DNA from: Natrarchaeobaculum aegyptiacum
GTDB lineage: Archaea; Halobacteriota; Halobacteria; Halobacteriales; Natrialbaceae
NCBI RefSeq assembly: GCF_002156705.1
Contig: NZ_CP019893.1
Coordinates: forward strand, 2,790,001-2,854,000
DNA: 64,000 nt
Reading direction: 5' to 3'
The position numbers and the translations under genes were made by a program. Position 1 is the first letter of the stretch. Each line of letters starts with the position of its first letter. The notes below the pieces were generated by a model. The model saw only the letters and a list, made by a program, of their open reading frames with translations. It was not told the origin of the DNA and did no database searches. Positions 1-64,000 of this stretch are shown here, piece after piece.

Positions 1-171
1 ACGCTCTGTAGGGTAGTTTTCCCAGTAGAACAGGTTGCAGGGAGAGACTACCACCGGAGTTTCGAGGTGAGTATACCCGAGTGACCGCAGCGACCGAGGG
101 TTGGAACGTCGAATCCTCGATTCGAGAACCGTGCCAGATCATACAAGGTAATCCTGGCTCTAGCAAATAGT
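1..171. other. Upstream intergenic stretch
   Basis: I see no convincing gene in these first bases. They may contain the tail of something to the left of the window and must hold the promoter for the NosL-like gene that follows. Confidence 0.4.
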
Positions 172-831
172 ATGGCACCACGCCGTGATCAAGTGGATAG
201 ACGGTGGTTACTGGGAACGATCGGAACCGGCGCAACGCTCGCTGTCGCTGGCTGTCTCGACGGAAACGGTGAGGAGGTCGCGGAACCGGACGACCCTGAG
301 CCGGAACCTGACGACGACGGTGGCGACCCGGAGGCCGGGGACGACGTGGAAGAACTTTCCCTCGACGAGCCAGCCGACTTCCCGACGGACGATGACGAGG
401 GCGAGTGCGCGGTCTGTAACATGCACTCGGTGGATTACCCGGACTGGAACGCCCAGGTCGTCCACGAGGACGGCCACCGCGAGTACTTCTGTTCGAAGGG
501 CTGTCTAGTCGCGTACTACTACGCGCCGACAGCGTTCAGCGGCGAGGACGCCGACGAGGAGATCGTGGGTGTGTGGGCGACGAGTTTCGAGAGTGGCGAA
601 CTCATCGACGCCACGGAGGGATACTTCGTCTACGAACAGGACCGTGACCGCCACGACTACCCGATGCCGAGAGGAAGCCCACCCGCGTTCGAAAGCCGAG
701 AGGAGGCCATCGCCTACGTCGAGGAGTACGACGAACTCTCGGAAGATGACCTGTTTACTCTCGAGGACGTCGACGAAGAGATCGCGATGTTCTACCGGGA
801 GCCGGTGCTCGAGGACGCACTCGAGAGCTGA
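172..831 (+). CDS. nosL: NosL-like Tat-exported lipoprotein
   Basis: Predicted copper-binding lipoprotein of the NosL family, which delivers copper to nitrous oxide reductase and is anchored outside the membrane. The N-terminus has a twin-arginine motif (RRWLLGTIG) and a lipobox ending AVAGC, followed by a long acidic linker typical of haloarchaeal surface lipoproteins. The core carries the NosL-type motif CAVCNM near residue 80 and a second cysteine pattern YFCSKGC about 25 residues later, both plausible metal ligands. No nosZ, nosD, nosF or nosY is in view, so it may serve another copper enzyme, or the cluster lies to the left. The ATG directly precedes the Tat signal, which fixes the start. 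Confidence 0.75.
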   Translation: MAPRRDQVDRRWLLGTIGTGATLAVAGCLDGNGEEVAEPDDPEPEPDDDGGDPEAGDDVEELSLDEPADFPTDDDEGECAVCNMHSVDYPDWNAQVVHEDGHREYFCSKGCLVAYYYAPTAFSGEDADEEIVGVWATSFESGELIDATEGYFVYEQDRDRHDYPMPRGSPPAFESREEAIAYVEEYDELSEDDLFTLEDVDEEIAMFYREPVLEDALES

Positions 832-941
832 TACTGGCCCCTCTTTTGTGGCCGCCATCGAGACGGTCAGGACGGTGCTACCAACCTCGACCAGCCGCGT
901 TTTCGACCGGTATCGATCGACGAATACTCAACGCTGGGTGA

Positions 942-2198
942 GTGACTGCCCCGGGAACAGTGATCGACGTGACCGGGATTCTCGCGGGACTGGACTGGCT
1001 CTCGACGGTCGTCGAGACGACCGAGTTGCGCCTCCTCGTGACTGTCGGGGCTGTCGGTCTGTTGCTCGCTGCACTCCTTGGCCATCGCCGCCTGAACGCG
1101 TGGGTCGGCGGTCGAACGCGACCGGTGTACGGCGACATCGTTGCAGTAACGACGCTCGTCGGTTCGTGCATCGTCGCCTTTGCCGTCGCTGTCGGCGTCT
1201 GGGGACTGACCGAGACGATCTATAGTGTCTACGCCGACGACCTCGAGCTCGGCGAGGACGTCGTCGCCCGCGCTGTGGTCTCGTTCGTCCTCGTGATCAC
1301 CACCGTCATTTTTACGCGGCTTCTCTGGCGGCTCTTCGAGGAACTGCTGGGGTCGGCGTCGGCCGTGACCGACCACCAGCGCGAGATCACGCGCCGGATG
1401 ACTCAGGTCGTCGTCTGGTCGCTTTCGCTCGTCGTCATCCTCGGCATCTGGGTCGACGACCTCGGCGGCCTGCTGGTCGGGGCCGGCTTCCTCGGGATCG
1501 TCCTCGGGATGGCTGCCAGACAGACTCTCGGGACGATCCTCGCCGGCTTCGTCCTCATGTTCTCCCGTCCGTTCGAGATCGGCGACTGGATCGAACTCGA
1601 GGGAAACCAGGGCGTCGTCACCGACATCTCGATCGTCAACACGCGCATCCAGACGTTCGACGGCGAGTACGTCGTGATCCCCAACGACGTGATCTCCTCG
1701 AGCATGGTGACCAACCGGTCGAAACGGGGCCGACTCCGCGTCGAGATCGACGTCGGCGTCGACTACGAGACCGACCTCGAGCGTGCCTCGGAACTGGCCG
1801 AAGCCGTCGTCGCTGACCTCGAGTACGCGATCTCCGGACCGTCACCACAGGTGGTCACCAGGGCGTTCGGCGAGTCGGCGGTGATCCTCGGGGTACGATT
1901 CTGGATCGACAACCCGAGCGCGAGACGCCGCTGGGAGGCCCGGACGGCAGCGATCAACGCGATCAAACGCGAGTTCGAAGCGGCCGGAATCACGATCCCG
2001 TTCCCCCAGCAGGAACTCTCGAGTCGAGACGGGACGGGTGTCTCACTGGCTGGCGGCGATACCGCTACTGATAGGGGCCCCGGGGACCAACGGTACGACG
2101 ATTCGCGGGGGCGACGAGTCAATCGACGCGAGGAGGTCGGCTCCGACTCCAGTTTCGAGTCCGAGTACGGTCCGTCGCCATCGACCGACGACTCGTAA
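942..2198 (+). CDS. mscS: MscS-type mechanosensitive ion channel
   Basis: Small-conductance mechanosensitive channel that opens under membrane tension to release solutes during osmotic downshock. It has about four hydrophobic segments in the first 150 residues, then the Gly/Ala-rich pore helix and MscS core (LLVGAGFLGIVLGMAARQTL near residues 180-200, then FSRPFEIGDWIEL), followed by the soluble beta and alpha-beta domains. The last 50 residues are a disordered acidic and serine-rich tail. The start taken is a GTG giving a 418-residue protein; a GTG seven codons in is an alternative. It stands alone between nosL and the methyltransferase gene. Confidence 0.85.
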   Translation: MTAPGTVIDVTGILAGLDWLSTVVETTELRLLVTVGAVGLLLAALLGHRRLNAWVGGRTRPVYGDIVAVTTLVGSCIVAFAVAVGVWGLTETIYSVYADDLELGEDVVARAVVSFVLVITTVIFTRLLWRLFEELLGSASAVTDHQREITRRMTQVVVWSLSLVVILGIWVDDLGGLLVGAGFLGIVLGMAARQTLGTILAGFVLMFSRPFEIGDWIELEGNQGVVTDISIVNTRIQTFDGEYVVIPNDVISSSMVTNRSKRGRLRVEIDVGVDYETDLERASELAEAVVADLEYAISGPSPQVVTRAFGESAVILGVRFWIDNPSARRRWEARTAAINAIKREFEAAGITIPFPQQELSSRDGTGVSLAGGDTATDRGPGDQRYDDSRGRRVNRREEVGSDSSFESEYGPSPSTDDS

Positions 2199-2244
2199 CC
2201 TCGCCCTCGCCACCCGATATACGCGCGCTACGCAGACTACCACG

Positions 2245-2823
2245 ATGAAACTCAGTGACCGACGCGACATCGAGACCGACGTCTACCAGCCAGCCGAAGA
2301 CTCGCGATTGCTCGCCGACGCCGTCTGCGACCGTCTCGAGGCCGACACGGACGACCTCGTCCTCGAGGTCGGCACCGGGTCCGGGTACGTCGCAGGGAGA
2401 ATCGCCGACGAGACCCCGGCGCGCGTGATCGCCTCGGACTTGAATCCACACGCCGTCCGACAGGCGCGAGGCGACGGCGTCGAGACGGTCCGGGCCGATC
2501 TCGTTTCGCCGTTCGCCGACGACGCCTTCGCCGCCGTCGCGTTCAATCCGCCGTACCTGCCGACCGATCCCGAAAACGAGTGGGACGACTGGATGGAACG
2601 CGCTCTCTCGGGTGGTGAAGACGGCCGAGCAGTCATCGACCCGTTTCTCGAGGCCGTTCCACGGGTGCTCGCTCCGGACGGAGCCGTCTACCTGCTCGTG
2701 AGCAGCCTCACCGGGGTCGACGAGGTGGTCGAACGCGCGGGCGAAGCTGGGTTCAGCGCTGGCGCGGTCGCCGACCACTCGTTCCCGTTCGAGACGCTGA
2801 CCGTCCTCGAGCTATTCCGGTAA
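2245..2823 (+). CDS. HemK/PrmC-type N5-glutamine methyltransferase
   Basis: SAM-dependent methyltransferase of the archaeal HemK2 (Mtq2-like) group, which methylates the glutamine of the GGQ motif in release factor aRF1. Motif I (EVGTGSGYVA, residues 41-50) binds SAM and NPPY (residues 101-104) is the catalytic signature of N5-glutamine or N6-adenine methyltransferases. The length, 192 residues, fits archaeal HemK2, which lacks the bacterial N-terminal substrate domain. The ATG used matches the family N-terminus (MKLSDRRDIETDVYQPAEDS); the reading frame is open farther upstream but that part does not look coding. Confidence 0.85.
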   Translation: MKLSDRRDIETDVYQPAEDSRLLADAVCDRLEADTDDLVLEVGTGSGYVAGRIADETPARVIASDLNPHAVRQARGDGVETVRADLVSPFADDAFAAVAFNPPYLPTDPENEWDDWMERALSGGEDGRAVIDPFLEAVPRVLAPDGAVYLLVSSLTGVDEVVERAGEAGFSAGAVADHSFPFETLTVLELFR

Positions 2824-2962
2824 GCGACCGTTCGGCGGTAGTGTCCGGGTTTTGCCCGAGTGCGGGAAACGAATTCGGCGAGGACGCCACGTCGTTCCGG
2901 TCTGCCACACAGTTGCATGGGTAGGGAACAGGGGGTAATCCATCTGTGGCGACCCTCCACGT

Positions 2963-3499
2963 ATGAAATTGGCACACGTCACACTCCTCGAGGACTTCGG
3001 GAACCGTTCCGTGTTGATCCACGGCGTCATGGTGGTCGCGTTCGTGAATGCGGTCATGGCGGGACTGTTCATCAGCGGCCAGCTGGGAATCGTCTCGTTC
3101 GTCGCATTGCTCAACTTCACCGCTGGTCTGTGGGTGGCACACACGATCCACTCGCTTGGCAACTCGATCAGCGACGACGGATACACCGGCGTGATCAACG
3201 AACTGTTCGCCACCGACGCTCTTTCCGGCGATGGGATCGACACTGGCCGGTTCGGGCGATTGCTCACGCTCGTCGCAGCGGTGACTGCAATCTCGTTGCT
3301 TACCTCCGCACAGGTGCTCACCGGATCGATCTTCTCCGTTGCAGTCGTAGCCATCGGTGCAATCGCGGTGGTGACGGCAATCGTCGGATTCCTCATCGCT
3401 CTCGGAAGCAGCTACGACGACGCCGAACGACGGCGAGTTGCGAGCGTCGATCCGTACGACCCGGGTGACGACGATCCGGACGTGGCGACCGAGACCTGA
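2963..3499 (+). CDS. Hypothetical four-helix membrane protein
   Basis: I do not recognise the family. The 178-residue protein has hydrophobic segments near residues 18-40, 42-62, 92-112 and 118-142, separated by a short soluble loop (TIHSLGNSISDDGY). A hydrophilic acidic tail of about 35 residues ends the protein. It is probably an integral membrane protein with little exposed mass. It follows the methyltransferase by about 140 bases and could have its own promoter. Confidence 0.6.
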   Translation: MKLAHVTLLEDFGNRSVLIHGVMVVAFVNAVMAGLFISGQLGIVSFVALLNFTAGLWVAHTIHSLGNSISDDGYTGVINELFATDALSGDGIDTGRFGRLLTLVAAVTAISLLTSAQVLTGSIFSVAVVAIGAIAVVTAIVGFLIALGSSYDDAERRRVASVDPYDPGDDDPDVATET

Positions 3500-3560
3500 A
3501 CGCGAGTCGAGACTCGAGTTCGGCTCCCGGTCGTCGGCTACTGAACGCTCAGGTGTCGAG

Positions 3561-3646
3561 CTATAGTAGCCACTGCACGTCAGTGCACACCTGCTCGCCA
3601 GACGAATCGGTGATCAGTGTGTGAATCGGTGCAGTTGTTACTATAG
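3561..3646. repeat. Palindromic intergenic element, family P86, copy 1
   Basis: An 86-bp element bounded by CTATAGTA at the left and its complement TACTATAG at the right. The arms match imperfectly over about 20 bases (CTATAGTA, then an ACTGCAC core). A second copy lies at 58595-58678 in the opposite orientation and matches along its whole length. The form suggests a MITE-like element. I see no clear target duplication. Confidence 0.75.
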
Positions 3647-3711
3647 CCACGTGTGATCGTGAGAGGTGGGCGTCGAGTGGTGCGTTCGAAACGGTTGTCG
3701 GGGCGATTTGC

Positions 3712-4131
3712 TCACTGTTCACCTGATTCGTCGGCCGCCTCAGCCTCGTCGCGCGAGAGGCGGGTTCGGATCGCGAGCACGACGAGCACCGCTCCGATGA
3801 TGCGCACTGCGGTAACGAACCCGTCGCGCCACTCGACAGTCTCTGGGTCTTCGTAGGCAAGTTCAGTGCCGAAGGCGAGGTACTGCCGGGGAAAGGCGGC
3901 GACGATCGCACCGACGGCACCCACCAGCGTCATCAACCCCGAGTAGGGCCGTCCGCCGACGAGACTCACCAGTGCGTACCCGACGCCCTCCGCTCGCATC
4001 GCGGGGACGATCCACGGTTTCGCCGACGCCTCCTCGGGCTCTTCGAGCGCGACGGACTCGAAGGCCTCGAGGATCGGTTCGGGAGCCAGTGCGATCGCCA
4101 GTCCGAGTGGACCGAAGAGGAGTCGTGACAT
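3712..4131 (-). CDS. Hypothetical membrane protein
   Basis: A 139-residue protein of unknown function. It has a hydrophobic N-terminus (LLFGPLGLAIALAPEPILEAF), a central membrane segment (GLMTLVGAVGAIVAAF) and a third (FVTAVRIIGAVLVVLAI), then an acidic tail. It resembles small haloarchaeal conserved membrane proteins, but I cannot assign a role. It stands alone, opposite in strand to both neighbours. Confidence 0.6.
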   Translation of the reverse strand: MSRLLFGPLGLAIALAPEPILEAFESVALEEPEEASAKPWIVPAMRAEGVGYALVSLVGGRPYSGLMTLVGAVGAIVAAFPRQYLAFGTELAYEDPETVEWRDGFVTAVRIIGAVLVVLAIRTRLSRDEAEAADESGEQ

Positions 4132-4294
4132 ACGTCAACGTATCAGCTCGAGTGACCTAACGGTGTCGCAAATTCTCACACGTTCGTGAACAGTTTTCAC
4201 TCACCGCTGGCAGTCGATCCACGACGGTCGTAATCGACTGCCGGTAGCGCATTGCCGGTCCGTGCGAATTACTCTCGGGCATTTCACGGGATGG

Positions 4295-4304
4295 AAAATA
4301 TTAA
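4295..4304 (+). promoter_or_regulatory. TATA element of the metE operon
   Basis: AAAATATTAA lies 29-38 bases before the ATG at 4333, the spacing of a leaderless haloarchaeal transcript. This supports 4333 as the start rather than the earlier in-frame ATG. Confidence 0.6.
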
Positions 4305-4332
4305 GCGTCGGTATAGCCTAGCCGGGCGTACG

Positions 4333-5334
4333 ATGACTGAGTACGTTTCGACCACACCCGGGTGTTTCCCGCTCCCGGACTGGGCGAAAGACGACCTCTC
4401 GGACCTCAAGGGCCACCAGAAACACGACCTCATCAGCGGCGACGAGGGCGAGGAGATCACGGGCGTCTACGACGAGGCGCGCGCCGAAGTGATCGACTCC
4501 CAGCTCGAGGCTGGCCTCGACCGCGTCGTCGAGGGACAGCTCCGCTGGGACGACATGATCGCGCACCCGCTCGCGGTCCACGACGCCGTCGAGACTCGCG
4601 GGATCGTCCGCTACTACGACAACAACAACTTCTACCGCGAGCCCGTCGTTCAGGGCGACCTCGAGGCCTCCGGCGACGTCGCAGGCGAACTCGAGTCGGC
4701 AGCCGAGCAGGTCGAGGCGGGACTGCAGGCCGTCCTCCCCGGTCCGTACTCGCTGGCCGACCTCGCGACCGACGAACACTACGGTGACGAGGCGGAGTTC
4801 CTCGCGGCCATCGCCGACTTCCTCGCGGGCGAGGTCGAGGCGTTCCCCGGTGTCGAGACGCTGTTCCTGCTCGAGCCGTCGCTCGTCGAGTCGTCGCCGG
4901 AAGACGGCCTCGACGAACGCGCGAGCGAGGCTATCGACGCTGTCGCGAGCGCGACCGACGCTGACGTGGTCGTCCAGCCCTACTGGGGCGCACTCGAGGA
5001 GAAGGTGTACGCCCATCTGCTCGACGCCGACGTCGACGCCGTCGGCTTCGACTTCGTCGCCGAACAGGACCAGAACCTGTACAACGCACAGGAGTACGGC
5101 GCTCCCGACCAGATTTCACTCGGGCTCGCCGACGGCCAGAACACGCTGGTCGAGGACCCCGAGGCGATCCGGGACCGCGTCGACTGGGTGACAGAGAAGC
5201 TCCCCGCCGCGGAGTTCGAGACCGTCTACCTGACGACGAACACGGAGACGTTCTACCTGCCCTACGCCAAACACGAGGAGAAACTCGCCGCCCTTGCAGA
5301 GGCCGCGGAACTCGCAGAGGTGAAAGTCGCATGA
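4333..5334 (+). CDS. MetE-like protein lacking zinc ligands
   Basis: Homologue of the cobalamin-independent methionine synthase barrel (333 residues), first gene of a two-gene operon. Compared with its downstream partner, the zinc positions are lost. Where the partner has the His-x-Cys pair in LHVCYGD, this protein has VQPYWGA, and where the partner has Cys in SPDCGV this one has TNTETF. It therefore cannot activate homocysteine the usual way. Bacterial MetE consists of two barrels, of which the N-terminal one is a zinc-free duplicate; this gene looks like a separate-gene counterpart of that barrel. The inferred role is folate binding or complex formation with the next product. Its last four bases overlap the next start (ATGA). 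Confidence 0.7.
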   Translation: MTEYVSTTPGCFPLPDWAKDDLSDLKGHQKHDLISGDEGEEITGVYDEARAEVIDSQLEAGLDRVVEGQLRWDDMIAHPLAVHDAVETRGIVRYYDNNNFYREPVVQGDLEASGDVAGELESAAEQVEAGLQAVLPGPYSLADLATDEHYGDEAEFLAAIADFLAGEVEAFPGVETLFLLEPSLVESSPEDGLDERASEAIDAVASATDADVVVQPYWGALEEKVYAHLLDADVDAVGFDFVAEQDQNLYNAQEYGAPDQISLGLADGQNTLVEDPEAIRDRVDWVTEKLPAAEFETVYLTTNTETFYLPYAKHEEKLAALAEAAELAEVKVA

Positions 5335-6404
5335 GCGAAAACGAGAACCGAGACCAGTTCCGACCCGAGGACCACGAGAACGACAACTTCATCCTGACGA
5401 CCGTCGTCGGGAGCTACCCCAAGCCCAAGTGGCTGAACCGCGCGAAGGAACTCTACGAAGACCCCGACCACGGCTTCGACGAGGACGACTATCAAGAAGC
5501 TACAGACGACGCGTCCCGTCTGATCACGCAAGAACACGAGCGTGCAGGACTGGACGTCGTCGTCGACGGCGAGATGCGCCGGAACGAGATGGTCGAGTTC
5601 TTCGCCCACCGCATCGAGGGCTACGAGTTCAACGGCCCCGTCAAGGTCTGGGGACACAACTACTTCGACAAGCCCTCCGTAGTGTCGGAAGTCGAGTACG
5701 ACGAGAACTGGCTCGTCGACGAGTACGAATTCACCGCCGCGGCGACCGACCGTCCCGTCAAGGTCCCGATCACCGGCCCCTACACGCTCGCCAGCTGGTC
5801 GTTCAACGAGGCCTACGAGGACGACGCGGAACTCGCCTACGCGCTCGCCGACCTCGTCAACGAAGAGATCGAGAAACTCGTCGACGCTGGCGCCCGCTAC
5901 ATCCAGATCGACGAACCCGCGCTCGCGACCACGCCCGACGACCACGCCATCGTCGGCGAGTGTCTCGAGCACATCGTCGACGACATCCCCGAAGACGTCC
6001 GCATCGGCCTGCACGTCTGTTACGGCGATTACTCCCGCATCTACCCCGAAATACTGGAGTTCCCCGTCGACGAGTTCGACCTCGAACTCGCCAACGGCGA
6101 CTACGATCAGCTCGACGTGTTCAAAGACCCCGAGTTCACCGCGGACCTCGCGCTCGGCGTCACCGACGTCCACGTCGCCGAGGTCGAATCGGTCGAACAG
6201 ATCGAGCGCAACATCCAGAAGGGTCTCGAGGTCGTCCCGCCAGAACAACTCGTTGTCTCCCCTGACTGCGGCGTGAAGCTGCTTCCGCGTGAGGTCGCCT
6301 ACGGCAAGATGGCGAACATGGTCGAGGCCGCCCGCAACGTCGAGGCGAAACTCGACGCCGGCGAGATCGACGTCGAGCGCGCGAGCGCGCCCGCCGACGA
6401 CTGA
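5331..6404 (+). CDS. metE: Methionine synthase, cobalamin-independent (MetE core)
   Basis: Catalytic barrel of vitamin-B12-independent methionine synthase, which transfers a methyl group from a methylated pterin to homocysteine. The family zinc site is visible: His228 and Cys230 (LHVCYGD), a likely Glu at 252 (LELANG) and Cys313 (SPDCGV). The N-terminal motif TTVVGSYPKPKW is typical of archaeal MetE core proteins. Length is 357 residues, about half of bacterial MetE. It overlaps the upstream zinc-less paralogue by four bases, so the two are translationally coupled and probably act together. The methyl donor in archaea may differ from the bacterial triglutamate folate. Confidence 0.85.
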   Translation: MSENENRDQFRPEDHENDNFILTTVVGSYPKPKWLNRAKELYEDPDHGFDEDDYQEATDDASRLITQEHERAGLDVVVDGEMRRNEMVEFFAHRIEGYEFNGPVKVWGHNYFDKPSVVSEVEYDENWLVDEYEFTAAATDRPVKVPITGPYTLASWSFNEAYEDDAELAYALADLVNEEIEKLVDAGARYIQIDEPALATTPDDHAIVGECLEHIVDDIPEDVRIGLHVCYGDYSRIYPEILEFPVDEFDLELANGDYDQLDVFKDPEFTADLALGVTDVHVAEVESVEQIERNIQKGLEVVPPEQLVVSPDCGVKLLPREVAYGKMANMVEAARNVEAKLDAGEIDVERASAPADD

Positions 6405-6501
6405 TACCGACGCCGTTTCTATCTCGTTTTCGAACTGCGCCACCCCAACGCGGGCACCGCCAGCGCCAACGACTAACTGCGTCCCCGTGGACCGTCCGTC
6501 C

Positions 6502-7638
6502 ATGACACTCGAGGTGGGCGTACTCGGCTATCGGTTCATGGGACGAGCGCACGCGAACGCCTTCGCGCGGCTCCCGATGTTCTTCCCGGACGTACCCGAG
6601 GTCGAACCCTCGGTGCTGATCGGCCGGGACGAGACGGCACTCGAGGAGGCGGCGGATCGATTCGGATTCCAGTCGACGGCGACCGACTGGCAGTCGGTGA
6701 TCGACGAGGTCGACGTCTTCTACAACCTCGGGCCGAACCACCTCCACGCCGACCCCTCGATCGCCGCCCTCGAGGCCGGCACACCCGTCTTCTGTGAAAA
6801 ACCGCTCGCGCCGACGCTCGAGGCGGCCGAGGAGATGGCCGAGGCGGCGGAGGCGGCCGCCGACGACGTGCCCGCTGGCTGTGCCTTCAACTACCGGTTC
6901 GTGCCGGCGATCCAGTACGCGAAGGCGCTGCTCGAGGCCGGCGAACTGGGGGAGATCCACCACGTTCGCGGCCGGTACCTCCAGGACTGGCTCGTCGATC
7001 CCGAAGCCCCGTGGTCGTGGCGCACCGATGCGAAACTGGCCGGCTCGGGGGCGCTCGGCGACCTCGGTTCGCACACGGTCGACCTCTGCCGATACCTCGT
7101 CGGCTCGCCGGACCTCGCCGGTGAGATCGACCGCGTCAGTGGTCATCTGCAGACGTTCGTCGAGGAACGACCAGTCGAAAACGGAAACGGCGACGATCCC
7201 GAAACCCGCACTGTCACCGTCGACGACGCCTATTCGGCCCAGCTCGAGTTTGCAAACGGCGCGATGGGAACCGTCGAAGCCTCCCGCTTCGCGACTGGGC
7301 ACAAGAACGATCACACGATCGAGGTCCACGGCTCGGCGGGTAGTCTGCGCTTCTCCCTCGAGCGGCTGAACGAACTCGAGGTGCTCCGTGATGGGGGCCG
7401 GGGCTACGAGACGGTGCTCGTCACCGACGAGGACGATCCCTACGTCGACCACTGGTGGCCACCGGGGCACGTGCTGGGCTGGGAACACACCTTCGTCCAC
7501 GAAAACTACGAGTTCCTCCGGGCCGTCGCTGACGGCGACTCGTTCCACCCGAACTTCGGAGACGGGCTCGCGGCCCAGCGGGTGCTCGCGGCGATCGAGG
7601 AGAGCGACGAGCGCGGCGAGTGGGTGTCGGTCGACTGA
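6502..7638 (+). CDS. Gfo/Idh/MocA family oxidoreductase
   Basis: NAD(P)-dependent sugar or cyclitol dehydrogenase of the Gfo/Idh/MocA family, 378 residues. The N-terminal Rossmann fold begins GVLGYRFMGRAHANAF, the family EKP signature appears as CEKPLAPTLE near residue 97, and the C-terminal half is the alpha-beta substrate domain, with a Gly-Asp-x-Gly-Ser-His motif (GDLGSH). The substrate cannot be read from sequence. It begins about 100 bases after metE and could be co-transcribed or separate. Confidence 0.85.
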   Translation: MTLEVGVLGYRFMGRAHANAFARLPMFFPDVPEVEPSVLIGRDETALEEAADRFGFQSTATDWQSVIDEVDVFYNLGPNHLHADPSIAALEAGTPVFCEKPLAPTLEAAEEMAEAAEAAADDVPAGCAFNYRFVPAIQYAKALLEAGELGEIHHVRGRYLQDWLVDPEAPWSWRTDAKLAGSGALGDLGSHTVDLCRYLVGSPDLAGEIDRVSGHLQTFVEERPVENGNGDDPETRTVTVDDAYSAQLEFANGAMGTVEASRFATGHKNDHTIEVHGSAGSLRFSLERLNELEVLRDGGRGYETVLVTDEDDPYVDHWWPPGHVLGWEHTFVHENYEFLRAVADGDSFHPNFGDGLAAQRVLAAIEESDERGEWVSVD

Positions 7639-7649
7639 CCCGGATCCCC

Positions 7650-7922
7650 TCAGTTCGGTCCCGAGTCCGGTTTCGACTCCGACTCGACCCTCGTGAGGGT
7701 GTGTATTTCGTCGTATCGAAACCCCCTCCCGTCGGCTCCTTCACCGTCAAGTTCGAGGTGACCCGGTTCGACCGCGGTGACCTCGGCCGTCAGCTCGGGG
7801 TCGTCGGAACCAGTCCGCTCGAGTTCCGTCACTCGTACCAGATCGCCGACCTCGACGTGTTCTCGGACGAGTCGAGACGCCTGCTGCTGGTCGGCATCTG
7901 TCGGAATCGTCAGTTCGGTCAT
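7650..7922 (-). CDS. Hypothetical acidic protein
   Basis: A 90-residue acidic protein without a recognised domain. The predicted secondary pattern is helix then several strands (VEVGDLVRVTELER, LTAEVTAVEPGHLELDGE), resembling a small beta-barrel, but this is only an impression. The start is the ATG before TELTIPTDAD, since the upstream extension is arginine-rich and does not look coding. It converges with the oxidoreductase gene. Confidence 0.55.
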   Translation of the reverse strand: MTELTIPTDADQQQASRLVREHVEVGDLVRVTELERTGSDDPELTAEVTAVEPGHLELDGEGADGRGFRYDEIHTLTRVESESKPDSGPN

Positions 7923-8189
7923 CGTCCGAAGTGAGAACAGCGACCGGGGTAAGCGGTCACGCGTCAGGTGACGGGTGCTTTTCACTGGCTCGCCGGCCGC
8001 GATAGTCGACGGCGCTTTGCCAGCCGGCGGCGCGAACGACGACGCGGGCACATCGAACGAACGCTCGCTCGAGCGCTCTCAGCCGGGACGGGGTTCCACA
8101 AGCGGTTCGAACGGCCGGCTGTACCGACGTCTCGGTCAAACTGTGCGACGGTTCGTGGTTAGGCCGTCACCGGCCGACGGCAGCCCGTC

Positions 8190-8462
8190 TCACTCGAGTT
8201 CCTCGACGTCGACCGTCCCGTCCGCGTCGACGGTGACCTGCAGGTCGTCGTAGACGAACGTGACGGATCCGGACCGGGGGCCGCGCCGGGTCGGGGCGAA
8301 GAGCGTTTCGAGAGCGTCGGTGTCGATCACGTCGTGGAGGGGTGGCTCGAGGGCGACTGGATCCACATTTTTGTGGGTGGCGACGGCCTCGACGACGGTC
8401 GCCGTGACCGATTTCGGCGGTGCGTCGGGGTCCGTCGGGGAGGACCGTGTCATGGTGTCCAT
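8190..8462 (-). CDS. HalOD1 output-domain protein
   Basis: Small stand-alone protein matching the haloarchaeal HalOD1 domain, usually found as an output module of signalling proteins. Family features seen are the start (SVTATVVEAVA), the DPVALEPPLHDVIDTDALE segment and the closing strand pair (VTFVYDDLQVTVDADG). Ninety residues is a normal length. Function is unknown; signalling or regulatory partner is inferred from domain company elsewhere. It precedes the Lrp gene's 3' end on the same strand. Confidence 0.7.
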   Translation of the reverse strand: MDTMTRSSPTDPDAPPKSVTATVVEAVATHKNVDPVALEPPLHDVIDTDALETLFAPTRRGPRSGSVTFVYDDLQVTVDADGTVDVEELE

Positions 8463-8575
8463 CTACCGGTCGTAGCGAGGGAAGACGCATAAACGACCGG
8501 GAACGTTCAGTTGCGAAACACCAGATAATAACTCTCTACGTGGCTGGCGTCCAGCAGGTCAGGCGGCGAGTCACG

Positions 8576-9061
8576 TCACGGGTCGTCGCCCGAGCCGGTG
8601 GCGGTATTCCTGTCGAAGTGCTCGCACGGACTCGAGAACTCCCGCCTGAGCATGCGCGACCGCTCGATCTCGAGTCCGAACGAGTCGAGTCGACCGGTGG
8701 CCGTCTCGAGGCCCCTGACCGTCGTACAGACCAGTTCGACGTGGAGGTTCTGAGTCCCCGTCAGCAGTTCGCGGACGGTCACGACGCCGTCGACTTCGAT
8801 GGCTTTCTCGGCGAGTGCCTGTCGGTCTGCGATCGGTGCGGTACAGACGAGCAGCACGTGGTGGGGAACGCCCGCGCGCTCGTAGTCGATCTGTGGCTGG
8901 TAGTCCTCGAGTATGCCGTCGTCCCGGAGCCGCTGTAACCGGTTGCTCACGGTGCTCGAGGAGACGCCGATCCGGTCGGCAAGGTCCTCGTGTGTGAGGT
9001 CTGCCGGCATTTCCTTCTGGAGGACGAAGAGGAGGTGTTGATCGGTCTCGTCGAGGTGCAT
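8576..9061 (-). CDS. Lrp/AsnC family transcriptional regulator
   Basis: DNA-binding regulator of the Lrp/AsnC type, 161 residues. An N-terminal winged helix-turn-helix (LTHEDLADRIGVSSSTVSNR) is followed by a C-terminal RAM-like ligand and oligomerisation domain (VVTVRELLTGTQNLHVELVC). The closing 30 residues (LRREFSSPCEHFDRNTATG) are an acidic or polar extension. A strong AT-rich promoter with a partly palindromic box lies just upstream, consistent with autoregulation. The effector is unknown. Confidence 0.85.
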   Translation of the reverse strand: MHLDETDQHLLFVLQKEMPADLTHEDLADRIGVSSSTVSNRLQRLRDDGILEDYQPQIDYERAGVPHHVLLVCTAPIADRQALAEKAIEVDGVVTVRELLTGTQNLHVELVCTTVRGLETATGRLDSFGLEIERSRMLRREFSSPCEHFDRNTATGSGDDP

Positions 9062-9097
9062 GGATACCTGTCTGTGTTCGGGAAGTTGATTCTCCCC

Positions 9098-9128
9098 CCA
9101 AATTTATTCAATATGTGATATATTATTG
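9098..9128 (-). promoter_or_regulatory. Promoter and possible operator of the lrp gene
   Basis: On the minus strand AATAAATTT forms a TATA box about 40 bases before the lrp ATG. Immediately upstream (9110-9128) is an AT-rich, partly palindromic stretch beginning CAATAT and ending TATTATTG, a reasonable Lrp-type operator. This is an inference from position and symmetry. Confidence 0.45.
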
Positions 9129-9346
9129 ACGCTTACGGTGTGTCCGGAACAGTCCCCTCTGTGTCACCTGCTCTCCGGACCTCGAGTGAGCGACCATCGC
9201 TTTCCAACGATCGACCGCCGGTTCGTCCGGGCGCGGTGATCGTTCAGGGCGGAGACGATGTCGTCTGTCCACCACAGGTACTGCGAATCGACGGACCGAG
9301 TTCGACGAAGGGAACGTTTTTGCCGCCCCGCTTCGACGGGGGCCAC

Positions 9347-9637
9347 ATGAGCGATTTCGACCTCGACCTGCGGACGGCCGAGGAACACATCGAGGAAGAC
9401 CTCGAGATCGAGGGGAGCATCGTTCTCGACGTCCTCGACGGCACGACGGCCGACGACGAGTGGCTCGAGACCCTCTCGAACGGGAACGTCCTCGTCCTTT
9501 GCGTCGAAGGCGAGGTGAACGAACTGGCCTCCGGGTTCGCTCGTGACGTCAGAGAAGCCGGCGGCAATCTCGTACACTTCCGCGGTTTTCTCGTCGTCAC
9601 GCCGCCGGGCGTCGACGTGAACACCGATCGATTGTAG
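9347..9637 (+). CDS. Conserved haloarchaeal protein (DUF5779-like)
   Basis: A 96-residue acidic protein with a compact alpha-beta pattern: IEGSIVLDVLDGT, NGNVLVLCVEGEVNELASGF, and GGNLVHFRGFLVVTPPGVD near the end. It resembles the small haloarchaeal family DUF5779, for which I know no function. The start is the ATG after the CGTTTTTGCC TATA-like stretch; the open frame upstream is not protein-like. Confidence 0.6.
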   Translation: MSDFDLDLRTAEEHIEEDLEIEGSIVLDVLDGTTADDEWLETLSNGNVLVLCVEGEVNELASGFARDVREAGGNLVHFRGFLVVTPPGVDVNTDRL

Positions 9638-9680
9638 TCCCGACTCCGGCCGAAAACGCGAGTGCGGGCAGGTCACCTCC

Positions 9681-10178
9681 TCAGCTCGAGGCCTCGAGTT
9701 CGCCGTAGTCGAACGCCTCACCCCTCTCAGAGAGGGTCTCGAGTTCGTCTTGCTCCTCACGAAGCGTCTCCTCGAGGGTGTCTGCGGCGTCGTCCATCCC
9801 TAGCTGGTCGGCCATCGGGATCAGGTTCCCGTAAGTGGCAATCTCGTAGTGTTCTGCTTTCTGTCCTGCGGCGATGTTGAACCGCTCGATCGCCTCGTCG
9901 CTGGGGTCCTGATCCATGAACTCCTCGTGGGCCTCGATCATTCCCTCGATAACGGGGTCCTCTGTGGCCTCGGCCTCGGCGTCGAGATGTTCGAACACCT
10001 GCTCGATGCGGTCGACGTGCGTCTGGGTCTCTTCGCGGTGTTCGGCGAACCCGCTCGTAAGCTCCTCGCTCGAGGACGTTTGCTCGAGCTCTTCGAGGGC
10101 GTCGAGGAGCCGCTGTTCGGTGTAATAGGCGTGGCTCAGGCCGGATACGAAGAGGTCTTCGGTGGTGTCGATAGGCAT
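9681..10178 (-). CDS. DUF892 ferritin-like protein (YciE/YciF type)
   Basis: A 165-residue all-helical protein of the DUF892 family, ferritin-like four-helix bundles linked to stress responses. Recognisable segments are FVSGLSHAYYTEQRLLDALEE at the start, HREETQTHVDRIEQVFEHL in the middle and AEHYEIATYGNLIPMADQLG in the third helix; Glu and His residues at these places match the usual metal-binding pattern. The start is set at the ATG before PIDTTEDL, the family N-terminus. Confidence 0.8.
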   Translation of the reverse strand: MPIDTTEDLFVSGLSHAYYTEQRLLDALEELEQTSSSEELTSGFAEHREETQTHVDRIEQVFEHLDAEAEATEDPVIEGMIEAHEEFMDQDPSDEAIERFNIAAGQKAEHYEIATYGNLIPMADQLGMDDAADTLEETLREEQDELETLSERGEAFDYGELEASS

Positions 10179-10279
10179 GGGCGATCCACCTGGTCGGACA
10201 GCGGTGTCGTCGAAAAGTCGCTGGCTTGCGAGAGGCAGGCGTCTCGAGCGACGGCGAGAGCGAGTCGCTACCGATCGAT

Positions 10280-10966
10280 TCAAATCCTGAACGTCAGGAC
10301 GTGCCCGTCCGGATCTCTGACGACGACCTGTTCGTCGTCGACCCGATCAACCTGGCTGACGTCGTCGCTCACCGCCTCGAGGGCTGCGGTCGGTTCGCTG
10401 GTCTCGAACCCGAGGTCGACGTGAACGCCGCCGCGAGCGTCCGCGATACCGAGGTGGGGTTCCCAGAGTTCCAGCGCCATCGGCCCGTTCATCCGGACTC
10501 GCGTGCGGTCGTCGCCGGCGTCGACCGTCTCGAACCCGAGTGCCGCGTAAAACGCCTCCGACCGGTCGAGGTCCTCGACCTCGAGGACGACCTCGAAGAT
10601 TCCGTCGATTCCCGGTCCCGCGACGTCCTGCTGGCCGAGTTCGACGCAGTTTCCGTCCGGGTCGTAGAGGTACAGCGACCTCGCGGGCCCGAACTGGGCC
10701 TCCTCGAGCTCGTAGCCCTGATCCTCGAGTCGGTCCCACCACTCGTCGTATTCGGCCCCGGGGATCGAGAAGGCGTAGTGGGTGTGGAGCCCGCCGCGCG
10801 GTACGTCAGTCGGTCGACGCAGGACGAGGTCGGTCTCGCCGGCCCCGAAGACGAGTTCGGCGTCTCGATCCGCGATCGGCGACAGTTCGAGCGTCTCCTC
10901 GTAGAACGAGCGGGCACGGTCGAGGTACTTGACCTCGAGTGCGAGCCAGGCGAGGCGGCTGAGCAT
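10280..10966 (-). CDS. Two-domain VOC (glyoxalase-like) protein
   Basis: Protein with two vicinal-oxygen-chelate domains in tandem, 228 residues, comparable to ring-cleavage dioxygenases and glyoxalase-like proteins. Domain 1 covers roughly residues 1-118 (ends YLYDPDGNCVELGQQ) and domain 2 residues 124-228 (begins FEVVLEVEDLDRSEAFYAAL, ends VVVRDPDGHVLTFRI). Candidate metal ligands are His and Glu in HTHYAF, NCVELG and HVDLGF. The substrate is unknown. It is divergent from the next gene, with about 130 bases between. Confidence 0.75.
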   Translation of the reverse strand: MLSRLAWLALEVKYLDRARSFYEETLELSPIADRDAELVFGAGETDLVLRRPTDVPRGGLHTHYAFSIPGAEYDEWWDRLEDQGYELEEAQFGPARSLYLYDPDGNCVELGQQDVAGPGIDGIFEVVLEVEDLDRSEAFYAALGFETVDAGDDRTRVRMNGPMALELWEPHLGIADARGGVHVDLGFETSEPTAALEAVSDDVSQVDRVDDEQVVVRDPDGHVLTFRI

Positions 10967-11099
10967 ACCCTTGCGTACACCCGACGGGGCCAAAGAACCG
11001 TCGCTGGAACTCGAACGGCGGACTCGGGATCGAGGTCCACGCGTGATAGCCAGCATACGTGGGAGGGACGTTTATGCGGCTCACGGAGGTACTACCGCT

Positions 11100-11783
11100 A
11101 TGACCCTTCGCGTCGACGAGCGTGCGACCGATTTCGAGGAGATCGACCGGTACGATCACGGCGTCGGCTGGATCGCCCATCCCGGCGAGCGCATGGAGCG
11201 GGCGAGCCACGCCATCGTCGTCGATGGCGACGTATGGGTGATCGATCCCGTCGACGCCGACGGTCTCGACGACCTCTTTGCCGAGTTCGGCGAGGTCGCT
11301 GGCGTCGTCGTCCTCCTCGACCGACACACGCGAGATGCAGCCGCGATCGCGAACCGTCACGACGTGGCGGTCTCCCTCCCCCGGCACTTTACCGGCGTGA
11401 CGAGTGACCTCGGCGCTCGCGTCGTCCGATTCGAAGACGAACTCGCCGAGACTGGAATTCAGGCCCACACCGTGGTCGACAACCGGTTCTGGCAGGAGGT
11501 GGCGCTCTACGACAGTCGAGACGGGACGCTGGTCGTCCCGGAGTCCGTCGGGACGGCCGCGTACTTTCGTGCTGACGACGAGGAACTCGGTGTCCACCCG
11601 ATGCGACGGGCCGTTCCGCCGCGGCGCCGACTCGGTCGATTCGCCCCCAGACGCGTGCTCGTCGGGCACGGCGAGGGCGTCACCGAGGACGCGACCGCGG
11701 CCCTGCAGGACGCACTCTCGGGGGCTCGTCGACGCGCACCACGGGTGTACGCGCAGGCGGCTCGAGCCTTCCTCCCGTTTTGA
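11100..11783 (+). CDS. Hypothetical protein, possible metallo-hydrolase fold
   Basis: A 227-residue haloarchaeal protein. The early part (GVGWIAHPGERMERASHAIVV, then WVIDPVDADGL) resembles the opening strands of metallo-beta-lactamase-fold proteins, but the HxHxDH metal motif is absent, so a non-catalytic relative is more likely. The C-terminal half has a late VLVGHGEGV motif, similar to the end of that fold. A TATA-like TTTATGCGG sits about 28 bases before the ATG. Function is unknown. Confidence 0.6.
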   Translation: MTLRVDERATDFEEIDRYDHGVGWIAHPGERMERASHAIVVDGDVWVIDPVDADGLDDLFAEFGEVAGVVVLLDRHTRDAAAIANRHDVAVSLPRHFTGVTSDLGARVVRFEDELAETGIQAHTVVDNRFWQEVALYDSRDGTLVVPESVGTAAYFRADDEELGVHPMRRAVPPRRRLGRFAPRRVLVGHGEGVTEDATAALQDALSGARRRAPRVYAQAARAFLPF

Positions 11784-11880
11784 CCCGCCCGAATTGCCGA
11801 TTCGACGCCGATCTTGCCCCTCCTCGAGGGGGATACTCGCAAGTGATACAGCTAACTCCCGTGAGCCCCTACAAGTCCAC

Positions 11881-12312
11881 GTGGTCTACATCACGCGGGC
11901 GCTCGTCGAGGTACTCTGTAATCTCGCGAGCGACGCCGAACCGAACCAGGTGACGACCGGCGTGTCGGTCTCACCCGCGCGGTACCTCGAGGGGGCGTGG
12001 GACCTCCCGCCGGAGACGCCGGTCTTTACGGACTTTTACTTCCCGACCGACCGGAACTCTGTCAACGCGGTTTTCGGCGTCGACCTGGCGACGCCGGCGC
12101 GGTCGGCAGAGGGCCGCTTCGTCTCTCATCCGACGGGCGAGCTTCAGGTGACGAAACGGGACGACCTCTCCCAGGTGATCTTCGTCGCGGTCCCGCCGTG
12201 GACTTCCGACGGGGCGTCGTTCGCGGCGTTCGATCGGTTCGGCTCGCGACGCGAGCTCGAGATCGTCGACGCGGCACCGCCGGAGCTGTCGCCGTCGGGT
12301 GACGATGGCTGA
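11881..12312 (+). CDS. Conserved haloarchaeal hypothetical protein
   Basis: A 143-residue protein beginning at a likely GTG (MVYITRALVEVLCNLASDA). It has a beta-rich centre (FTDFYFPTDRNSVNAVFGVDL, then GRFVSHPTGELQVTKRDDL) and a VIFVAVPPW strand. I do not recognise a characterised family. It follows the preceding gene by about 100 bases on the same strand and may share a transcript. Confidence 0.6.
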   Translation: MVYITRALVEVLCNLASDAEPNQVTTGVSVSPARYLEGAWDLPPETPVFTDFYFPTDRNSVNAVFGVDLATPARSAEGRFVSHPTGELQVTKRDDLSQVIFVAVPPWTSDGASFAAFDRFGSRRELEIVDAAPPELSPSGDDG

Positions 12313-12374
12313 TGAGTGCGCCGGAGACCGGGAACACTCGAGGAGCGACGGCGGGGAAAAAACGGCGAGGTCGA

Positions 12375-12491
12375 TCAGTTTCCTGACGGCGTCGGGAAGC
12401 CGCCGTCGATGATCCGGTCGACGATCCCGCGGCTCGGTCGCTCGTCCTGTTCCTCGTCGTCTCGAGTCGGGAAGTTCGGGACGTGTGGCAC
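12375..12491 (-). CDS. Possible 38-residue small protein
   Basis: A short frame starting at GTG reads like a true haloarchaeal peptide: PHVPNFPTRDDEEQDERPSR, then GIVDRIIDGGFPTPSGN before the stop. The composition is acidic and differs from the arginine-rich shadow frames around it. It may be a small gene or the end of a decayed one, because a frame extension upstream has no good start. Confidence 0.3.
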   Translation of the reverse strand: MPHVPNFPTRDDEEQDERPSRGIVDRIIDGGFPTPSGN

Positions 12492-12599
12492 GCGGATCGA
12501 CCTCCGGTCGCCGCTCGGAACTCGCGGTTGAAAACGGCTGGGGCGACGAGTGCCGGCGTTCGAGCTCGGTCCCGTTCGACGCCCGTCACAGTCGCTCGA

Positions 12600-12809
12600 T
12601 CACTCGAGGTAGCCGAGACTGCGCAACTGGTCTGTGATCTCCTCGAACTCGGCTTCGGTGAGTTCGCCGCGTTTCTGGTGCTGGATGACGATGCTGCGCA
12701 GGAGAAAGCGTACCAGGTCGCTCGTACTCTGGAAGCTCGTCCCTTCGATGGTCTCGTCGACGCGCTCGGCGAGTTCCTTCGGGATGGAGACCGTCGTGTA
12801 CTCGGTCAT
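12600..12809 (-). CDS. Ribbon-helix-helix (CopG-like) regulator
   Basis: A 69-residue DNA-binding protein. The N-terminal strand and helix (YTTVSIPKELAERVDETIEG) and the second helix (STSDLVRFLLRSIVIQH) are the pattern of ribbon-helix-helix proteins, common in haloarchaea as free-standing regulators. The C-terminal 20 residues are acidic. No toxin partner is adjacent. The start is the ATG at the family N-terminus. Confidence 0.75.
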   Translation of the reverse strand: MTEYTTVSIPKELAERVDETIEGTSFQSTSDLVRFLLRSIVIQHQKRGELTEAEFEEITDQLRSLGYLE

Positions 12810-12901
12810 ACCGGATGGTCCGTCGCCAGCGCCTAATGCGTACCGACGCGGGGCCGACGGCCTTCGTAGCGATTTTGCCGGATGAGCCAGAATCGGGTGC
12901 C

Positions 12902-13231
12902 ATGGGAGTTCGGCCACCCTCGAACGGAGACGACGACGAACCGAAGAGCGTCGAGTTCGGCATCGCAGCCGTCGACGCCCGCCTCCGGGACTCGGATCTC
13001 TCGTTTCCGGCGACGAGAGACGACGTCGCGGCGGAGCTCGGCCACGAACGCATCCCCTACGACGTCCACGGCAACGACGTGGCGTTAGGCGAAATGCTCG
13101 ACGAAGTCGACGCCCGCGAGTTTCGCTCCCGGCAGGAACTGCTCAACGAACTTCACGAACCGTTCGAGACCTACCGTCAGGAGCACTCCGGTGGCGTCTT
13201 TCAGCAGGTTCGATCGATGCTTCCGTTCTAG
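12902..13231 (+). CDS. DUF5789-like haloarchaeal protein
   Basis: A 109-residue acidic protein resembling the DUF5789 group of small haloarchaeal proteins. Visible segments are EFGIAAVDARLRDSDLSFPA, then GHERIPYDVHGNDVALGEML, a helical REFRSRQELLNELHEPFE, and an end at QQVRSMLPF. Its role is unknown. The ATG chosen follows an AT-poor leader; an ATG about 20 codons earlier is possible. Confidence 0.55.
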   Translation: MGVRPPSNGDDDEPKSVEFGIAAVDARLRDSDLSFPATRDDVAAELGHERIPYDVHGNDVALGEMLDEVDAREFRSRQELLNELHEPFETYRQEHSGGVFQQVRSMLPF

Positions 13232-13254
13232 CGGCTATACGGGTTCTTTTCCGA

Positions 13255-14268
13255 TCAGTCGTCGTCGTTGCCCTGCCGTGCCTCCCGGGTAATCTGCTCG
13301 AGCCGCCGACGCTGTTCCCGGTGGAGGGTGACGAGCATGTCCGAGAGGACGCCGAACATCAACAACTGGACCCCGAGCAGGATCGCCGCCGCGGAGACGA
13401 GCGCGAGGATCTCGTGGCCAGCACCGTACTGGATCCACCGCCACAGCACGTAACTCGCGATCACTCCACCGGCGAGGATGCCAGCGACGCCGAGGCTCCC
13501 GAAGTAAAACAGCGGGTTGTTGGTCTTGGCGAGCGAGTAGAGCGCGAGGATGATCGTGCCGCCGTCTTTGATCGGGTGGAGGTTGGTCTCTGATTCCTCC
13601 GGGCGAGCGCTGTAACTGACCGGGACGACCGTCGTGTCGACGCCGTGTTTGACGCACTCGACGGCGAGTTCGGTCTCGATCGTGAAGCCATCTGAGTCGA
13701 GTGCGAGTCGCTCGAACGACTCGACGGTAAAGGCCCGGTAGCCAGAGAGAATGTCGTCGTAATCGGCGCCGTGGATGAACCGGAACGCCCGGTTGATCAT
13801 TCGGTTGCCAAAGCCGTTCAGCGCCTTCATCGCGTCGTCGTCCATGTCGGCAAAGCGGTTGCCGATGACGTGTTCGTAGCCGTGGGCCAGCGGCTCGAGC
13901 ATCGTCTCGGCATCTTCGGGGTCGTAGGTCCCGTCGCCGTCGAGCATCAACACGTACGGGACGTCGACGTACCGCATCGCCTCTCTGACGGCCTGTCCCT
14001 TCCCGTCGCCGGACTGGACGAACACTTCGGCCCCACGGTCGCGGGCAATCTCTCTGGTGTCGTCCTCGGAACCGCCGTCGACGACGAGGACGTTCGTGTA
14101 TCCCTCGTCGTGAAAGCCGTCGATCACGTCCCCGATCGTGGCCGCCTCCTCGAGCGTCGGGATGAGGATACAGACGTCCTCGGCCGAAATATCGCGCGTC
14201 TCGTCGGTCATCGCGACGACCCTGCCGTCGTCGCATCGTCGATCCGCGCGGACCGCGTCGTTCTCCAT
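13255..14268 (-). CDS. aglJ: Dolichyl-phosphate hexosyltransferase AglJ
   Basis: GT2-family glycosyltransferase that attaches the first sugar to dolichyl phosphate for N-glycosylation of S-layer and archaellin proteins. The GT-A fold starts VCILIPTLEEAATIGDVIDG, the nucleotide and metal motif is LMLDGDGTYDPEDA, and a further motif ILSGYRAFTVESFERL follows. Two C-terminal membrane helices (FYFGSLGVAGILAGGVIASY and ILALVSAAAILLGVQLLMF) anchor it. The start may be the ATG 19 codons downstream (14211), closer to known AglJ. Next to aglM, it marks part of a glycosylation locus. Confidence 0.85.
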   Translation of the reverse strand: MENDAVRADRRCDDGRVVAMTDETRDISAEDVCILIPTLEEAATIGDVIDGFHDEGYTNVLVVDGGSEDDTREIARDRGAEVFVQSGDGKGQAVREAMRYVDVPYVLMLDGDGTYDPEDAETMLEPLAHGYEHVIGNRFADMDDDAMKALNGFGNRMINRAFRFIHGADYDDILSGYRAFTVESFERLALDSDGFTIETELAVECVKHGVDTTVVPVSYSARPEESETNLHPIKDGGTIILALYSLAKTNNPLFYFGSLGVAGILAGGVIASYVLWRWIQYGAGHEILALVSAAAILLGVQLLMFGVLSDMLVTLHREQRRRLEQITREARQGNDDD

Positions 14269-14372
14269 CGAGAAAGAATACCCGGCTACGAGCGCAAAAG
14301 GCTACTGGTTAGCCGGTCTTGCGGTTCCGTCCCTGTTCCTGTACACGTGACTGTTTCCGCACCCGCGCCCAG

Positions 14373-15668
14373 TCACCAGGTTAGCCCCTCGTAGACCTCG
14401 AGTGCGTCGGGATCGACGTCGATCCGGCGGCCGTCGACGACGACCTGCCGAGCCATCCCCTCGAACGAGAGGTCGTCGAACTCGGACCAGCCGGTCGCGA
14501 CGACGGCTCCGTCGGCGTCTGCGAGAGCGTCTTTAGCCGAGTCGGCGTACTCGATCTCGAGATCCGGGTACGTCTCCCGGACGTTGTCGATCGCCACGGG
14601 ATCGTAAGCGACCGGCGTCGCGCCGCCGTCGAGCAGGTGGTCGATCACGTCGAGCGCTCGGGACTTCCGGATGTCGTCGGTACCCGGTTTGAACGAGAGG
14701 CCGAGGACGGCAACCCGGGCACCCTCGAGGGCGACGTGGTCGGCGAGCAGATCGACGAGCCGACGCGGCTGGTCGTCGTTGACAGACACGACGGCGTCGA
14801 GCAGTTCGGGGTCGTAGCCCTGCTTGCGGGCACCCGCCCGGAGCGCGTCGACGTCTTTGGGGAAACAGGAGCCACCCCAGCCGAGTCCCGAGCGCATGAA
14901 CTGTTCGGAGATCCGGTCGTCGAGCCCGACGGCCTCGAGCACCTCGTAGGCGTCCGCGCCGTACTCCCTGGCGACGTTGCCGAGTTCGTTCACCAGCGAC
15001 ACCTTCGCCGCGAGGAAGGCGTTGTTGGCGTACTTGATGAGTTCGGCCTCGCGAACGTCGGTCTCGACGAGGGCGGTTTCCTCGCGTTCGAGGATGGGGC
15101 CGTAGAGGTCACGGAGCGTCCCAGCAGCCTCGTCGCTCGTCGCCCCGATCACGACCTTGTCCGGCTCGAGGAAGTCCGAGACGGCAGTCCCCATCCGCAG
15201 GAACTCGGGATTCATCGCCAGCTCGAGGCCCTCCCCAACTGCACGACCGGACGCGGACTCGAGGATCGGGCCGACGACCTCCTCCGTCGTTCCGGGGAGG
15301 ACGGTGCTCTTGACGACGACGAGGTGGTCGTCGTCTCTTTCGGCAAGGGCTTCGCCGAGTGACTGCGTCCCGGCGCGCATGGCGTCCAGCTCGAGGCTGC
15401 CGTCCTCGGCGCTGGGGGTAGGGAGACAGAGGAACGTGAGGTCGGTGTCGCAGACGGCGTCGTAGTCGGTCGTCGCCCGGAGCCGGCCACCGGCGTGGTC
15501 GGCAATCCGCTCGGGGAGGCCGGGTTCGTGGATGGGTGCCTCGCCGGCGTTTACCGTGTCGACGATCTCGGGATCGATCTCGACGTTGACCACTTCGTGG
15601 CCGAGATCCGCGAGACAGGCCGCGATCGTCGTCCCGACGTAGCCGCTCCCGACGATAGAGACGTGCAT
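14373..15668 (-). CDS. aglM: UDP-glucose 6-dehydrogenase AglM
   Basis: NAD-dependent enzyme oxidising UDP-glucose to UDP-glucuronate, the precursor of the acidic sugars in haloarchaeal N-glycans. The protein (431 residues) opens with the Rossmann motif SIVGSGYVGTTIAACLADLG, contains the central dimer domain (ELIKYANNAFLAAKVSLVNE), and the active-site cysteine in SGLGWGGSCFPKD. The C-terminal UDP-binding domain begins ARVAVLGLSFKPGTDDIRKS. Length and order are typical. It lies just upstream of aglJ on the same strand, about 100 bases apart. Confidence 0.9.
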   Translation of the reverse strand: MHVSIVGSGYVGTTIAACLADLGHEVVNVEIDPEIVDTVNAGEAPIHEPGLPERIADHAGGRLRATTDYDAVCDTDLTFLCLPTPSAEDGSLELDAMRAGTQSLGEALAERDDDHLVVVKSTVLPGTTEEVVGPILESASGRAVGEGLELAMNPEFLRMGTAVSDFLEPDKVVIGATSDEAAGTLRDLYGPILEREETALVETDVREAELIKYANNAFLAAKVSLVNELGNVAREYGADAYEVLEAVGLDDRISEQFMRSGLGWGGSCFPKDVDALRAGARKQGYDPELLDAVVSVNDDQPRRLVDLLADHVALEGARVAVLGLSFKPGTDDIRKSRALDVIDHLLDGGATPVAYDPVAIDNVRETYPDLEIEYADSAKDALADADGAVVATGWSEFDDLSFEGMARQVVVDGRRIDVDPDALEVYEGLTW

Positions 15669-15823
15669 ACCGCTCGAGACGAACGGCGGGGATTTGTCGG
15701 TTGTGGGTTTCGCTGGTCGCGTGGCTCCACTCACGCATCGACTCGCAGTCGCTCGCACCCACTGGACGACCGTACCGTCGCTCGAGCACAACACGTTTCC
15801 CCCGCGCTCTCGAGCACTCGTGT

Positions 15824-15937
15824 ATGTCCGCGAGTGACTCATCGTCGGCCGACGACGAGTCCGAGACGACAGCCGAGCACGAGGGTCCGTACGACCGGTA
15901 CGTCGACCGGGTACTCGACCTGCTCAGTTTCTTTTGA
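15824..15937 (+). CDS. Possible 37-residue small protein
   Basis: A short acidic frame: a serine and Asp/Glu-rich start, then YDRYVDRVLDLLSFF as an amphipathic or hydrophobic helix. The style (acidic linker then C-terminal hydrophobic helix) fits small haloarchaeal proteins. It lies divergent from aglM and converges with gdh. Evidence is only composition. Confidence 0.3.
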   Translation: MSASDSSSADDESETTAEHEGPYDRYVDRVLDLLSFF

Positions 15938-15981
15938 CCGTCGCCGTCGGACTCGTTCCGTCGCGTCCCCCATCCCTCGCG

Positions 15982-17304
15982 TCAGGGCCACAGCCCCCGC
16001 GAGTCGTGGGCCTCGGCGATGCGGGAGAGTGCGACCGCGTACGCGCCGTCACGCCAGGTCACGTCTCGATCCTCGACTTCCTCCCGAAGCGCGTTCCAGG
16101 CCGTCACCATCTCGGTCTCGAGTTCCTCGTGAACGCGCTCCAGGCTCCACTTGCGGCGACTGATGTCCTGAAGCCACTCGAAGTAACTGACGGTGACGCC
16201 ACCGGCGTTGGCGAGGATGTCCGGCAGGACCTCGATGCCGCGCTCTTCGAGGATTGCGTCGGCGGCGAACGTGACCGGACCGTTCGCACCCTCGACGACG
16301 AGGTCGGCCCTGATCGCGTCGGCGTTGTCCGCCGTGATGACGTTCCCGACGGCCGCCGGAACGAGAACGTCCACGTCGAGTTCCAGCAACTCGTCGTTCG
16401 AGATGCGGTTTAGCTCCGGGTGCTCCTCGGCGAAGGCGGTGACGGCCTCCGGTTCTTCGTCGTGGGCCGGAATGTCGTCGACCGGGAGGCCGTCCGGGTC
16501 GTAGACACCACCGTTGACGTCGCTCGTGGCCACGACCGTCGCACCCCACTCGTCGAGTCGTCGGGCGGCGTTGGCCCCGACGCTCCCGAAGCCCTGGACC
16601 GCGACTGTCGTGTCTTCGAGTGGCCGGTCGTAGTACTGGCAGGTTTCGCGGGTCACGATGGCGACGCTCCGTCCTGGTGCGCCCTCGCGGCCGTAGGAGC
16701 CGCCGACGACCGGCGGTTTGCCGGTGACGACACCCGGGATGGTCTCGCCTTCCTGCATGCTGTAGGCGTCCATGATCCAGGCCATCGCCTGCGAGTCGGT
16801 GCCCATGTCCGGGGCAGGAATGTCCTTCGTCGGGCCAATTACCTCCCTGATCTCCTGTGTGAACCGGCGTGTAAGTCGTTCTCTCTCGTCTTCACTCAGG
16901 TCCTTCGGGTCGACGACGATCCCTCCTTTCGCGCCGCCGAAGGGGAGGTCCATCACGGCACACTTCCAGGTCATCCACATCGCGAGACCGACGCACTCGT
17001 CCCGGTCGACCCCGGGGTGAAACCGGAGTCCACCCTTGTACGGGCCACGGACGCTGTCGTGCTGGGCGCGATACCCCGTGAAAACGTCCACCGAGCCGTC
17101 GTCACGCTCGAGCGGAACGGTCACCTCCGTCACCGTCGCCGGGTGTGCGAGGCGGTCGCGAAATCGCGGTTCGACGTCGAGCAACGCGGCCGCCCGGTCG
17201 AGTTGGCGGCGGGCCGTCTCGAGGGCGGTTTCGGGTTCAACGCTCCCGTCCGGAGTCCCACGTGACGCGCCGCTTTCCTCGGGTGTCGAGTCTGATGGTT
17301 CCAT
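15982..17304 (-). CDS. gdhB: Glutamate dehydrogenase
   Basis: Hexameric Glu/Leu/Phe/Val-type dehydrogenase interconverting glutamate and 2-oxoglutarate plus ammonia. The 440 residues include the substrate-binding domain with [12 protein letters not shown] and the catalytic lysine region [16 protein letters not shown], and the Rossmann domain with [17 protein letters not shown]. The C-terminal segment [18 protein letters not shown] is the usual family signature. An extra acidic N-terminus of about 25 residues precedes the core. Whether it uses NAD or NADP cannot be decided here. Confidence 0.9.
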
Positions 17305-17366
17305 CGTATCTAGCACGACGGTTGGCAGGCTAAAACCAGTTCGGCCGGCCGACCTCGCCGTGGGCC

Positions 17367-17423
17367 GCGTGCAGTGGCTCACTCGTGTGCTCGCGTCGGC
17401 GGCAGCGTGCAGTGGCTCACTCG
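17367..17423. repeat. 19-bp direct repeat at the kinase 3' end
   Basis: The 19-base sequence GCGTGCAGTGGCTCACTCG occurs at 17367-17385 and again at 17405-17423, 38 bases apart. The second copy includes the stop codon of the sensor kinase. It probably reflects a small duplication. Confidence 0.6.
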
Positions 17424-20400
17424 GCCGAGGGCGTGACCTGTCGAAGTTCGATCTGGAAGACGCTTCCCGCCGGTTCGTTGTCGTGGACGGACACCGTCCC
17501 GTCGTACTGGGAGACGATCGTGTCGACCAGATAGAGTCCGATTCCGGTCCCGGGGCTCGCGAGTCCCTTTTCCTCTTTTCCGAAGATGGCTTCCTTCCGA
17601 CTGTCGGGAATCCCCGGTCCGTTGTCGGCGATGGTGACCGTCACCGTCGACCCCGATTCCCGATCGGATCCCCCCTCGTCGTCACCGAACGACCCGGTCG
17701 TCGACACGGAGACCTCAACTTCCGGTTCCGCGCTGTCGTTGTGCTCGACGGCGTTGACCAGCACGTTGTCGAATACCGACTCGAGCATCCCATCGGCCGC
17801 CACGACGACGTCGGGGACCGCTTCGAGGCTGATCGACGCCTCGGGGTACTTCGAACGCAGGGAGTCGACCGACGATTCGAGGACGGGAGCCAGCGGGACC
17901 GCGTCGGTCTCGTCGGTTCCCTCGAGGAGCGTCTCCGTCAGTTCCCGGGCGGTCTTCGTCAATTCGATAGCTTCGTCGATCGCGCTCACCGCCTCCTCGA
18001 GATGGGGTTCGGCGGACTCGTCGACGTGGCCCTCGAGCATCTCGGCGCGACCGCGGGCGACCTGCATGTCGTTGCGAACGTCGTGACGGACCACCTGGTT
18101 GAGCAACTCGAGGGTGTCACGCTGGCGTTTCACGTCGGTCACGTTTCGTGAGTACCCGAGGACGGCCTTTTCGGTCGTCCCGGCGATCTCGAAGGGGATC
18201 TTCGTCGTCTCGAGAACGTGTGTGACGCCCTCGACGTCGGTGAACTCCTCTTCGACGTGGATCCGTTCCCCGGAGTCGATCACCCGTCGGTCGTCCGCCC
18301 GGAACTGCGCTGCCTCCGCGGGGGAAGGCAGGAGTTCCTCGTCGGTCTTGCCCTCGACCTGGTCACGCGGCTGCCCGTAGAGTTCGCTGACCGTCTGGTT
18401 CGCGAGGACGTACTCGCCGCTGCGTCGCTTCGCGTAGATCATCTCGGGCACGAGGTCGATCACCTGCCGGAGTTGCGTCCGCGCGCGGTCGAGTTCCCGC
18501 TCGCGGTCTTTTCGCTCGGTCACGTCTCGAGTCGTGACGAGGATTCCCGCGACCGCGTCGTCCTCGCGGCAGTTTCTGACGTTCGACTCGACCCAGCGCC
18601 AGTCGGACTCACAGTTCCGACACCGGAACCGGTATTCGACGGTGTCGGTGGCGTCGGGCTCGTCGAGGATTCCCTCGAGCGTCGATTCGACCTGGCTGAC
18701 GTCCTCCGGATGGACGTGCTCGAAGAGCGATGCGCCGACGAGGTCGTCGACCTCGCACCCGAGCACTCGCTGGGTCCCCGGGCTGGCGTACTCGACGATC
18801 TCACCGTCGAGGACGGTGATCGCGTCGGTCACGTTCTCGACGAAGGCCTTCCGCCGCTCGAGCTCGCGCTCTCGCTGCCGACGCTCGGTGACGTCCCGGG
18901 CGAGCGCGATGAACTGCGCCGTGCCCTCGTACTCGATCTTGCTTACCCACACCTCGACGGGGAACGTCGACCCGTCTGCCCGACGGTGTTTCCCGTCGAG
19001 TTTGAGGACCGAATCGAGCGGCGCGTCGGTCCAGAGCGATTCGAGGTCGTCGGGGTCGATTCCGACCTCGAACTCCTCGACGGTCATCGACTCGAGAGTC
19101 TCCCGATCGTAGCCGAGACTCTCCCGGAGCGTCCGGTTCGTCTCGAGGACGTTCCCCTCGCGGTCGTGGACCACGACCGCGTCCGGCGACCGGTCGAAGA
19201 GAAAGCGGAGCCGTTCGGTGGTCGCTGCAAGCTCTGCTTTCGCCTGCTCGCGTTCGGTAACGTCCTGGACGATTCCGTCGACGTAGAGGTCGTCTTCGTC
19301 GTCGACGCGCTGGATCGCCGTGACCGAACCGAAGAAAGCGTCACCCGCCAGCGTCTCGAGTTCGACGATCGCGTTCTCGACTCGTCCCTGCGCGGCCAGG
19401 TCCTCGACGATCGCCTCCCAGCGCCCGGGATCGCGACACAGCTCCCCGAGTTCGCGCTCGCAGATCGTCGCGGTCGAATCGGCGTCGAACATCTCGACCA
19501 CTGCGGGGTTGACCTCCCGGAACCGACCGCTCTCGGCGGTGATTCGGAACACGCCGACCGGGACGTTGTCGACGATCTCCTCGTAGCGCTCCAGCCGCCG
19601 CTCGTACCGCCGACGGTCGAGTTCGTGACCGATCCAGCGAGCGAGGGCCTGAACGGTCGATCGCTGGGCCTCGAGCACCAGTTCGTCCCGCGACTCCGGG
19701 CCCGCGAAACAGACCGTGCCGGTGACCGTTCCGCCGACGACGATTCGTGCGCCGATGTAACAGCGATAGCCGAACCGATTGGTTGCCGGGTCTCCGGCCC
19801 ACGTCTCGTCGGTCTCGGTGTCGTCGACGACGATCGGCTCGTCTCGTTCGATCGTCCGCCGGCAGAACGTCTCCTCGAGCGGGTCGACCTGTCCCTCTTC
19901 GAGCGACGGATCGCCCGTCGCGGCGACGATCTCCTGTGTACCCGCCTCCTCGTCGATTTCGGTCACGTATCCGACGGGAAACTCGAGGTGCTCGGTCCCG
20001 ATCTCGAGCAGTCGCTCGAGCTTTTCGCGGGTGGACCGGGTCGCGTCGCTCATCGACTCGTGTAGCGCAGAGAGCGTGTCCGCCGAACGCTCGAGCTGGT
20101 CTTCGACCCGTCGGCGGTCGGTAACGTCTCGCTGGATGGCGACGAACCCCTCGATCTCGCCGTCGTCGCTGCTACCGCCAGCCTCGCTGTCGACGATCGG
20201 CGCGACGAGCTGGTGTGCGTGGTACAGCGTCCCGTCACGGCGGGCGTTGACGATCTCTTCTTCCCACATCTCCCCCTCGAGGATCGCGTTCCACATTCGC
20301 TCGTAGTACGCCCGACCCTGTTCGCCCGACTTGAGGATCCGCGGCGTTCGACCGATCGCCTCGGCAGCCGAATAGCCCGTCAACTCCTCGAACGCCGGAT

Positions 20401-20884
20401 TCACGTACTCGATAGTTCCCTCCCGGTCGGTCACGACGACCGCGTCGGCCGCGTGCTCGAGTGCTCGCTGGGACCGCTCGAGAGCCCGCACCCGGCGACG
20501 GGTTCCTGAAGCCGTGACCGCTCGCTCGAGTCGGTGAGCGAGTCGGTCACCGGGCTCGAGGTCCGAAAGCCGGAGGCAGTCGGTCGCCCCCGCGCCGAAC
20601 GCCATCTCGAGCGTCGGTTCGTCGAAGGACTCGGCGACGATCACCACCGGAACGGAGCGCGTTCGTTCCTCGACCCCCTCGAGGAATCCATCGACAGCGT
20701 CGACGCCCTCGCGGGAACAGACGACACAGTCGTACGACGCCGTCTCGAGGATCTCGAGTGCACGCCCAGCAGTATCGGCCGTCGAGACGACGAACGAACC
20801 GGCCGTCGCTGGTTCCTCGAGCGCGTCGGTGACAGCCCCGCGGGCCCGTCCATCAGCGACGACGAGTGCGTCGATGGAACTCAT
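17417..20884 (-). CDS. Multi-PAS/GAF sensor histidine kinase with degenerate receiver
   Basis: Soluble 1155-residue sensor kinase. Order of domains: receiver-like domain (1-125), PAS (about 138-255), GAF (280-425), PAS (432-545), PAS (553-668), PAS (678-790), PAS (800-918), dimerisation and phosphoacceptor domain with His934 in [10 protein letters not shown], and HATPase with a VNAVEH N-box, DNGPGIP and the GTGIGLYLV loop. The receiver-like domain has CVVCSREGV where the phosphorylated Asp normally lies, so it cannot be phosphorylated in the usual way. No membrane segments are seen, so it probably senses cytoplasmic ligands or redox state. A TATA box lies about 28 bases before the ATG. A TnpB element ends just upstream of that promoter. 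Confidence 0.85.
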
Positions 20885-20907
20885 TCACGGTACACGTCTT
20901 TGCCTTT

Positions 20908-20917
20908 CGATATATGA
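20908..20917 (-). promoter_or_regulatory. TATA element of the sensor kinase gene
   Basis: TCATATATCG on the minus strand is centred about 28 bases before the kinase ATG, as expected for a leaderless transcript. The right end of the TnpB element lies only about ten bases farther upstream, so the upstream BRE and activator region were replaced by element sequence. Confidence 0.6.
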
Positions 20918-20977
20918 GACTGTCGGTGAACTACCCCATTCGCTCACCGCTGACGCGGTTCGCTCCTTGAGGGTAGC

Positions 20978-21026
20978 GTGAGACCGGAGGTCTCACGGAC
21001 CATGCGAACGGGCGCTTCGCGCCCGT
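20978..21026. repeat. Double-hairpin unit a (in right-end stem loop)
   Basis: Two perfect palindromes: GTGAGACC/GGTCTCAC (20978-20996) and ACGGGCGC/GCGCCCGT (21008-21026), 11 bases apart. They sit in the loop of the element's right-end stem. Confidence 0.7.
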
Positions 21027-21058
21027 GAACAGATGGGGCTTCCTGTTTCCACGACGTT

Positions 21059-21097
21059 GTCAGACTACGTCTGACAGCCCGTGAGATGTAATCTCAC
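21059..21097. repeat. Double-hairpin unit b (spans tnpB stop)
   Basis: GTCAGAC/GTCTGAC (21059-21075), a 5-base spacer, then GTGAGAT/ATCTCAC (21081-21097). The first palindrome contains the tnpB stop codon, so the last residues of TnpB are encoded by this insertion. Confidence 0.7.
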
Positions 21098-22379
21098 GAA
21101 CGCGCTTTGCAGATACGGACGTATCCACAGGGAGCGCAGTCTCCACAGGCGTTCGAAAATCGCTGCGCGATTTTCGTAGCCCATCAGAACCGACAGGTTC
21201 TGAGGACGTTGCTTCGGAGTGACCCACTCCTACTTCTTCGAGACCGCGAGAAAGGATGTTCCACGCCGTCGCAAAATCGCACGCGATTTTGCTGCCCGTC
21301 AGACGTAGTCTGACGACCGCATTCGCGTCCCTGTCCGCCTCGAACGCGCACGAAGGACACGAGTGTTCACGAACCCACAGCGGTTTGTCCGTCTTGACAC
21401 CGCAGGACGCACACTCCTTCGTCGTATCTTTCGGATCAACCGCGACGAAGTGCGTTCCTTCGTGCCCGCACTTGTATTCGAGCATCCGGAGGAACGTCCC
21501 CCACGCCGCGCCTGCTCGGTTCCGTGAGTTACCGGGGAGTTCGACCAGCCCCTTCGCGTCCAAATCCTCAACGGCCACCAAGTCGTACTCGGTGGCGTAG
21601 TAGTTCGACAACTTGTGAAGGAAGTCGCGCCGCTTTCGCTTGAGATCGGCGTGTCGCTCGGCCACAACTCGGCACTGTTCCTCCCAATTCGCAGAGCCGT
21701 GTTCCTTCCGTGAGAGATCGCGCTGGGCGCGTTCGAGGCGTTCGCGCTCGGCGCTGAAGTCAGGACTCTCGATGGCGTACCCATCGGTGTCGTGGGCGTA
21801 CTTGAGAATCCCCACGTCGATACCAACCACCTTCTCGGGCGTCTCTGGTTTTTCAGGTGTGTTTTCCCCAACGTCGATGCCGAACGTGGCGTACCACTCG
21901 CCCGTGGGTTCCTGCTTGACCGTGACCTGTTTGATGGTCGCACTCTCGGGGATGTCTCGGTGGAGGTGGATCGGGATTTCACCGATCTTGCTCAACCACA
22001 GGACAGGCCGACCACTCGTATTCTTGAGTTTGAAGCCGGACTGATTGTAGGTGAACGAACGGTACTCTCGGGGCGGCTTCCACTTGAGCATCCCCACGGC
22101 GCGTCCGTTCTCCTTCTGCGCTTTGAGCGTGGAGAGGTTGTCGTAGACGCGCTTGACGACCATCTGGAGAACTTTCGAGTGAACGTCCCCGAGGTCGTCC
22201 CACCACGATTTGAGGTCGGGGAGCTGCCCCTGCACCTCGTAGCGGGTGGGAATGTCGTCTGCGTCGTTGAGTTTGTAGAGGACGTGGTTGGAGAGTTGCC
22301 TACAGGTATCGACATGGTGCAGAAGCGTCTCGGTGAGGACTTCCGGTGGGTCGAGTCGATACCTGTAGTTGTACTGCAT
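21060..22379 (-). CDS. tnpB: RNA-guided nuclease TnpB with in-frame palindromic inserts
   Basis: IS200/IS605-type TnpB, the omega-RNA-guided DNA nuclease ancestral to Cas12. The RuvC residues are present: Asp188 (VVGIDVGILKYA), Glu271 (VAVEDLDAKG) and Asp351 in ADRDANA. The zinc ribbon has CASC (323-326) and CPSC (341-344). Unusually, the conserved run NA-AWNIL right after the last catalytic Asp is split by about 17 extra residues (355-371), and a further block of about 19 residues follows GHSEAT before PVETALPVD. Both blocks, and the last residues, are encoded by double-hairpin DNA. The frame stays open, but insertion near the catalytic Asp may reduce activity. Length is 439 residues. Confidence 0.85.
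   Translation of the reverse strand: MQYNYRYRLDPPEVLTETLLHHVDTCRQLSNHVLYKLNDADDIPTRYEVQGQLPDLKSWWDDLGDVHSKVLQMVVKRVYDNLSTLKAQKENGRAVGMLKWKPPREYRSFTYNQSGFKLKNTSGRPVLWLSKIGEIPIHLHRDIPESATIKQVTVKQEPTGEWYATFGIDVGENTPEKPETPEKVVGIDVGILKYAHDTDGYAIESPDFSAERERLERAQRDLSRKEHGSANWEEQCRVVAERHADLKRKRRDFLHKLSNYYATEYDLVAVEDLDAKGLVELPGNSRNRAGAAWGTFLRMLEYKCGHEGTHFVAVDPKDTTKECASCGVKTDKPLWVREHSCPSCAFEADRDANAVVRLRLTGSKIACDFATAWNILSRGLEEVGVGHSEATSSEPVGSDGLRKSRSDFRTPVETALPVDTSVSAKRVREITSHGLSDVV
21154..21203. repeat. Double-hairpin unit c (in tnpB)
   Basis: CGAAAATCGC/GCGATTTTCG (21154-21176) with a 3-base loop, a 7-base spacer, then TCAGAACC/GGTTCTGA (21184-21203). It encodes the extra block between GHSEAT and PVETALPVD in TnpB. 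Confidence 0.8.
21271..21314. repeat. Double-hairpin unit d (in tnpB)
   Basis: GCAAAATCGC/GCGATTTTGC (21271-21292), a 5-base spacer, then GTCAGAC/GTCTGAC (21298-21314). It encodes the extra block that splits the conserved NA-AWNIL run just after the last RuvC Asp. Its first stem is nearly the same as that of unit c and its second matches unit b. Confidence 0.8.
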
Positions 22380-22475
22380 CTATGACTCTCGTTCTTCGAT
22401 AAGTTCGTCCAATTTCTCTTGAACGAACGAGGAGAGATTCAGGTGGTTCTGCTGAATCCACTCCCTACTGCGCTA
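22380..22475 (-). pseudogene. 3' remnant of a small gene before tnpB
   Basis: On the minus strand a frame reads SREWIQQNHLNLSSFVQEKL, then DELIEERES and a stop that abuts the tnpB start codon by one base. It looks like the C-terminal helix of a ribbon-helix-helix-type protein. Upstream, a stop codon and a further palindromic stretch (22475-22507, with TTCGCTCC and TTGAGG) interrupt it, so no intact start remains. Confidence 0.4.
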
Positions 22476-22492
22476 CTCAGTCGCTTCGCTCC

Positions 22493-22523
<31 letters not shown>

Positions 22524-22635
22524 GCCTAATTCCAGTTAAAATCGCTCGGCGGAAATCAGCGACTCTCGTGTCACCACACAGCGCCTGTATTGTGGATACC
22601 CCTGACACGATATCGAAACGGTTTCTCGACTCCCG

Positions 22636-22842
22636 TTATCGGTCGGTGACGATCGACTGGACGTGTCCGACGACGCCAGATTTGCGTTCGACTCGCGGAC
22701 CGTCTGGATCGTCTTCGTACACCGTCGCGACTTCGCCGACGAGAGGCTCCTGATCCGTCGATTCAACGTCCTGATCTCCCTGAACGATCTCTACGGTGAC
22801 TCCCTGTCGGAGTTCTTCGGCGGTTGGACGGTCGATTGACAT
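22636..22842 (-). CDS. DUF2196 (YwbE-like) protein
   Basis: A 68-residue protein matching the small beta-barrel family DUF2196, known in Bacillus as YwbE. The pattern is AEELRQGVTVEIVQGDQDV, LVGEVATVYEDDPDGPRVER and SGVVGHVQSIV. Function is unknown; an RNA-binding KOW-like fold has been suggested by similarity of pattern, which I treat as inference. It is divergent from gfcR. Confidence 0.7.
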   Translation of the reverse strand: MSIDRPTAEELRQGVTVEIVQGDQDVESTDQEPLVGEVATVYEDDPDGPRVERKSGVVGHVQSIVTDR

Positions 22843-23012
22843 CGGTCGATCTCCACGCTGTACGGCGAAAGTGTCCGTGCCTGCAAACGCGCACGACCGT
22901 GGGGATGACCGTGACACCGTCCGATCGCCCTCGAACCACCCCGCACGATCGTGCTCACCGATCACATGGAACCGATCGAAATATCCATGCTTGTGGAATC
23001 GTGGATACCAGT

Positions 23013-23723
23013 ATGAACCGCGCGGAGAAGGCTGCCCTTCAGCTACGTGCCGTCGACGTCTTGCGGATGCGCAAGGAGACCCGGACCTACGACGAACTCG
23101 CCGCCGAGACCGGCCTCCCCGCCGGCGACCTCAACCGCTACGTCAACGGGCACGTTCTCCCCGGTACCGACCGCGCCCGGGAAATCGTCGAGGACCTCGG
23201 TCGATCGGCCCTGACCGACGAACTCGAGGCGCGCATCCGGGTCGACGAGGAGGGCTACGTCGACACGACGGGCACCGTCTTCGACCAGCCGCTGCTCGAC
23301 CTCGCCGCACCCGTCGTCGCGAACGCTTTCGACTTCGAGCGTCCCGACGTGGTGTTGACCGCGGCGACCGACGGGATCACCGTCGCCGCCGCGCTCGCGA
23401 GCTACTACGGTACCCGCTGTGTCTTCGCGAAAAAACGCAAGGAGACCGCCGTCGAGGAGTTCATCGAAGCCCGTGAGCGCCTCGAGTCGGGCATTCAGCT
23501 CACCTACTACCTGCCGACGTCTGCGATCGACCCCGGCTCGACGGTGCTCGTCGTCGACGACCTGATCCGGTCGGGCGAGACCCAGGAACTCCTCCTCGAC
23601 ATCGTCGAGGCTGCCGACGCCGAGGTCGGCGGCGTCTTCGCGCTCATTTCGGCCGGCGACGACGGCATCGAACGCGCACGCGATCGGACCAACGCGCCGG
23701 TCGGTGCGCTCGTCACGATCTGA
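23013..23723 (+). CDS. gfcR: Transcriptional regulator GfcR (phosphoribosyltransferase fold)
   Basis: Haloarchaeal regulator GfcR, which controls genes of glucose and fructose catabolism. It pairs an N-terminal helix-turn-helix-like segment (YDELAAETGLPAGDLNRYVN, residues 29-48) with an orotate-phosphoribosyltransferase-type domain carrying the PRPP loop VLVVDDLIRSGETQ. It lacks clear pyrimidine-synthesis context. At 236 residues it is slightly longer than related proteins. The start ATG follows an AT-rich GAAATATCC stretch about 30 bases upstream. Confusion with PyrE is common in annotation; the N-terminal domain argues for GfcR. Confidence 0.8.
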   Translation: MNRAEKAALQLRAVDVLRMRKETRTYDELAAETGLPAGDLNRYVNGHVLPGTDRAREIVEDLGRSALTDELEARIRVDEEGYVDTTGTVFDQPLLDLAAPVVANAFDFERPDVVLTAATDGITVAAALASYYGTRCVFAKKRKETAVEEFIEARERLESGIQLTYYLPTSAIDPGSTVLVVDDLIRSGETQELLLDIVEAADAEVGGVFALISAGDDGIERARDRTNAPVGALVTI

Positions 23724-23993
23724 ATCGGCGGTGGGCTTGCCTCCGACATTTTCGACGATCGACGACATCCGGTTCAGAACGAACGATCATTGACGATCTT
23801 CTGCAGACCGTTCCAGTTTTCAAACGATCGTCCGTTCTCCGCTGCTGTGGCCGCGTTGTTACACTTGAACCTCCAATCCGATCGCTGTTGTTCCAATCGA
23901 GACGCACCGCCTGCCGTCGAAAATCGTGGTACTGGGTAGCAAATTATTAATCATTAGGTTTATGGTGGTCGCCCTGTTCCGTTGGGATACGCC
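23724..23993. other. Intergenic stretch with mamA promoter
   Basis: No gene seen. The right part has AAATTATTAATCATTAGG (about 23941-23958), an AT-rich TATA region some 40-50 bases before the mutase ATG, suggesting a short leader or an upstream start codon (TTG at 23982). Confidence 0.4.
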
Positions 23994-24443
23994 ATGACGA
24001 AGACAGTCATCCTCGGCGTGATCGGATCCGACGCCCACGTCGTCGGGATCACGATCCTGGAACGCGCGTTCGAGGCAGCCGGATTCGACGTCGTCAACCT
24101 CGGGGTCCAGACCTCCCAGCAGGATTTCGCCGACGCCGCGATCGACCACGACGCCGAGGCAGTACTCGTCTCGTCACTCTACGGCCACGCAAAACAGGAC
24201 TGTGAGGGCTTCCACGAACTCCTCCTCGAGGAGGGGCTCGAGGACGTCACCACCTACATCGGTGGGAACCTCGCGGTCGGCCAGGACGACTTCGAGGAGA
24301 CCCGACGTTTCTTCCGTAACCTCGGTTTCGACCGGGTCTTCGACTCCGAGACCGACCCCGAAGAGGCCATCGAGGCCCTCCAGGCCGACCTCGACATGCG
24401 CTCGAGCGAGGACGAACGCGAGCGCAAGACGATCGAGGCCTGA
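23994..24443 (+). CDS. mamA: Methylaspartate mutase S subunit
   Basis: Small B12-binding subunit of glutamate mutase (GlmS/MamA), which interconverts glutamate and methylaspartate in the methylaspartate cycle used by many haloarchaea to assimilate acetyl-CoA. The cobalamin motif is visible as Asp13-x-His15-x-x-Gly18 in GSDAHVVG, with the later conserved SSLYGHAKQDC and YIGGNLAVGQ segments. Length, 149 residues, is normal. Its usual partners, the large E subunit and methylaspartate ammonia-lyase, do not follow here; the next gene is on the other strand. It must pair with a subunit encoded elsewhere. Confidence 0.85.
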   Translation: MTKTVILGVIGSDAHVVGITILERAFEAAGFDVVNLGVQTSQQDFADAAIDHDAEAVLVSSLYGHAKQDCEGFHELLLEEGLEDVTTYIGGNLAVGQDDFEETRRFFRNLGFDRVFDSETDPEEAIEALQADLDMRSSEDERERKTIEA

Positions 24444-24586
24444 CGGGAACTGCTGTTTTCGATACGGTCACTGTCGACGGTGAGAGCCACAGCGGTTGCT
24501 CTCTGCCGACCAACGACCGACTGGAGATACGACTCTCAGCGGTGCTCGAGAGGCTCCTGAGAAGGGACAGCCGACCGATTCCGGCG

Positions 24587-25021
24587 TTATCGAACGATCG
24601 TCACCGGCACCGGCGACCGACGGGCGACCGTTTCCGCGACGCTTCCGAGGAGAATTCGACTCGCGCCAGTTCGGCCGTGACTCCCGATCGCAACGTGGTC
24701 GACGTCGTGGTCTGCGGCGTAGTCGACGATCGACCGTGAGACGCTCCCGATCACCTGTTCGGTCTCGAGGTCACAGTCCATCGTTGCCGCCGTCTCGGTT
24801 GCGTCCTCGAGCACCTGCTCGGCGAGGTCTTCGTGGTGTTTTCTGATCTGGTCGTAGTTGGCCATCGTGCCGCCCTCGATCCCTGTTGCGCCGTAGAAGT
24901 CCCCCGGATCGACCACGTGCAACGCCGTGATCTGTGCCTCGGGATACTCCCGGCAGGCGAACTCGATGGCTTTGGTAGACTGCTCTGAATCGTCGACCGG
25001 GACGAGTACGTGTGATGTCAT
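24587..25021 (-). CDS. Universal stress protein (UspA)
   Basis: Single-domain UspA protein, 144 residues. It begins HVLVPVDDSEQSTKAIEFAC and ends with the ATP-binding signature region GSHGRTGASRILLGSVAETV, which has the G-2x-G-9x-G-S pattern. It probably binds ATP and dimerises. The substrate or process is unknown; haloarchaea carry dozens of such genes. Confidence 0.85.
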   Translation of the reverse strand: MTSHVLVPVDDSEQSTKAIEFACREYPEAQITALHVVDPGDFYGATGIEGGTMANYDQIRKHHEDLAEQVLEDATETAATMDCDLETEQVIGSVSRSIVDYAADHDVDHVAIGSHGRTGASRILLGSVAETVARRSPVPVTIVR

Positions 25022-25114
25022 AGACTCGGCTACGGCACTCCGGGAGTTAAGTCCACGCCAAATCGCGAGTCGCTGAAAAGTGTCCGCGTGATCGCTCGAG
25101 CGAGTGCTGGACCG

Positions 25115-25705
25115 TTACTTCGCGCCGCCTTTGCCGCCGTTGTTCGACGGACGGACCTTTTCTGCGCCTTTGCCGCGGGTGCGCAGGCCACGGTTGTCCT
25201 TCCCGGCGTTGGTCAGGCCGCGGAACGCGCGGTTGGTCTGGGCGTCGTCACAGATCCAGTTCAGGTCGTCGTCGTTCTGGATCGCCGGGTGGTTCGGATC
25301 CACGAGGATCACTTCGAACCACTTCTGGCTACCGTCTTCACCGACCCAGTAGCTGTTGAGCACCTCGAGGTTCGGGTACTTGCGGGCGACGCGCTCTTCG
25401 CCGATGCGCTGGATGTTCTTGCGTCGACCGATGCGGTTGACGCCCTGACGCTTGGTTCGGCGACCGGCCGTGAACCGCTCTTTGCGCGCCGTCCCTTTTC
25501 GAACGGCGACGCGAGCGACGACGATGCCCTGTTTGGCCTTGTAGCCGAGTTCACGGGCCTTGTCGAGGCGCGTCGGACGATCGATGCGCTCGATGGCACC
25601 CTGTTTGCGCCACTCCTGTTTGCGCTGCCACTGCAGTTCCGCGAGCTTGCCGTCGCCTGGGTTCTTCCAGGCATCCTTGATGTGTGAGTAGAAGCTCTTT
25701 GCCAT
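25115..25705 (-). CDS. rpl15e: 50S ribosomal protein L15e
   Basis: Archaeal/eukaryotic large-subunit protein L15e, 196 residues, binding 23S rRNA. Family segments include [15 protein letters not shown] at the start, the central [20 protein letters not shown] and the [14 protein letters not shown] strand, and the end is basic (RGLRTRGKG). It is basic, unlike most neighbours, as expected for rRNA binding. It seems monocistronic. Confidence 0.95.
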
Positions 25706-26281
25706 AGCTATCTCCCGCGGGCGTTTCGTGGTTCAATCCCACTCTGGGATCACATCCCGACCTGTGGCGGCTCGTGCCGAACCCGAACAGGTGCCCGCTG
25801 GCGCCCGCGACCCAGCGAGTCTACACTGCAGTACCCAGGTCTCGAGTAAAAGCCCTTCGAAGGCCATCTGTATGCGCCACTGTGACACTCCTCTCGGGGC
25901 TGTATCGGTCTTCAAGCTCCTGCGGCTCCGAACGAGACGGGTGGGAACTCTCGCTCTCACCGACCGTCAGCACTCTCCCGAGCACGACAGCCGTGTGGTT
26001 CGGAAACGAACGGAGAGTGAGTACTGCACCTCGAGCGAACGGTGTGTGGCCCATTCGGCTGGAACGATAGTCACCTCGGTGAATACCGTCACCGACGAGC
26101 CTCGCTCGGACTCGCTCACCGACACTCCGCGAGGAGCTGAACACTGTCGCCAGCGGCGCGGATCCACGCGTCGGTCTGATCGTTCACTGCCATTCCACAT
26201 CGGCACCAGTTGTTAAGATAGGGGGTGGAGATAATAATCTTGATTATGTTCTGGTGGATTGGTGGCATCACTGTGTCGACG
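25706..26281. other. Long intergenic stretch
   Basis: I find no convincing gene over about 575 bases. Frames open here give arginine and serine-rich products typical of shadow reading. The right end holds AGATAATAATCTTGATTATG (about 26231-26250), an AT-rich promoter for what follows. Confidence 0.4.
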
Positions 26282-26572
26282 ATGCCAGTTGAAGTTGTGC
26301 CACTCGAGGACGGATATCGGTCCGGAACACGTCGTATCTCGTTCCTCCGTGACCCGGGCGTGGATGGGAAAGCGACCCACACCGTCTTTCCGACTCGGCT
26401 GGCCGATCGAACGGGTGAGCAGATCGCCGAAGACCACTGGTTCCGTGCCACGACGGTCTCGTGCTGGCACGGCAACGATCGAGGGGAGTGGGCGGCACTT
26501 GCGTCGTCCCGGGCCAGACGCCGCTCTCTCGTCGATAGATTGGTCGACACCGATGATGAAGGCGGATTCTGA
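26282..26572 (+). CDS. Possible 96-residue hypothetical protein
   Basis: A frame starting at ATG (PVEVVPLEDGYRSGTRRIS) located about 35 bases after an AT-rich promoter. It ends 20 bases inside the start of the flavoprotein gene, an overlap that would couple the two. Composition is less acidic than usual and I recognise no domain, so it may instead be a leader with no product. Confidence 0.35.
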   Translation: MPVEVVPLEDGYRSGTRRISFLRDPGVDGKATHTVFPTRLADRTGEQIAEDHWFRATTVSCWHGNDRGEWAALASSRARRRSLVDRLVDTDDEGGF

Positions 26573-27779
26573 CGCCCTCGTCACGATCGTCGGCGGCGGT
26601 GTCCACGGCGTTCACCTGGCGGTTCGACTCCTGCAGGCAGAGCTCCTCGAACCCGCCGAATTACGTATCGTCGACCCATCTGGGCTCCTCGAGTCGTTCC
26701 GCCAGAAATGTCGGCAGTGTGGAATGAACGAGTTCAGATCACCGTTCGTCCATCACGTTGGCACCGATCCGTTTTCGCTCAGGGATTTCGCTCAGGCACG
26801 GGGGCGCGAGGACGAACTCCGTTCGACGAGGATCGGCGCAGAACGACCGACGGCGTCGCTGTTCTTCGATCACGCGGAGTGGATCTGCGATCGACTCTCC
26901 CTGGAGTCGATCCACGTCGATGCTCGAGTCACCGATATCGTCGATCACCGCCACTCCGTCGAAATCGAAACGACGCAAGGTTGCTTTTCCACCCGCTGGT
27001 GTCTGCTCGCGATCGGACACGGCGGGTCGTTTACTTACCCGGAATGGGCGACAGAACTGGCCTCGACAGAGCCGGTGGCTCACGTCTGGGAGCCGTCGTT
27101 CGATCCCGACGCGATCGGTGAGACGGCCTCTATCGGCATCGTCGGTGGTGGTATCACCGCTGTACAGCTTGCGACGACACTCGCTCGATTTCCTGGACGG
27201 GACGTCGTTCTATTCGCCAGAAGTCCGTTTCGCGTGGAGACCCTCGAGGCGAGTACCGACTGGATGCATTTCTCGGGTGTTACGGAGAACCTTCACGCCC
27301 ACCCGCCGGCATCGCGTGCTCGCGAAGAAGTAATCACCGAGGCTCGATACGACGGCACCGTGCCACCGTACGTGTTTCGGCGACTGCAGCGAGGGCTCGA
27401 ACGTGAACGGATCCAACTCGAACGATCCGAGATCGAAACCGCGACCGAAGCCGGTGGAACGGTCGTCGTCACCTGTCGCGACGACACCACGCTCTGTCTG
27501 GACAAACTGGTCTGTGCCACGGGGTTCGGATCTCCGTACGACGGCGAGCTGTTTCGTCACTTGCGCCGAGCATCGACGCTACAAACGGGCTATCGCGGAG
27601 CTCCTGTTCTCGACGATGATACGCTCCGGTGGATACGTCAGGACGGAACGCCATCGCCAATCGCGGTCTCGGGCGTCGCCGCACAGCACGTTCTCGGCCC
27701 GTTCGCACGGAACGTCATCGGTGCCAGACGAGCGGGGGAGTTGATCGTCGAGTTCCTCGAGTCGGCGGTCGAAGCGTAG
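26553..27779 (+). CDS. FAD/NAD(P)-binding protein
   Basis: Flavoprotein of 408 residues related to the FAD/NAD(P)-binding family that includes COG4529 and N-hydroxylating monooxygenases. Two dinucleotide folds are seen: near the N-terminus (VTIVGGGVHGVHLAVRLL) for FAD and near residue 192 (SIGIVGGGITAVQLATTL) for NAD(P)H. CRQCGMNEFRSPFVHHV follows the first fold. A late ATGFGSPYD matches the third motif of the group. The substrate is unknown. Two adjacent ATG codons are possible starts. Confidence 0.7.
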   Translation: MMKADSDALVTIVGGGVHGVHLAVRLLQAELLEPAELRIVDPSGLLESFRQKCRQCGMNEFRSPFVHHVGTDPFSLRDFAQARGREDELRSTRIGAERPTASLFFDHAEWICDRLSLESIHVDARVTDIVDHRHSVEIETTQGCFSTRWCLLAIGHGGSFTYPEWATELASTEPVAHVWEPSFDPDAIGETASIGIVGGGITAVQLATTLARFPGRDVVLFARSPFRVETLEASTDWMHFSGVTENLHAHPPASRAREEVITEARYDGTVPPYVFRRLQRGLERERIQLERSEIETATEAGGTVVVTCRDDTTLCLDKLVCATGFGSPYDGELFRHLRRASTLQTGYRGAPVLDDDTLRWIRQDGTPSPIAVSGVAAQHVLGPFARNVIGARRAGELIVEFLESAVEA

Positions 27780-28048
27780 TCCACGGCCGGTCGACCGGCT
27801 GCTTTCTCGACTGGCGCGAGACGATCGAGCGCGATGAACGGCGGCTGTCAGTCGCTCGTTCCACTGTCGAGAGCCCACCGCTCCGAATTCTATATCGCCA
27901 CATATCGTTTATTTTTGCTCTGCCACGCACTGCAGGTGATGATTCCGTCGGGTATCGAAGCGCGACAACCGAGAATTCGCCGGCGGAACGCGATCACTGG
28001 ACCAGCGGACCGGCCGCTGGGTCCACGGGCCAGAACGTGTTAGGCGAC

Positions 28049-28957
28049 CTATTCGAGTGTCGCGAGGGTTTCGAACTGTTCGTCTTCGATCGCCCCAGCG
28101 ACGGTCTCTGTTTCCAGGTCGTCGGTTTCGACGCGGGGGTATTTGCGTGTGAAGTAGCCCACGATGTTTCGCACGTCACGACGCAAGAACTCCCCAGCGT
28201 TCTCGTGGTCGGTCGGGACTGCCTGGGGCCAGTCGAAGATCGTGACCCCACCCTCGTCGACGAAGACGTTGTACTCACTCATGTCCGCGTGGACATACCC
28301 GAGTTCGTACGCCCGCGCGAGTTCCGAGAGCAAGAGCTCGAGGACGCCCCGGACCTGCTGGTCTTCGAACTTCGCCCGCGAGAGCTCGACACCGTCCATC
28401 TTCTCCATGACGATGGCGTGGCGGTTCTGGTCGATCGGGCGAGGGACCGATACCTCGGGGTACAGCGTCTCGAGGATGTCGTGTTCGCGTTCGGCGGCCT
28501 TTCGGGCGGTGTACATCCAGGAGACGTGGTCCCGGTCGGCCGTGTAATCACGTTCTTTGTGGACCTCCCGGAAGTTCGTATATCCCTCGCGGTGGTACTT
28601 CAGCGCGATGGGCTTGTAGGAGCGAACCTCGTAGACGTCGCTCTCTTTCCCGACGCCCAGCGGCGAGCCGAATTCGCTGATCGTGTCGCGCTGGACCAGC
28701 GCTCGCAGCGCGAGCAGGTCGTACCCCTCGAACTGGAGGGTATACCCCTCGTACTGGATGGTCTTTTTCTCGATCAACCCGCGTTTCAGACACCGCTCGA
28801 GGCGGTAGTCGACCTCCTCTTCGGTGAGGCCGGTGAACTTCGGGAGTTTCTCGCGCTGGACCCACTCCGAGAACCGCATCCCCTGTTCGACGCCCGACAG
28901 GAGGTAGAAGTCCTCGTCGTCGAGTTCCGGCAGTAATCCGGCGACGTTCCGCACCAT
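28049..28957 (-). CDS. rio2: RIO2-type serine/threonine protein kinase
   Basis: Atypical protein kinase of the RIO2 family (302 residues), involved in late maturation of the small ribosomal subunit. The N-terminal winged helix (about 1-85) precedes the kinase domain with the nucleotide loop GVGKESDVYEVR, an ALKYHREG lysine strand, the catalytic loop YVHADMSEYNVFVD and the metal motif IFDWPQAVP. Order and motifs are canonical. The start is the ATG before VRNVAGLL. It lies directly downstream of a transposase remnant. Confidence 0.9.
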   Translation of the reverse strand: MVRNVAGLLPELDDEDFYLLSGVEQGMRFSEWVQREKLPKFTGLTEEEVDYRLERCLKRGLIEKKTIQYEGYTLQFEGYDLLALRALVQRDTISEFGSPLGVGKESDVYEVRSYKPIALKYHREGYTNFREVHKERDYTADRDHVSWMYTARKAAEREHDILETLYPEVSVPRPIDQNRHAIVMEKMDGVELSRAKFEDQQVRGVLELLLSELARAYELGYVHADMSEYNVFVDEGGVTIFDWPQAVPTDHENAGEFLRRDVRNIVGYFTRKYPRVETDDLETETVAGAIEDEQFETLATLE

Positions 28958-28964
28958 GGGGGGT

Positions 28965-29582
28965 CTACCCGTCGGGGACGTAAAAACGTCCTGACGGCGA
29001 GACGGGTTGGACGAGGTGGTACTCAACGCAACTCCAGACGACCTCCACAGGTGAATAAACCACATGGTGCAATACAGAATCACGGCCCCTGATGTTCCCC
29101 ACTTCGCCATCTAGTTCGAGTTGGACGAGGATATCCACCAGCCGCCAGCAGTTGTATAGGACACAGGCGAACGCGAAATTGACGTACCGGAACCGGTGGT
29201 CGTGCGACTGTGTCTCTGCGAGGAACGTCTTCAGCTTCTTGAACCCGTTTTCGATATCCCAGCGGCGCTCATACCGGACCAGTACCCGCCCGATCTGGTG
29301 CTTCATCTCCCGTTCGTCAGCGGGATCGACGTCTACCCACGGCAGGTTCGTTTCGAAGGGTACCGTCGGCGCTTCGACTCGTGCCGGCTCGTCGATCTCC
29401 TCCTCGTCCGCTACTTCATCGAGAAGATTGCTCAACGGCGAGTCGGCGTCACGATCCGCCGAGAGCGGTGTTGTATCGCCGATGTCCTCGAAGTCTTCGA
29501 TGAGTTCCTGGCGAATCGTCACGTCCGTGCCGTCATCGGCCTCATCTTCGCGTTCCCACTCGCGCCTCGGGAGGGAGACCGC
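28965..29582 (-). pseudogene. C-terminal part of a DDE transposase interrupted by ISH8-type insertion
   Basis: About 205 residues of a haloarchaeal IS4-like transposase C-terminus. The catalytic Glu region is RYERRWDIENGFKKLKTF, preceded by the VPFETNLPWVDVDPADE stretch and followed by YVNFAFACVLYNCWRLVDIL. The reading frame enters from the ISH8-type element at 29583; the first Met is supplied by the insertion itself. The N-terminal half, with its Asp residues, is not recognisable beyond the far end at 31222, so the copy is dead. Confidence 0.8.
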
Positions 29583-29654
29583 CATCCGTTCTAGTTTAAC
29601 AGGTCGGGGTATCCAGAGACGCCAAGCTAGAATCGTCAGTAACTAGGAATGTGA

Positions 29655-29690
29655 GAATCCGGTGGGAAGTGTGTACAAACCACCGGATTC
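29655..29690. repeat. Hairpin over the transposase leader
   Basis: GAATCCGGTGG pairs with CCACCGGATTC (11 bp, 14-base loop). It covers the possible GTG start at 29662, a usual way for insertion sequences to block translation that reads in from outside. Confidence 0.65.
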
Positions 29691-29697
29691 AGTAGTT

Positions 29698-30990
29698 GTG
29701 AACCGAATTCAAAGAGCGTTTCCATCCGATGAGTTGCGCGAGCGTGCTCGCGCAACGAATCTTATCCAGCGAGAGCGGAAACTCGACGTCGTCGCGTTGT
29801 TTTACACGCTCTCCCTCGGCTTTGCCGCTGGTTCTGATCGATCCATTCAGGCGTTTCTCGAACGCTACGTCGAGATGGCTGACTGCGACGAACTCTCGTA
29901 TGCGACGTTTCACGGCTGGTTCAAACCAGGGTTCGTCGCACTCCTTCGAGAGATTCTCGATGAGGCCATCGAGAATCTCGACACCGGCCAAACCGAGCTG
30001 AGCGGACGTCTCGAACGATTTCGAGACGTCCTCATCGTCGACGCGACGATCATCTCGCTCTACCAAGACGCCAAAGATGTCTACGCACTCGATGATGACC
30101 GAGCCGGGGCGAAACTCCATCTCACCGAATCGCTCTCAACGGGACTTCCAACGCGATTTCGGACGACCGACGCGAGCACCCATGAACGGAGCCAGCTACC
30201 CACCGGCGAGTGGGTAGCTGGCGCCCTCATTCTGTTCGATCTCGGCTACTACGATTTCTGGCTGTTCGACCGCATTGACGCCAATGATGGCTGGTTCGTC
30301 TCTCGCGTCAAAGAAAACGCAGACTTCGAAATCGTCGAAGAACTCCGGACGTGGCGAGGGAACAGCATTCCGCTAGAAGGCCAGTCGCTGCAGGCCGTCC
30401 TCGACGACCTGAAGCGACAGGAAATTGACGTACAGATCACGCTCTCGTTCGACCGCAAACGAGGGTCGGGCGCCAGCGCGACCCGAACCTTCCGATTAGT
30501 CGGCGTTCGCAACGATGACAGCGGCGAGTATCATCTGTACCTGACGAATCTGGAGAGAGACGACTACCGCGCGCCCGATATCGCACAGCTCTATCGGGCG
30601 CGCTGGGAGATCGAACTGCTGTTCAAAGAACTCAAATCACGGTTCGGTCTGGACGAGATCAACACGACCGACGCCTACATCATCGAGGCGCTGATCATCA
30701 TGGCAGCACTCTCGCTGCTGATGAGCCGGGTTATCGTCGACGAACTCCAGAAACTGGACGCAAAGCAGCGAGACTGCGCCGACGACGCCGCGGCGTCGTC
30801 GACGCGGCTTCCTCGACGACGATGTTCACACGCTGTCGAACGCCACGCTCATCTGATCCAGTTGTACCTGATGTTGGATCTGGGGTACGAGCTACCGGAT
30901 CTCGATTCGTTGTTGCTGTGGTCGTCACGAGATCCAAATCCACACCGTCCGAGGTTACGTGAACAGGTGGAGTCAGGCGAGTTCTGGTAA
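29698..30990 (+). CDS. ISH8-type transposase
   Basis: DDE transposase of the IS4 family, ISH8 group, 430 residues from the GTG at 29698 (442 if the upstream GTG at 29662 is used). Catalytic regions: RDVLIVDATIISLYQD for the first Asp, LFDLGYYDFWLFDRID for the second, and YRARWEIELLFKELKSRFG for the Glu (the YREK-like motif). The end PHRPRLREQVESGEFW is the typical ISH8 C-terminus. No disruption is seen, so it may be active. Confidence 0.9.
   Translation: MNRIQRAFPSDELRERARATNLIQRERKLDVVALFYTLSLGFAAGSDRSIQAFLERYVEMADCDELSYATFHGWFKPGFVALLREILDEAIENLDTGQTELSGRLERFRDVLIVDATIISLYQDAKDVYALDDDRAGAKLHLTESLSTGLPTRFRTTDASTHERSQLPTGEWVAGALILFDLGYYDFWLFDRIDANDGWFVSRVKENADFEIVEELRTWRGNSIPLEGQSLQAVLDDLKRQEIDVQITLSFDRKRGSGASATRTFRLVGVRNDDSGEYHLYLTNLERDDYRAPDIAQLYRARWEIELLFKELKSRFGLDEINTTDAYIIEALIIMAALSLLMSRVIVDELQKLDAKQRDCADDAAASSTRLPRRRCSHAVERHAHLIQLYLMLDLGYELPDLDSLLLWSSRDPNPHRPRLREQVESGEFW
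29733..29756. repeat. Perfect palindrome in ISH8 transposase (N-terminal)
   Basis: GTTGCGCGAGC pairs with GCTCGCGCAAC with only two bases between, inside the coding sequence (residues LRERARAT). Confidence 0.7.
30191..30222. repeat. Perfect 13-bp-arm palindrome in ISH8 transposase
   Basis: GCCAGCTACCCAC pairs with GTGGGTAGCTGGC around a 6-base loop. It encodes SQLPTGEWVAG. Confidence 0.75.
30780..30801. repeat. Perfect 22-bp palindrome in ISH8 transposase
   Basis: CGACGACGCCG followed directly by CGGCGTCGTCG, in the variable linker of the transposase (DCADDAAASST). Confidence 0.7.
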
Positions 30991-31004
30991 CGAACTCGCC
31001 TGAC
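30972..31004. terminator. Hairpin spanning the transposase stop codon
   Basis: GTCAGGCGAGTTC pairs perfectly with GAACTCGCCTGAC; the stop codon lies in the 7-base loop. It could act as a terminator or stabilise the transcript end. Confidence 0.5.
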
Positions 31005-31049
31005 GAGACGGGCTGGATCGCCCAGGCTGGTCAGCGACGGCTCTGGAAC

Positions 31050-31081
31050 GGCGGCGCACTCACGACTGCGAGTGCGCCGCC
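31050..31081. repeat. Perfect hairpin downstream of ISH8 transposase
   Basis: GGCGGCGCACTC pairs with GAGTGCGCCGCC around an 8-base loop in the non-coding right part of the element, possibly a terminator. Confidence 0.55.
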
Positions 31082-31333
31082 TTCGACGGGAGACATGACC
31101 AAGAACCGGCTGGTTTGCTTGAGCAGCAGCTATCTCGGTATGATTGCGGTGAGACTCGACGCATTTTCGGCGTGATCACCGTCTCAGTTAGTCGCTAAGC
31201 TAGAACGGATGGGGAGACCGCCTTCCGCGTCGGTCCATCATCGCTTCGTGTATAATCCCCAGAATATACCAGCAACCCTGCTCCTTTTTCTTGTACCGAG
31301 CTGAAATATTGATGACGGGGTCGGGAACCACTC

Positions 31334-31415
31334 ATACGGTTTACTGGAAGTCATTTCCGGCGCACCCACGACCCGGTCGGCGGGTGCGCCGGTAAATCGT
31401 TACAGTAAACCGTAT
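31334..31415. repeat. Palindromic intergenic element, family P82, copy 1
   Basis: An 82-bp near-palindrome: ATACGGTTTACTG at the left and its complement CAGTAAACCGTAT at the right, with inner arms ending CCGGCGCACCC and GGGTGCGCCGG. A second copy of the same length is at 53120-53201. It sits between the nested insertion sequences and the DUF4157 gene. Confidence 0.8.
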
Positions 31416-31443
31416 AAATCCCATCTGCTTGCCAATGGTAAGC

Positions 31444-31452
31444 TACATAATT
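31444..31452 (+). promoter_or_regulatory. Probable promoter of the DUF4157-A/B operon
   Basis: TACATAATT lies 25-33 bases before the ATG at 31477, giving a leaderless transcript. No further strong promoter is obvious before A1, which overlaps the first gene. Confidence 0.45.
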
Positions 31453-31476
31453 CCTCTCTGCATGTGTCTGTAATAG

Positions 31477-33735
31477 ATGGGATTTCGCCGCCCTCGGAAA
31501 TCCAACTCTGATTCAGGAAATTCATCATCTCGCTCATCAGCGTCTCCATCGTCGAAGCCGTCGACAACGGCTCGTCGATCCAACCGCAACGCCACCCGCA
31601 CTACAACCGACTCACAGTCATCTGCTGCTCGGCGAAGCCGGTCTGGTGCCGAGACCGATAGCGAGTACGCCGGCCGAATCTGGCTCTCAGCCGACGACTG
31701 CGAAGCGGTACTCGGCCACTCGGTACCCACAGTGTCTCTCAGGCGAACGCTCGAGCAGGTAGTAAACACCGAAGGTCGTGAGACAGTCGAACAGTGGGCC
31801 GACGAAGGGATGCCAGTCGAGATAATGGGTGATTCTGAGAAGATGGCTGCGTTCCGAACGCGGCAAGCGCAGTCTCCTGAAGCAGTCCCAACTGATATCG
31901 AACGGCAGAACGAGCTGTCAAAACACCGAAACAGATACACTCACCTGGATGATGACCAGTCTGGAGAGACAGCCGTTCCCGACCCTGTTCGCCGAGTTCT
32001 CTCCACACCTGGCCAGTCGCTGGATACGGCGGTCCAGTCGGACTTGGCCGAGCGTCTGGGTGACCGTTTCGACGACGTCACGATTCATACCGGCCCGGAA
32101 GCGGCGAGAGCCTGCGAGTCGGTCGACGCTCGAGCGTTCACCGTGGGCTCGCACGTCGTGTTCAATCACGGCGAGTTCGATCCGGACAGCGCCACAGGCA
32201 AGTACCTGCTTGCCCACGAACTGGTGCATACTCGCCAGCAGACAGACGGGCGCGTCACTCGGTTGCCAGCCGACAACCAACTCGAGGTGCGAGATTCCTC
32301 GAGTGCGTACGAGCGTGAGGCGGACGAGTTTGCCAGTGAGGCGCTCCGATCGGATGCTGGCGTGGGGTCGCTCACGCCGAGCCAAGCAGCCCTGTCCGTC
32401 CAGCGGATGCACAAACACGAACTCCTCGAGGTCCTCGACGACGAACTCGAGGAGGACCTGCCCGAGGAGTTCGAGGACGGCCTGCCGGAGGAGGTCCTCG
32501 AAAAGCTGCCGGAGGCGCTGCGTGAGGGGTATGAAAACGGCCATCCAGCGTTTACGCGGGCCTACGAGCGAACGTTCGACAACGCGACGTTTCCTGAGCT
32601 GACGAGGGAAGCGGTCCGGAACAACGAACGATACGGCGGTGAAGGGTCGGCCCACTGGACCTGGGAAGAGATCCAGAACTCACTCCTGTTCAATGACCGC
32701 GAGGGAATCGAGAACCTCAGCGAGCGCGAGCAGCGAACACTGGCGCTGTTCATGAACGAGTCCGATGAGATTGCCGCCCAGTTCGGTGAAGCGATCGAGC
32801 GTCACTGGCAGGGCCTCTCCGGTGGTGAGTACCTGGCCGCCTCGATGGAGAACGCGACTGCCGGGGCGATAGTAGACATTTCGACGGGCCAACCATTCGT
32901 TTCGACGGCAGCCGGTGTGTTCTCCGGACCGATCCGAGCGCAAGTGGAGTACCAGGTGGACAAGCGCCTGCCGAAGGACTACGATGAGTATAACAAGATT
33001 GAACTTATCAATGACACGTTCAGATCGATCACAGAAGATGGTGTGAGTTATACTCGAGGCAAGGAAGAAGAACACGGACTAGAAGCCAACGAAACATCGT
33101 TTGACGATTCCGAGTTCGGAGAGGAAATGCAGGCAGAACACATCGATAGGTTGAACAACGAGGCGTCTCTGCTGAATCGCGAACAGATCGAAGAAAATCT
33201 CGAAGAACTCAGTATGATAACTAGTGAGGGATGGGTTGAGATGAGGCAGGATCAAAGAGAAGAGTACCTCAAAACGTTACAACAGACGGGCCTTATGTCA
33301 CGTGTATTAGTGGGCACGATGGCGTCAGTCGATCCAGACACAATTGACGACATCAGTGTGACAGACTACGCCAAAACGGGTGCGTCCAGTGCCGGCGTGA
33401 CGGGAACGACATCAACTGGAAGCAAAGCCAGTGCAGACGCGATTGAATCGAATTCCATCGATCTGTCCGCAAGTGTAACCACTGGCCTGACTAAAGGGGG
33501 ATTGAAAGGTGTTGCTACGGTTTTGACAAAGCTCGGTCTGGAAGAGTCTGGGACGAGAGGGCAACTCACAGCAGTTGGTGACGCCCTCGAAGACCGCCTC
33601 GCCAAACGCGTCAAAGGAATACGTAGGGAGCGAGCGAGCGAGCTTGATTCCTCGCAAGAGTATGACGAACTGGTCCATGCGCTCTTACACGTATTAGATG
33701 AGGAGGGCCTATTGGAGGAACATTATCATGGGTAA
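31477..33735 (+). CDS. DUF4157 (eCIS core domain) protein with variable C-terminus
   Basis: A 752-residue protein. Residues 1-60 are a Ser/Thr/Arg-rich disordered head; about 170-260 form a DUF4157 domain (start STPGQSLDTAVQSDLAERLG, middle VTIHTGPEAARACESVDA, FTVGSHVVFN) with the zinc-protease-like motif HELVH (247-251) followed by TRQQ. This domain is linked to extracellular contractile injection systems and polymorphic effectors. The rest (about 300-752) is mostly helical, with a small-residue-rich stretch (ATAGAIVDISTGQPFVSTAAG) near 455, and is not recognised; it would be the effector part if this is an effector. No signal peptide is seen. Its stop overlaps the first A gene by eight bases, so the products are coupled. 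The second half is AT-richer than the first. Confidence 0.75.
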   Translation: MGFRRPRKSNSDSGNSSSRSSASPSSKPSTTARRSNRNATRTTTDSQSSAARRSRSGAETDSEYAGRIWLSADDCEAVLGHSVPTVSLRRTLEQVVNTEGRETVEQWADEGMPVEIMGDSEKMAAFRTRQAQSPEAVPTDIERQNELSKHRNRYTHLDDDQSGETAVPDPVRRVLSTPGQSLDTAVQSDLAERLGDRFDDVTIHTGPEAARACESVDARAFTVGSHVVFNHGEFDPDSATGKYLLAHELVHTRQQTDGRVTRLPADNQLEVRDSSSAYEREADEFASEALRSDAGVGSLTPSQAALSVQRMHKHELLEVLDDELEEDLPEEFEDGLPEEVLEKLPEALREGYENGHPAFTRAYERTFDNATFPELTREAVRNNERYGGEGSAHWTWEEIQNSLLFNDREGIENLSEREQRTLALFMNESDEIAAQFGEAIERHWQGLSGGEYLAASMENATAGAIVDISTGQPFVSTAAGVFSGPIRAQVEYQVDKRLPKDYDEYNKIELINDTFRSITEDGVSYTRGKEEEHGLEANETSFDDSEFGEEMQAEHIDRLNNEASLLNREQIEENLEELSMITSEGWVEMRQDQREEYLKTLQQTGLMSRVLVGTMASVDPDTIDDISVTDYAKTGASSAGVTGTTSTGSKASADAIESNSIDLSASVTTGLTKGGLKGVATVLTKLGLEESGTRGQLTAVGDALEDRLAKRVKGIRRERASELDSSQEYDELVHALLHVLDEEGLLEEHYHG

Positions 33736-34441
33736 CGTACCACCGTCCCGAATGGAAGCAGATGTTGTCGGGCTGGATAGCCCAGGGGTAGCTATCCAGG
33801 TGATCGATCACCGGGATTATACCCATCACCTGTTGTTCGACTGGGATGGTGAATTCATCGGTCACGTTCAAGACCGATTTGCAGAGGAGGTCCAAACTGA
33901 TCCTGAACCTGCGAAAATCCTTGATCGCGTTCGATTCCGCGCACGCAACGTCGGGCATCACGAGACTGACGCAAAACTTCTCAGCCCCATCTTTGACTGG
34001 GTCGTTCTCGAAGAAGCCATCGATGTCCTCGAGCATCTAGACCTGTCAGCCATCATGGGTCACTTCATGGACTTTCTCGAAGCAATTCGAGATCCTCCCG
34101 TTGATAACGTGGAATTCACCGCCTTGTACCTCCATCTGGATGACGCAAACGAGGAACTGATTGATCAGTCCGATCCCGTGACGTTCTATTTCGAGGATCA
34201 GGATCTTGTTCACACACCGGTTAGCCTCGAGCGTGAGCCCGACGTGTACGTGACAATTTCAACCCTCAAACGGCCATTCGCCTGTGATCACACCTTCCGG
34301 GATCTTATCCTCCACCAGCTCAAGTGCCAGATTCGAGATCTCTACTACAGACAGGGTGGTCAGCCTCCTGAACAGTATCAGGTTGACGGGGTCGGTATTC
34401 ACGACACTGGAATCACACCATTTAAATGCCAATCAATATAA
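33728..34441 (+). CDS. Family A protein, copy A1
   Basis: Unrecognised protein of 237 residues, first member of the array. It begins inside the end of the DUF4157 gene (ATGGGTAA overlap). The N-terminal part (MEADVVGLDSPGVAIQVIDH, then LLFDWDGEFIGHV) resembles that of the B proteins (DVIG/EIIG, V-V/I-D, H-L). The middle is helical (FDWVVLEEAIDVLEHLDL), then DPPVDNVEFTALYLHLDD, and the end carries the family signature CQIRDLYYRQGGQPPEQYQ followed by VDGVG. Copy A1 is the longest A protein, with eight extra N-terminal residues. Soluble; no signal peptide or membrane segment. Function unknown; immunity or accessory role is only an inference from position. Confidence 0.75.
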   Translation: MGNVPPSRMEADVVGLDSPGVAIQVIDHRDYTHHLLFDWDGEFIGHVQDRFAEEVQTDPEPAKILDRVRFRARNVGHHETDAKLLSPIFDWVVLEEAIDVLEHLDLSAIMGHFMDFLEAIRDPPVDNVEFTALYLHLDDANEELIDQSDPVTFYFEDQDLVHTPVSLEREPDVYVTISTLKRPFACDHTFRDLILHQLKCQIRDLYYRQGGQPPEQYQVDGVGIHDTGITPFKCQSI

Positions 34442-34445
34442 CGCA

Positions 34446-35213
34446 ATGAAGACTAAAATTATTGGAATTAGAGATAGTATTGTCGGGGTGAAAGTCATTG
34501 ATCCCCGCGGAAACCCACATTTAGTCGAAATTGATGTCGATGACGAAAAAAAGGAGGACTTGCATGCGCAAGAATCGTACCCATATAACGAGTCCGAACG
34601 AACGGATCGAGAGGAACAGATTATGAACCAAGTCCGGGCTCGGGCACGATTTGAGGCGCATAGAAATACGGAGTACGACATCCTTCACTCTGGATGGGAT
34701 CCAGCCCAACTTCGACGTGGAATCGACGCTCTCGAGAATATGTCGCTCAACGAGTTCGACGAGGCCTTCCGGGAATACTACCATGCACTCATCAATCCTG
34801 AGCGTACCAAAGACGAGTACGGCATTACCGAAGGGACGGTCGAGTTCCCCGGTGAGCCAGAGGTCGTGTTGATCATGAAGGGATTCTGTATCAATGACGA
34901 CAACGAGGTCGTGAGCATCCTGCCCGACATGTACGTTTACTACTCAAACGAGCACGCAGAGAAGAACTATACTACCGGGACACCTGCAAGCTGCTCGGAC
35001 GACACGACACAGATCACTCCGATGCTCCCACCATTCAAACTCCCCGACGATTTCATCTATCCGGAGGACTTCCGTGGGTTCATGATACACAATCTGATAT
35101 GCCAGATTCGAGATGTCTATTGGAATATGGGGGAAGATCCGCCTGCGGCATACGACATCGACGGGTTCGGCAAAGGAACCGGGAATTTCGACTACGAGGA
35201 ATACAACTACTGA
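34446..35213 (+). CDS. Family B protein, copy B1
   Basis: Unrecognised protein of 255 residues, four bases after the A1 stop. N-terminal beta-like part KTKIIGIRDSIVGVKVIDPR then HLVEIDVDD; helical middle RARARFEAHRNTEYDILHSG then LRRGIDALENMSLNEFDEAF; conserved KGFCINDDNEVVSILPDMYV, a TPASCSDDTTQITPMLPPF stretch, and the end NLICQIRDVYWNMGEDPP then YDIDGFGKGTGNFD. Three conserved cysteines lie in KGFC, ASCS and ICQIRD. Soluble. Function unknown. The A1-B1 spacing shows they are one translational unit. Confidence 0.75.
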   Translation: MKTKIIGIRDSIVGVKVIDPRGNPHLVEIDVDDEKKEDLHAQESYPYNESERTDREEQIMNQVRARARFEAHRNTEYDILHSGWDPAQLRRGIDALENMSLNEFDEAFREYYHALINPERTKDEYGITEGTVEFPGEPEVVLIMKGFCINDDNEVVSILPDMYVYYSNEHAEKNYTTGTPASCSDDTTQITPMLPPFKLPDDFIYPEDFRGFMIHNLICQIRDVYWNMGEDPPAAYDIDGFGKGTGNFDYEEYNY

Positions 35214-35224
35214 CTGACACAGTA

Positions 35225-35360
35225 TCGTCCACCAACTTAAATGGCAAATTCTATATTTCTACTACAGATAGGGTGGCCGACTTTCTGAATAGTACTAGGC
35301 CGACAAGGTTGGTATTCACGATACCGAACTCGTCCCATTCGGAAGTCAAGCACAATAGAA
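35225..35360 (+). pseudogene. 3' remnant of an A gene (psiA2)
   Basis: Between B1 and B2 the DNA still matches the end of A genes: IVHQLKWQILYFYYR, three internal stop codons, then DKVGIHDTELVPFGSQAQ and a stop at the usual distance before B2. Only the last 45 or so codons remain. It shows that B2 originally had an A partner. Confidence 0.75.
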
Positions 35361-35362
35361 CC

Positions 35363-36115
35363 ATGCAAGCAGAAATCATCGGAATTGAGGATGGTATCGT
35401 TGGTGTCAGAGTAGTTGACCCACGTGGAAACACTCATCTGGTTGAAATAGATTTTGATGAGCAAGACACGATTGATCTTCATGCCCAGGAGGCGTATCCT
35501 CTAGAGGCGTCTGATCAAACTGAGGACGTACAACGGATTATGGACCAAGTGCTTGCTCGCGCCCGATTCGAGGCCCACACACAAACGGAGTACGACATCC
35601 TCCGTTCGGGGTGGGACCCGACCCAGTTACGCCGGGGCATCGACGCCCTCAAGCGTATTTCAGACGACGAATTCGACGATCTCTTCTACGAGTATTACAC
35701 GGCGTTGCACGATCCGACGCGCCTCAAAGACGAGTATGATATCGGTCCAGACACTGCCGAAGTCGAGGGGAACCCCCGGATCGCACTCGTGATCAAGAGC
35801 TTCTGTATCGACGATCAAAATGAGATTGTGAACGATTTACCCCTGTTCGTCTTCTACTCGAGCGAACAGGCCGACAAAAATTATACGGCTGGTCCGGATC
35901 CCGACTGTCCCAGTGGTACTACTGAAATCCCGTCGATGCTCCCGCCGTTCAAAGACGCACCAGAAGACTTCGTCTATCCAGAGGACTTCAGAGGCCTGAT
36001 GATCAATAATCTCATCTGCCAAATTAGAGACGTTTATCGCAATATGGGTGAGCGTCCGCCGAAGCAGTACGATATCGACGGCTTCGGAAAGCCCCACGGG
36101 AACTTTGATCGGTGA
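35363..36115 (+). CDS. Family B protein, copy B2
   Basis: Unrecognised protein of 250 residues, paralogue of B1. It has the same blocks: EIIGIEDGIVGVRVVDPRGN, ARARFEAHTQTEYDILRSGW, LRRGIDALKRISDDEFDDLF, KSFCIDDQNEIVNDLPLFV, a Cys in DPDCPSGT, and the signature CQIRDVYRNMGERPPKQYD then IDGFG. It is the most divergent B copy in the middle (FYEYYTALHDPTRLKDEYDI). Its own A partner has decayed to psiA2, whose 3' remnant ends three bases before this ATG. Translation signals of B2 may now stand alone. Confidence 0.75.
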   Translation: MQAEIIGIEDGIVGVRVVDPRGNTHLVEIDFDEQDTIDLHAQEAYPLEASDQTEDVQRIMDQVLARARFEAHTQTEYDILRSGWDPTQLRRGIDALKRISDDEFDDLFYEYYTALHDPTRLKDEYDIGPDTAEVEGNPRIALVIKSFCIDDQNEIVNDLPLFVFYSSEQADKNYTAGPDPDCPSGTTEIPSMLPPFKDAPEDFVYPEDFRGLMINNLICQIRDVYRNMGERPPKQYDIDGFGKPHGNFDR

Positions 36116-36137
36116 TACTAATTGTAGTATTCATCGG

Positions 36138-36773
36138 ATGAATGAAAAGTACACGAACCACGTGTTATTCGACCGGGATGGGGAACTCATTGGTCACGTA
36201 CACGAACGATTCACAGAAGCAACCCAAACTGATCCAGAACCTGCCCGAATCCTCAAACGGGTGCAGTTTCGGGCACGAAACGAGGCTCATCGCCAGACTG
36301 AAGCCGATCTTCTCCTCCCCATCCTCGACTGGACCGTCATTGAAGACACCATCGGCGTACTCGAATCGTTCGATGTTCCACAGATTATGGAACACTTCGA
36401 GGACTTTTACGAAGCAATTCAGGATCCACCCGTCGAAAACGTTGCCTATACTGCACTGTTCCTCTTCCTGAACGATGGTCGTGATGAACTTGTTAGACAA
36501 TCTGATCCAGTAACGTTCTATCACGAAAACGATAACCTCACTCATACTGAGTTTTCTTTCGAGCGCGATCCCGACGCTTATGTTACAATCCCGCCGCTCG
36601 AGGAGATCTTTGCCCTTGATAAGCGGTTTCGGGACCTTATTGTCCACCAGCTTAAATGTAGAATAAGAGACCTCCACTACATGCAAGGGCGTCAGCCTCC
36701 AGAGAAGTATCGGGTCGACGGGTTAGGGGTCAACGATTCTAAAATTGTTCCCTTCAACGAACAAGCAAAGTAG
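36138..36773 (+). CDS. Family A protein, copy A3, shortened N-terminus
   Basis: Unrecognised protein of 211 residues, close to A4 in the middle and end: LFDRDGELIGHVHERF, RVQFRARNEAHRQTEADLLL, TVIEDTIGVLESFDVPQIME, DPPVENVAYTALFLFLND and the signature CRIRDLHYMQGRQPPEKYR then VDGLG. The N-terminal block MEADVIGLDSVGVAIQVI of A1 and A4 is missing: only an in-frame remnant-like stretch lies upstream. The ATG used gives a start just before the conserved YTNHVLFD segment. It begins 22 bases after B2. It may be partly degenerate. Confidence 0.65.
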   Translation: MNEKYTNHVLFDRDGELIGHVHERFTEATQTDPEPARILKRVQFRARNEAHRQTEADLLLPILDWTVIEDTIGVLESFDVPQIMEHFEDFYEAIQDPPVENVAYTALFLFLNDGRDELVRQSDPVTFYHENDNLTHTEFSFERDPDAYVTIPPLEEIFALDKRFRDLIVHQLKCRIRDLHYMQGRQPPEKYRVDGLGVNDSKIVPFNEQAK

Positions 36774-36777
36774 ATTT

Positions 36778-37560
36778 ATGAAGGCAGAAATCATCGGCAC
36801 CGAAGATGGCATTATTGGTGTAAAAGTTATCGATCCACGTGGAAATCAACATCTCGTTGAGATTGACGTTGAGGACGAGGATTCTAAAGATCTCCACGCC
36901 CAAGAATCGTATCCGCTCGACGCATCGAAGCGAACCAAAGAACAGGAACGTCTCATGAATCAAGTTGCAGCTCGAGCTAGGTTCGAAGCCCATACTCAGA
37001 CGGAATATGAGATCCTTCGGGACGGCTGGGACCCTCGACAACTACGACGGGGGATTGACGCTCTCGAGAACATGCCAGCGGAGGAGTTTGATGAAGCGTT
37101 CCGTGAGTATTACCACGCACTCATCAATCCGGAAAAAACCAAGGAAGAGTACGACATTACTAAATACTCAGTCGAATTTCCTGGTGAGCCCCAGGTCTCG
37201 CTGATTATGAAAGGATTTTGTATTGATGAGTCGAACAAAGTTGTGAATGTTCTTTCTGATTTCTGTATTTACTACTCAAATGAGAATGCAGAGATGAATT
37301 ATACGACAGGAACATTTGCAAGTTGTTCGGATAATTTGACACAAATAACGCCAATGATTCCACCATTCAAACAACCTCCTGATGTTGATGATTTCGTCTA
37401 TCCTGAGGATTTCCGAGGGTTCATGATCCATAACCTCATATGCCAAATTAGGGACATTTATCTGAATATGGGTGAGGACCCACCAGACCAGTACAATATT
37501 CAAGGGTTTGGGAAGGGGACCGGTAATTTCGATTATGACCAATATCTACCATGGGAATGA
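36778..37560 (+). CDS. Family B protein, copy B3
   Basis: Unrecognised protein of 260 residues, four bases after A3. Blocks as in B1: AEIIGTEDGIIGVKVIDPRG, ARARFEAHTQTEYEILRDGW, LRRGIDALENMPAEEFDEAF, KGFCIDESNKVVNVLSDFC, FASCSDNLTQITPMIPPF and the signature CQIRDIYLNMGEDPPDQYN then IQGFG. It has a slightly extended proline-rich loop (KQPPDVDDFVYP) and a short extra C-terminus (DYDQYLPWE). Codon use is notably AT-rich in its second half, more than elsewhere in the window. Confidence 0.75.
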   Translation: MKAEIIGTEDGIIGVKVIDPRGNQHLVEIDVEDEDSKDLHAQESYPLDASKRTKEQERLMNQVAARARFEAHTQTEYEILRDGWDPRQLRRGIDALENMPAEEFDEAFREYYHALINPEKTKEEYDITKYSVEFPGEPQVSLIMKGFCIDESNKVVNVLSDFCIYYSNENAEMNYTTGTFASCSDNLTQITPMIPPFKQPPDVDDFVYPEDFRGFMIHNLICQIRDIYLNMGEDPPDQYNIQGFGKGTGNFDYDQYLPWE

Positions 37561-37625
37561 CTGAAAATCGTTCTGACGAGTGCTTCGATATTCAGTTGAG
37601 GAATAGAAGATGATGTGACATACGA

Positions 37626-38315
37626 ATGGAAGCAGACGTTATCGGACTGGATAGCGTAGGGGTAGCTATCCAGGTGATCGATCACCGGGATTATACCCGT
37701 CACTTGCTGTTCGACTGGGGCGGTGAACTCATCGGTCACGTTCACGAACGGTTTTCAGAATCGAGTCAAACTGACCCAGAACCCTCCCGGATTCTCAAAC
37801 GCGTGCAGTTCCGTGCTAGAAACGAAGCACATCGACAGACTAATGCTGGTCTCCTTCTGCCCGTTTTCGACTGGCAAGTCATCGAAGATACCATTGCGAT
37901 CCTTGAATCATTTGATATTCAACAAATCATGGAGCAGTTCGGAGACTTTTACGATGCCATTCAATCCCCACCTGTGGATGACCTCGCTTTCACTGCACTC
38001 TTTCTTTCACTAAACGACAAGCGTGACGCGATCGTTAATCGGTCGGATCCGCTATCCTTCTACTTTGAGGACGAAACCCTCCTGCACACTCATTTCCGTT
38101 ACGAGGAGGAGCCCGATGCCTACCTGACGATTCCACCGTTCGAAAGGCCGATAGCCTGCGATAAAGGGTTCAGAGATATATTGGTTCATCACCTCAAATG
38201 TCGTATAAGAGATCTCCACTACATGCAAGGGCTTCAGCCTCCATCAGAATATCAGGTCAAGGGACTTGGAATCAATAAACAAAAAATCGTCCCGTATAAT
38301 GATCAAGCACTATAG
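37626..38315 (+). CDS. Family A protein, copy A4
   Basis: Unrecognised protein of 229 residues with the full A N-terminus (MEADVIGLDSVGVAIQVIDH, LLFDWGGELIGHVHERF). The helical middle reads RVQFRARNEAHRQTNAGLLL and WQVIEDTIAILESFDIQQIM; then SPPVDDLAFTALFLSLND, a PDAYLTIPPFERPIACDKGF loop and the signature CRIRDLHYMQGLQPPSEYQ then VKGLG. It starts 65 bases after B3, the longest gap inside the array apart from psiA2, and the DNA around its start is nearly identical to the start region of A1, which points to recent duplication or gene conversion. Confidence 0.75.
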   Translation: MEADVIGLDSVGVAIQVIDHRDYTRHLLFDWGGELIGHVHERFSESSQTDPEPSRILKRVQFRARNEAHRQTNAGLLLPVFDWQVIEDTIAILESFDIQQIMEQFGDFYDAIQSPPVDDLAFTALFLSLNDKRDAIVNRSDPLSFYFEDETLLHTHFRYEEEPDAYLTIPPFERPIACDKGFRDILVHHLKCRIRDLHYMQGLQPPSEYQVKGLGINKQKIVPYNDQAL

Positions 38316-38319
38316 AACC

Positions 38320-39084
38320 ATGAAAGCAGAAATCATTGGAATCAGAAATGGAATTATTGGTGTGAAAGTAGTTGACCCACGGGGTAATTTGCATCTTGTA
38401 GAAATTGATATTGAAGAAAAGGGGACTAATCATACTCACGCCCAAGAATCCTACCCTTTAGATCCGAAAAACCAAACTGAAGAACAACAGAGCATAATGA
38501 ACCAAGTTGAAGCCCGCGCCAGATTCGAGGCGCACACACAGACAAGTTACGATATACTACTCTCTGACTGGGACCCACGACAGTTGCGGCGTGGGATTGA
38601 TGCCTTGGAGAAGATGCCACTCGACCAGTTCGACGATGCCTTTCGGGAGTATTATCATGCATTGATCAATCCAGAGCGAACTAAACAGGAATATGGAATA
38701 ACCGAAGGCGCAGTTGAATTTGAGGGGGAACCTCGGATCGCACTGGTGATGAAAGGTTTCTGTATCAACGATAAAAACGAGGTCGTTGATGTCCTACCGG
38801 ATATGTATATTTATTATTCGAAAGAGGACATCGAGGAGACGTACACGACTGGAACACCGGCAAGTTGTTCGGAGGATACGACACAGGTAACTCCGATGGT
38901 ACCTCCGTTCGTAGAAGTGCCCGAGGATTTCGTTTACCCAGAGGATTTCCGGGGCTTCCTCATCAACAATCTTATCTGCCAGATTAGAGACATATACCGG
39001 AATATGGGTGAAACGCCGCCCAAACAGTACGACATCGAAGGATACGGCAAACCAAAAGGGAACTTCGATCGTGACGAGTACTAA
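38320..39084 (+). CDS. Family B protein, copy B4
   Basis: Unrecognised protein of 254 residues, four bases after A4. Blocks: AEIIGIRNGIIGVKVVDPRG, ARARFEAHTQTSYDILLSDW, LRRGIDALEKMPLDQFDDAF, KGFCINDKNEVVDVLPDMY, TPASCSEDTTQVTPMVPPF and the signature CQIRDIYRNMGETPPKQYD then IEGYG. It is the last intact member. A further A fragment follows directly, so the array once continued. Confidence 0.75.
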   Translation: MKAEIIGIRNGIIGVKVVDPRGNLHLVEIDIEEKGTNHTHAQESYPLDPKNQTEEQQSIMNQVEARARFEAHTQTSYDILLSDWDPRQLRRGIDALEKMPLDQFDDAFREYYHALINPERTKQEYGITEGAVEFEGEPRIALVMKGFCINDKNEVVDVLPDMYIYYSKEDIEETYTTGTPASCSEDTTQVTPMVPPFVEVPEDFVYPEDFRGFLINNLICQIRDIYRNMGETPPKQYDIEGYGKPKGNFDRDEY

Positions 39085-39195
39085 CGCGAGTCGAGACGCA
39101 CGACACTCTCCTCAGCACAACTTCGAGTGGGTCGTTCTCGACGAGGCCATCGATGTCCTCAAAATTTTCCAAGTGTTTGATAGAATAGCGTAATT
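39085..39195 (+). pseudogene. Internal fragment of an A gene (psiA5)
   Basis: Right after B4 about 110 bases match the middle of A1: the DNA equivalent of the HETDAKLLSP region and then FEWVVLDEAIDVLK, after which the similarity stops (KIFQVFDRIA and a stop). It is a truncated fifth A copy marking the right edge of the array. Confidence 0.7.
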
Positions 39196-39454
39196 CACTG
39201 ACTCGTCGAACTGCGAAATAGTCATCAAACTGGTGAGGAGTCACCGTTCAACCTATGCATTAGAACACATTTTCGGAACCCGTCACGGCCTCCCTGCCAG
39301 AGAATCAGAACAGCAAGACCGTTCCCCTCGGGCAACGGGCGGGCTCGGGAGGTCACTGCGCCGTCGACCAGAAATGCGGTCACCGGGTCCGTATCGAGAG
39401 TGTGTGGTAACCGACCCCAACCGACATAGCTACCGACGGCGTACGCACAGTCCC
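39196..39454. other. Intergenic stretch right of the array
   Basis: No gene recognised. Base composition returns here to the GC-rich state of the chromosome, so the border of the acquired region is probably near 39200-39250. Confidence 0.4.
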
Positions 39455-39748
39455 ATGAACGACTCGGATGCAGAATCACACGAACGGACGACGATCACCA
39501 CCGGCCGCAACTTCGAACAGGAGTTCCGCCTCGACGCGAGCGACGCCGGCTCGTTCCTGATCGAACTCGGCGAACAGCTCCGTGACGGCGACGAACTGAC
39601 GATCGAAACCGACGAGTGGGAACTCCCCTTCGCCTTCGGCGATCCCGTCGAACTCGAGATCGAGTTCGAGGGCGTCGGCGAACCGACCCTCGAGATCGAA
39701 CTCGAACTTCCGGGACGGACCGACGAGACCGCACCCGAGGTTCGCTAG
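39455..39748 (+). CDS. Amphi-Trp domain protein
   Basis: A 97-residue acidic protein resembling the haloarchaeal amphi-Trp domain family. The order is an amphipathic helix (ASDAGSFLIELGEQLRDGDE), a strand TIETDEWELPF, then alternating acidic strands (VELEIEFEGVGEPTLEIELE). Function is unknown. Six bases separate its stop from the next ATG, so it is probably co-transcribed with the SAMP/MoaD gene. Confidence 0.65.
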   Translation: MNDSDAESHERTTITTGRNFEQEFRLDASDAGSFLIELGEQLRDGDELTIETDEWELPFAFGDPVELEIEFEGVGEPTLEIELELPGRTDETAPEVR

Positions 39749-39754
39749 TCGCCG

Positions 39755-40015
39755 ATGGAAGTAACCGTCTACGGCCCGCTGCGCAGCGCCACCGGCGACA
39801 AACAGGTTCGGGTCGCGTTCGAGGGCAGGACGGTCCACGAGGCACTCGAGGCGCTCGTCGAGGCCTACCCGCGTGCCGAACAGTATCTGTACCGGCACGA
39901 CGGCACGCTCGCCTCGAGCGTTCGAATCTCGATAGCTGGAGAGCGCGTCGACCTCGACGACCCGTGTCCGGCCGACGCCGAGGTCACCGTCCATCCGGCG
40001 GTTCAGGGCGGGTAG
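39755..40015 (+). CDS. Ubiquitin-like SAMP1/MoaD-type protein
   Basis: Beta-grasp protein of 86 residues ending in Gly-Gly, the mark of MoaD/SAMP proteins. Such proteins are adenylated by UbaA and either carry sulfur for molybdopterin synthesis or are joined to lysines of target proteins. Seen: strand VTVYGPLRSATG, helix VHEALEALVEAYPRAEQYL, and the end EVTVHPAVQGG. The likely co-transcribed amphi-Trp gene gives no clue to the target. Which of the two roles it plays cannot be told from sequence. Confidence 0.8.
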   Translation: MEVTVYGPLRSATGDKQVRVAFEGRTVHEALEALVEAYPRAEQYLYRHDGTLASSVRISIAGERVDLDDPCPADAEVTVHPAVQGG

Positions 40016-40016
40016 T

Positions 40017-41321
40017 TCAGAGTTCGTACTGCTCGCGAACCAGATGGTCGATTCCACACTCCTCGAGTCGGTCCATCGGGGCGAGCATCGTAAGCTGGAC
40101 GACACCCGGGAGGCGACCGATTTCGACGCCGCCGGTGAACGTACAGCGGGTGCGGACCTCCCCTTCGCTCATCTCGAGCAGGTCGCCGGCCCGGTCGAAC
40201 GCGTTCTGAGTGGCGTCGTTGACCGTCGCACCCGAGCCGATCACCTGGATCGGCCCCATATCGGTCTCGACGTCGACGCCGTACTCCTCGCCGAGGGCCT
40301 GCCCGCGCTCGCGGTCGTCCTCGCTGTAGGGTTCGGCGATGTGTGGGAGGTCTTCTTCGTTCGGCAAGAGGAGCGGTCCGTCGAGTTCGAGGCCCTCGAT
40401 CACCTCGACGTCGAATTCGGTGATCCCGCTGACGTCGGTCGTATGCAATGCGAGTTCGCCGTCGCCCTGGTTCGCGTGCAGGTCACCGACGTAGATCCCG
40501 CCGCCGTCGACTTTCACGGGACAGACGAGGATGGCTCCCTCGCGGACGGCGTTGATGTCCATGTGGCCGTCGGTCCGGGCCTCGAGTTCGGACTCGTCCT
40601 CGAGTCCCCAGTCGTGGTCGGCACCGACGAGGAACTGGCCGAAGTCGCCGGCGTTGTGCGAGTCGGGGAGTTCGACCGGCGGCGTGGTTCCGATGTTGCC
40701 GACGAACGGCCGGAGGTGCCCGAGCGTTCCCGGCATCTCCGATGGAGCATAGAGGAGGATCGGGTGCTGTCGGGAGTTCTCCGGGAGAGCCATCGCCTCG
40801 TCTGCCCGTTCGGCGAGGTCCGCGGCGGCGTCCTCCTCGAGCGTGATCCCGACCTCGTAGTCGTCGTCGAACGCGGTGGTAATCCCGTACTCGAAGCCGA
40901 ACGACGACGCGTTTTCGCCGCACTCGACACAGCGGATCGCCTTCTCGCCAGTCCCCTCGACGACCGTCTCGGGCCACTCGGTCCCACAGCCCGGACAGCG
41001 ATGGTCGACGAACGGATCGTCGCCGAAGGCCCCCTCGCGTTCTTCCATCGACCCCGTGGCCGTCGCGACGCTCGTTACCTCGATGTCCGTGATCCTGATA
41101 GCGATCGCGTCACCGACTTCGGCACCTTCGACGGCGATCGGCTTCGTTACCTCGTGGCCACCGCGAAACGACGGCGTGATCATCGGCCCCCAGCACGCAG
41201 GCGGCGTATGCGTCCGGACGGTCCCGCCGTCTGCGACCGTTCCCGCCCACTCCTGGTCCGGTCCGACCAGTCCGAGCGTGTACGCAGCGACCTCGAGTTC
41301 GGTTTCGATCTGTTGAGACAT
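40017..41321 (-). CDS. Acetamidase/formamidase family protein with zinc-ribbon insert
   Basis: FmdA/AmdA-type amidohydrolase, 434 residues, hydrolysing acetamide or formamide to ammonia and the acid. Family segments include LPDSHNAGDFGQFLVGADHD-like region near 235, VKVDGGGIYVGDLHANQGDG near 285 and SGATVNDATQNAFDRA toward the end. Unusually, a four-cysteine ribbon (Cys109, Cys112, Cys131, Cys134; CPGCG and CVECG) lies in the N-terminal part. It converges with the SAMP gene, with one base between the two stop codons. Confidence 0.8.
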   Translation of the reverse strand: MSQQIETELEVAAYTLGLVGPDQEWAGTVADGGTVRTHTPPACWGPMITPSFRGGHEVTKPIAVEGAEVGDAIAIRITDIEVTSVATATGSMEEREGAFGDDPFVDHRCPGCGTEWPETVVEGTGEKAIRCVECGENASSFGFEYGITTAFDDDYEVGITLEEDAAADLAERADEAMALPENSRQHPILLYAPSEMPGTLGHLRPFVGNIGTTPPVELPDSHNAGDFGQFLVGADHDWGLEDESELEARTDGHMDINAVREGAILVCPVKVDGGGIYVGDLHANQGDGELALHTTDVSGITEFDVEVIEGLELDGPLLLPNEEDLPHIAEPYSEDDRERGQALGEEYGVDVETDMGPIQVIGSGATVNDATQNAFDRAGDLLEMSEGEVRTRCTFTGGVEIGRLPGVVQLTMLAPMDRLEECGIDHLVREQYEL

Positions 41322-41446
41322 ACCTGCCTGCGCATTCGCTCGAGTGGTCGATAAACGTTAACACGTGCCACTTCGAGTGACTGTCCGGGTGCTCTCCGGA
41401 TTCGACGACAGAATACCGACGAGAGACAGGTGACGAAGTTCGCTGG

Positions 41447-41674
41447 TCAGCGATTCTTCCACGTCAGCCGGTCGACGTACGCGCCAATCCGATCGTTGAC
41501 GCTCGAGAGCCACGCGCCGGGGGAGACAACCCGCAGTTCGCGTTCGTCGACTTCGATGCGGTCCTCGCCAAAGGGGTCACGTTCGGCGTGGTCCTCGTCT
41601 TCCCGGCCGGCGCTGGCGACGTCGACCGTCGTCGACATCGAGCAGCGGCCGCAGGCTTCTCGCTGTCGTTCCAT
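41447..41674 (-). CDS. Hypothetical acidic protein with CxxC
   Basis: A 75-residue acidic protein with a CGRC motif near residue 8 and a hydrophobic closing helix (SVNDRIGAYVDRLTWKN). Family unknown. The acidic composition supports coding on this strand. It is divergent from the next gene with about 125 bases between. Confidence 0.55.
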   Translation of the reverse strand: MERQREACGRCSMSTTVDVASAGREDEDHAERDPFGEDRIEVDERELRVVSPGAWLSSVNDRIGAYVDRLTWKNR

Positions 41675-41766
41675 ACCAGACGTACGGTGCGGACGGTGCT
41701 AAACGCTTGGGTCACGAGTATCGGTTCGTTGTGGACCGGATGATCTGTCAGCCCGGCCTGCCGACG

Positions 41767-41776
41767 AATTTTTATC
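41767..41776 (+). promoter_or_regulatory. TATA element of the 228-residue protein gene
   Basis: ATTTTTATCC lies about 28 bases before the ATG at 41799, a leaderless arrangement. Confidence 0.45.
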
Positions 41777-41798
41777 CGGTCCGTGGGTTCGTCCCGTC

Positions 41799-42485
41799 AT
41801 GGACGAACGGGCCGAGCGAGACGGGGGGTCGTTGCAGTCGGGAGCCGACGAGCCAGGCAGTCCCGAGACCCGACGTGAGGACGACGCCCTCGAGGGCCAC
41901 GAACTCCCGCGGGAGGTTCGCGAGGCGGTCCCCGACTGGGAGGACCCGTATCTCGACCGGGTGAGCGCCCGACTCATGCACAGCTACGACCTCGAGAAGG
42001 ACGTCCGCGTCGGGAGCGAGCAGTTCGACCTCTACGGGGAACTCCGCGTCGAGAGCAGCAAACACCTCTTCCATCCGTCGGTGACCTACGCGAACCACCA
42101 CATGCGTGAGTTCCTGTACGCAGACCGTCGTGCGGGCATCTCCGTCGCCGACGTCGAGCGACTCGTCGACCTCGGACACGAACTCGCCGACGAGCGCGTC
42201 GAGGCCAGCGACCAACACCGGGCGACCGAGTTTACGTTCGTGCTCGTCGTCCCGGAACTTCCCGAGGAGGTGCGGACGTTCGTCGACGGCTTCACCGACC
42301 GAACCCTGCTGAAGTACGGCTTCCACGGCCACTACGAGATCCACTGCTGTGTCGTCGCTCCGGACGAGGAGGCAGTCGTCTCGAGCGCCCGGACTGAGAT
42401 CGGCGGAGCATTCGCTCTCTGGGATCCCCTCGAAGAGCCACGGGGCGGTATTCTCGGGCGACTCTCCGGACTCTTCTCGCGATAG
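41799..42485 (+). CDS. Conserved haloarchaeal hypothetical protein
   Basis: A 228-residue soluble protein of unknown family. After an acidic head of about 30 residues it has YLDRVSARLMHSYDLEKD, RVESSKHLFHPSVTYANHHM, and FTFVLVVPELPEEVRTFVDG, then LLKYGFHGHYEIHCCVVAPD with several His and Cys residues that might bind a metal. It ends with an amphipathic helix (GGILGRLSGLFSR). No neighbour suggests its role. Confidence 0.6.
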   Translation: MDERAERDGGSLQSGADEPGSPETRREDDALEGHELPREVREAVPDWEDPYLDRVSARLMHSYDLEKDVRVGSEQFDLYGELRVESSKHLFHPSVTYANHHMREFLYADRRAGISVADVERLVDLGHELADERVEASDQHRATEFTFVLVVPELPEEVRTFVDGFTDRTLLKYGFHGHYEIHCCVVAPDEEAVVSSARTEIGGAFALWDPLEEPRGGILGRLSGLFSR

Positions 42486-42654
42486 GTGACTGCTGGCGCA
42501 CTCGACGTGGTCGACTGCGTCTCGAACGGAGCGCGGTGACGGCTCGTCGGCGCACTCGACGGTCGGGGCCGAATGGCCGAACTGACGGATCGTGATACCT
42601 CTCTGGGTACGCTGACGCAAAAAATCGGTTTTCGAAACCGGATCGGCGATGGGA

Positions 42655-44514
42655 TCAGTCGTCGTCGGAGCCTACCGCCGGTTCCTCGGGCGAGATGAGG
42701 CTCTCGCGAGCCTCCGAGAGGTTGTCGTAGGCCATCTTGATGATCGACAGTGCGAGGAAGATCAGCACGAACGCCAGCAGCATCCGGAGTCCGCTCGAGA
42801 TGACCCCTATCGCTCCGAATTCAGCCCGCCAGGCGGGGTCGAGCAACTGCCGCTGCAGGTTCTCGACGAAAGCCAGCCAGAGCAGCCCACAGACGGTGAT
42901 GACGGCCATAATGACGACCGGCACACCAGTTGTCAGGAGCTGCTTGGTGTCTTTCCAGTTGGCGAGCCAGACGGTCGCCGTCAGCAGGGCGAGCGCGGCG
43001 AGCAACTGGTTGGCACCGCCGAACAGCGGCCAGAGCTCTTCCCACTGTCCGCTCGAGACGAGCAGGAAGGCGGCGACGGTCGCGACGCCGGTGTTGACGT
43101 ACTTGTTCGCGGCGACGTTTTCGACGTCGGTCTCCGGGGTGCCGACGAGTTCTTCCATCATGTACCGGCCGAGTCGGAGGCCGGTGTCGAGGCTCGTCAG
43201 CAGGAAGCTGACGAACACGAGCGCCATGAACACTTCACCGGTGAGCATCGGGATCCCGAAGCTCGTGAGGATGAGTCCGCCACCCTCGGCGAAGTTCGGA
43301 AGGGCAGCGCCGATGCCGCCGACGCCGGCGTCAGTGACGGCGATGACGGAGACAGCGGCGAGTGCGGTTGCGGCGAGCAGTCCCTCACCGAGCATCCCAC
43401 CGTAGCCGATCATGCGGGCGTCGCTTTCGCGGTTCAGCTGTTTCGCCGTCGTCCCCGAGGAGACCAGCGAGTGGAAGCCACTGATCGTCCCGCAGGCGAT
43501 GGTGATGAAAAGCAGCGGGAACAGCGGCATCGCGACGTCCACGAGGTCGCCGCCGAAGAACCCGGTGTAGGCGGGCAATTGAATCGTCAGCGCCTCGGCA
43601 CCGGTCGTCCCGTCGGGGGCCTGGGCCGTCCCGAGGAACGTTCCGACGATGACCGCGAGCAGCGTCCCGCCGACCCCCGTGTAGAGGAGGAACGACGAGA
43701 GGTAGTCACGCGGCTGGAGCAACACCCAGACCGGCAAGATTGCGGCCAGGAACGCGTACACTAGCGCGACGATGATCCACATCGCGGTGTTCGCCCCGAA
43801 CAGCCCGGAACCAGGCACCCACGCACCGTCGCCGCCGAGCAAGATAATCGCTTCGTCGGCGAAGCCACTCGGTTCGAACAGTGCGATCGGGAACTGAAGA
43901 CCGACCCAGACGCTGGCGAAGACACCAGCGACGAAGACCCCCGTTCCGGCGATAAACGGCAGGTTCAGCTGGTACAGCCAGACGCCGAAGACGAACGCGA
44001 GCGCGATGTAGATGATGCTCGCGGTCGCCGCCTGTGGATAGGCGTCGAGGATAATGGCGACCAGCAGCGAGAACACCGCCACCACGAGGATGATGACGAG
44101 GAACGCGAACCAGAGGAACATGTTCTTCCCCCGCTCGCCGATGTACTCGCCGATGATGTACCCGATCGACTTGCCCTCGTGACGCACGCTCGAGGACAGC
44201 GACATGAAGTCGTGAACGGCACCCATCAGCGGGTTGCCGATGGCGACCCACAGCACAGCCGGGAGCCATCCCCAGATGAGCGCCGCCGTGATCGGGCCGG
44301 CAATCGGCGCACCGCCTGCGATGCTCGAGAAGTGGTGCCCGAGCAACACCGGTTTCTTTGCCGGTACGTATTCTTGACCGTCCTGATACTTGTGAGCCGG
44401 TGTCTCTCGCGAGTCGTCGAGTTCGACGAACCGTGAGAGGTACCGCCCGTACGCGACGTAGCCGACGCTGAACAGCACCAGCACCGTCGCAACGATCCAG
44501 ATTACCCCTGTCAT
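42655..44514 (-). CDS. cstA: CstA family carbon starvation / pyruvate transporter
   Basis: Membrane transporter of the CstA family, which takes up peptides or pyruvate during carbon limitation. The 619-residue protein has about 16 hydrophobic segments. The family core is clear: KKPVLLGHHFSSIAGGAPIA, then GPITAALIWGWLPAVLWVAI, and SSVRHEGKSIGYIIGEYIGE. A TATA box on the minus strand stands about 33 bases before the ATG. No btsS/btsR-like two-component genes are adjacent. Confidence 0.9.
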   Translation of the reverse strand: MTGVIWIVATVLVLFSVGYVAYGRYLSRFVELDDSRETPAHKYQDGQEYVPAKKPVLLGHHFSSIAGGAPIAGPITAALIWGWLPAVLWVAIGNPLMGAVHDFMSLSSSVRHEGKSIGYIIGEYIGERGKNMFLWFAFLVIILVVAVFSLLVAIILDAYPQAATASIIYIALAFVFGVWLYQLNLPFIAGTGVFVAGVFASVWVGLQFPIALFEPSGFADEAIILLGGDGAWVPGSGLFGANTAMWIIVALVYAFLAAILPVWVLLQPRDYLSSFLLYTGVGGTLLAVIVGTFLGTAQAPDGTTGAEALTIQLPAYTGFFGGDLVDVAMPLFPLLFITIACGTISGFHSLVSSGTTAKQLNRESDARMIGYGGMLGEGLLAATALAAVSVIAVTDAGVGGIGAALPNFAEGGGLILTSFGIPMLTGEVFMALVFVSFLLTSLDTGLRLGRYMMEELVGTPETDVENVAANKYVNTGVATVAAFLLVSSGQWEELWPLFGGANQLLAALALLTATVWLANWKDTKQLLTTGVPVVIMAVITVCGLLWLAFVENLQRQLLDPAWRAEFGAIGVISSGLRMLLAFVLIFLALSIIKMAYDNLSEARESLISPEEPAVGSDDD

Positions 44515-44543
44515 AAGTACCCAAGCGATGATTGGAGCAATGT

Positions 44544-44552
44544 ACTATAAAT
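44544..44552 (-). promoter_or_regulatory. TATA element of cstA
   Basis: ATTTATAGT on the minus strand lies 30-38 bases before the cstA ATG; the spacing fits a leaderless transcript. Confidence 0.55.
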
Positions 44553-44623
44553 CATGTGGGACGCGAACCGTAGCCTCAGTTATACGTCTGCACGAACGCG
44601 TTTGCGGCTGTCTACTAGAAAGC

Positions 44624-45598
44624 TTATGTCGATGAGTACGGCTCGATTTCGAGCTGGCCTGCTACCGATGCCAGTCGATCCGTCCGAATCTCTTCGACCT
44701 GCGTTTCGATCGTCGCGACGACTGGCGGCGCGAGTTCCGTTCTCGCGGTCTCGAGCCGCTCCTGCTCGGTTTCCACGCGTGACCGAAGGTACTCGCCACC
44801 CCGGCCTGCGTCGTCGGAATCTGGTTCGGGCGTGAGCCGGTTTGCGACCAGCCCTCGGACACCGAGGCCCTGTTCTTCGAGACGGTCGATCGCGCGCCCG
44901 GTCTCACGAATCGACAGCGAGTCGGGGTTGAACACGAGGTAAAACGCCGCCTCATCCCGGAGCCGGCGACCCGCGTCTTCGAAGAACTCCTTGCGTTCTT
45001 GCAGGTGCGCGATCACGGGGTCGCCTTCGAGCACGCGCCGCGGTTCTCGTCCGCCGATCGCGGCTTTTTCGTAGAGGTCGATGCTCTTGCGGCGTTTCAT
45101 CATGAGCCGGTCGATCCACCCCTCGAGGAACTCGGGCAACGAGAGGAGCCTGAGTGTCCCACCCGTCGGCGAGGTGTCGAAGACGACGCGATCGTACCCC
45201 TCACTCGAGCGCATGACGTCGACGAACCGGTCGAAGAGCGCGGCCTCGTAAGCACCGGGAGTCCCGTGGGCCATCTCGATCTGGCGGTCGACCGCGTTGA
45301 CCATCGCCGCTGAAACCTGGTCGGAGAGCTTGCGCTTTACGTCCTGGAGGTGTCGAGTGACCTCCTCGTCGGGATCGATCTCCATCGCCGAGAGGGTCTC
45401 GACGGCGTCGACCGGTCGCGGGTCGTCCCCGAACGACTGATCGAAGAGGTCGCCGACCGAGTGCGCCGGATCCGTCGAGACGAGCAGCGTCTCGAGTCCC
45501 GCATCGGCACAGCGATAGGCGTACGCCGAGGAGACCGTCGTCTTGCCGACTCCGCCTTTGCCGCCGAAGAAGACGAATCGATCGCTATCCATCGCCAT
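44624..45598 (-). CDS. ArsA/GET3-type ATPase
   Basis: Soluble P-loop ATPase of the ArsA/GET3 family, 324 residues. The deviant Walker A is GGKGGVGKTTVSSAYAYRCA, switch I region STDPAHSVGDLFDQSFG, and the later VFDTSPTGGTLRLLSLPEFL corresponds to the DTAPTGHTLRLL motif. It has no second ATPase half, and no arsenite transporter is adjacent. A role in tail-anchored protein targeting or a haloarchaeal variant is likely. The start ATG overlaps the stop of the upstream small gene by one base. Confidence 0.85.
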   Translation of the reverse strand: MAMDSDRFVFFGGKGGVGKTTVSSAYAYRCADAGLETLLVSTDPAHSVGDLFDQSFGDDPRPVDAVETLSAMEIDPDEEVTRHLQDVKRKLSDQVSAAMVNAVDRQIEMAHGTPGAYEAALFDRFVDVMRSSEGYDRVVFDTSPTGGTLRLLSLPEFLEGWIDRLMMKRRKSIDLYEKAAIGGREPRRVLEGDPVIAHLQERKEFFEDAGRRLRDEAAFYLVFNPDSLSIRETGRAIDRLEEQGLGVRGLVANRLTPEPDSDDAGRGGEYLRSRVETEQERLETARTELAPPVVATIETQVEEIRTDRLASVAGQLEIEPYSST

Positions 45599-45894
45599 CA
45601 GAAGTGATACTGGTGGCCCTTTCGTTCGACCAGCGTGGACCGGTCCCAGAGTCGGCGCTCCCAGGCTTCGAACTCGTCTTCGAGGTAGGGCAACAGTTCG
45701 GCCGTGTAGTACGAGACCGGCGAGGGGACGCCGAAGGCGTCCGGGAAACAGGCGAGCATGAACTCGTCTTCCAGATCCTCGGCTTCGGCTTCGATCTTCT
45801 CGTAGGCCGGGTGCGAAATCATCCCGTGATAGAGGCCAGCCAGCCACTCCTCGAGTGCGGCCTGGTAGGTAGCGATTCGGTCGGCGAGGCTCAT
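45598..45894 (-). CDS. Small partner protein of the ArsA-type ATPase
   Basis: A 98-residue helical acidic protein starting SLADRIATYQAALEEWLAGL and including YEKIEAEAEDLEDEFMLACF and YYTAELLPYLEDEFEAWERR. I do not recognise a named family. The stop codon overlaps the ATPase start by one base (TGATG), so both are made together, suggesting a physical or functional pair. Confidence 0.65.
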   Translation of the reverse strand: MSLADRIATYQAALEEWLAGLYHGMISHPAYEKIEAEAEDLEDEFMLACFPDAFGVPSPVSYYTAELLPYLEDEFEAWERRLWDRSTLVERKGHQYHF

Positions 45895-45968
45895 TCGTCT
45901 AGGGTCGTCGGTCCGGCGAGCAAAAATGTATCGGGACCGTCGGTCGACCGACGACAGACCGCGCTCGC

Positions 45969-47999
45969 CTACCGATCCGGGAACGCGGCACCGACGTTCC
46001 CGACGTCCTCGTACTCGAGTGCCACGTGTCCGGCTTCTCCGAGGTCGACTTCGAAGCTGTCGCCTTCCTCGAAGGCTCCATCGACGCGGTCGTCGAGGGG
46101 GAACTCCTCGTGGCCGTCGCTCCAGACCTGGACCTCGACAGCCGAGGACGGAATCTCGTCACCACCGACGTGTTCGACGGTGCCGTCGTCGTACTCGAGG
46201 TCGACCCCCGGCGACGCCCGTGTCCAGCCAACCCGTACCTCGTCGTCACCCCAGACGACCGCAACGCTCGAGCCGACGTCGACGGCCTCGAGGGTGACCG
46301 TCACCTGCCCGTCGATCGTTGCTTCCTCGTCTGCAAACTGCACCTCGGCCGGCGCGTCCTCGACCAGCAGTTCGTAGACGTCGGCGGGCTGTGATCCCTC
46401 GACCTCGAGGGTTATAGAGAGCGAATCGGCGGCGTAGTCGTAGTCGAACTCGACGGTCCCTGGTGGATCGATCGCGTGGCGGCCGATCGAGTCGTCGTGG
46501 CTCGAGCCGTCCCAGCCGACGAGGACCTCGTCACCGGGTGCGACGTCCTCGAGGGTCGCCTCGACGCCGGGCTCGAGCATTTCGCCGGTCCAGGGTTCCT
46601 CGACGGCGACCGGGTCGGGTGTGAGACGCTCGCCGGTGTCCTCGTCGAACTCCCCGAACGGGCTCTCGTCGTAGACCGCCAGTGAGACTCGATCCCCGTC
46701 GAGTGGGAACTCGTCGTCGTACTCGACGGACAACGTGCCCTCGTCGTGGTCGTAGTCGAACGCGAACTGGAACCGATGGAGGATCGACGTGCCGCTCCCG
46801 CTCGAACCCATTTCGTGGTCGTGGCGGAGCATGAGGGATGTGTTCGGTTCGACGTCGTCCATCCGGAGGACGATCGTGTCACCTTCCTCGATCGTCCCCT
46901 GGCCGTCGGCCCAGACGTCCCGGTCGTACTCCTCGTCGTTGACCTCGAGTTCGAGGTCCTCGGCGGGGGTCGGGTCGCCACGACCGACCTCGAGTTCGAC
47001 GACGTCGGCGTCGGGGTCGATCTCCCGGTCGGCCACCCGGAGCGAACCTGGACTGTCGTGCTCTGTGGCTGCGCGTTCGGCCTCGAGGTCGCGTTCGACC
47101 GTCATCGTGACGGTGCGGCCATCGACGTCGGCAGACGGCTCCTCACGGGTTGGCATGTAGGCGAAGTCGCCTTCGATCTGCTCGACGAGTTCGTCGGTGA
47201 CGGCGGCTTCGTCGGCGAATGTGACGGCGTAGGTCACCTCGATCGTATCGGGGTCGAGAACCGTTTCGGTCGTGACGAGAGACTCGAGTTCGGGTTCCTC
47301 TTCGTCGGGCCACATCAGCGGAAGCGTGCCCTCACCAGCGAGGTGGACCCTGAGGCTGTCGGCGTCGTCGTACCTCTGGTACAGGGTGGCGACCTCGTCG
47401 TTGCCCTCGAGCAGTCGATTTCCGTCGCCGGCGGCTGCCTCGAGGACCGCCTCGAGCGTGGATTCGTCGTCGGCGATTGCGACGGCGTCGCCGACGTCCG
47501 CAGCGACGACCGTCTCGTCGCCATGCTCGTTTTCGACCTCGTATCGCTCGTAGGTGAGACCGTCCTCGTGCTCGACGGTCTCGCCGTCGTCGATCGGCAG
47601 GTCGCCGACGACGATCCGGAGCGGTCGCTCGTGGGCGGGGTGGTCGTCGTCTTCGTCTTCGACGATACGCGTGACCGTCGCGACGACGGAGACGTCCTCA
47701 GGTTCGGCGTCGAACGGCGCGACGTTCACCCACCGTTCGTGTGGGTGGTCTGCAGTCTGGAGGGCCTCGTGGTCTTCGACGGCGACGACCAGACCGTCGC
47801 CATCGACAGTCGCCGGGAGCCAGTCGACGATCGTTTCGGGTGTTGGGGCCTCGAGGGTCGCCGGATCGTCACCGTCTTCTGCGACTGCGCTCGCGGTAGC
47901 GCCGAGACTGAGGGCAGTCGTCGCGGCGATGCCGCCGAGAACCGTTCTGCGGGTCGTATCCGTCGCTGGGGTGGAGTGCGGTTTGTGGGGACCGTCCAT
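45969..47999 (-). CDS. Large Tat-exported acidic protein
   Basis: A 676-residue secreted protein with a Tat signal (TRRTVLGGIAATTALSLGA). The mature part falls into two halves. The first (about 45-290) contains GDGLVVAVEDHEALQTADHP and a region resembling other haloarchaeal exported surface proteins. The second (about 320-676) consists of three beta-rich repeats, each with an EEGDTI/EEGDSF-type turn and a LEYED or LEVND-type strand. No transmembrane or lipid anchor is seen, so it is probably released or bound to the S-layer. Function is unknown. It is divergent from the COG0523 GTPase gene. Confidence 0.65.
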   Translation of the reverse strand: MDGPHKPHSTPATDTTRRTVLGGIAATTALSLGATASAVAEDGDDPATLEAPTPETIVDWLPATVDGDGLVVAVEDHEALQTADHPHERWVNVAPFDAEPEDVSVVATVTRIVEDEDDDHPAHERPLRIVVGDLPIDDGETVEHEDGLTYERYEVENEHGDETVVAADVGDAVAIADDESTLEAVLEAAAGDGNRLLEGNDEVATLYQRYDDADSLRVHLAGEGTLPLMWPDEEEPELESLVTTETVLDPDTIEVTYAVTFADEAAVTDELVEQIEGDFAYMPTREEPSADVDGRTVTMTVERDLEAERAATEHDSPGSLRVADREIDPDADVVELEVGRGDPTPAEDLELEVNDEEYDRDVWADGQGTIEEGDTIVLRMDDVEPNTSLMLRHDHEMGSSGSGTSILHRFQFAFDYDHDEGTLSVEYDDEFPLDGDRVSLAVYDESPFGEFDEDTGERLTPDPVAVEEPWTGEMLEPGVEATLEDVAPGDEVLVGWDGSSHDDSIGRHAIDPPGTVEFDYDYAADSLSITLEVEGSQPADVYELLVEDAPAEVQFADEEATIDGQVTVTLEAVDVGSSVAVVWGDDEVRVGWTRASPGVDLEYDDGTVEHVGGDEIPSSAVEVQVWSDGHEEFPLDDRVDGAFEEGDSFEVDLGEAGHVALEYEDVGNVGAAFPDR

Positions 48000-48106
48000 A
48001 GCACCCGGGTATTGATACTCTTCCAACAAGTAGGTTGTTATTACAGTCAGCCGTGACGACACTATCGGCGGCGAACCTTTTCCCGGTCCGGTTCCTTCGT
48101 TCGCGC

Positions 48107-49432
48107 ATGCACGATTCGATTCCCGTGACCGTCCTCTCTGGGAGCCTCGGCGCGGGGAAGACGACGCTGCTCAACCACCTCTTGCGGAACGCGGGCGAGC
48201 GGGATCTGGCGGTGCTCGTCAACGACATGGGGACGGTGAACGTCGACGCCGAACTCGTCGCCGAGGGATCCGATCTCGACGTCGAGGGTGGCGTCGCAGA
48301 ACTCTCGAACGGTTGCATCTGCTGTGAACTGCAAGACGACCTCGAGACGGCGGTGGTTCGCCTCGCCCGGAACCGGGAGTTCGACCACCTGATCGTCGAG
48401 TCCTCGGGCATCTCCGAGCCGGGACCGGTCGCCAGGCTGTTCACGACCGCCTCGCGCGTGGCCGCACGGTACGAGATCGACGCCCTCGTGACCGTCCTCG
48501 ATACCCGGTTCTTCCTCGACGCGTTCGCCGGCGAGGAGGTCCCAGCGCGCCGCGGTGTGGGTGCCGACGGTGCGGCCGACGACGAAACGAGGCCCCTCAC
48601 GGACCTTCTGATCGAGCAACTCGAGGTGGCGAACGTCGTCCTCCTGAACAAGACGGACCTCTGTACCGACGACGAACTCGAGGAAGCCGAAGCGCTCGTG
48701 CGGGGGCTCCAGCCGGATGCCGAGACGATCCGGACGGAGTTCAGCACCGTCGATCCCGATCGGCTGCTGGGAATCGACCGATTCGATCCGGATCGGATCG
48801 GCGAGCTGGCGGGGTGGCAACAGGCACTCGCCGACGACGAACGTGACGACGGTGTTGAGGACGAAGGTCACGGCCACGAGCACAGTGATCACGGCCACGA
48901 GCACAGTGATCACGACCACGATCACGACCACGATCACGACCACGACCACGATCACGACCACGATCACGACCACGACCACCGCCACCCCGACGAGGTCTAC
49001 GGCGTCGACTCGATCGTTCTCCGGGAACGTCGCCCGTTCCACCCCGAACGGTTCGCCGAGTTCCTTCGCGCGCTCCCCGAGGGAATCGTCCGCTCGAAAG
49101 GTACTGCCTGGATCGCCGGCAGCGACGCCAGAGTCGACCTCTCGCAGGCCGGCCCCTCGATCCGCGCGACCGTCAGGGGCCCGTGGATCGCCAGCCTCCC
49201 GGAAGTGGACCAGGACCTCTACCGGTCGAACCGACCGAATCTCGAGTGGCACGACGACCACGGCGATCGGCAGACGGAACTGGTCTTCATCGGCACCGAC
49301 GTCGACGACGACTGCCTCGCCGCCGACCTCGAGTCCTGTCTGGTCACCGACGAGGAGTGGGACGACGCCACCGCCCTCGAGAATCCGTTCCCGACCGAGC
49401 AGGGTGAGGAAGTCGTCCTCCGCGAGCCCTGA
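48107..49432 (+). CDS. COG0523 (CobW-like) GTPase with His-rich tract
   Basis: G3E GTPase of the COG0523/CobW family, 441 residues, implicated in metal delivery. The P-loop is LSGSLGAGKTTLLNHLL (10-26), the metal-binding CxCC motif is at Cys70, Cys72 and Cys73 (NGCICC), and NKTD follows at about 188. Between the GTPase and C-terminal CobW domains lies a stretch of alternating His and Asp (about 253-295). The tract suggests zinc, nickel or cobalt storage and transfer. The start is ATG before HDSIPVTVL. No metal-uptake genes are adjacent. Confidence 0.9.
   Translation: MHDSIPVTVLSGSLGAGKTTLLNHLLRNAGERDLAVLVNDMGTVNVDAELVAEGSDLDVEGGVAELSNGCICCELQDDLETAVVRLARNREFDHLIVESSGISEPGPVARLFTTASRVAARYEIDALVTVLDTRFFLDAFAGEEVPARRGVGADGAADDETRPLTDLLIEQLEVANVVLLNKTDLCTDDELEEAEALVRGLQPDAETIRTEFSTVDPDRLLGIDRFDPDRIGELAGWQQALADDERDDGVEDEGHGHEHSDHGHEHSDHDHDHDHDHDHDHDHDHDHDHDHRHPDEVYGVDSIVLRERRPFHPERFAEFLRALPEGIVRSKGTAWIAGSDARVDLSQAGPSIRATVRGPWIASLPEVDQDLYRSNRPNLEWHDDHGDRQTELVFIGTDVDDDCLAADLESCLVTDEEWDDATALENPFPTEQGEEVVLREP
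48868..48987 (+). repeat. Short tandem repeat encoding a His/Asp tract
   Basis: Runs of the hexamer-like units CACGAC and CACGAT encode alternating His and Asp. The 5' part starts with a repeated block giving GHEHSDHGHEHSDH. Repeat number could vary by slippage and change metal capacity. Confidence 0.8.
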
Positions 49433-49503
49433 GAACGGCCCTGTCGGTCCGATCGAAGCTGTCTACCTGCTCTGAAGCTTGGCACGTCGACGGAGAACCA
49501 GCG

Positions 49504-49911
49504 TCACTCGAACTCGGTTTCGAGTTCGTCGAGCGCCCGCTCGAGTTCGCCCCGGCGTTTCCAGGCGGCGATCCGGTCGCCGAACGGTAACGGGGCCGCG
49601 AGCGAGACGGTAGAGCGCATCGTGACGACGGTGCCGGCCCGGCCCTGCTCGACGTCGATCCACGTCTCCATGTGCGAGAACGGGCCGTGGTCACCCTCCT
49701 GGGTGTAGTAGATCGTCCCGTCGTGGTCTTCGAACCGGAGTGGTAACTCGAGGCCGGGGCCGGAGGCGACGACGACGGTCGCGTCCTCCTGGTCGTCGAT
49801 ACTGACGACGGTAAAGCTCCCCTCGGCCTCGACGATGGTCGCGGGCTCGAGCCACGCCCGGACGTCAGCTGCCGAGGCCTGAATCGCCCGGGAACGCGTC
49901 ACCTCTCGCAT
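49504..49911 (-). CDS. SRPBCC-fold (START-like) protein
   Basis: A 135-residue protein of the polyketide cyclase/dehydrase-like SRPBCC superfamily. It starts REVTRSRAIQASAADVRAWL and has the pattern FTVVSIDDQEDATVVVASGP, then DHGPFSHMETWIDVEQGRAG and a closing helix AAWKRRGELERALDELETEF. It is a small hydrophobic-ligand binding fold; ligand unknown. The frame is open far upstream on this strand, but that part is a shadow of the spermidine-synthase-like gene, so the ATG here is the start. Confidence 0.7.
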   Translation of the reverse strand: MREVTRSRAIQASAADVRAWLEPATIVEAEGSFTVVSIDDQEDATVVVASGPGLELPLRFEDHDGTIYYTQEGDHGPFSHMETWIDVEQGRAGTVVTMRSTVSLAAPLPFGDRIAAWKRRGELERALDELETEFE

Positions 49912-50041
49912 GGGAGTTCCTTCGGCTGGACCGACAAAAAGCCGCTGGCACGACGGTGATCGGTTCGTGGCAGCTGTCACGACCGACCGCGTCGACGTAT
50001 CCACAGAAACGGCTAAGTGACCGACACCCACGTATTCGAGC

Positions 50042-50269
50042 ATGACTGATCCGGATGGGGATCGCAAGGAAGGGTTCAGGGAGGGGATGGAGTCCTCCGA
50101 GGGAGACCCGCGCGTGGTGGTGCTGATCAACGCCGTGTTGTCGGTGCTGTTCGCCTGGCTGCTGGTCTGGGGTGGCGAACTCGTCGGATTCGTCGAATTC
50201 TCCGTTACGAACGTCGCGCTCGTCGCGGTCGGGCTGTTCGTGTTTACCTTCGTCGCCTCGAAACCCTGA
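50042..50269 (+). CDS. Small two-helix membrane protein
   Basis: A 75-residue protein with a charged head and two hydrophobic helices (VVVLINAVLSVLFAWLLVWG and VALVAVGLFVFTFVASKP). Family unknown; typical of small haloarchaeal membrane proteins. It precedes the next gene by about 95 bases on the same strand. Confidence 0.6.
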   Translation: MTDPDGDRKEGFREGMESSEGDPRVVVLINAVLSVLFAWLLVWGGELVGFVEFSVTNVALVAVGLFVFTFVASKP

Positions 50270-50364
50270 GCAGGCCTGCGGTCGACCCCGACGCCGTCTC
50301 TCGATCGATCGGAGACGACCGCGAGGCGACAAGTACTCGAGTGGCGACCTGTTTTGGTCGGCCA

Positions 50365-51978
50365 ATGCAGACGCGGTCGCTGGCCGGCGTTCGACCCACC
50401 CGTCCCGAACTCGCGGTGTTCGTCGCGGGGATCACGAGCATGGGTCTCGAGATTCTCGCCGTTCGGGTCGTCGCCCCGCAGTTCGGGAACCACATCTACA
50501 CCGTCGGGGGAATCCTGACGGTCTTCCTCCTCGCACTCAGCCTCGGCTACTGGCAGGGCGGGAGACGCGCGGCGAACGCGACCACTCGCGAGATGAGCTG
50601 GATCATGCTCGCTACCGCGGTCTACGTGGCGATGGTGATCTACGCGAGTGACCTGTTGCTCACCTACACGTCGACGCTCGCGCTCCCGCCCAGATACGCC
50701 TCCCTTCCGGCAGTCATCTTGCTGTTCGGCCCGCCAACCTACCTCCTCGGGTTCATCAGCCCGTACGCCGCCGAACTCTCCCAGAAGCAGGGGACCGGCG
50801 AGGCCTCCGGCCACGTCTACGCCCTCGGGACGATCGGCAGCATCGTCGGCTCGGCGGCGACCACCTTCGTCCTCATCCCGTCGTTGACCGTCGACTCGAT
50901 CGGCCTGCTCTTCGGAGTCGCCCTCGTCGTCACGGCGATCGCCCTCGAGGCCCCCTCGATCCCCCGGTCGTCGACTATCGCGAGCGTCCTCGTCGTCCTC
51001 TTGCTGGTCGGTGCGGCGGGGGCGGCCCCGGTCGACCTCGACTACCGCGGCGAGGTCGTCTACGAGACCCAGACGCCCTACCAGCAACTCGAGATCATCG
51101 ATCACGACAGCGAGCGGACGATGTACCTGGATGGCGCGCGACACAGCGCGATGGACCTCGAGGACCCCGACAGACACGTCTTCACCTACACGAGATACTT
51201 CCACCTGCCGATGCTCGTCGCCGACGATCACGAGGACGTCGACCGCGTCCTCTTCGTCGGCGGCGGTGGCTACACCGGCCCGCAGGACTTCGCCGACCGC
51301 TACGATGCCGACGTCGACATCGTCGAGATCGATCCCGAGGTGACCGCCGCCGCCGAGGACTACTTCGGCCTCGAGACCGATCGCGACGACATCACAGTCT
51401 ACGAGGAAGACGCCCGCCAGTACCTCCAGCGCACCGACCAGACCTACGACGTGATCGTCCTCGACGCCTACAAGCTCGATCAGGTTCCTTTCCACCTGAC
51501 GACCGTCGAGTTCGTGGAACTCACGTCCGAGCGACTCGCCGCCGACGGCGTCTTGCACGCGAACGTCATCGCCGCCCCGAGCGGCCCCGCCGCCGAGTTC
51601 TACGAGGCCCAGCACCGAACAGTCGAGGAGGTCTTCGACGACACCTACAGTTTCCGCACCTCGGACTCGAGCGCCGTACAGAACATCCAGCTGGTCGCCA
51701 CCAACCAGCCCACGGACCTCTCCGACGAGGATCTCGCCCAGCGCAACGTCGACCGGGACCTCGGCGTCGAACTCGATGACGCACTCGAGAATCGAATGGC
51801 CAATCCCGACCACGGTCCGGGTGGCGACGCGGCCGACGCCCCGGTGCTGACCGACGACCGTGGTGAGGTCGACAGCCTGCTCGATCCGATGCTCGGCCAG
51901 CGCTACGTTATCGAAGAAACCGACGTCGAGAGCGAACCGCTCGAGGAAGCTCCCGCCGAACCTGCACCTGCTGACTGA
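50365..51978 (+). CDS. Membrane-fused spermidine-synthase-like protein
   Basis: A 537-residue protein whose N-terminal 215 residues form six or seven membrane helices and whose C-terminal part is a spermidine-synthase-like methyltransferase-fold domain (motif DVDRVLFVGGGGYTGPQDFA, then VDIVEIDPEVTAAAEDYFGL and YDVIVLDAYKLDQVPFHLTT). The fusion is known in many prokaryotes; the exact product is unsettled, but aminopropyl transfer or a related reaction at the membrane is likely. The acidic tail of about 60 residues is unusual. The ATG 24 bases into the frame is preferred to the GTG at 50341. Confidence 0.75.
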   Translation: MQTRSLAGVRPTRPELAVFVAGITSMGLEILAVRVVAPQFGNHIYTVGGILTVFLLALSLGYWQGGRRAANATTREMSWIMLATAVYVAMVIYASDLLLTYTSTLALPPRYASLPAVILLFGPPTYLLGFISPYAAELSQKQGTGEASGHVYALGTIGSIVGSAATTFVLIPSLTVDSIGLLFGVALVVTAIALEAPSIPRSSTIASVLVVLLLVGAAGAAPVDLDYRGEVVYETQTPYQQLEIIDHDSERTMYLDGARHSAMDLEDPDRHVFTYTRYFHLPMLVADDHEDVDRVLFVGGGGYTGPQDFADRYDADVDIVEIDPEVTAAAEDYFGLETDRDDITVYEEDARQYLQRTDQTYDVIVLDAYKLDQVPFHLTTVEFVELTSERLAADGVLHANVIAAPSGPAAEFYEAQHRTVEEVFDDTYSFRTSDSSAVQNIQLVATNQPTDLSDEDLAQRNVDRDLGVELDDALENRMANPDHGPGGDAADAPVLTDDRGEVDSLLDPMLGQRYVIEETDVESEPLEEAPAEPAPAD

Positions 51979-52016
51979 TCGCTCACGTCCCGGATTCTCC
52001 GGCCCGCAAGCGTTCC

Positions 52017-52232
52017 TCACCGGTACACGTTCTGGTAGCGCTCGCGATACCGGTGGAGGGCGAGCCGAGCGCGTCGTCTCGAGGAAAAGCCGAATCCAAC
52101 TGCGAGACAGGCCTCTCGGGGACACTCCCAGCGGAACGTCTCCGAGTCGGGATCGCGTGTGACGGGAACGTCAGCGTCACAGCGCGGGCACTGCCATCCC
52201 CAGCGGCGGTCGGCGACTGGATCACGAGCCAT
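52017..52232 (-). CDS. Small zinc-ribbon protein
   Basis: A 71-residue protein with a four-cysteine ribbon: CPRCD near residue 15 and CPREAC near residue 37, which could coordinate zinc. The C-terminal half is basic and helical (FSSRRRARLALHRYRERYQN), suggesting nucleic-acid contact. Function unknown. Confidence 0.6.
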   Translation of the reverse strand: MARDPVADRRWGWQCPRCDADVPVTRDPDSETFRWECPREACLAVGFGFSSRRRARLALHRYRERYQNVYR

Positions 52233-52353
52233 CGTCGGTAGTCGATCCAGTGTCGGGACGCCTGCCCCGTAACGCTTCGAGTGTACACGTGGATGCTTCA
52301 GGTGCGACCTCGAGCGGTCGCTACGGAACGAACGGCCGAACGAAGGTGAGTCG

Positions 52354-52776
52354 TCAGTCTGACTTGCTTCCGGTCACGACCACCGGGCGGTCGGAACTGA
52401 GGATGACCGACTGAGTGACGCTGCCGAAGACGGCCTTGCCGACCGGCGAGCGCTTCCGGCCGCCGAGGACGATCGAGTCGACGTCGTACTCCTCGGCTTC
52501 GTCGATGATGTCCGATTCGGTGTCGCCGCTGTCTTCCAGTACGTGGACGTCGACGCCGGCCTCCTCCAGGCGTTCGCTCGCCCGTCGAACCGACGAGATC
52601 CGCGAGGCGGACTTGAACTGCTCGAACTCTTTGGGGAGGTCCTCGCTGTCCTCGGTGAAGACGAACAGCAGGTACGCTTCGACGTCTTCGCTCGCGTTCG
52701 GGAGCGAGGTGATGTAGTCGGCCTGTGCCAGCGCACGATCTTCGTTGGTGTCGACCGGTGCGAGAACGCGGTACAT
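52354..52776 (-). CDS. Universal stress protein, UspA-like
   Basis: A 140-residue UspA-fold protein. The ATP-loop region reads SIVLGGRKRSPVGKAVFGSV then TQSVILSSDRPVVV, a variant of the G-2x-G-9x-G-S pattern. The start is the ATG before YRVLAPVDTNEDR. Role unknown beyond the family. Confidence 0.8.
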   Translation of the reverse strand: MYRVLAPVDTNEDRALAQADYITSLPNASEDVEAYLLFVFTEDSEDLPKEFEQFKSASRISSVRRASERLEEAGVDVHVLEDSGDTESDIIDEAEEYDVDSIVLGGRKRSPVGKAVFGSVTQSVILSSDRPVVVTGSKSD

Positions 52777-52874
52777 ACCACCACGTTCGAACGACTGACT
52801 AATAAAGTCGACTCTCAATTCCCGTGGCGCCGGGGACACAACGACTATGGCTCCGCCCCCCGTATCCCTGACCG

Positions 52875-53090
52875 ATGGACGACGAGTCGGTCTCTCGCGG
52901 CTCGCTGCTCGGACTCGCTGGGCTTGCGAGTCTGTGCTGTGTCGGTCCCGGCGCGGCAGCGCTGACTGGCAGCGCTGCGGCTGGCGGACTCCTCCTCGGG
53001 CTCAGCCAGGCACTCGTAATCGGCCTGACGCTCCTCACGGTCGGTCTCGTCGTCAGGTGGCGACTGGGCTGTTCGCAGTGCTCTTCCTGA
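52875..53090 (+). CDS. Small Cys-containing membrane protein
   Basis: A 71-residue protein with two hydrophobic helices (LLGLAGLASLCCVGPGAAAL and GLLLGLSQALVIGLTLLTVG). Cysteines occur in the first helix (CCVGPG) and at the C-terminus (CSQCSS), a layout reminiscent of small metal or thiol transport proteins such as MerT-like ones, but too short for certainty. Confidence 0.55.
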   Translation: MDDESVSRGSLLGLAGLASLCCVGPGAAALTGSAAAGGLLLGLSQALVIGLTLLTVGLVVRWRLGCSQCSS

Positions 53091-53119
53091 TCGCCGACCC
53101 GGGGTCGAATCGACTGCTC

Positions 53120-53201
53120 ATGCGGATTCCTGTACCGATGTCCCGGCGCGACCGCCGTCCGGGTCGCGGTTGCGCCGGAACTGACGGACAGTAAACCGTA
53201 T
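53120..53201. repeat. Palindromic intergenic element, family P82, copy 2
   Basis: Second copy of the 82-bp near-palindrome, with right end CAGTAAACCGTAT as in copy 1 and a more divergent left end. Its last base is the first base of the acyl-CoA synthetase stop codon on the minus strand. It could serve as a transcription terminator for that gene. Confidence 0.75.
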
Positions 53202-54877
53202 CAGTGGGTGTCGTCACGCTCGCGAAGCGTTTTCCGTCTGATCTTTCCGGTCGTCGTCGTCGGCAGTTCGTCGACGAACTCGACGTACTGAGGATACTCG
53301 TACTCGGCGAGACGGTCGCGCACGAGGTCGCGTATCTCCTCGCGGAGGGTATCGGGCTCGTAGTCGTCACCTGCAGGCTGGACGAACGCCTTGATCGCCT
53401 CGCCGCGAGTCTCGTCGGGGACGCCGACGACGCCGGCCTGTTCGGCCGCCGGGTGCTGGAGAATGGCTTCCTCGACTTCCATCGGTCCGACGCGGTAGCC
53501 ACTCGTGAGAATCACGTCGTCGGCCCGCGAGACGAACCACAGGTAGCCGTCGGCGTCGCGCTCGACGAGGTCGCCCGTGCGAAACCACCTCTCGTCGGTC
53601 TGCTTTGCGGCCGTCTTCTCGGGCAGTCCCCAGTACTCGTCGAAGAACACCCGGCGGTCACCCGGCCTGACGGCGAGTTCGCCGACCTCGCCGGTCTCGA
53701 CGTCCTCGAGCGTCTCGGGGTCGAGCACCCGAACGTCGTAGCCCGGGAGCGGCCGGCCCATACTCCCCGGGCGCGTCTCGAACCAGGTGTCGGAGTTGCC
53801 GACGACGAGGTTGAGTTCCGTCTGACCGTAGAAGTCGTTGATCGCCACCTCAGCGAAGGTCTCTGCGACCCACTCGACGACCTCCGAGGTAAGCGGTTCA
53901 CCGGCCGAGGCGAACGTCTCGAGTGCGAGGTCGTACTCGGCTTCGGGGTCGTCGACGCCCATCAGCATCCGGAGTGCAGTCGGCGGCATGAACGCCTTCG
54001 TCACGCCATGACGTTCCATCAACTCGTAGACGTCGTCGGGATCGAACCCCTCTCGAGGCCAGCCGACGACGGTGCAGCCGTGGTGCCAGGCGGCAAAGAG
54101 CGTGCCACCGAGGGCAGCCCCCCAGGCCCAGTCGGCGGGCGTCCACAGGGTCGCCTCGCCCTCCGCGAGGCCCTGATCGAAGTAGTTGAACGCCGCGGCG
54201 GCCCGCCCGAGCCAGAGTGCGTGGCTGTGCAGGACGCCCTTCGGCGGCCCCGTCGACCCACTCGTGTACATGATCGCCGATGGTGTTTCGGGGGTCGCGT
54301 CGTGGACGTCGAATCCGGGCTCGTGACGCGAGACGAGGTCAGCGAAGGCGTGGGTGGTCGCACCGTCCTGTTCATCGCCCGCCCCCGCGACCGACTCGCT
54401 ATTCCCGAGTTCGATCACGTGCTCGAGCGCCGGACACTCCGAACGGACAGCATCGACTGTCTCGCGTACGCTCGGGTCGACGACGACCGCTGTCGCCTCG
54501 CTATCTGCGAGTCGGTACTGGATAGCGTCCCGGCCGAACAGCCGTGTCAGCGGCACGGAGACGGCCCCGACCTTCCAGTTCGCGAGGTGAGTGATCGGGT
54601 TCTGGGGTTTCTGTGGAACGACGACGCCGACGCGGTCGCCCGGTTCGACGCCGAGCTCGGCAAGCGCCGCCGCGAGTCGGTCTGATCGATCGTCGAGGTC
54701 GTCGAAGGAGTAAGTCTCGAGGCCGTCGGGGCCCTCGTACCGGAGCGCGGTCCGGCTCGTGTCCTCGTGTTTCCGCAGGAAGTCGACTGCCGGGTTGAAC
54801 GACTCGGGGAGGTCCCACGCGAACGCCTCGCGGGCCTGCTCGTAGTCGTCGAACGCCGGCATGACGGTCCAGTTCAT
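53201..54877 (-). CDS. Acyl-CoA synthetase (AMP-forming)
   Basis: Adenylate-forming ligase of 558 residues activating a short or medium-chain acid with CoA. The AMP-binding loop is IMYTSGSTGPPKGVLHSHAL, the adenine motif NDFYGQTELN, the hinge region WFRTGDLVERDADGYLWF, and the catalytic lysine loop ends TTTTGKIRRKTLRERD. Substrate is unknown: the sequence resembles acetyl/medium-chain synthetases such as those named AcsM. The stop codon abuts a P82 palindrome. It stands alone and is divergent from the desaturase-type gene. Confidence 0.85.
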   Translation of the reverse strand: MNWTVMPAFDDYEQAREAFAWDLPESFNPAVDFLRKHEDTSRTALRYEGPDGLETYSFDDLDDRSDRLAAALAELGVEPGDRVGVVVPQKPQNPITHLANWKVGAVSVPLTRLFGRDAIQYRLADSEATAVVVDPSVRETVDAVRSECPALEHVIELGNSESVAGAGDEQDGATTHAFADLVSRHEPGFDVHDATPETPSAIMYTSGSTGPPKGVLHSHALWLGRAAAAFNYFDQGLAEGEATLWTPADWAWGAALGGTLFAAWHHGCTVVGWPREGFDPDDVYELMERHGVTKAFMPPTALRMLMGVDDPEAEYDLALETFASAGEPLTSEVVEWVAETFAEVAINDFYGQTELNLVVGNSDTWFETRPGSMGRPLPGYDVRVLDPETLEDVETGEVGELAVRPGDRRVFFDEYWGLPEKTAAKQTDERWFRTGDLVERDADGYLWFVSRADDVILTSGYRVGPMEVEEAILQHPAAEQAGVVGVPDETRGEAIKAFVQPAGDDYEPDTLREEIRDLVRDRLAEYEYPQYVEFVDELPTTTTGKIRRKTLRERDDTH

Positions 54878-55062
54878 AGCGGGGAGGTTCTTCCGGCGGG
54901 TGGGTGATTCTTTCGGGTTCGGCGTGGGCCGTGAGAACGTCGTTCCTGCGTGGACGCAGTCAGTCTCCGGGACCAGTAGAACGTGCCAGCCCTCCAGCCA
55001 ACGGGAGGACGGGAAAGCTGTTAGGCGCGCCCATTATGTCGCCCGCGGGCCTGTAACTGGCA

Positions 55063-56766
55063 ATGATCGAAACCGACGTCGCCGTCGTCGGCGGCGGAAT
55101 CGGGGGTCTCACCACTGCACACGAACTCGCCGAACGCGGCTTCGACGTGACCGTCCTCGAGGCGACCGATCGGTTCGGCGGCAAGGCCGGGTCGGTGCCG
55201 GCGACGATCGAAGCACCGTCGGAACCTTCGTCCGAGTTACCGGCGGATCGACCACCGCTCCACGGCGAACACGGCTTTCGCTTTTTCCCCGCCTTCTACC
55301 GACACGTGACCGATACGATGGCGCGAATCCCCGACGGCGGGGGTACCGTCGCCGACAACCTCGTCGAGACCGAGGCCACGTTGATCGCGAACGTCGACGG
55401 ACCAGCACAGATCGCCGAAACCCGGACGCCCGAGACACTCCAGGACTGGCTCGAGGCGCTGCGCCCGGCGTTCGCCGAGGACCTTCCCCCGGCGGACGTC
55501 CGATTCCTGCTGGAACGATTACTGTACCTGCTGACCGCCTGCGAGACCCGCCGCGAGGAGGAACTCGACGACGTCTCCTGGTGGACGTTCATCGACGCCG
55601 AGAACCGCTCGCCGGAGTTTCGCGATCGGCTCGCCTACGCCACGCAGGCGCTGGTCGCACTTCGCCCGCAGGCTGGCAGCGCCCGGACGATCGGCACGAT
55701 CTACCTCCAGTTGCTCTTCGGGCAACTCGATCCAACCCGGCCGACCGAGCGAATCCTGAACGCACCGACCAGCGTCGCCTGGATCGACCCCTGGGTAGAG
55801 TACCTCGAGGGGCTGGGTGTCGACTGCCGGGCGAACGCGCCCGCGCGTCGGCTCGAGTTCGACGGCCGCCGGATCACCGCAGTCGAACTGGTCGACGGCG
55901 AGACTGTCGTCGCGAGCGAGTTCGTCCTCGCGGTGCCCGTCGAGGTCGCCCCCGCGTTCGTCACGCCCGACCTGGCCCGCGTGGCTCCGGAACTGGACCG
56001 GATCGAGCGCCTCGAGACGGCCTGGATGAACGGGATCCAGTTCTATCTCGCCGAAGACGTCGAACTGACGCGGGGCCACCAGGTGTACGCCGACTCGCCG
56101 TGGGCGTTGACCTCGATCTCTCAGCGCCAGTTCTGGCGCGACGACGAGTACGACGTGCGTCGTCGTGGCCCCGACGCGGTCGAGGGCGTCCTCTCGGTGA
56201 TCGCCTCCGACTGGGAGACGCCGGGAACCCTGCACGGAAAACCGGCCAGAGAGTGCACTCGAGAGGAGATCGCGACCGACATCTGGGCCCAGCTGAAAGC
56301 GCACCTGAACGCGACCTCGCCGACGCTGTCGGACGACCTGCTCGTCGACTGGTTCCTCGACCCGGCGATCGTCGAAACCGACGCGGGCGTCGCAAACCAG
56401 TCGCCGCTGCTGATCAACACCGTCGGCTCGCTCCGGAACCGACCGCCGGCGGACATCGCTATCCCGAACCTCACGCTCGCGGCCGACTACGTGCGGACGG
56501 ACACCGATCTCGCGTCGATGGAGTCGGCCAACGAAGCCGGTCGTCGGGCGGCGAACGCCATCCTCGAGCGCCGGGGGTTCGGACGCGGGGCCGGAACCGA
56601 CGTGGGAACCACAGCGAGGGCGCAGATCTGGGCCCTCGAGGAACCGGCCCCGTTCGAACCGTTCAAGCGGCAGGATCGGATTCAGTATCGGCTCGGGCTC
56701 CCGCATCCCGCCGAGGTCACCCAGTCAGTCCGGGTGCTCGCCGGGCGGCTCAGTGGACGAGCTTGA
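55063..56766 (+). CDS. Phytoene-desaturase/HpnE-type FAD oxidoreductase
   Basis: FAD-dependent amine-oxidase-fold protein of 567 residues. The FAD motif is VAVVGGGIGGLTTAHELAER with the downstream EATDRFGGKAGS. It resembles carotenoid desaturases and hydroxysqualene dehydroxylase HpnE; HGEHGFRFFPAFYRHV is the GEHGxHxF-like motif of that group. The end region IPNLTLAADYVRTDTDLASM matches the closing FAD-binding motif. The exact substrate is uncertain. No carotenoid genes are adjacent. Confidence 0.8.
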   Translation: MIETDVAVVGGGIGGLTTAHELAERGFDVTVLEATDRFGGKAGSVPATIEAPSEPSSELPADRPPLHGEHGFRFFPAFYRHVTDTMARIPDGGGTVADNLVETEATLIANVDGPAQIAETRTPETLQDWLEALRPAFAEDLPPADVRFLLERLLYLLTACETRREEELDDVSWWTFIDAENRSPEFRDRLAYATQALVALRPQAGSARTIGTIYLQLLFGQLDPTRPTERILNAPTSVAWIDPWVEYLEGLGVDCRANAPARRLEFDGRRITAVELVDGETVVASEFVLAVPVEVAPAFVTPDLARVAPELDRIERLETAWMNGIQFYLAEDVELTRGHQVYADSPWALTSISQRQFWRDDEYDVRRRGPDAVEGVLSVIASDWETPGTLHGKPARECTREEIATDIWAQLKAHLNATSPTLSDDLLVDWFLDPAIVETDAGVANQSPLLINTVGSLRNRPPADIAIPNLTLAADYVRTDTDLASMESANEAGRRAANAILERRGFGRGAGTDVGTTARAQIWALEEPAPFEPFKRQDRIQYRLGLPHPAEVTQSVRVLAGRLSGRA

Positions 56767-56932
56767 GTGATCTCTTCGAACGGAACTGAGAGAACGGCTC
56801 TGTTGAAACCCTTGATTGATGATGCATTTCAGCAGTTCTGCTGAATTGAGAGCGCGAATGTCGTACGAGATCTGACTTGATTTGCGATGACCGTGATCGC
56901 TCGATGCAAGGAACGTATGATCATCCCATTCG

Positions 56933-57511
56933 TCAACACTCTACCGGCGCGACGTTCTCCATCGGCGGTTCGCCATCAGGAATTCCGAGGGCAAACACGT
57001 ACGCTCTCGCCTCCTCCGTCTCGCTGGGATTGAACGAATTGACGACATCTCCGTCGTCAAGGAGTGACTCACCCGCTGTGTATGTACGAGACACGCAATC
57101 TCGCTCGAAAATCACTTCGAGTTCTCCCTCAACAATGTTGAGAATAAGTGGCCCCGGGTGGGTGTGCCACCCCCCTGTGCCTCCCGGCTCCCAGCGAGCT
57201 TCGAGGAACATGGTGGTGGAGGCATCGTCCAACTCAACCACGATGGGTTCATCAACTTCGTGATAGCTGGCCTCGAGCGTCGCGGTCACGTCGTCCGGGA
57301 AGGGTGCGTGTGCTGCAAGCAGTTCGGTCTCGAATCCCTCGGGTTCATCGACGTTGTCGCTTTCTTCGACATCGTTACTGTCAGCGGCGTCTTCTTCGTC
57401 TACAGCGGCGGTCGTAGCGGTACCCATACCGAGCGCGCCCGCTGCGACAGCGCTGGCTTTCAGCACTGTTCTGCGTAACACATCGTCGATTGGTTCATTG
57501 TCGGAAGTCAT
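56933..57511 (-). CDS. Tat-exported cupin-domain protein
   Basis: A 192-residue exported cupin. The Tat signal is RRTVLKASAVAAGALGMG. After an acidic linker the cupin barrel carries the first motif GGTGGWHTHPGPLILNIVEG with its His pair and Glu, and a second motif later (GDVVNSFNPSETEEARAYVF). Metal-binding enzyme or ligand sensor outside the cell; substrate unknown. The start is the ATG just before SDNEPIDD. Confidence 0.75.
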   Translation of the reverse strand: MTSDNEPIDDVLRRTVLKASAVAAGALGMGTATTAAVDEEDAADSNDVEESDNVDEPEGFETELLAAHAPFPDDVTATLEASYHEVDEPIVVELDDASTTMFLEARWEPGGTGGWHTHPGPLILNIVEGELEVIFERDCVSRTYTAGESLLDDGDVVNSFNPSETEEARAYVFALGIPDGEPPMENVAPVEC

Positions 57512-57721
57512 AGGAGCACTCTTGTTTGTATCGCTTTCCGCGAACCGAACTACGAGAAACGAGTACAGATAGCTATTCACTGCCAGTTCAGCAGTCGTCG
57601 ATTGCACTGCAACAGCATACACCTGATCATCGCCTGCACGGTCGTCAGAGACTGCAGAAATTGCAGAAGATAGCCATCTAACTTTCCGCATAGTAGCGGT
57701 TCTCGTTGGGACGGTGAAAAG

Positions 57722-57895
57722 ATGCAAACATCAGAAATACGGAAAGTCACGTGTCCGAAGTGTGGAGAATTCAGTAACGTTTCAGTCACCGAAGCGGACG
57801 TGGAACTAATAACCAGCCCGTACAGACGTGCGTTCGGCGACTACACGAAAATCGAATGCCTGGGCGGGCACATCTTCTGGGTCTACTACTGTTAA
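57722..57895 (+). CDS. 57-residue zinc-finger-like protein
   Basis: A short gene of 57 residues. It reads QTSEIRKVTCPKCGEFSNVS at the start and ends IECLGGHIFWVYYC. The CPKCG pair and the later Cys and His could bind zinc; the final strand is aromatic-rich. The composition is not acidic and is AT-richer than neighbours, perhaps acquired. It begins immediately after the cupin gene's divergent promoter region. Confidence 0.5.
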   Translation: MQTSEIRKVTCPKCGEFSNVSVTEADVELITSPYRRAFGDYTKIECLGGHIFWVYYC

Positions 57896-58150
57896 CTGAA
57901 CGCGTTTGCTATTAGTCGTTCAGTTTGCAGGTACACGTGGCTGATTCAGCATAGATCAGTCGGAAGAAACGAAGGTCTTTTGCTACATATCCTCTGGATG
58001 TTGCACGACCATTCTGCCAGCTACTGGATAGGTCGAGCGAAGCGTGCTGAGTAGATAGCGCAAGTCGGTCACTGGCAGTTTGTCCCTCCCCCTAGATCAG
58101 GATCGCTACAAGCAGCGTCTTTTCCCGACACAGGGACGAAGCGACAACCG
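57896..58150. other. Intergenic stretch
   Basis: No gene or clear signal recognised, apart from the presumed promoter for the EamA-like gene. Confidence 0.35.
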
Positions 58151-58576
58151 ATGGAAGTCCCAGAGGTAAATGCGGCTGTGGCATTCGGATTACTGACGAT
58201 GGTTTCGTGGGGTATCTGGATCGTCGTGGGGAACGCTGCGTCAGAGTCCATCGACCCGGCGACGGCTGCTGCGATATCGTATCTCGTCGCAGCCATCCTC
58301 GCAGTCGGGTACGTTTTCGTGTCAGGTGCCTCACTGGCCATCACGCCACGAGGCGGGGCGCTCGCTGGCGTGGCTGGAATGTTCGCCGGTATTGGCTTCG
58401 TCTCGATGTACATCGGCCTCTCACGTGGCTCGACGACGGTCGTCTCGACGCTCGGTGCCATGTATTTCGTCGTCGCAGCGTTCATCGGAATGGCTGTGCT
58501 TGGAGACGAAATTACCGTAACGAGAGTCGCAGGGCTCCTGCTCGCGGGCGTCGGTATCATCCTCGTCGCTCGATAA
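58151..58576 (+). CDS. EamA/DMT-superfamily small membrane protein
   Basis: A 141-residue protein with four to five hydrophobic helices matching a single EamA domain of the drug/metabolite transporter superfamily: LLTMVSWGIWIVVGNAASES, AAISYLVAAILAVGYVFV, and the family-type closing repeat VRGST-like segment GLSRGSTTVVSTLGAMYFVV and VAGLLLAGVGIILV. Single-domain EamA proteins act as dimers. Substrate unknown. A P86 palindrome follows closely. Confidence 0.75.
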   Translation: MEVPEVNAAVAFGLLTMVSWGIWIVVGNAASESIDPATAAAISYLVAAILAVGYVFVSGASLAITPRGGALAGVAGMFAGIGFVSMYIGLSRGSTTVVSTLGAMYFVVAAFIGMAVLGDEITVTRVAGLLLAGVGIILVAR

Positions 58577-58594
58577 CCGAGCCGTTCACTCCAA

Positions 58595-58678
58595 CTATAG
58601 TAACAATTGCAACGATTCACACTGATCGCCGATCCGTCTGGTGATCAGGTGTGCACTGACTTGCAGTCGCTACGATAG
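58595..58678. repeat. Palindromic intergenic element, family P86, copy 2
   Basis: An 84-bp element, the reverse complement of which matches copy 1 (3561-3646) nearly base for base: CTATCGTAG at one end, GTCAGTGCACACCTG in the left part, and TTACTATAG at the other end. It sits between convergent genes. Confidence 0.75.
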
Positions 58679-58713
58679 CTGACCAATAGAAACTCGAGAC
58701 CGCTCCCCTGCCG

Positions 58714-60039
58714 TCACTCGCTCGAGCCGCCGGGGGTCCACTCGCCGTCGAACTCCTCGTGGAGGTACGGTTTGGCGTTCTCACCGGCGTAGGTGGCGAC
58801 GCGGTGGCCGTCGCCCTCGAGGTGGTACTTGTAGGTGGTCAGCCCCTCGAGGCCGACGGGGCCGCGGGCGTGGATCTTGCCGGTGGAGATGCCCACCTCG
58901 GCGCCGAGGCCGTAGCGGAAGCCGTCCGCGAAGCGCGTCGAGGCGTTGTGGAAGACGCTCGCGGAATCGAGGCTGCGCATGAACCGGCCGGCGCGTCCGT
59001 CGTCCTCGGTGACGATCGACTCGGTGTGTTTCGAGCCGTAGGTGGTGATGTGCTCGAGTGCGGCCTCGAGCGAGTCGACGACTTTGATCGAGAGCTCGAG
59101 GTCGCCGTACTCGGTCGCCCAGTCTTCGTCGGTCGCAGCGCCGACGTCGACGACATCGCGGACGCGGTCGTCGCCGCGGAGGTCGACGCCTGCCTCCTCG
59201 TACTGAGCGACCATCTCGGGGAGGAAGTCGGCGGCGACGTCTTCGTGGACGAGCAGCGTCTCGACGGCGTTACAGACTGCGGGGTACTGCACCTTCGCGT
59301 CGAAGGCGATCTCGGTGGCCATCTCGAGGTCGGCGGCGTCGTCGACGTAGACGTGACAGATCCCTTCGGTGTGCCCGAGCACGGGAATCGAGGTGTTGTC
59401 CTGGATGTACTGGACGAACTCCGAGCTTCCGCGGGGCATCAACAGGTCGATCTGTTCGTCCATCTCGAGCAACGCCTGAACGTCCTCGCGGGCTTCGATC
59501 AGCTGGGCCCAGCCGTCGGGCAGGTCGGCGGTGGCCTCCTCGATGATCTCGTAGAGCACGCGGTTCGAGTGGCTGGCCTCGCTGCCACCCTTCAGGATGA
59601 CGGCGTTACCGGACTTCAGGCTGAGCGCGGCGATCTGGACCAGCGCGTCGGGGCGGGATTCGAAGACCGTCCCGACGACGCCGATCGGCACGGCGACCCT
59701 GTACAGTTCGAGGTCCTCGTCGAGGCGTCGCGACTCGAGGGTCTTCCCGAGGGGGTCGTCCTGCTCGGCGACGCTGCGGACCATCTCGCTGATGTCCTCG
59801 AGTTTCGACGGCGAGAGCTTCAGCCGGTCGACCAGCGCCTGACTGTACTCGCCTTCTGCGAGCAGTTTCTCGCCTGCCCCGACGTCCTTTTCGTTGGCCG
59901 TGAGGATCTCGTCGTGGCGCTCGTCGATCGCGTCGGCGATCGCCTGCAGGCCCGCTCGCCGCTGCTCGTCAGAGAGCTGGGCGAGCTCGAGGGCTGCGTC
60001 CTGTGCCTCCTGTACTTTGGCTGCTGCGTTTTCAGTCAT
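58714..60039 (-). CDS. proA: Glutamate-5-semialdehyde dehydrogenase ProA
   Basis: Second enzyme of proline synthesis, reducing glutamyl-5-phosphate to the semialdehyde. The 442 residues include the catalytic Cys256 in [13 protein letters not shown], the NADP segment [13 protein letters not shown], and the family motif [17 protein letters not shown]. The start overlaps the proB stop by eight bases. It ends the proC-proB-proA operon. Confidence 0.95.
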
Positions 60040-60895
60040 GGATGACACCGTTGATAGGAACGAATACTGTGCCCACTGGCTTGGCACCAGCGATTTTCTC
60101 GAGCACGTCGGGTTCGGTCGAGCGGGCGATGATCGCCGGGATGCCGTGTTCGCTGACCTCGCGTGCACCGCTGACTTTCGTCTGGATGCCGCCGAAGACC
60201 GTCGTCGAACTCTCGTCGATGATCTCCTCGACGGCGTCGTAGTTTCGCCCGACGGCCTCGATCAACTCGGCGTCGGGGTCGCGTTCGGGGTTGCCGGTGT
60301 AGACCCCGTCGACGTCGGTCAGCGTCACGAGCAGGTCGACGTCGACGCCGATGGCGACCGACGCCGAGAGCATGTCGTTGTCGCCGATCCGGATCTCCGT
60401 GGTCGCCACCGCGTCGTTCTCGTTGACGATCGGGACGATACCCCACTCGAGCAGCGTCTCGATCGTGTTCCGGACGTTCGTAAAGCGCTCGGGGTTCTCG
60501 AGGTCGTGCTGGGTGAGCAGGAGCTGGGCGATCTTGCGGTCGTAGCGGTCGAAACTCTCGGTGTAGCGCTGCATCAGGTAGCTCTGGCCGACCGTCGACA
60601 GCGCCTGTGATTCCTCGACGGTATCGCTGTCGTAGCCGACCCGACCGATGCCAGCACCCACCGCACCCGAGGAGACGAGGATCACGTCCTTGTCCTGTGC
60701 GTGGAGGTCGGCGATGTCGTCGACCAGCTTGTCGAGTTTCTCGTCGTCTAGGTTCGACTCGGCGTCAGTCAGCGAGTTCGTCCCGGCCTTGACGACGACG
60801 CGGTCGGCGTCGGCGGCGAGCGCGCGGGTCTGTTCGACCTCCTCGGGGTCGACGCCGTTTTTCACCGATTCCTGCCAGTCGGTATCGTTACTCAT
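60032..60895 (-). CDS. proB: Glutamate 5-kinase ProB
   Basis: First enzyme of proline synthesis, phosphorylating glutamate. The amino-acid kinase fold starts [20 protein letters not shown], with [20 protein letters not shown] and [20 protein letters not shown] later, and ends with the MVTK-like stretch [19 protein letters not shown]. At 287 residues it lacks the C-terminal PUA domain found in many bacterial ProB proteins. It overlaps both neighbours, so the operon is tightly coupled. Confidence 0.95.
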
Positions 60896-61658
60896 CGTCC
60901 CCCGCGAGTTCTCTCGAGCGTCGTTCGGCCGCGAGGACGGCGTCGGTGACGGCCTCGTCGGCGGTGCTGTCCCACAGGACTTCCATCCCCTCGATGGTCG
61001 TCCCGTTCGGCGAGCAGACGGCGTCGATCAGGTCGTCGATCGACCGCTCCGATCGCAGGACGGTCTCGGCGGCACCCTTGAACGTCTGGGCGGCCAGCGT
61101 TCGGGCCTCCTCGGGCTCGAGGCCGCGCTCGACGCCGGCGTCTTGCATCGCCCCGAGCAAGTAGAAGACGAACGCCGGGCCGCTGCCATTGACTGCCGTC
61201 GCGATGTCCATCTGGGATTCGTCGACGGCGACGAACTCGCCGACGTCGTCGAGTAGCTCCTCGACCACGGCGGGGATCTCCTCGCCAGTCACCGCAGCGG
61301 CCATATTCTGTGTCGCGGCCGCCAGATTCGGCATGACGCGGACCACGCTCGCCTCGGTCTGCGGCTCGAGCCGGTCCGTCCGGACCCCGGCCGCGATCGA
61401 GACGAGGGTTTGCTCCGGCGAGAGATCGATCTCCTCGAGCACGACGTCGACGATGTCGGGTTTGACCGCCAGTACGACGACGTCGGCCGCGGCGGCGACG
61501 CCGGTGTCGTCGGTCGTCTCGTCGACGAACTCGGCGACGGCCTCGCGGGCGTCCGGATCGAGGTCACACGCCGTCAGCGTGTACCCGTCTGCCTTCGAGA
61601 GCCCCTCGAGCAGGGCACCGCCCATGTTTCCACAGCCGATGACGCTCACGTGAATCAT
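60888..61658 (-). CDS. proC: Pyrroline-5-carboxylate reductase ProC
   Basis: Last enzyme of proline synthesis, reducing pyrroline-5-carboxylate. The 256 residues start with the Rossmann motif [20 protein letters not shown] and carry the conserved [40 protein letters not shown] and [13 protein letters not shown] segments. It is the first gene of the operon and overlaps proB by eight bases. The start is the ATG before IHVSVIGCG. Confidence 0.95.
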
Positions 61659-61875
61659 CCTTGGTACAAGCAAGGTGGGCAGGCAGACATACACCTTTGG
61701 CTTTTCGTCCGGAGCTCGAGGGCGGTCGTAATTGGGTGGGTTGGAAGCGAGTGGTATGTGGACATCACCAATATTCACCCAAGAGAACGGCGCTGTGAAA
61801 ACTACGATACAGTAACAGTTTGACTGTGGTTAAATTGAATCTTAGTATGGGTCGATACAGGCCAGAAAAAGGTTG

Positions 61876-61887
61876 ATAAATTTATTA
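61876..61887 (+). promoter_or_regulatory. TATA element of a truncated gene
   Basis: ATAAATTTATTA lies 27-38 bases before the ATG at 61914, an ideal leaderless promoter that now drives only a short frame cut by the TnpB element. Confidence 0.5.
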
Positions 61888-61913
61888 CCCCCTCGAATCG
61901 TAAGAGTGATCAG

Positions 61914-62006
61914 ATGGGTATACAGCGATTGTGGACTCAAATTGGGGACTGGCTCCGAAACCGCTCACGTGTCACGTTTTCTGTTGTGACATCCTCCGCG
62001 CCGTGA
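61914..62006 (+). pseudogene. 5' stump of a gene cut by the TnpB element
   Basis: A frame of 30 codons (GIQRLWTQIGDWLRNRSRVT, then FSVV) begins at the position expected from the promoter and runs into the right-end hairpin of the TnpB element, where it stops. It looks like the start of a real gene whose remainder is displaced or lost. Confidence 0.4.
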
Positions 62007-62037
62007 ACGGCGCGGCTTCCCGGCATGGGAATACCAG

Positions 62038-62881
62038 CTACGTTTCGCTGTTGCTGGCAGAGGGTTCCGACCCGTGGAAAGTCGAGAGAGTCATCTGCGA
62101 GGGTTCCTCGCTCGTCTCTCGGTGTCGTTCGAAAGACGCGTCGCGTCTTTCGTGATCACGAGACGGCTCCGCCGTCTCGAACGAGGTCGTGGCGCTGTCA
62201 CAGGCGCTCCCATCCCGTGAGATGTCATCGCCCGCCGGTTTCAGCGGCAGGCTCTCACCCCACGGGTCATGGCGGCCAGCGATGTTGACCGCCGCGTTGA
62301 TGTCTGCGTGGTACTCCGATACCCAACACTCGTCGTTCTGGCACCGGAACACGTCACCGTTCCGGTGCCCGACGTGACCGCACTCGTGACACGTCTGACT
62401 CGTGTACTCTGGTCGGACGTATTCGACCGGAAGCCCTGCCTCTCGTGCCTTGTCATCGATGCGCTGTTGAAGCCGAGCGAACGCCCATGCGTGGAGTCGT
62501 CGGTTCATCCACTCACCGTAATCGAGGTCTTCACGGATGTCCGAAAGATCTTCCAGCACAAGCACTGGCTTCTCGAATCGACAAGCATACTCGACAGCAC
62601 GTCGAGACGCCTTCTCGATGATGTCTGTGAGTGCGTTCTGGTAGTGGTCGAATCGCTCGTCTATCCGCCACTGTGAGGCGTCACGCTCTTGGAGTCGCTT
62701 GAGCGTCGTGAACATCTCTTTGCGAAGGTGACGAGCGCGACCACCGTTGATTTGTCGCTTGTCTCGTTGTCCGAGTCCGAGTTCGAGCGCGCGTTCCGAG
62801 AACGCGTCCAGTCTGTCATCGTCTACGCCTCCAGTCGCGGTTGGTGCGTCCGTACTTGGGGGTTCGATTGGACATACTCGC
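62038..62881 (-). pseudogene. tnpB: TnpB, N-terminally truncated, with palindromic insert
   Basis: C-terminal part of a TnpB nuclease. The second catalytic Glu (VLVLEDLSDIRED), the zinc ribbon (CHECG and CQNDEC) and the last Asp (YHADINAAVNIAG) are present, but the RuvC Asp region of the N-terminal half is absent. Similarity begins at about 62881 (VCPIEPPSTDAP) and an ATG at 62715 would give 225 residues. The C-terminal tail contains about 20 residues (FETAEPSRDHERRDASFERH) encoded by a double-hairpin unit. It cannot cut DNA. Confidence 0.75.
62130..62179. repeat. Double-hairpin unit e (in second tnpB)
   Basis: CGAAAGACGCG/CGCGTCTTTCG (62130-62152, one-base loop), a 6-base spacer, then CGAGACGGC/GCCGTCTCG (62159-62179). 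It lies in frame in the C-terminal tail, the same place as unit c of the first TnpB, but with different stem sequences. Confidence 0.75.
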
Positions 62882-63100
62882 CTTGATTTCTATTCTAACA
62901 CGGGCACCATAATTCTTTCCGTGCTAACTATATTCTGTAAGAACATATGGAAGTGATACGTGGTTGGAGAGATGGAGAATTACCACTTCTAACCGAGGAA
63001 TAATTGGAATGCGATGAATATGTACACCGACGCCGGAGACCACTTGCGCGCGGAGTTCGAGCGGATCGGCGCGGTTCTCGAGTAATCAGTATTAGTTCAG
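62882..63100. other. Intergenic stretch with possible gene tail
   Basis: AT-rich region with no clear gene. A 23-codon frame at 63014-63085 (MYTDAGDHLRAEFERIGAVL) reads like the C-terminus of a protein and may be a leftover of a displaced gene. Confidence 0.3.
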
Positions 63101-64000
63101 TCAGTTCAGCAGTGAGTTCACACTGCCGAGCAGGGAGTCGTCACCGAAGTATTTCGAGTCGAGATCGGAGAGATACGCCCCGTCCTCATCAGGAGCATGG
63201 TAGTCTGGGTAGAAGTCGACCTCCTCGTAGGCGAGCGCAGCGGCAATATGGCCCAGACCCAGGATCTGATACTCCTCGGGCGGCATAACGCCCATCCGAA
63301 CGAAGCAATCCCGAATCTGACACGCCAGGTCGAACGACAATCCGTGCTGGAACTGCTCCAGCGTGCCGGGATCGACCGGTGGTTCCTCGAATCGAGCGTC
63401 GGGTTCCCTGTCGGGTTCGATGGCCGTTGTGACCTGTTCGATGCCGTCGTGGTCGAGATACGCCATGTGCAGTTCAGAGGTTGTATCCACGTAGAATCCC
63501 TCGGCCAACTCCGCCAGTTCGTCCTCGTTGGACTGTGCGAACAACTCCGTCGAAAAGCCGGACCAGGTCTCGAGGCCATCGTCTGTTAGTCCAGCTAGTG
63601 ATGTCCCTTTCGGTGACTGTTGATCCAGGTCGAGTCCAAACTCGGTGGCCAGTTCTCGAGCGTCATCCGCGAGATCGGTCTCGAGGGGATCGAGCCCGAG
63701 GTAGACGTGCTTGCGATAGAGGTGGTAGTCTTCGTCCTGGGAATCCGACGGTGGATGGAGAACGCGCTCGGTGTCCTCGTCGTGGTGGCTTTTCAGTTGC
63801 TGGTAGAGATCGCCGAAGTGGTCCTCGAATTCCTCGAGGTCCATCGAGTCGATCGCTGAACGAACCGCCTGCAGGTGGACGGGATTTTTCCACTTCGGGG
63901 TGACTGTGTCGTAGCCACGATTCAGGAACACGTAGTACTGGGCGTAGCGGCGGGCCTGTTTGCCGTGTTCGCTTTCTTCTCGAGTGCGCTTTTCAGGGTT
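63101..64000 (-). CDS. Family C protein, relative of A and B, 5' end beyond window
   Basis: Partial gene, open from the window edge (reading NPEKRTREESEHGKQARRYA, then QYYVFLNRGYDTV). The part seen is about 299 residues. It shares with A and B the helical block (here YDTVTPKWKNPVHLQAVRSA, then IDSMDLEEFEDHFGDLYQQL; compare YDILRSGWDPTQLRRGIDAL in B2) and the C-terminal signature CQIRDCFVRMGVMPPEEYQ then ILGLG. It then adds about 40 extra residues (VDFYPDYHAPDEDGAYLSDL). Other parts are longer and more divergent, so it is a third family. Function unknown; no signal peptide can be judged because the start is missing. Confidence 0.7.
   Translation of the reverse strand, partial: NPEKRTREESEHGKQARRYAQYYVFLNRGYDTVTPKWKNPVHLQAVRSAIDSMDLEEFEDHFGDLYQQLKSHHDEDTERVLHPPSDSQDEDYHLYRKHVYLGLDPLETDLADDARELATEFGLDLDQQSPKGTSLAGLTDDGLETWSGFSTELFAQSNEDELAELAEGFYVDTTSELHMAYLDHDGIEQVTTAIEPDREPDARFEEPPVDPGTLEQFQHGLSFDLACQIRDCFVRMGVMPPEEYQILGLGHIAAALAYEEVDFYPDYHAPDEDGAYLSDLDSKYFGDDSLLGSVNSLLN

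What the first reader, a model, noticed from the sequence alone, without database searches (positions are those of the whole stretch)
20978..21314. In-frame double-hairpin insertions within tnpB
Four units (a-d), each two perfect palindromes separated by 5-11 bases, lie in the tnpB 3' region and its end stem. Units c and d have nearly the same first stem (AAAATCGC/GCGATTTT) and b and d the same second stem (GTCAGAC/GTCTGAC). Units c and d add about 19 and 17 residues without breaking the frame; unit d splits the conserved run right after the last RuvC Asp. This resembles the palindromic elements of Rickettsia that insert in coding genes. A non-autonomous mobile palindrome that tolerates coding insertion would be new for haloarchaea as far as I know.
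Basis: partly seen in the sequence, partly recalled or inferred. Interest (0 to 1): 0.78.

Follow-up and report, generated by a model that had tools for sequence, protein, structure and literature searches.

The report
Mobile double-hairpin inserts in haloarchaeal genes
The four odd hairpin pairs in this gene include at least three copies of a previously undescribed tiny (about 45-62 letter) mobile DNA element that has spread through most haloarchaeal groups, mainly inside other transposons but also, in frame, inside ordinary and even core genes such as fibrillarin and PurL, where it adds 18-20 amino acids.

Summary
Observation confirmed and extended. Units b, c and d are clean insertions (46, 57 and 51 nt) relative to TnpB elements up to 93% identical at the protein level that lack them; each is flanked by CG where the empty site has one CG. 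Unit a (60 nt) is also absent from relatives but has no CG flanks. A fifth unit lies at 62128-62181 in a second, truncated tnpB. The c-type element (CG|TCC-hairpin-TG[G/T]GC-hairpin-NA|CG) occurs in 178 of 293 Halobacteriales genomes, with no control hits. Stems differ between copies but stay about 98% Watson-Crick paired, and nearly identical copies sit at unrelated loci. The tnpB c-site changed state at least 10 times among 34 TnpBs. Inserts also lie in frame in host genes: fibrillarin (exact 54-bp insertion in 2 of 26 species of one genus), PurL, NadC, NAD(P)H-hydrate dehydratase, histidine kinases and others. Copy number tracks IS200/IS605 content (Y1 transposase, TnpB), not DDE_Tnp_1 content. 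Best explanation: a non-autonomous mobile palindrome that works like Rickettsia palindromic elements but is not related to them. The mobilising enzyme is unproven; Y1 is favoured weakly. I found no prior description in the open papers searched.

The parts
20974..21033 (-). Unit a: double hairpin (20977-20997, 21008-21026) inserted in the tnpB element's right-end region; no CG flanks; membership of the family uncertain
   Evidence: absent from L041-L044; present in L009 and L018 and beside another TnpB in L008; coordinates
21057..21100 (-). Unit b: 44-nt element flanked by CG (21055-56, 21101-02), at the 3' end of tnpB; 46-nt insertion shifts the frame of the last residues
21152..21206 (-). Unit c: 55-nt type-1 element flanked by CG (21150-51, 21207-08); in-frame 57-nt insertion (19 codons) in tnpB
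21269..21317 (-). Unit d: 49-nt element flanked by CG (21267-68, 21318-19); in-frame 51-nt insertion (17 codons) right after the last RuvC Asp motif (DRDANA)
21060..22379 (-). host gene: tnpB (IS1341/IS605-type, OrfB_IS605 + Cas12f1-like_TNB), 439 aa with inserts
62128..62181 (.). Fifth unit: 54-nt type-III element flanked by CG (62126-27, 62182-83), in the 3' coding part of a truncated tnpB-like ORF (62038-62715, -)

Best explanation
Units b, c and d, and the unit at 62128, are copies of a superfamily of non-autonomous mobile elements of haloarchaea. Each is about 44-62 nt, with two perfect hairpins (7-11 bp stems, usually 3-nt loops) joined by a short type-specific spacer (TGGGCTG, TGTGCG, TGATCA, GGC or GGCA). 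They insert at a CG dinucleotide, which afterwards stands at both ends. They carry no gene and must be moved by an enzyme supplied in trans. They prefer IS605/IS1341-type (TnpB) elements, including fixed hot spots, and also enter host genes; there, copies whose length is a multiple of three are kept and should be translated as 18-20 extra residues. Shown: the insertions, exact ends, dispersal, structural covariation, in-frame state in host genes, and association with IS200/IS605 content. Inferred: movement as a folded single strand by an IS200/IS605 Y1 (HUH) transposase (about 0.4 likely); translation of the inserts; harm to TnpB activity from unit d.
For: Precise empty sites in close TnpB relatives. 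Exact 54-bp insertion in fibrillarin in 2 of 26 same-genus genomes. Pattern in 178/293 Halobacteriales genomes with zero control hits; >119 stretches in genome contigs, all haloarchaeal except one hit without a second hairpin. 427/437 Watson-Crick pairs at inner left-stem positions that the pattern did not select; pairing beats all 500 shuffles at the three varying pairs tested. Near-identical elements at unrelated sites. At least 10 presence changes and 14 type changes at one tnpB site on a 34-row tree. Pfam domains spanning the inserts: Carb_kinase, Lactamase_B, PBP, HATPase_c, HAD hydrolase. All 10 host genes examined have lengths that are multiples of three. High-copy versus zero-copy genomes: Y1_Tnp 20/20 vs 8/20 (p 5e-5), TnpB median 26 vs 5.5, DDE_Tnp_1 6 vs 7, no difference.
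Against: No transposition event was observed. 8 of 40 genomes with few copies have no detectable Y1 transposase, so Y1 is not needed for persistence. TnpB copies are also the main targets, so the TnpB correlation is confounded. A symmetric CG target with weak GN-CG-NC bias would also suit a dimeric recombinase or DDE enzyme. Several of the ten host genes were found through open frames running across the insert, which favours multiples of three; the five chosen without that bias are 5/5, against 15/35 for other sites, and one of them has a relative (L068) with a 53-nt frame-shifted copy.
Confidence: 0.85

Rival explanations
1. Same mobile element, but moved by an enzyme with a 2-bp CG core or duplication (IS607-like serine recombinase, a DDE transposase, or IS110-type with bridge RNA) rather than by Y1.
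For: CG stands once in the empty site and at both ends when filled; weak palindromic target bias GN-CG-NC; 8 of 40 element-bearing genomes lack Y1.
Against: DDE_Tnp_1 content does not differ between high- and zero-copy genomes; IS110 is absent from 14 of 20 high-copy genomes. Serine recombinases were not tested.
Confidence: 0.35
2. The hairpins are ancestral structural parts of the TnpB guide RNA (omega RNA) or of IS605 ends, lost in some copies.
For: Units a-d lie where the omega RNA of TnpB elements is encoded; many copies elsewhere lie in IS605-type elements.
Against: Same element in fibrillarin, PurL, histidine kinases and other host genes; nearest TnpBs lack all four units; no Rfam match.
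Confidence: 0.03
3. Local palindromes made on the spot by replication template switching, not by a mobile element.
For: Perfect arms and loop sequences used equally in both orientations (GAA 25/TTC 20, AAA 7/TTT 8, AGA 6/TCT 6) fit arm copying or hairpin inversion.
Against: Shared ends (CGTCC...ACG), shared spacers and near-identical copies at unrelated loci. Template switching may still explain stem turnover after insertion.
Confidence: 0.04
4. An RNA-level element that is spliced out or bypassed by the ribosome, so that no extra residues are made.
For: Strong hairpins inside coding genes, as in mitochondrial bypass elements (own knowledge).
Against: Lengths in host genes are multiples of three, not needed if skipped; no excess of G-U over A-C mismatches.
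Confidence: 0.05

Closest known systems
Rickettsia palindromic elements (RPE)
   Same: small non-autonomous palindromic repeat found in frame in unrelated protein genes, translated as an insert (PMC10969869)
   Different: RPEs are about 150 bp with a conserved encoded peptide, in Rickettsia; these are 44-62 nt double hairpins with freely varying stems and peptide, in archaea, and are concentrated in transposons
SMR-A small mobile repeats of Haloquadratum walsbyi (HqIRS42, 43, 55)
   Same: transposase-free haloarchaeal repeats that strongly target IS605-type transposons and PATEs; mobiliser unknown (PMC3119063)
   Different: SMR-A are about 110 bp with terminal inverted repeats, >95% identical within a type, and mostly outside ORFs; these are half the length, two hairpins, divergent stems, and also in coding genes
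PATEs (palindrome-associated elements), including 52-bp terminal-only forms
   Same: very short, two palindromes, linked to IS605 (PMC3119063)
   Different: PATEs derive from fused IS605 ends; these elements sit inside IS605/PATE elements and carry their own ends (CGTY...RACG)
Double-hairpin elements of Allomyces mitochondria (Paquin 2000, cited in PMC4478555)
   Same: name and two-hairpin layout of a mobile element
   Different: fungal mitochondrial DNA; no sequence comparison made here
REP/BIME with RAYT
   Same: paired hairpins mobilised by a Y1-type enzyme (own knowledge)
   Different: no conserved GTAG foot; coding insertion common

Membership tests
Rickettsia palindromic elements | in-frame insertion in unrelated protein-coding genes | tested here: met
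Rickettsia palindromic elements | about 150 bp | tested here: not met
   44-62 nt
Rickettsia palindromic elements | conserved encoded peptide | tested here: not met
   different frames and strands are used; peptides differ
SMR-A | preference for IS605-type transposons and PATEs | tested here: met
   most recurrent sites are IS605/PATE-like; copy number tracks TnpB
SMR-A | about 110 bp with prominent terminal inverted repeats | tested here: not met
   44-62 nt, ends share only CGTY/RACG
SMR-A | no target duplication | tested here: inconclusive
   CG at both ends: 2-bp duplication or carried end
MITE | terminal repeats matching an autonomous transposon | not tested
   no autonomous partner was searched for by ends
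TnpB omega RNA | found only with tnpB | tested here: not met
   host-gene copies
REP/BIME (RAYT) | conserved GTAG at hairpin foot | tested here: not met
   consensus
described RNA families (Rfam 15) | match to a covariance model | tested here: not met
   none

The most novel reading that the evidence does not exclude
Haloarchaea host an order-wide superfamily of gene-less, roughly 50-nt double-hairpin elements that move by a not yet described route (CG-directed, structure-recognised, probably using IS200/IS605 enzymes), renew their stems by arm copying or inversion, form in-frame length classes (54, 57 and 60 nt) that persist in core protein genes, and so act as a steady source of new loops in archaeal proteins.
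Probability: 0.5. Interest if true: 0.85.

Novelty: new variant of a known kind. Interest (0 to 1): 0.76.

Why it matters
Mobile palindromes that insert in frame into protein genes have been discussed as a Rickettsia speciality; a 2024 review calls similar events in other prokaryotes only conceivable (PMC10969869). Here is an archaeal case, unrelated in sequence, about a third of the length, present in most haloarchaeal genera sampled (62 of 87) and found in genes as conserved as fibrillarin and PurL. It gives culturable model organisms in which the origin of protein inserts, the enzyme that moves such elements and the hyperparasitism of IS605/TnpB elements can be tested.

Tried and rejected
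Rfam gave nothing. No viral contig carries the pattern. The one bacterial pattern hit (L114) has no second hairpin: chance. The idea that elements prefer loops of target hairpins is weak (p 0.04). The idea that elements are specially free of stops is rejected: they have slightly fewer open frames than random haloarchaeal DNA. IS110 as the general mobiliser is unlikely. An AlphaFold model of the TnpB was too poor to use (mean pLDDT 44.7). Apparent coding insertions with lengths not divisible by three mostly turned out to be intergenic calls or transposase remnants.

Full report
1. The observation. The tnpB gene runs on the minus strand at 21060-22379 (439 aa; OrfB_IS605 and Cas12f1-like_TNB domains). 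All four double hairpins are there. In 464 kb of this genome only 10 such doubles occur and shuffles give 0-2; four of the ten lie in this 340-bp stretch and a fifth at 62130-62179, again in the 3' part of a truncated tnpB.

2. They are insertions. Aligning the region with four related plasmid-borne elements (Natrialbaceae AArc-T1-2, Halorussus halophilus, Haloterrigena alkaliphila, Halorientalis marina) shows uninterrupted sequence at a, b and d in all four, and at c in three of them. The Halorussus copy has a c insert at the same place but with different stems. Exact ends: b, c, d and the fifth unit are flanked by CG on both sides; where empty sites were compared (b, c, d) they have one CG. 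Unit a has no CG flanks. With CG, b is 46 nt, c 57, d 51, fifth 56. c and d keep the tnpB frame; b shifts it and shortens the C-terminal tail; d splits DRDANA|AWNIL.

3. An order-wide family. A pattern made from the left hairpin and spacer of c-type copies hit 178 of 293 Halobacteriales genomes (62 of 87 genera), with no hit to the reversed control. It found >119 stretches in genome contigs (scan stopped at its limit; all those listed are haloarchaeal except one chance hit) and none in viral contigs. The consensus is CG|TCC YCAGAA..nnn..TTCTGR TG[G/T]GC(TG) hairpin 2 NA|CG. Other spacer types (TGATCA/TGATGA, GGC, GGCA) form sister groups; b, d and the fifth unit belong to them. The pattern covers only the c-type, so counts are lower bounds. 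The window's genome has 7 c-type copies.

4. Structure is kept, sequence is not. At inner left-stem positions that the pattern left free, 427 of 437 pairs are Watson-Crick. In the commonest architecture three pairs vary, and their pairing beat all 500 shuffles. G-U pairs are not in excess of A-C, which argues against RNA-strand selection. Loops occur about equally in both orientations, as if whole hairpins flip or are recopied. In fibrillarin the element plus flanking bases is identical over 58 nt in two species whose flanking coding DNA differs at 12/84 and 16/300 positions.

5. Mobility. Nearly identical elements lie at unrelated loci, for example in a histidine kinase and in a tnpB (1 difference), or identical copies in L117 and L157 and in L141 and L170. 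On a tree of 34 TnpB proteins built without the insert columns, presence at the c-site changes at least 10 times and element type at least 14 times. That means repeated insertion, exchange or exact loss at a hot spot. Targets show G at -2 and C at +2 around the CG.

6. Host genes. Joining the flanks gives intact proteins at many sites. Cases: fibrillarin, PurL, NadC, NAD(P)H-hydrate dehydratase, Cu-ATPase, rhodanese/metallo-beta-lactamase protein, PEBP-family protein, several histidine kinases, CoxI C-terminus, FAD oxidase. Pfam domains span the insert in five of the six proteins scanned; in PurL it lies between domains. PDB homologues of NadC align on both sides of the insert region with a gap there. 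For fibrillarin, 26 genomes of one genus were aligned: two carry the same exact 54-bp insert and 24 do not. Lengths are multiples of three in all ten host genes; the five chosen without looking at frame are 5/5, against 15/35 for the remaining sites. One Cu-ATPase relative has a 53-nt, frame-shifted copy.

7. Who moves it. Twenty genomes with many copies all have a Y1 transposase, against 8 of 20 with none (p 5e-5); TnpB counts differ strongly (26 vs 5.5), DDE_Tnp_1 counts do not (6 vs 7), and IS110 is absent from most high-copy genomes. But 8 of 40 low-copy genomes have no Y1 gene. The link to the IS200/IS605 world is firm; Y1 as the mobiliser is a lead, not a result.

8. Comparison. The elements work like Rickettsia palindromic elements (in-frame palindromic inserts, PMC10969869) and choose targets like SMR-A repeats of Haloquadratum (PMC3119063), but fail length and architecture tests for both. 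I found no earlier description in the open library; subscription papers and ISfinder could not be searched.

Noticed in passing
window 62128-62181: Fifth double-hairpin unit (type III, CG flanks) in a truncated tnpB-like ORF.
   Followed up: yes
L070, L080, L158, L227, L228, L231: Haloarchaeal histidine kinases carry another short in-frame repeat, AVEHGSTSPRSQ..EDAVEHGSTGNRP..DDAVEHG, beside the double-hairpin hot spot near the start of the ATPase domain; it looks like a second kind of coding insert.
   Followed up: no
window 30004-30050 and L051:3386-3432: A different double hairpin with an inverted, nearly identical copy elsewhere in the genome.
   Followed up: no
L258 and L264: Two copies of one longer, PATE-like repeat in the window's genome, each carrying a double-hairpin element with a different loop.
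   Followed up: partly
L004:2935-2985, L083, L181: Double-hairpin elements adjacent to each other, head to head or in tandem.
   Followed up: no
L079, L087, L094, L109, L120, L175: Elements at what looks like one recurrent site, preceded by CAAAAA, in several genera; site identity unknown.
   Followed up: no
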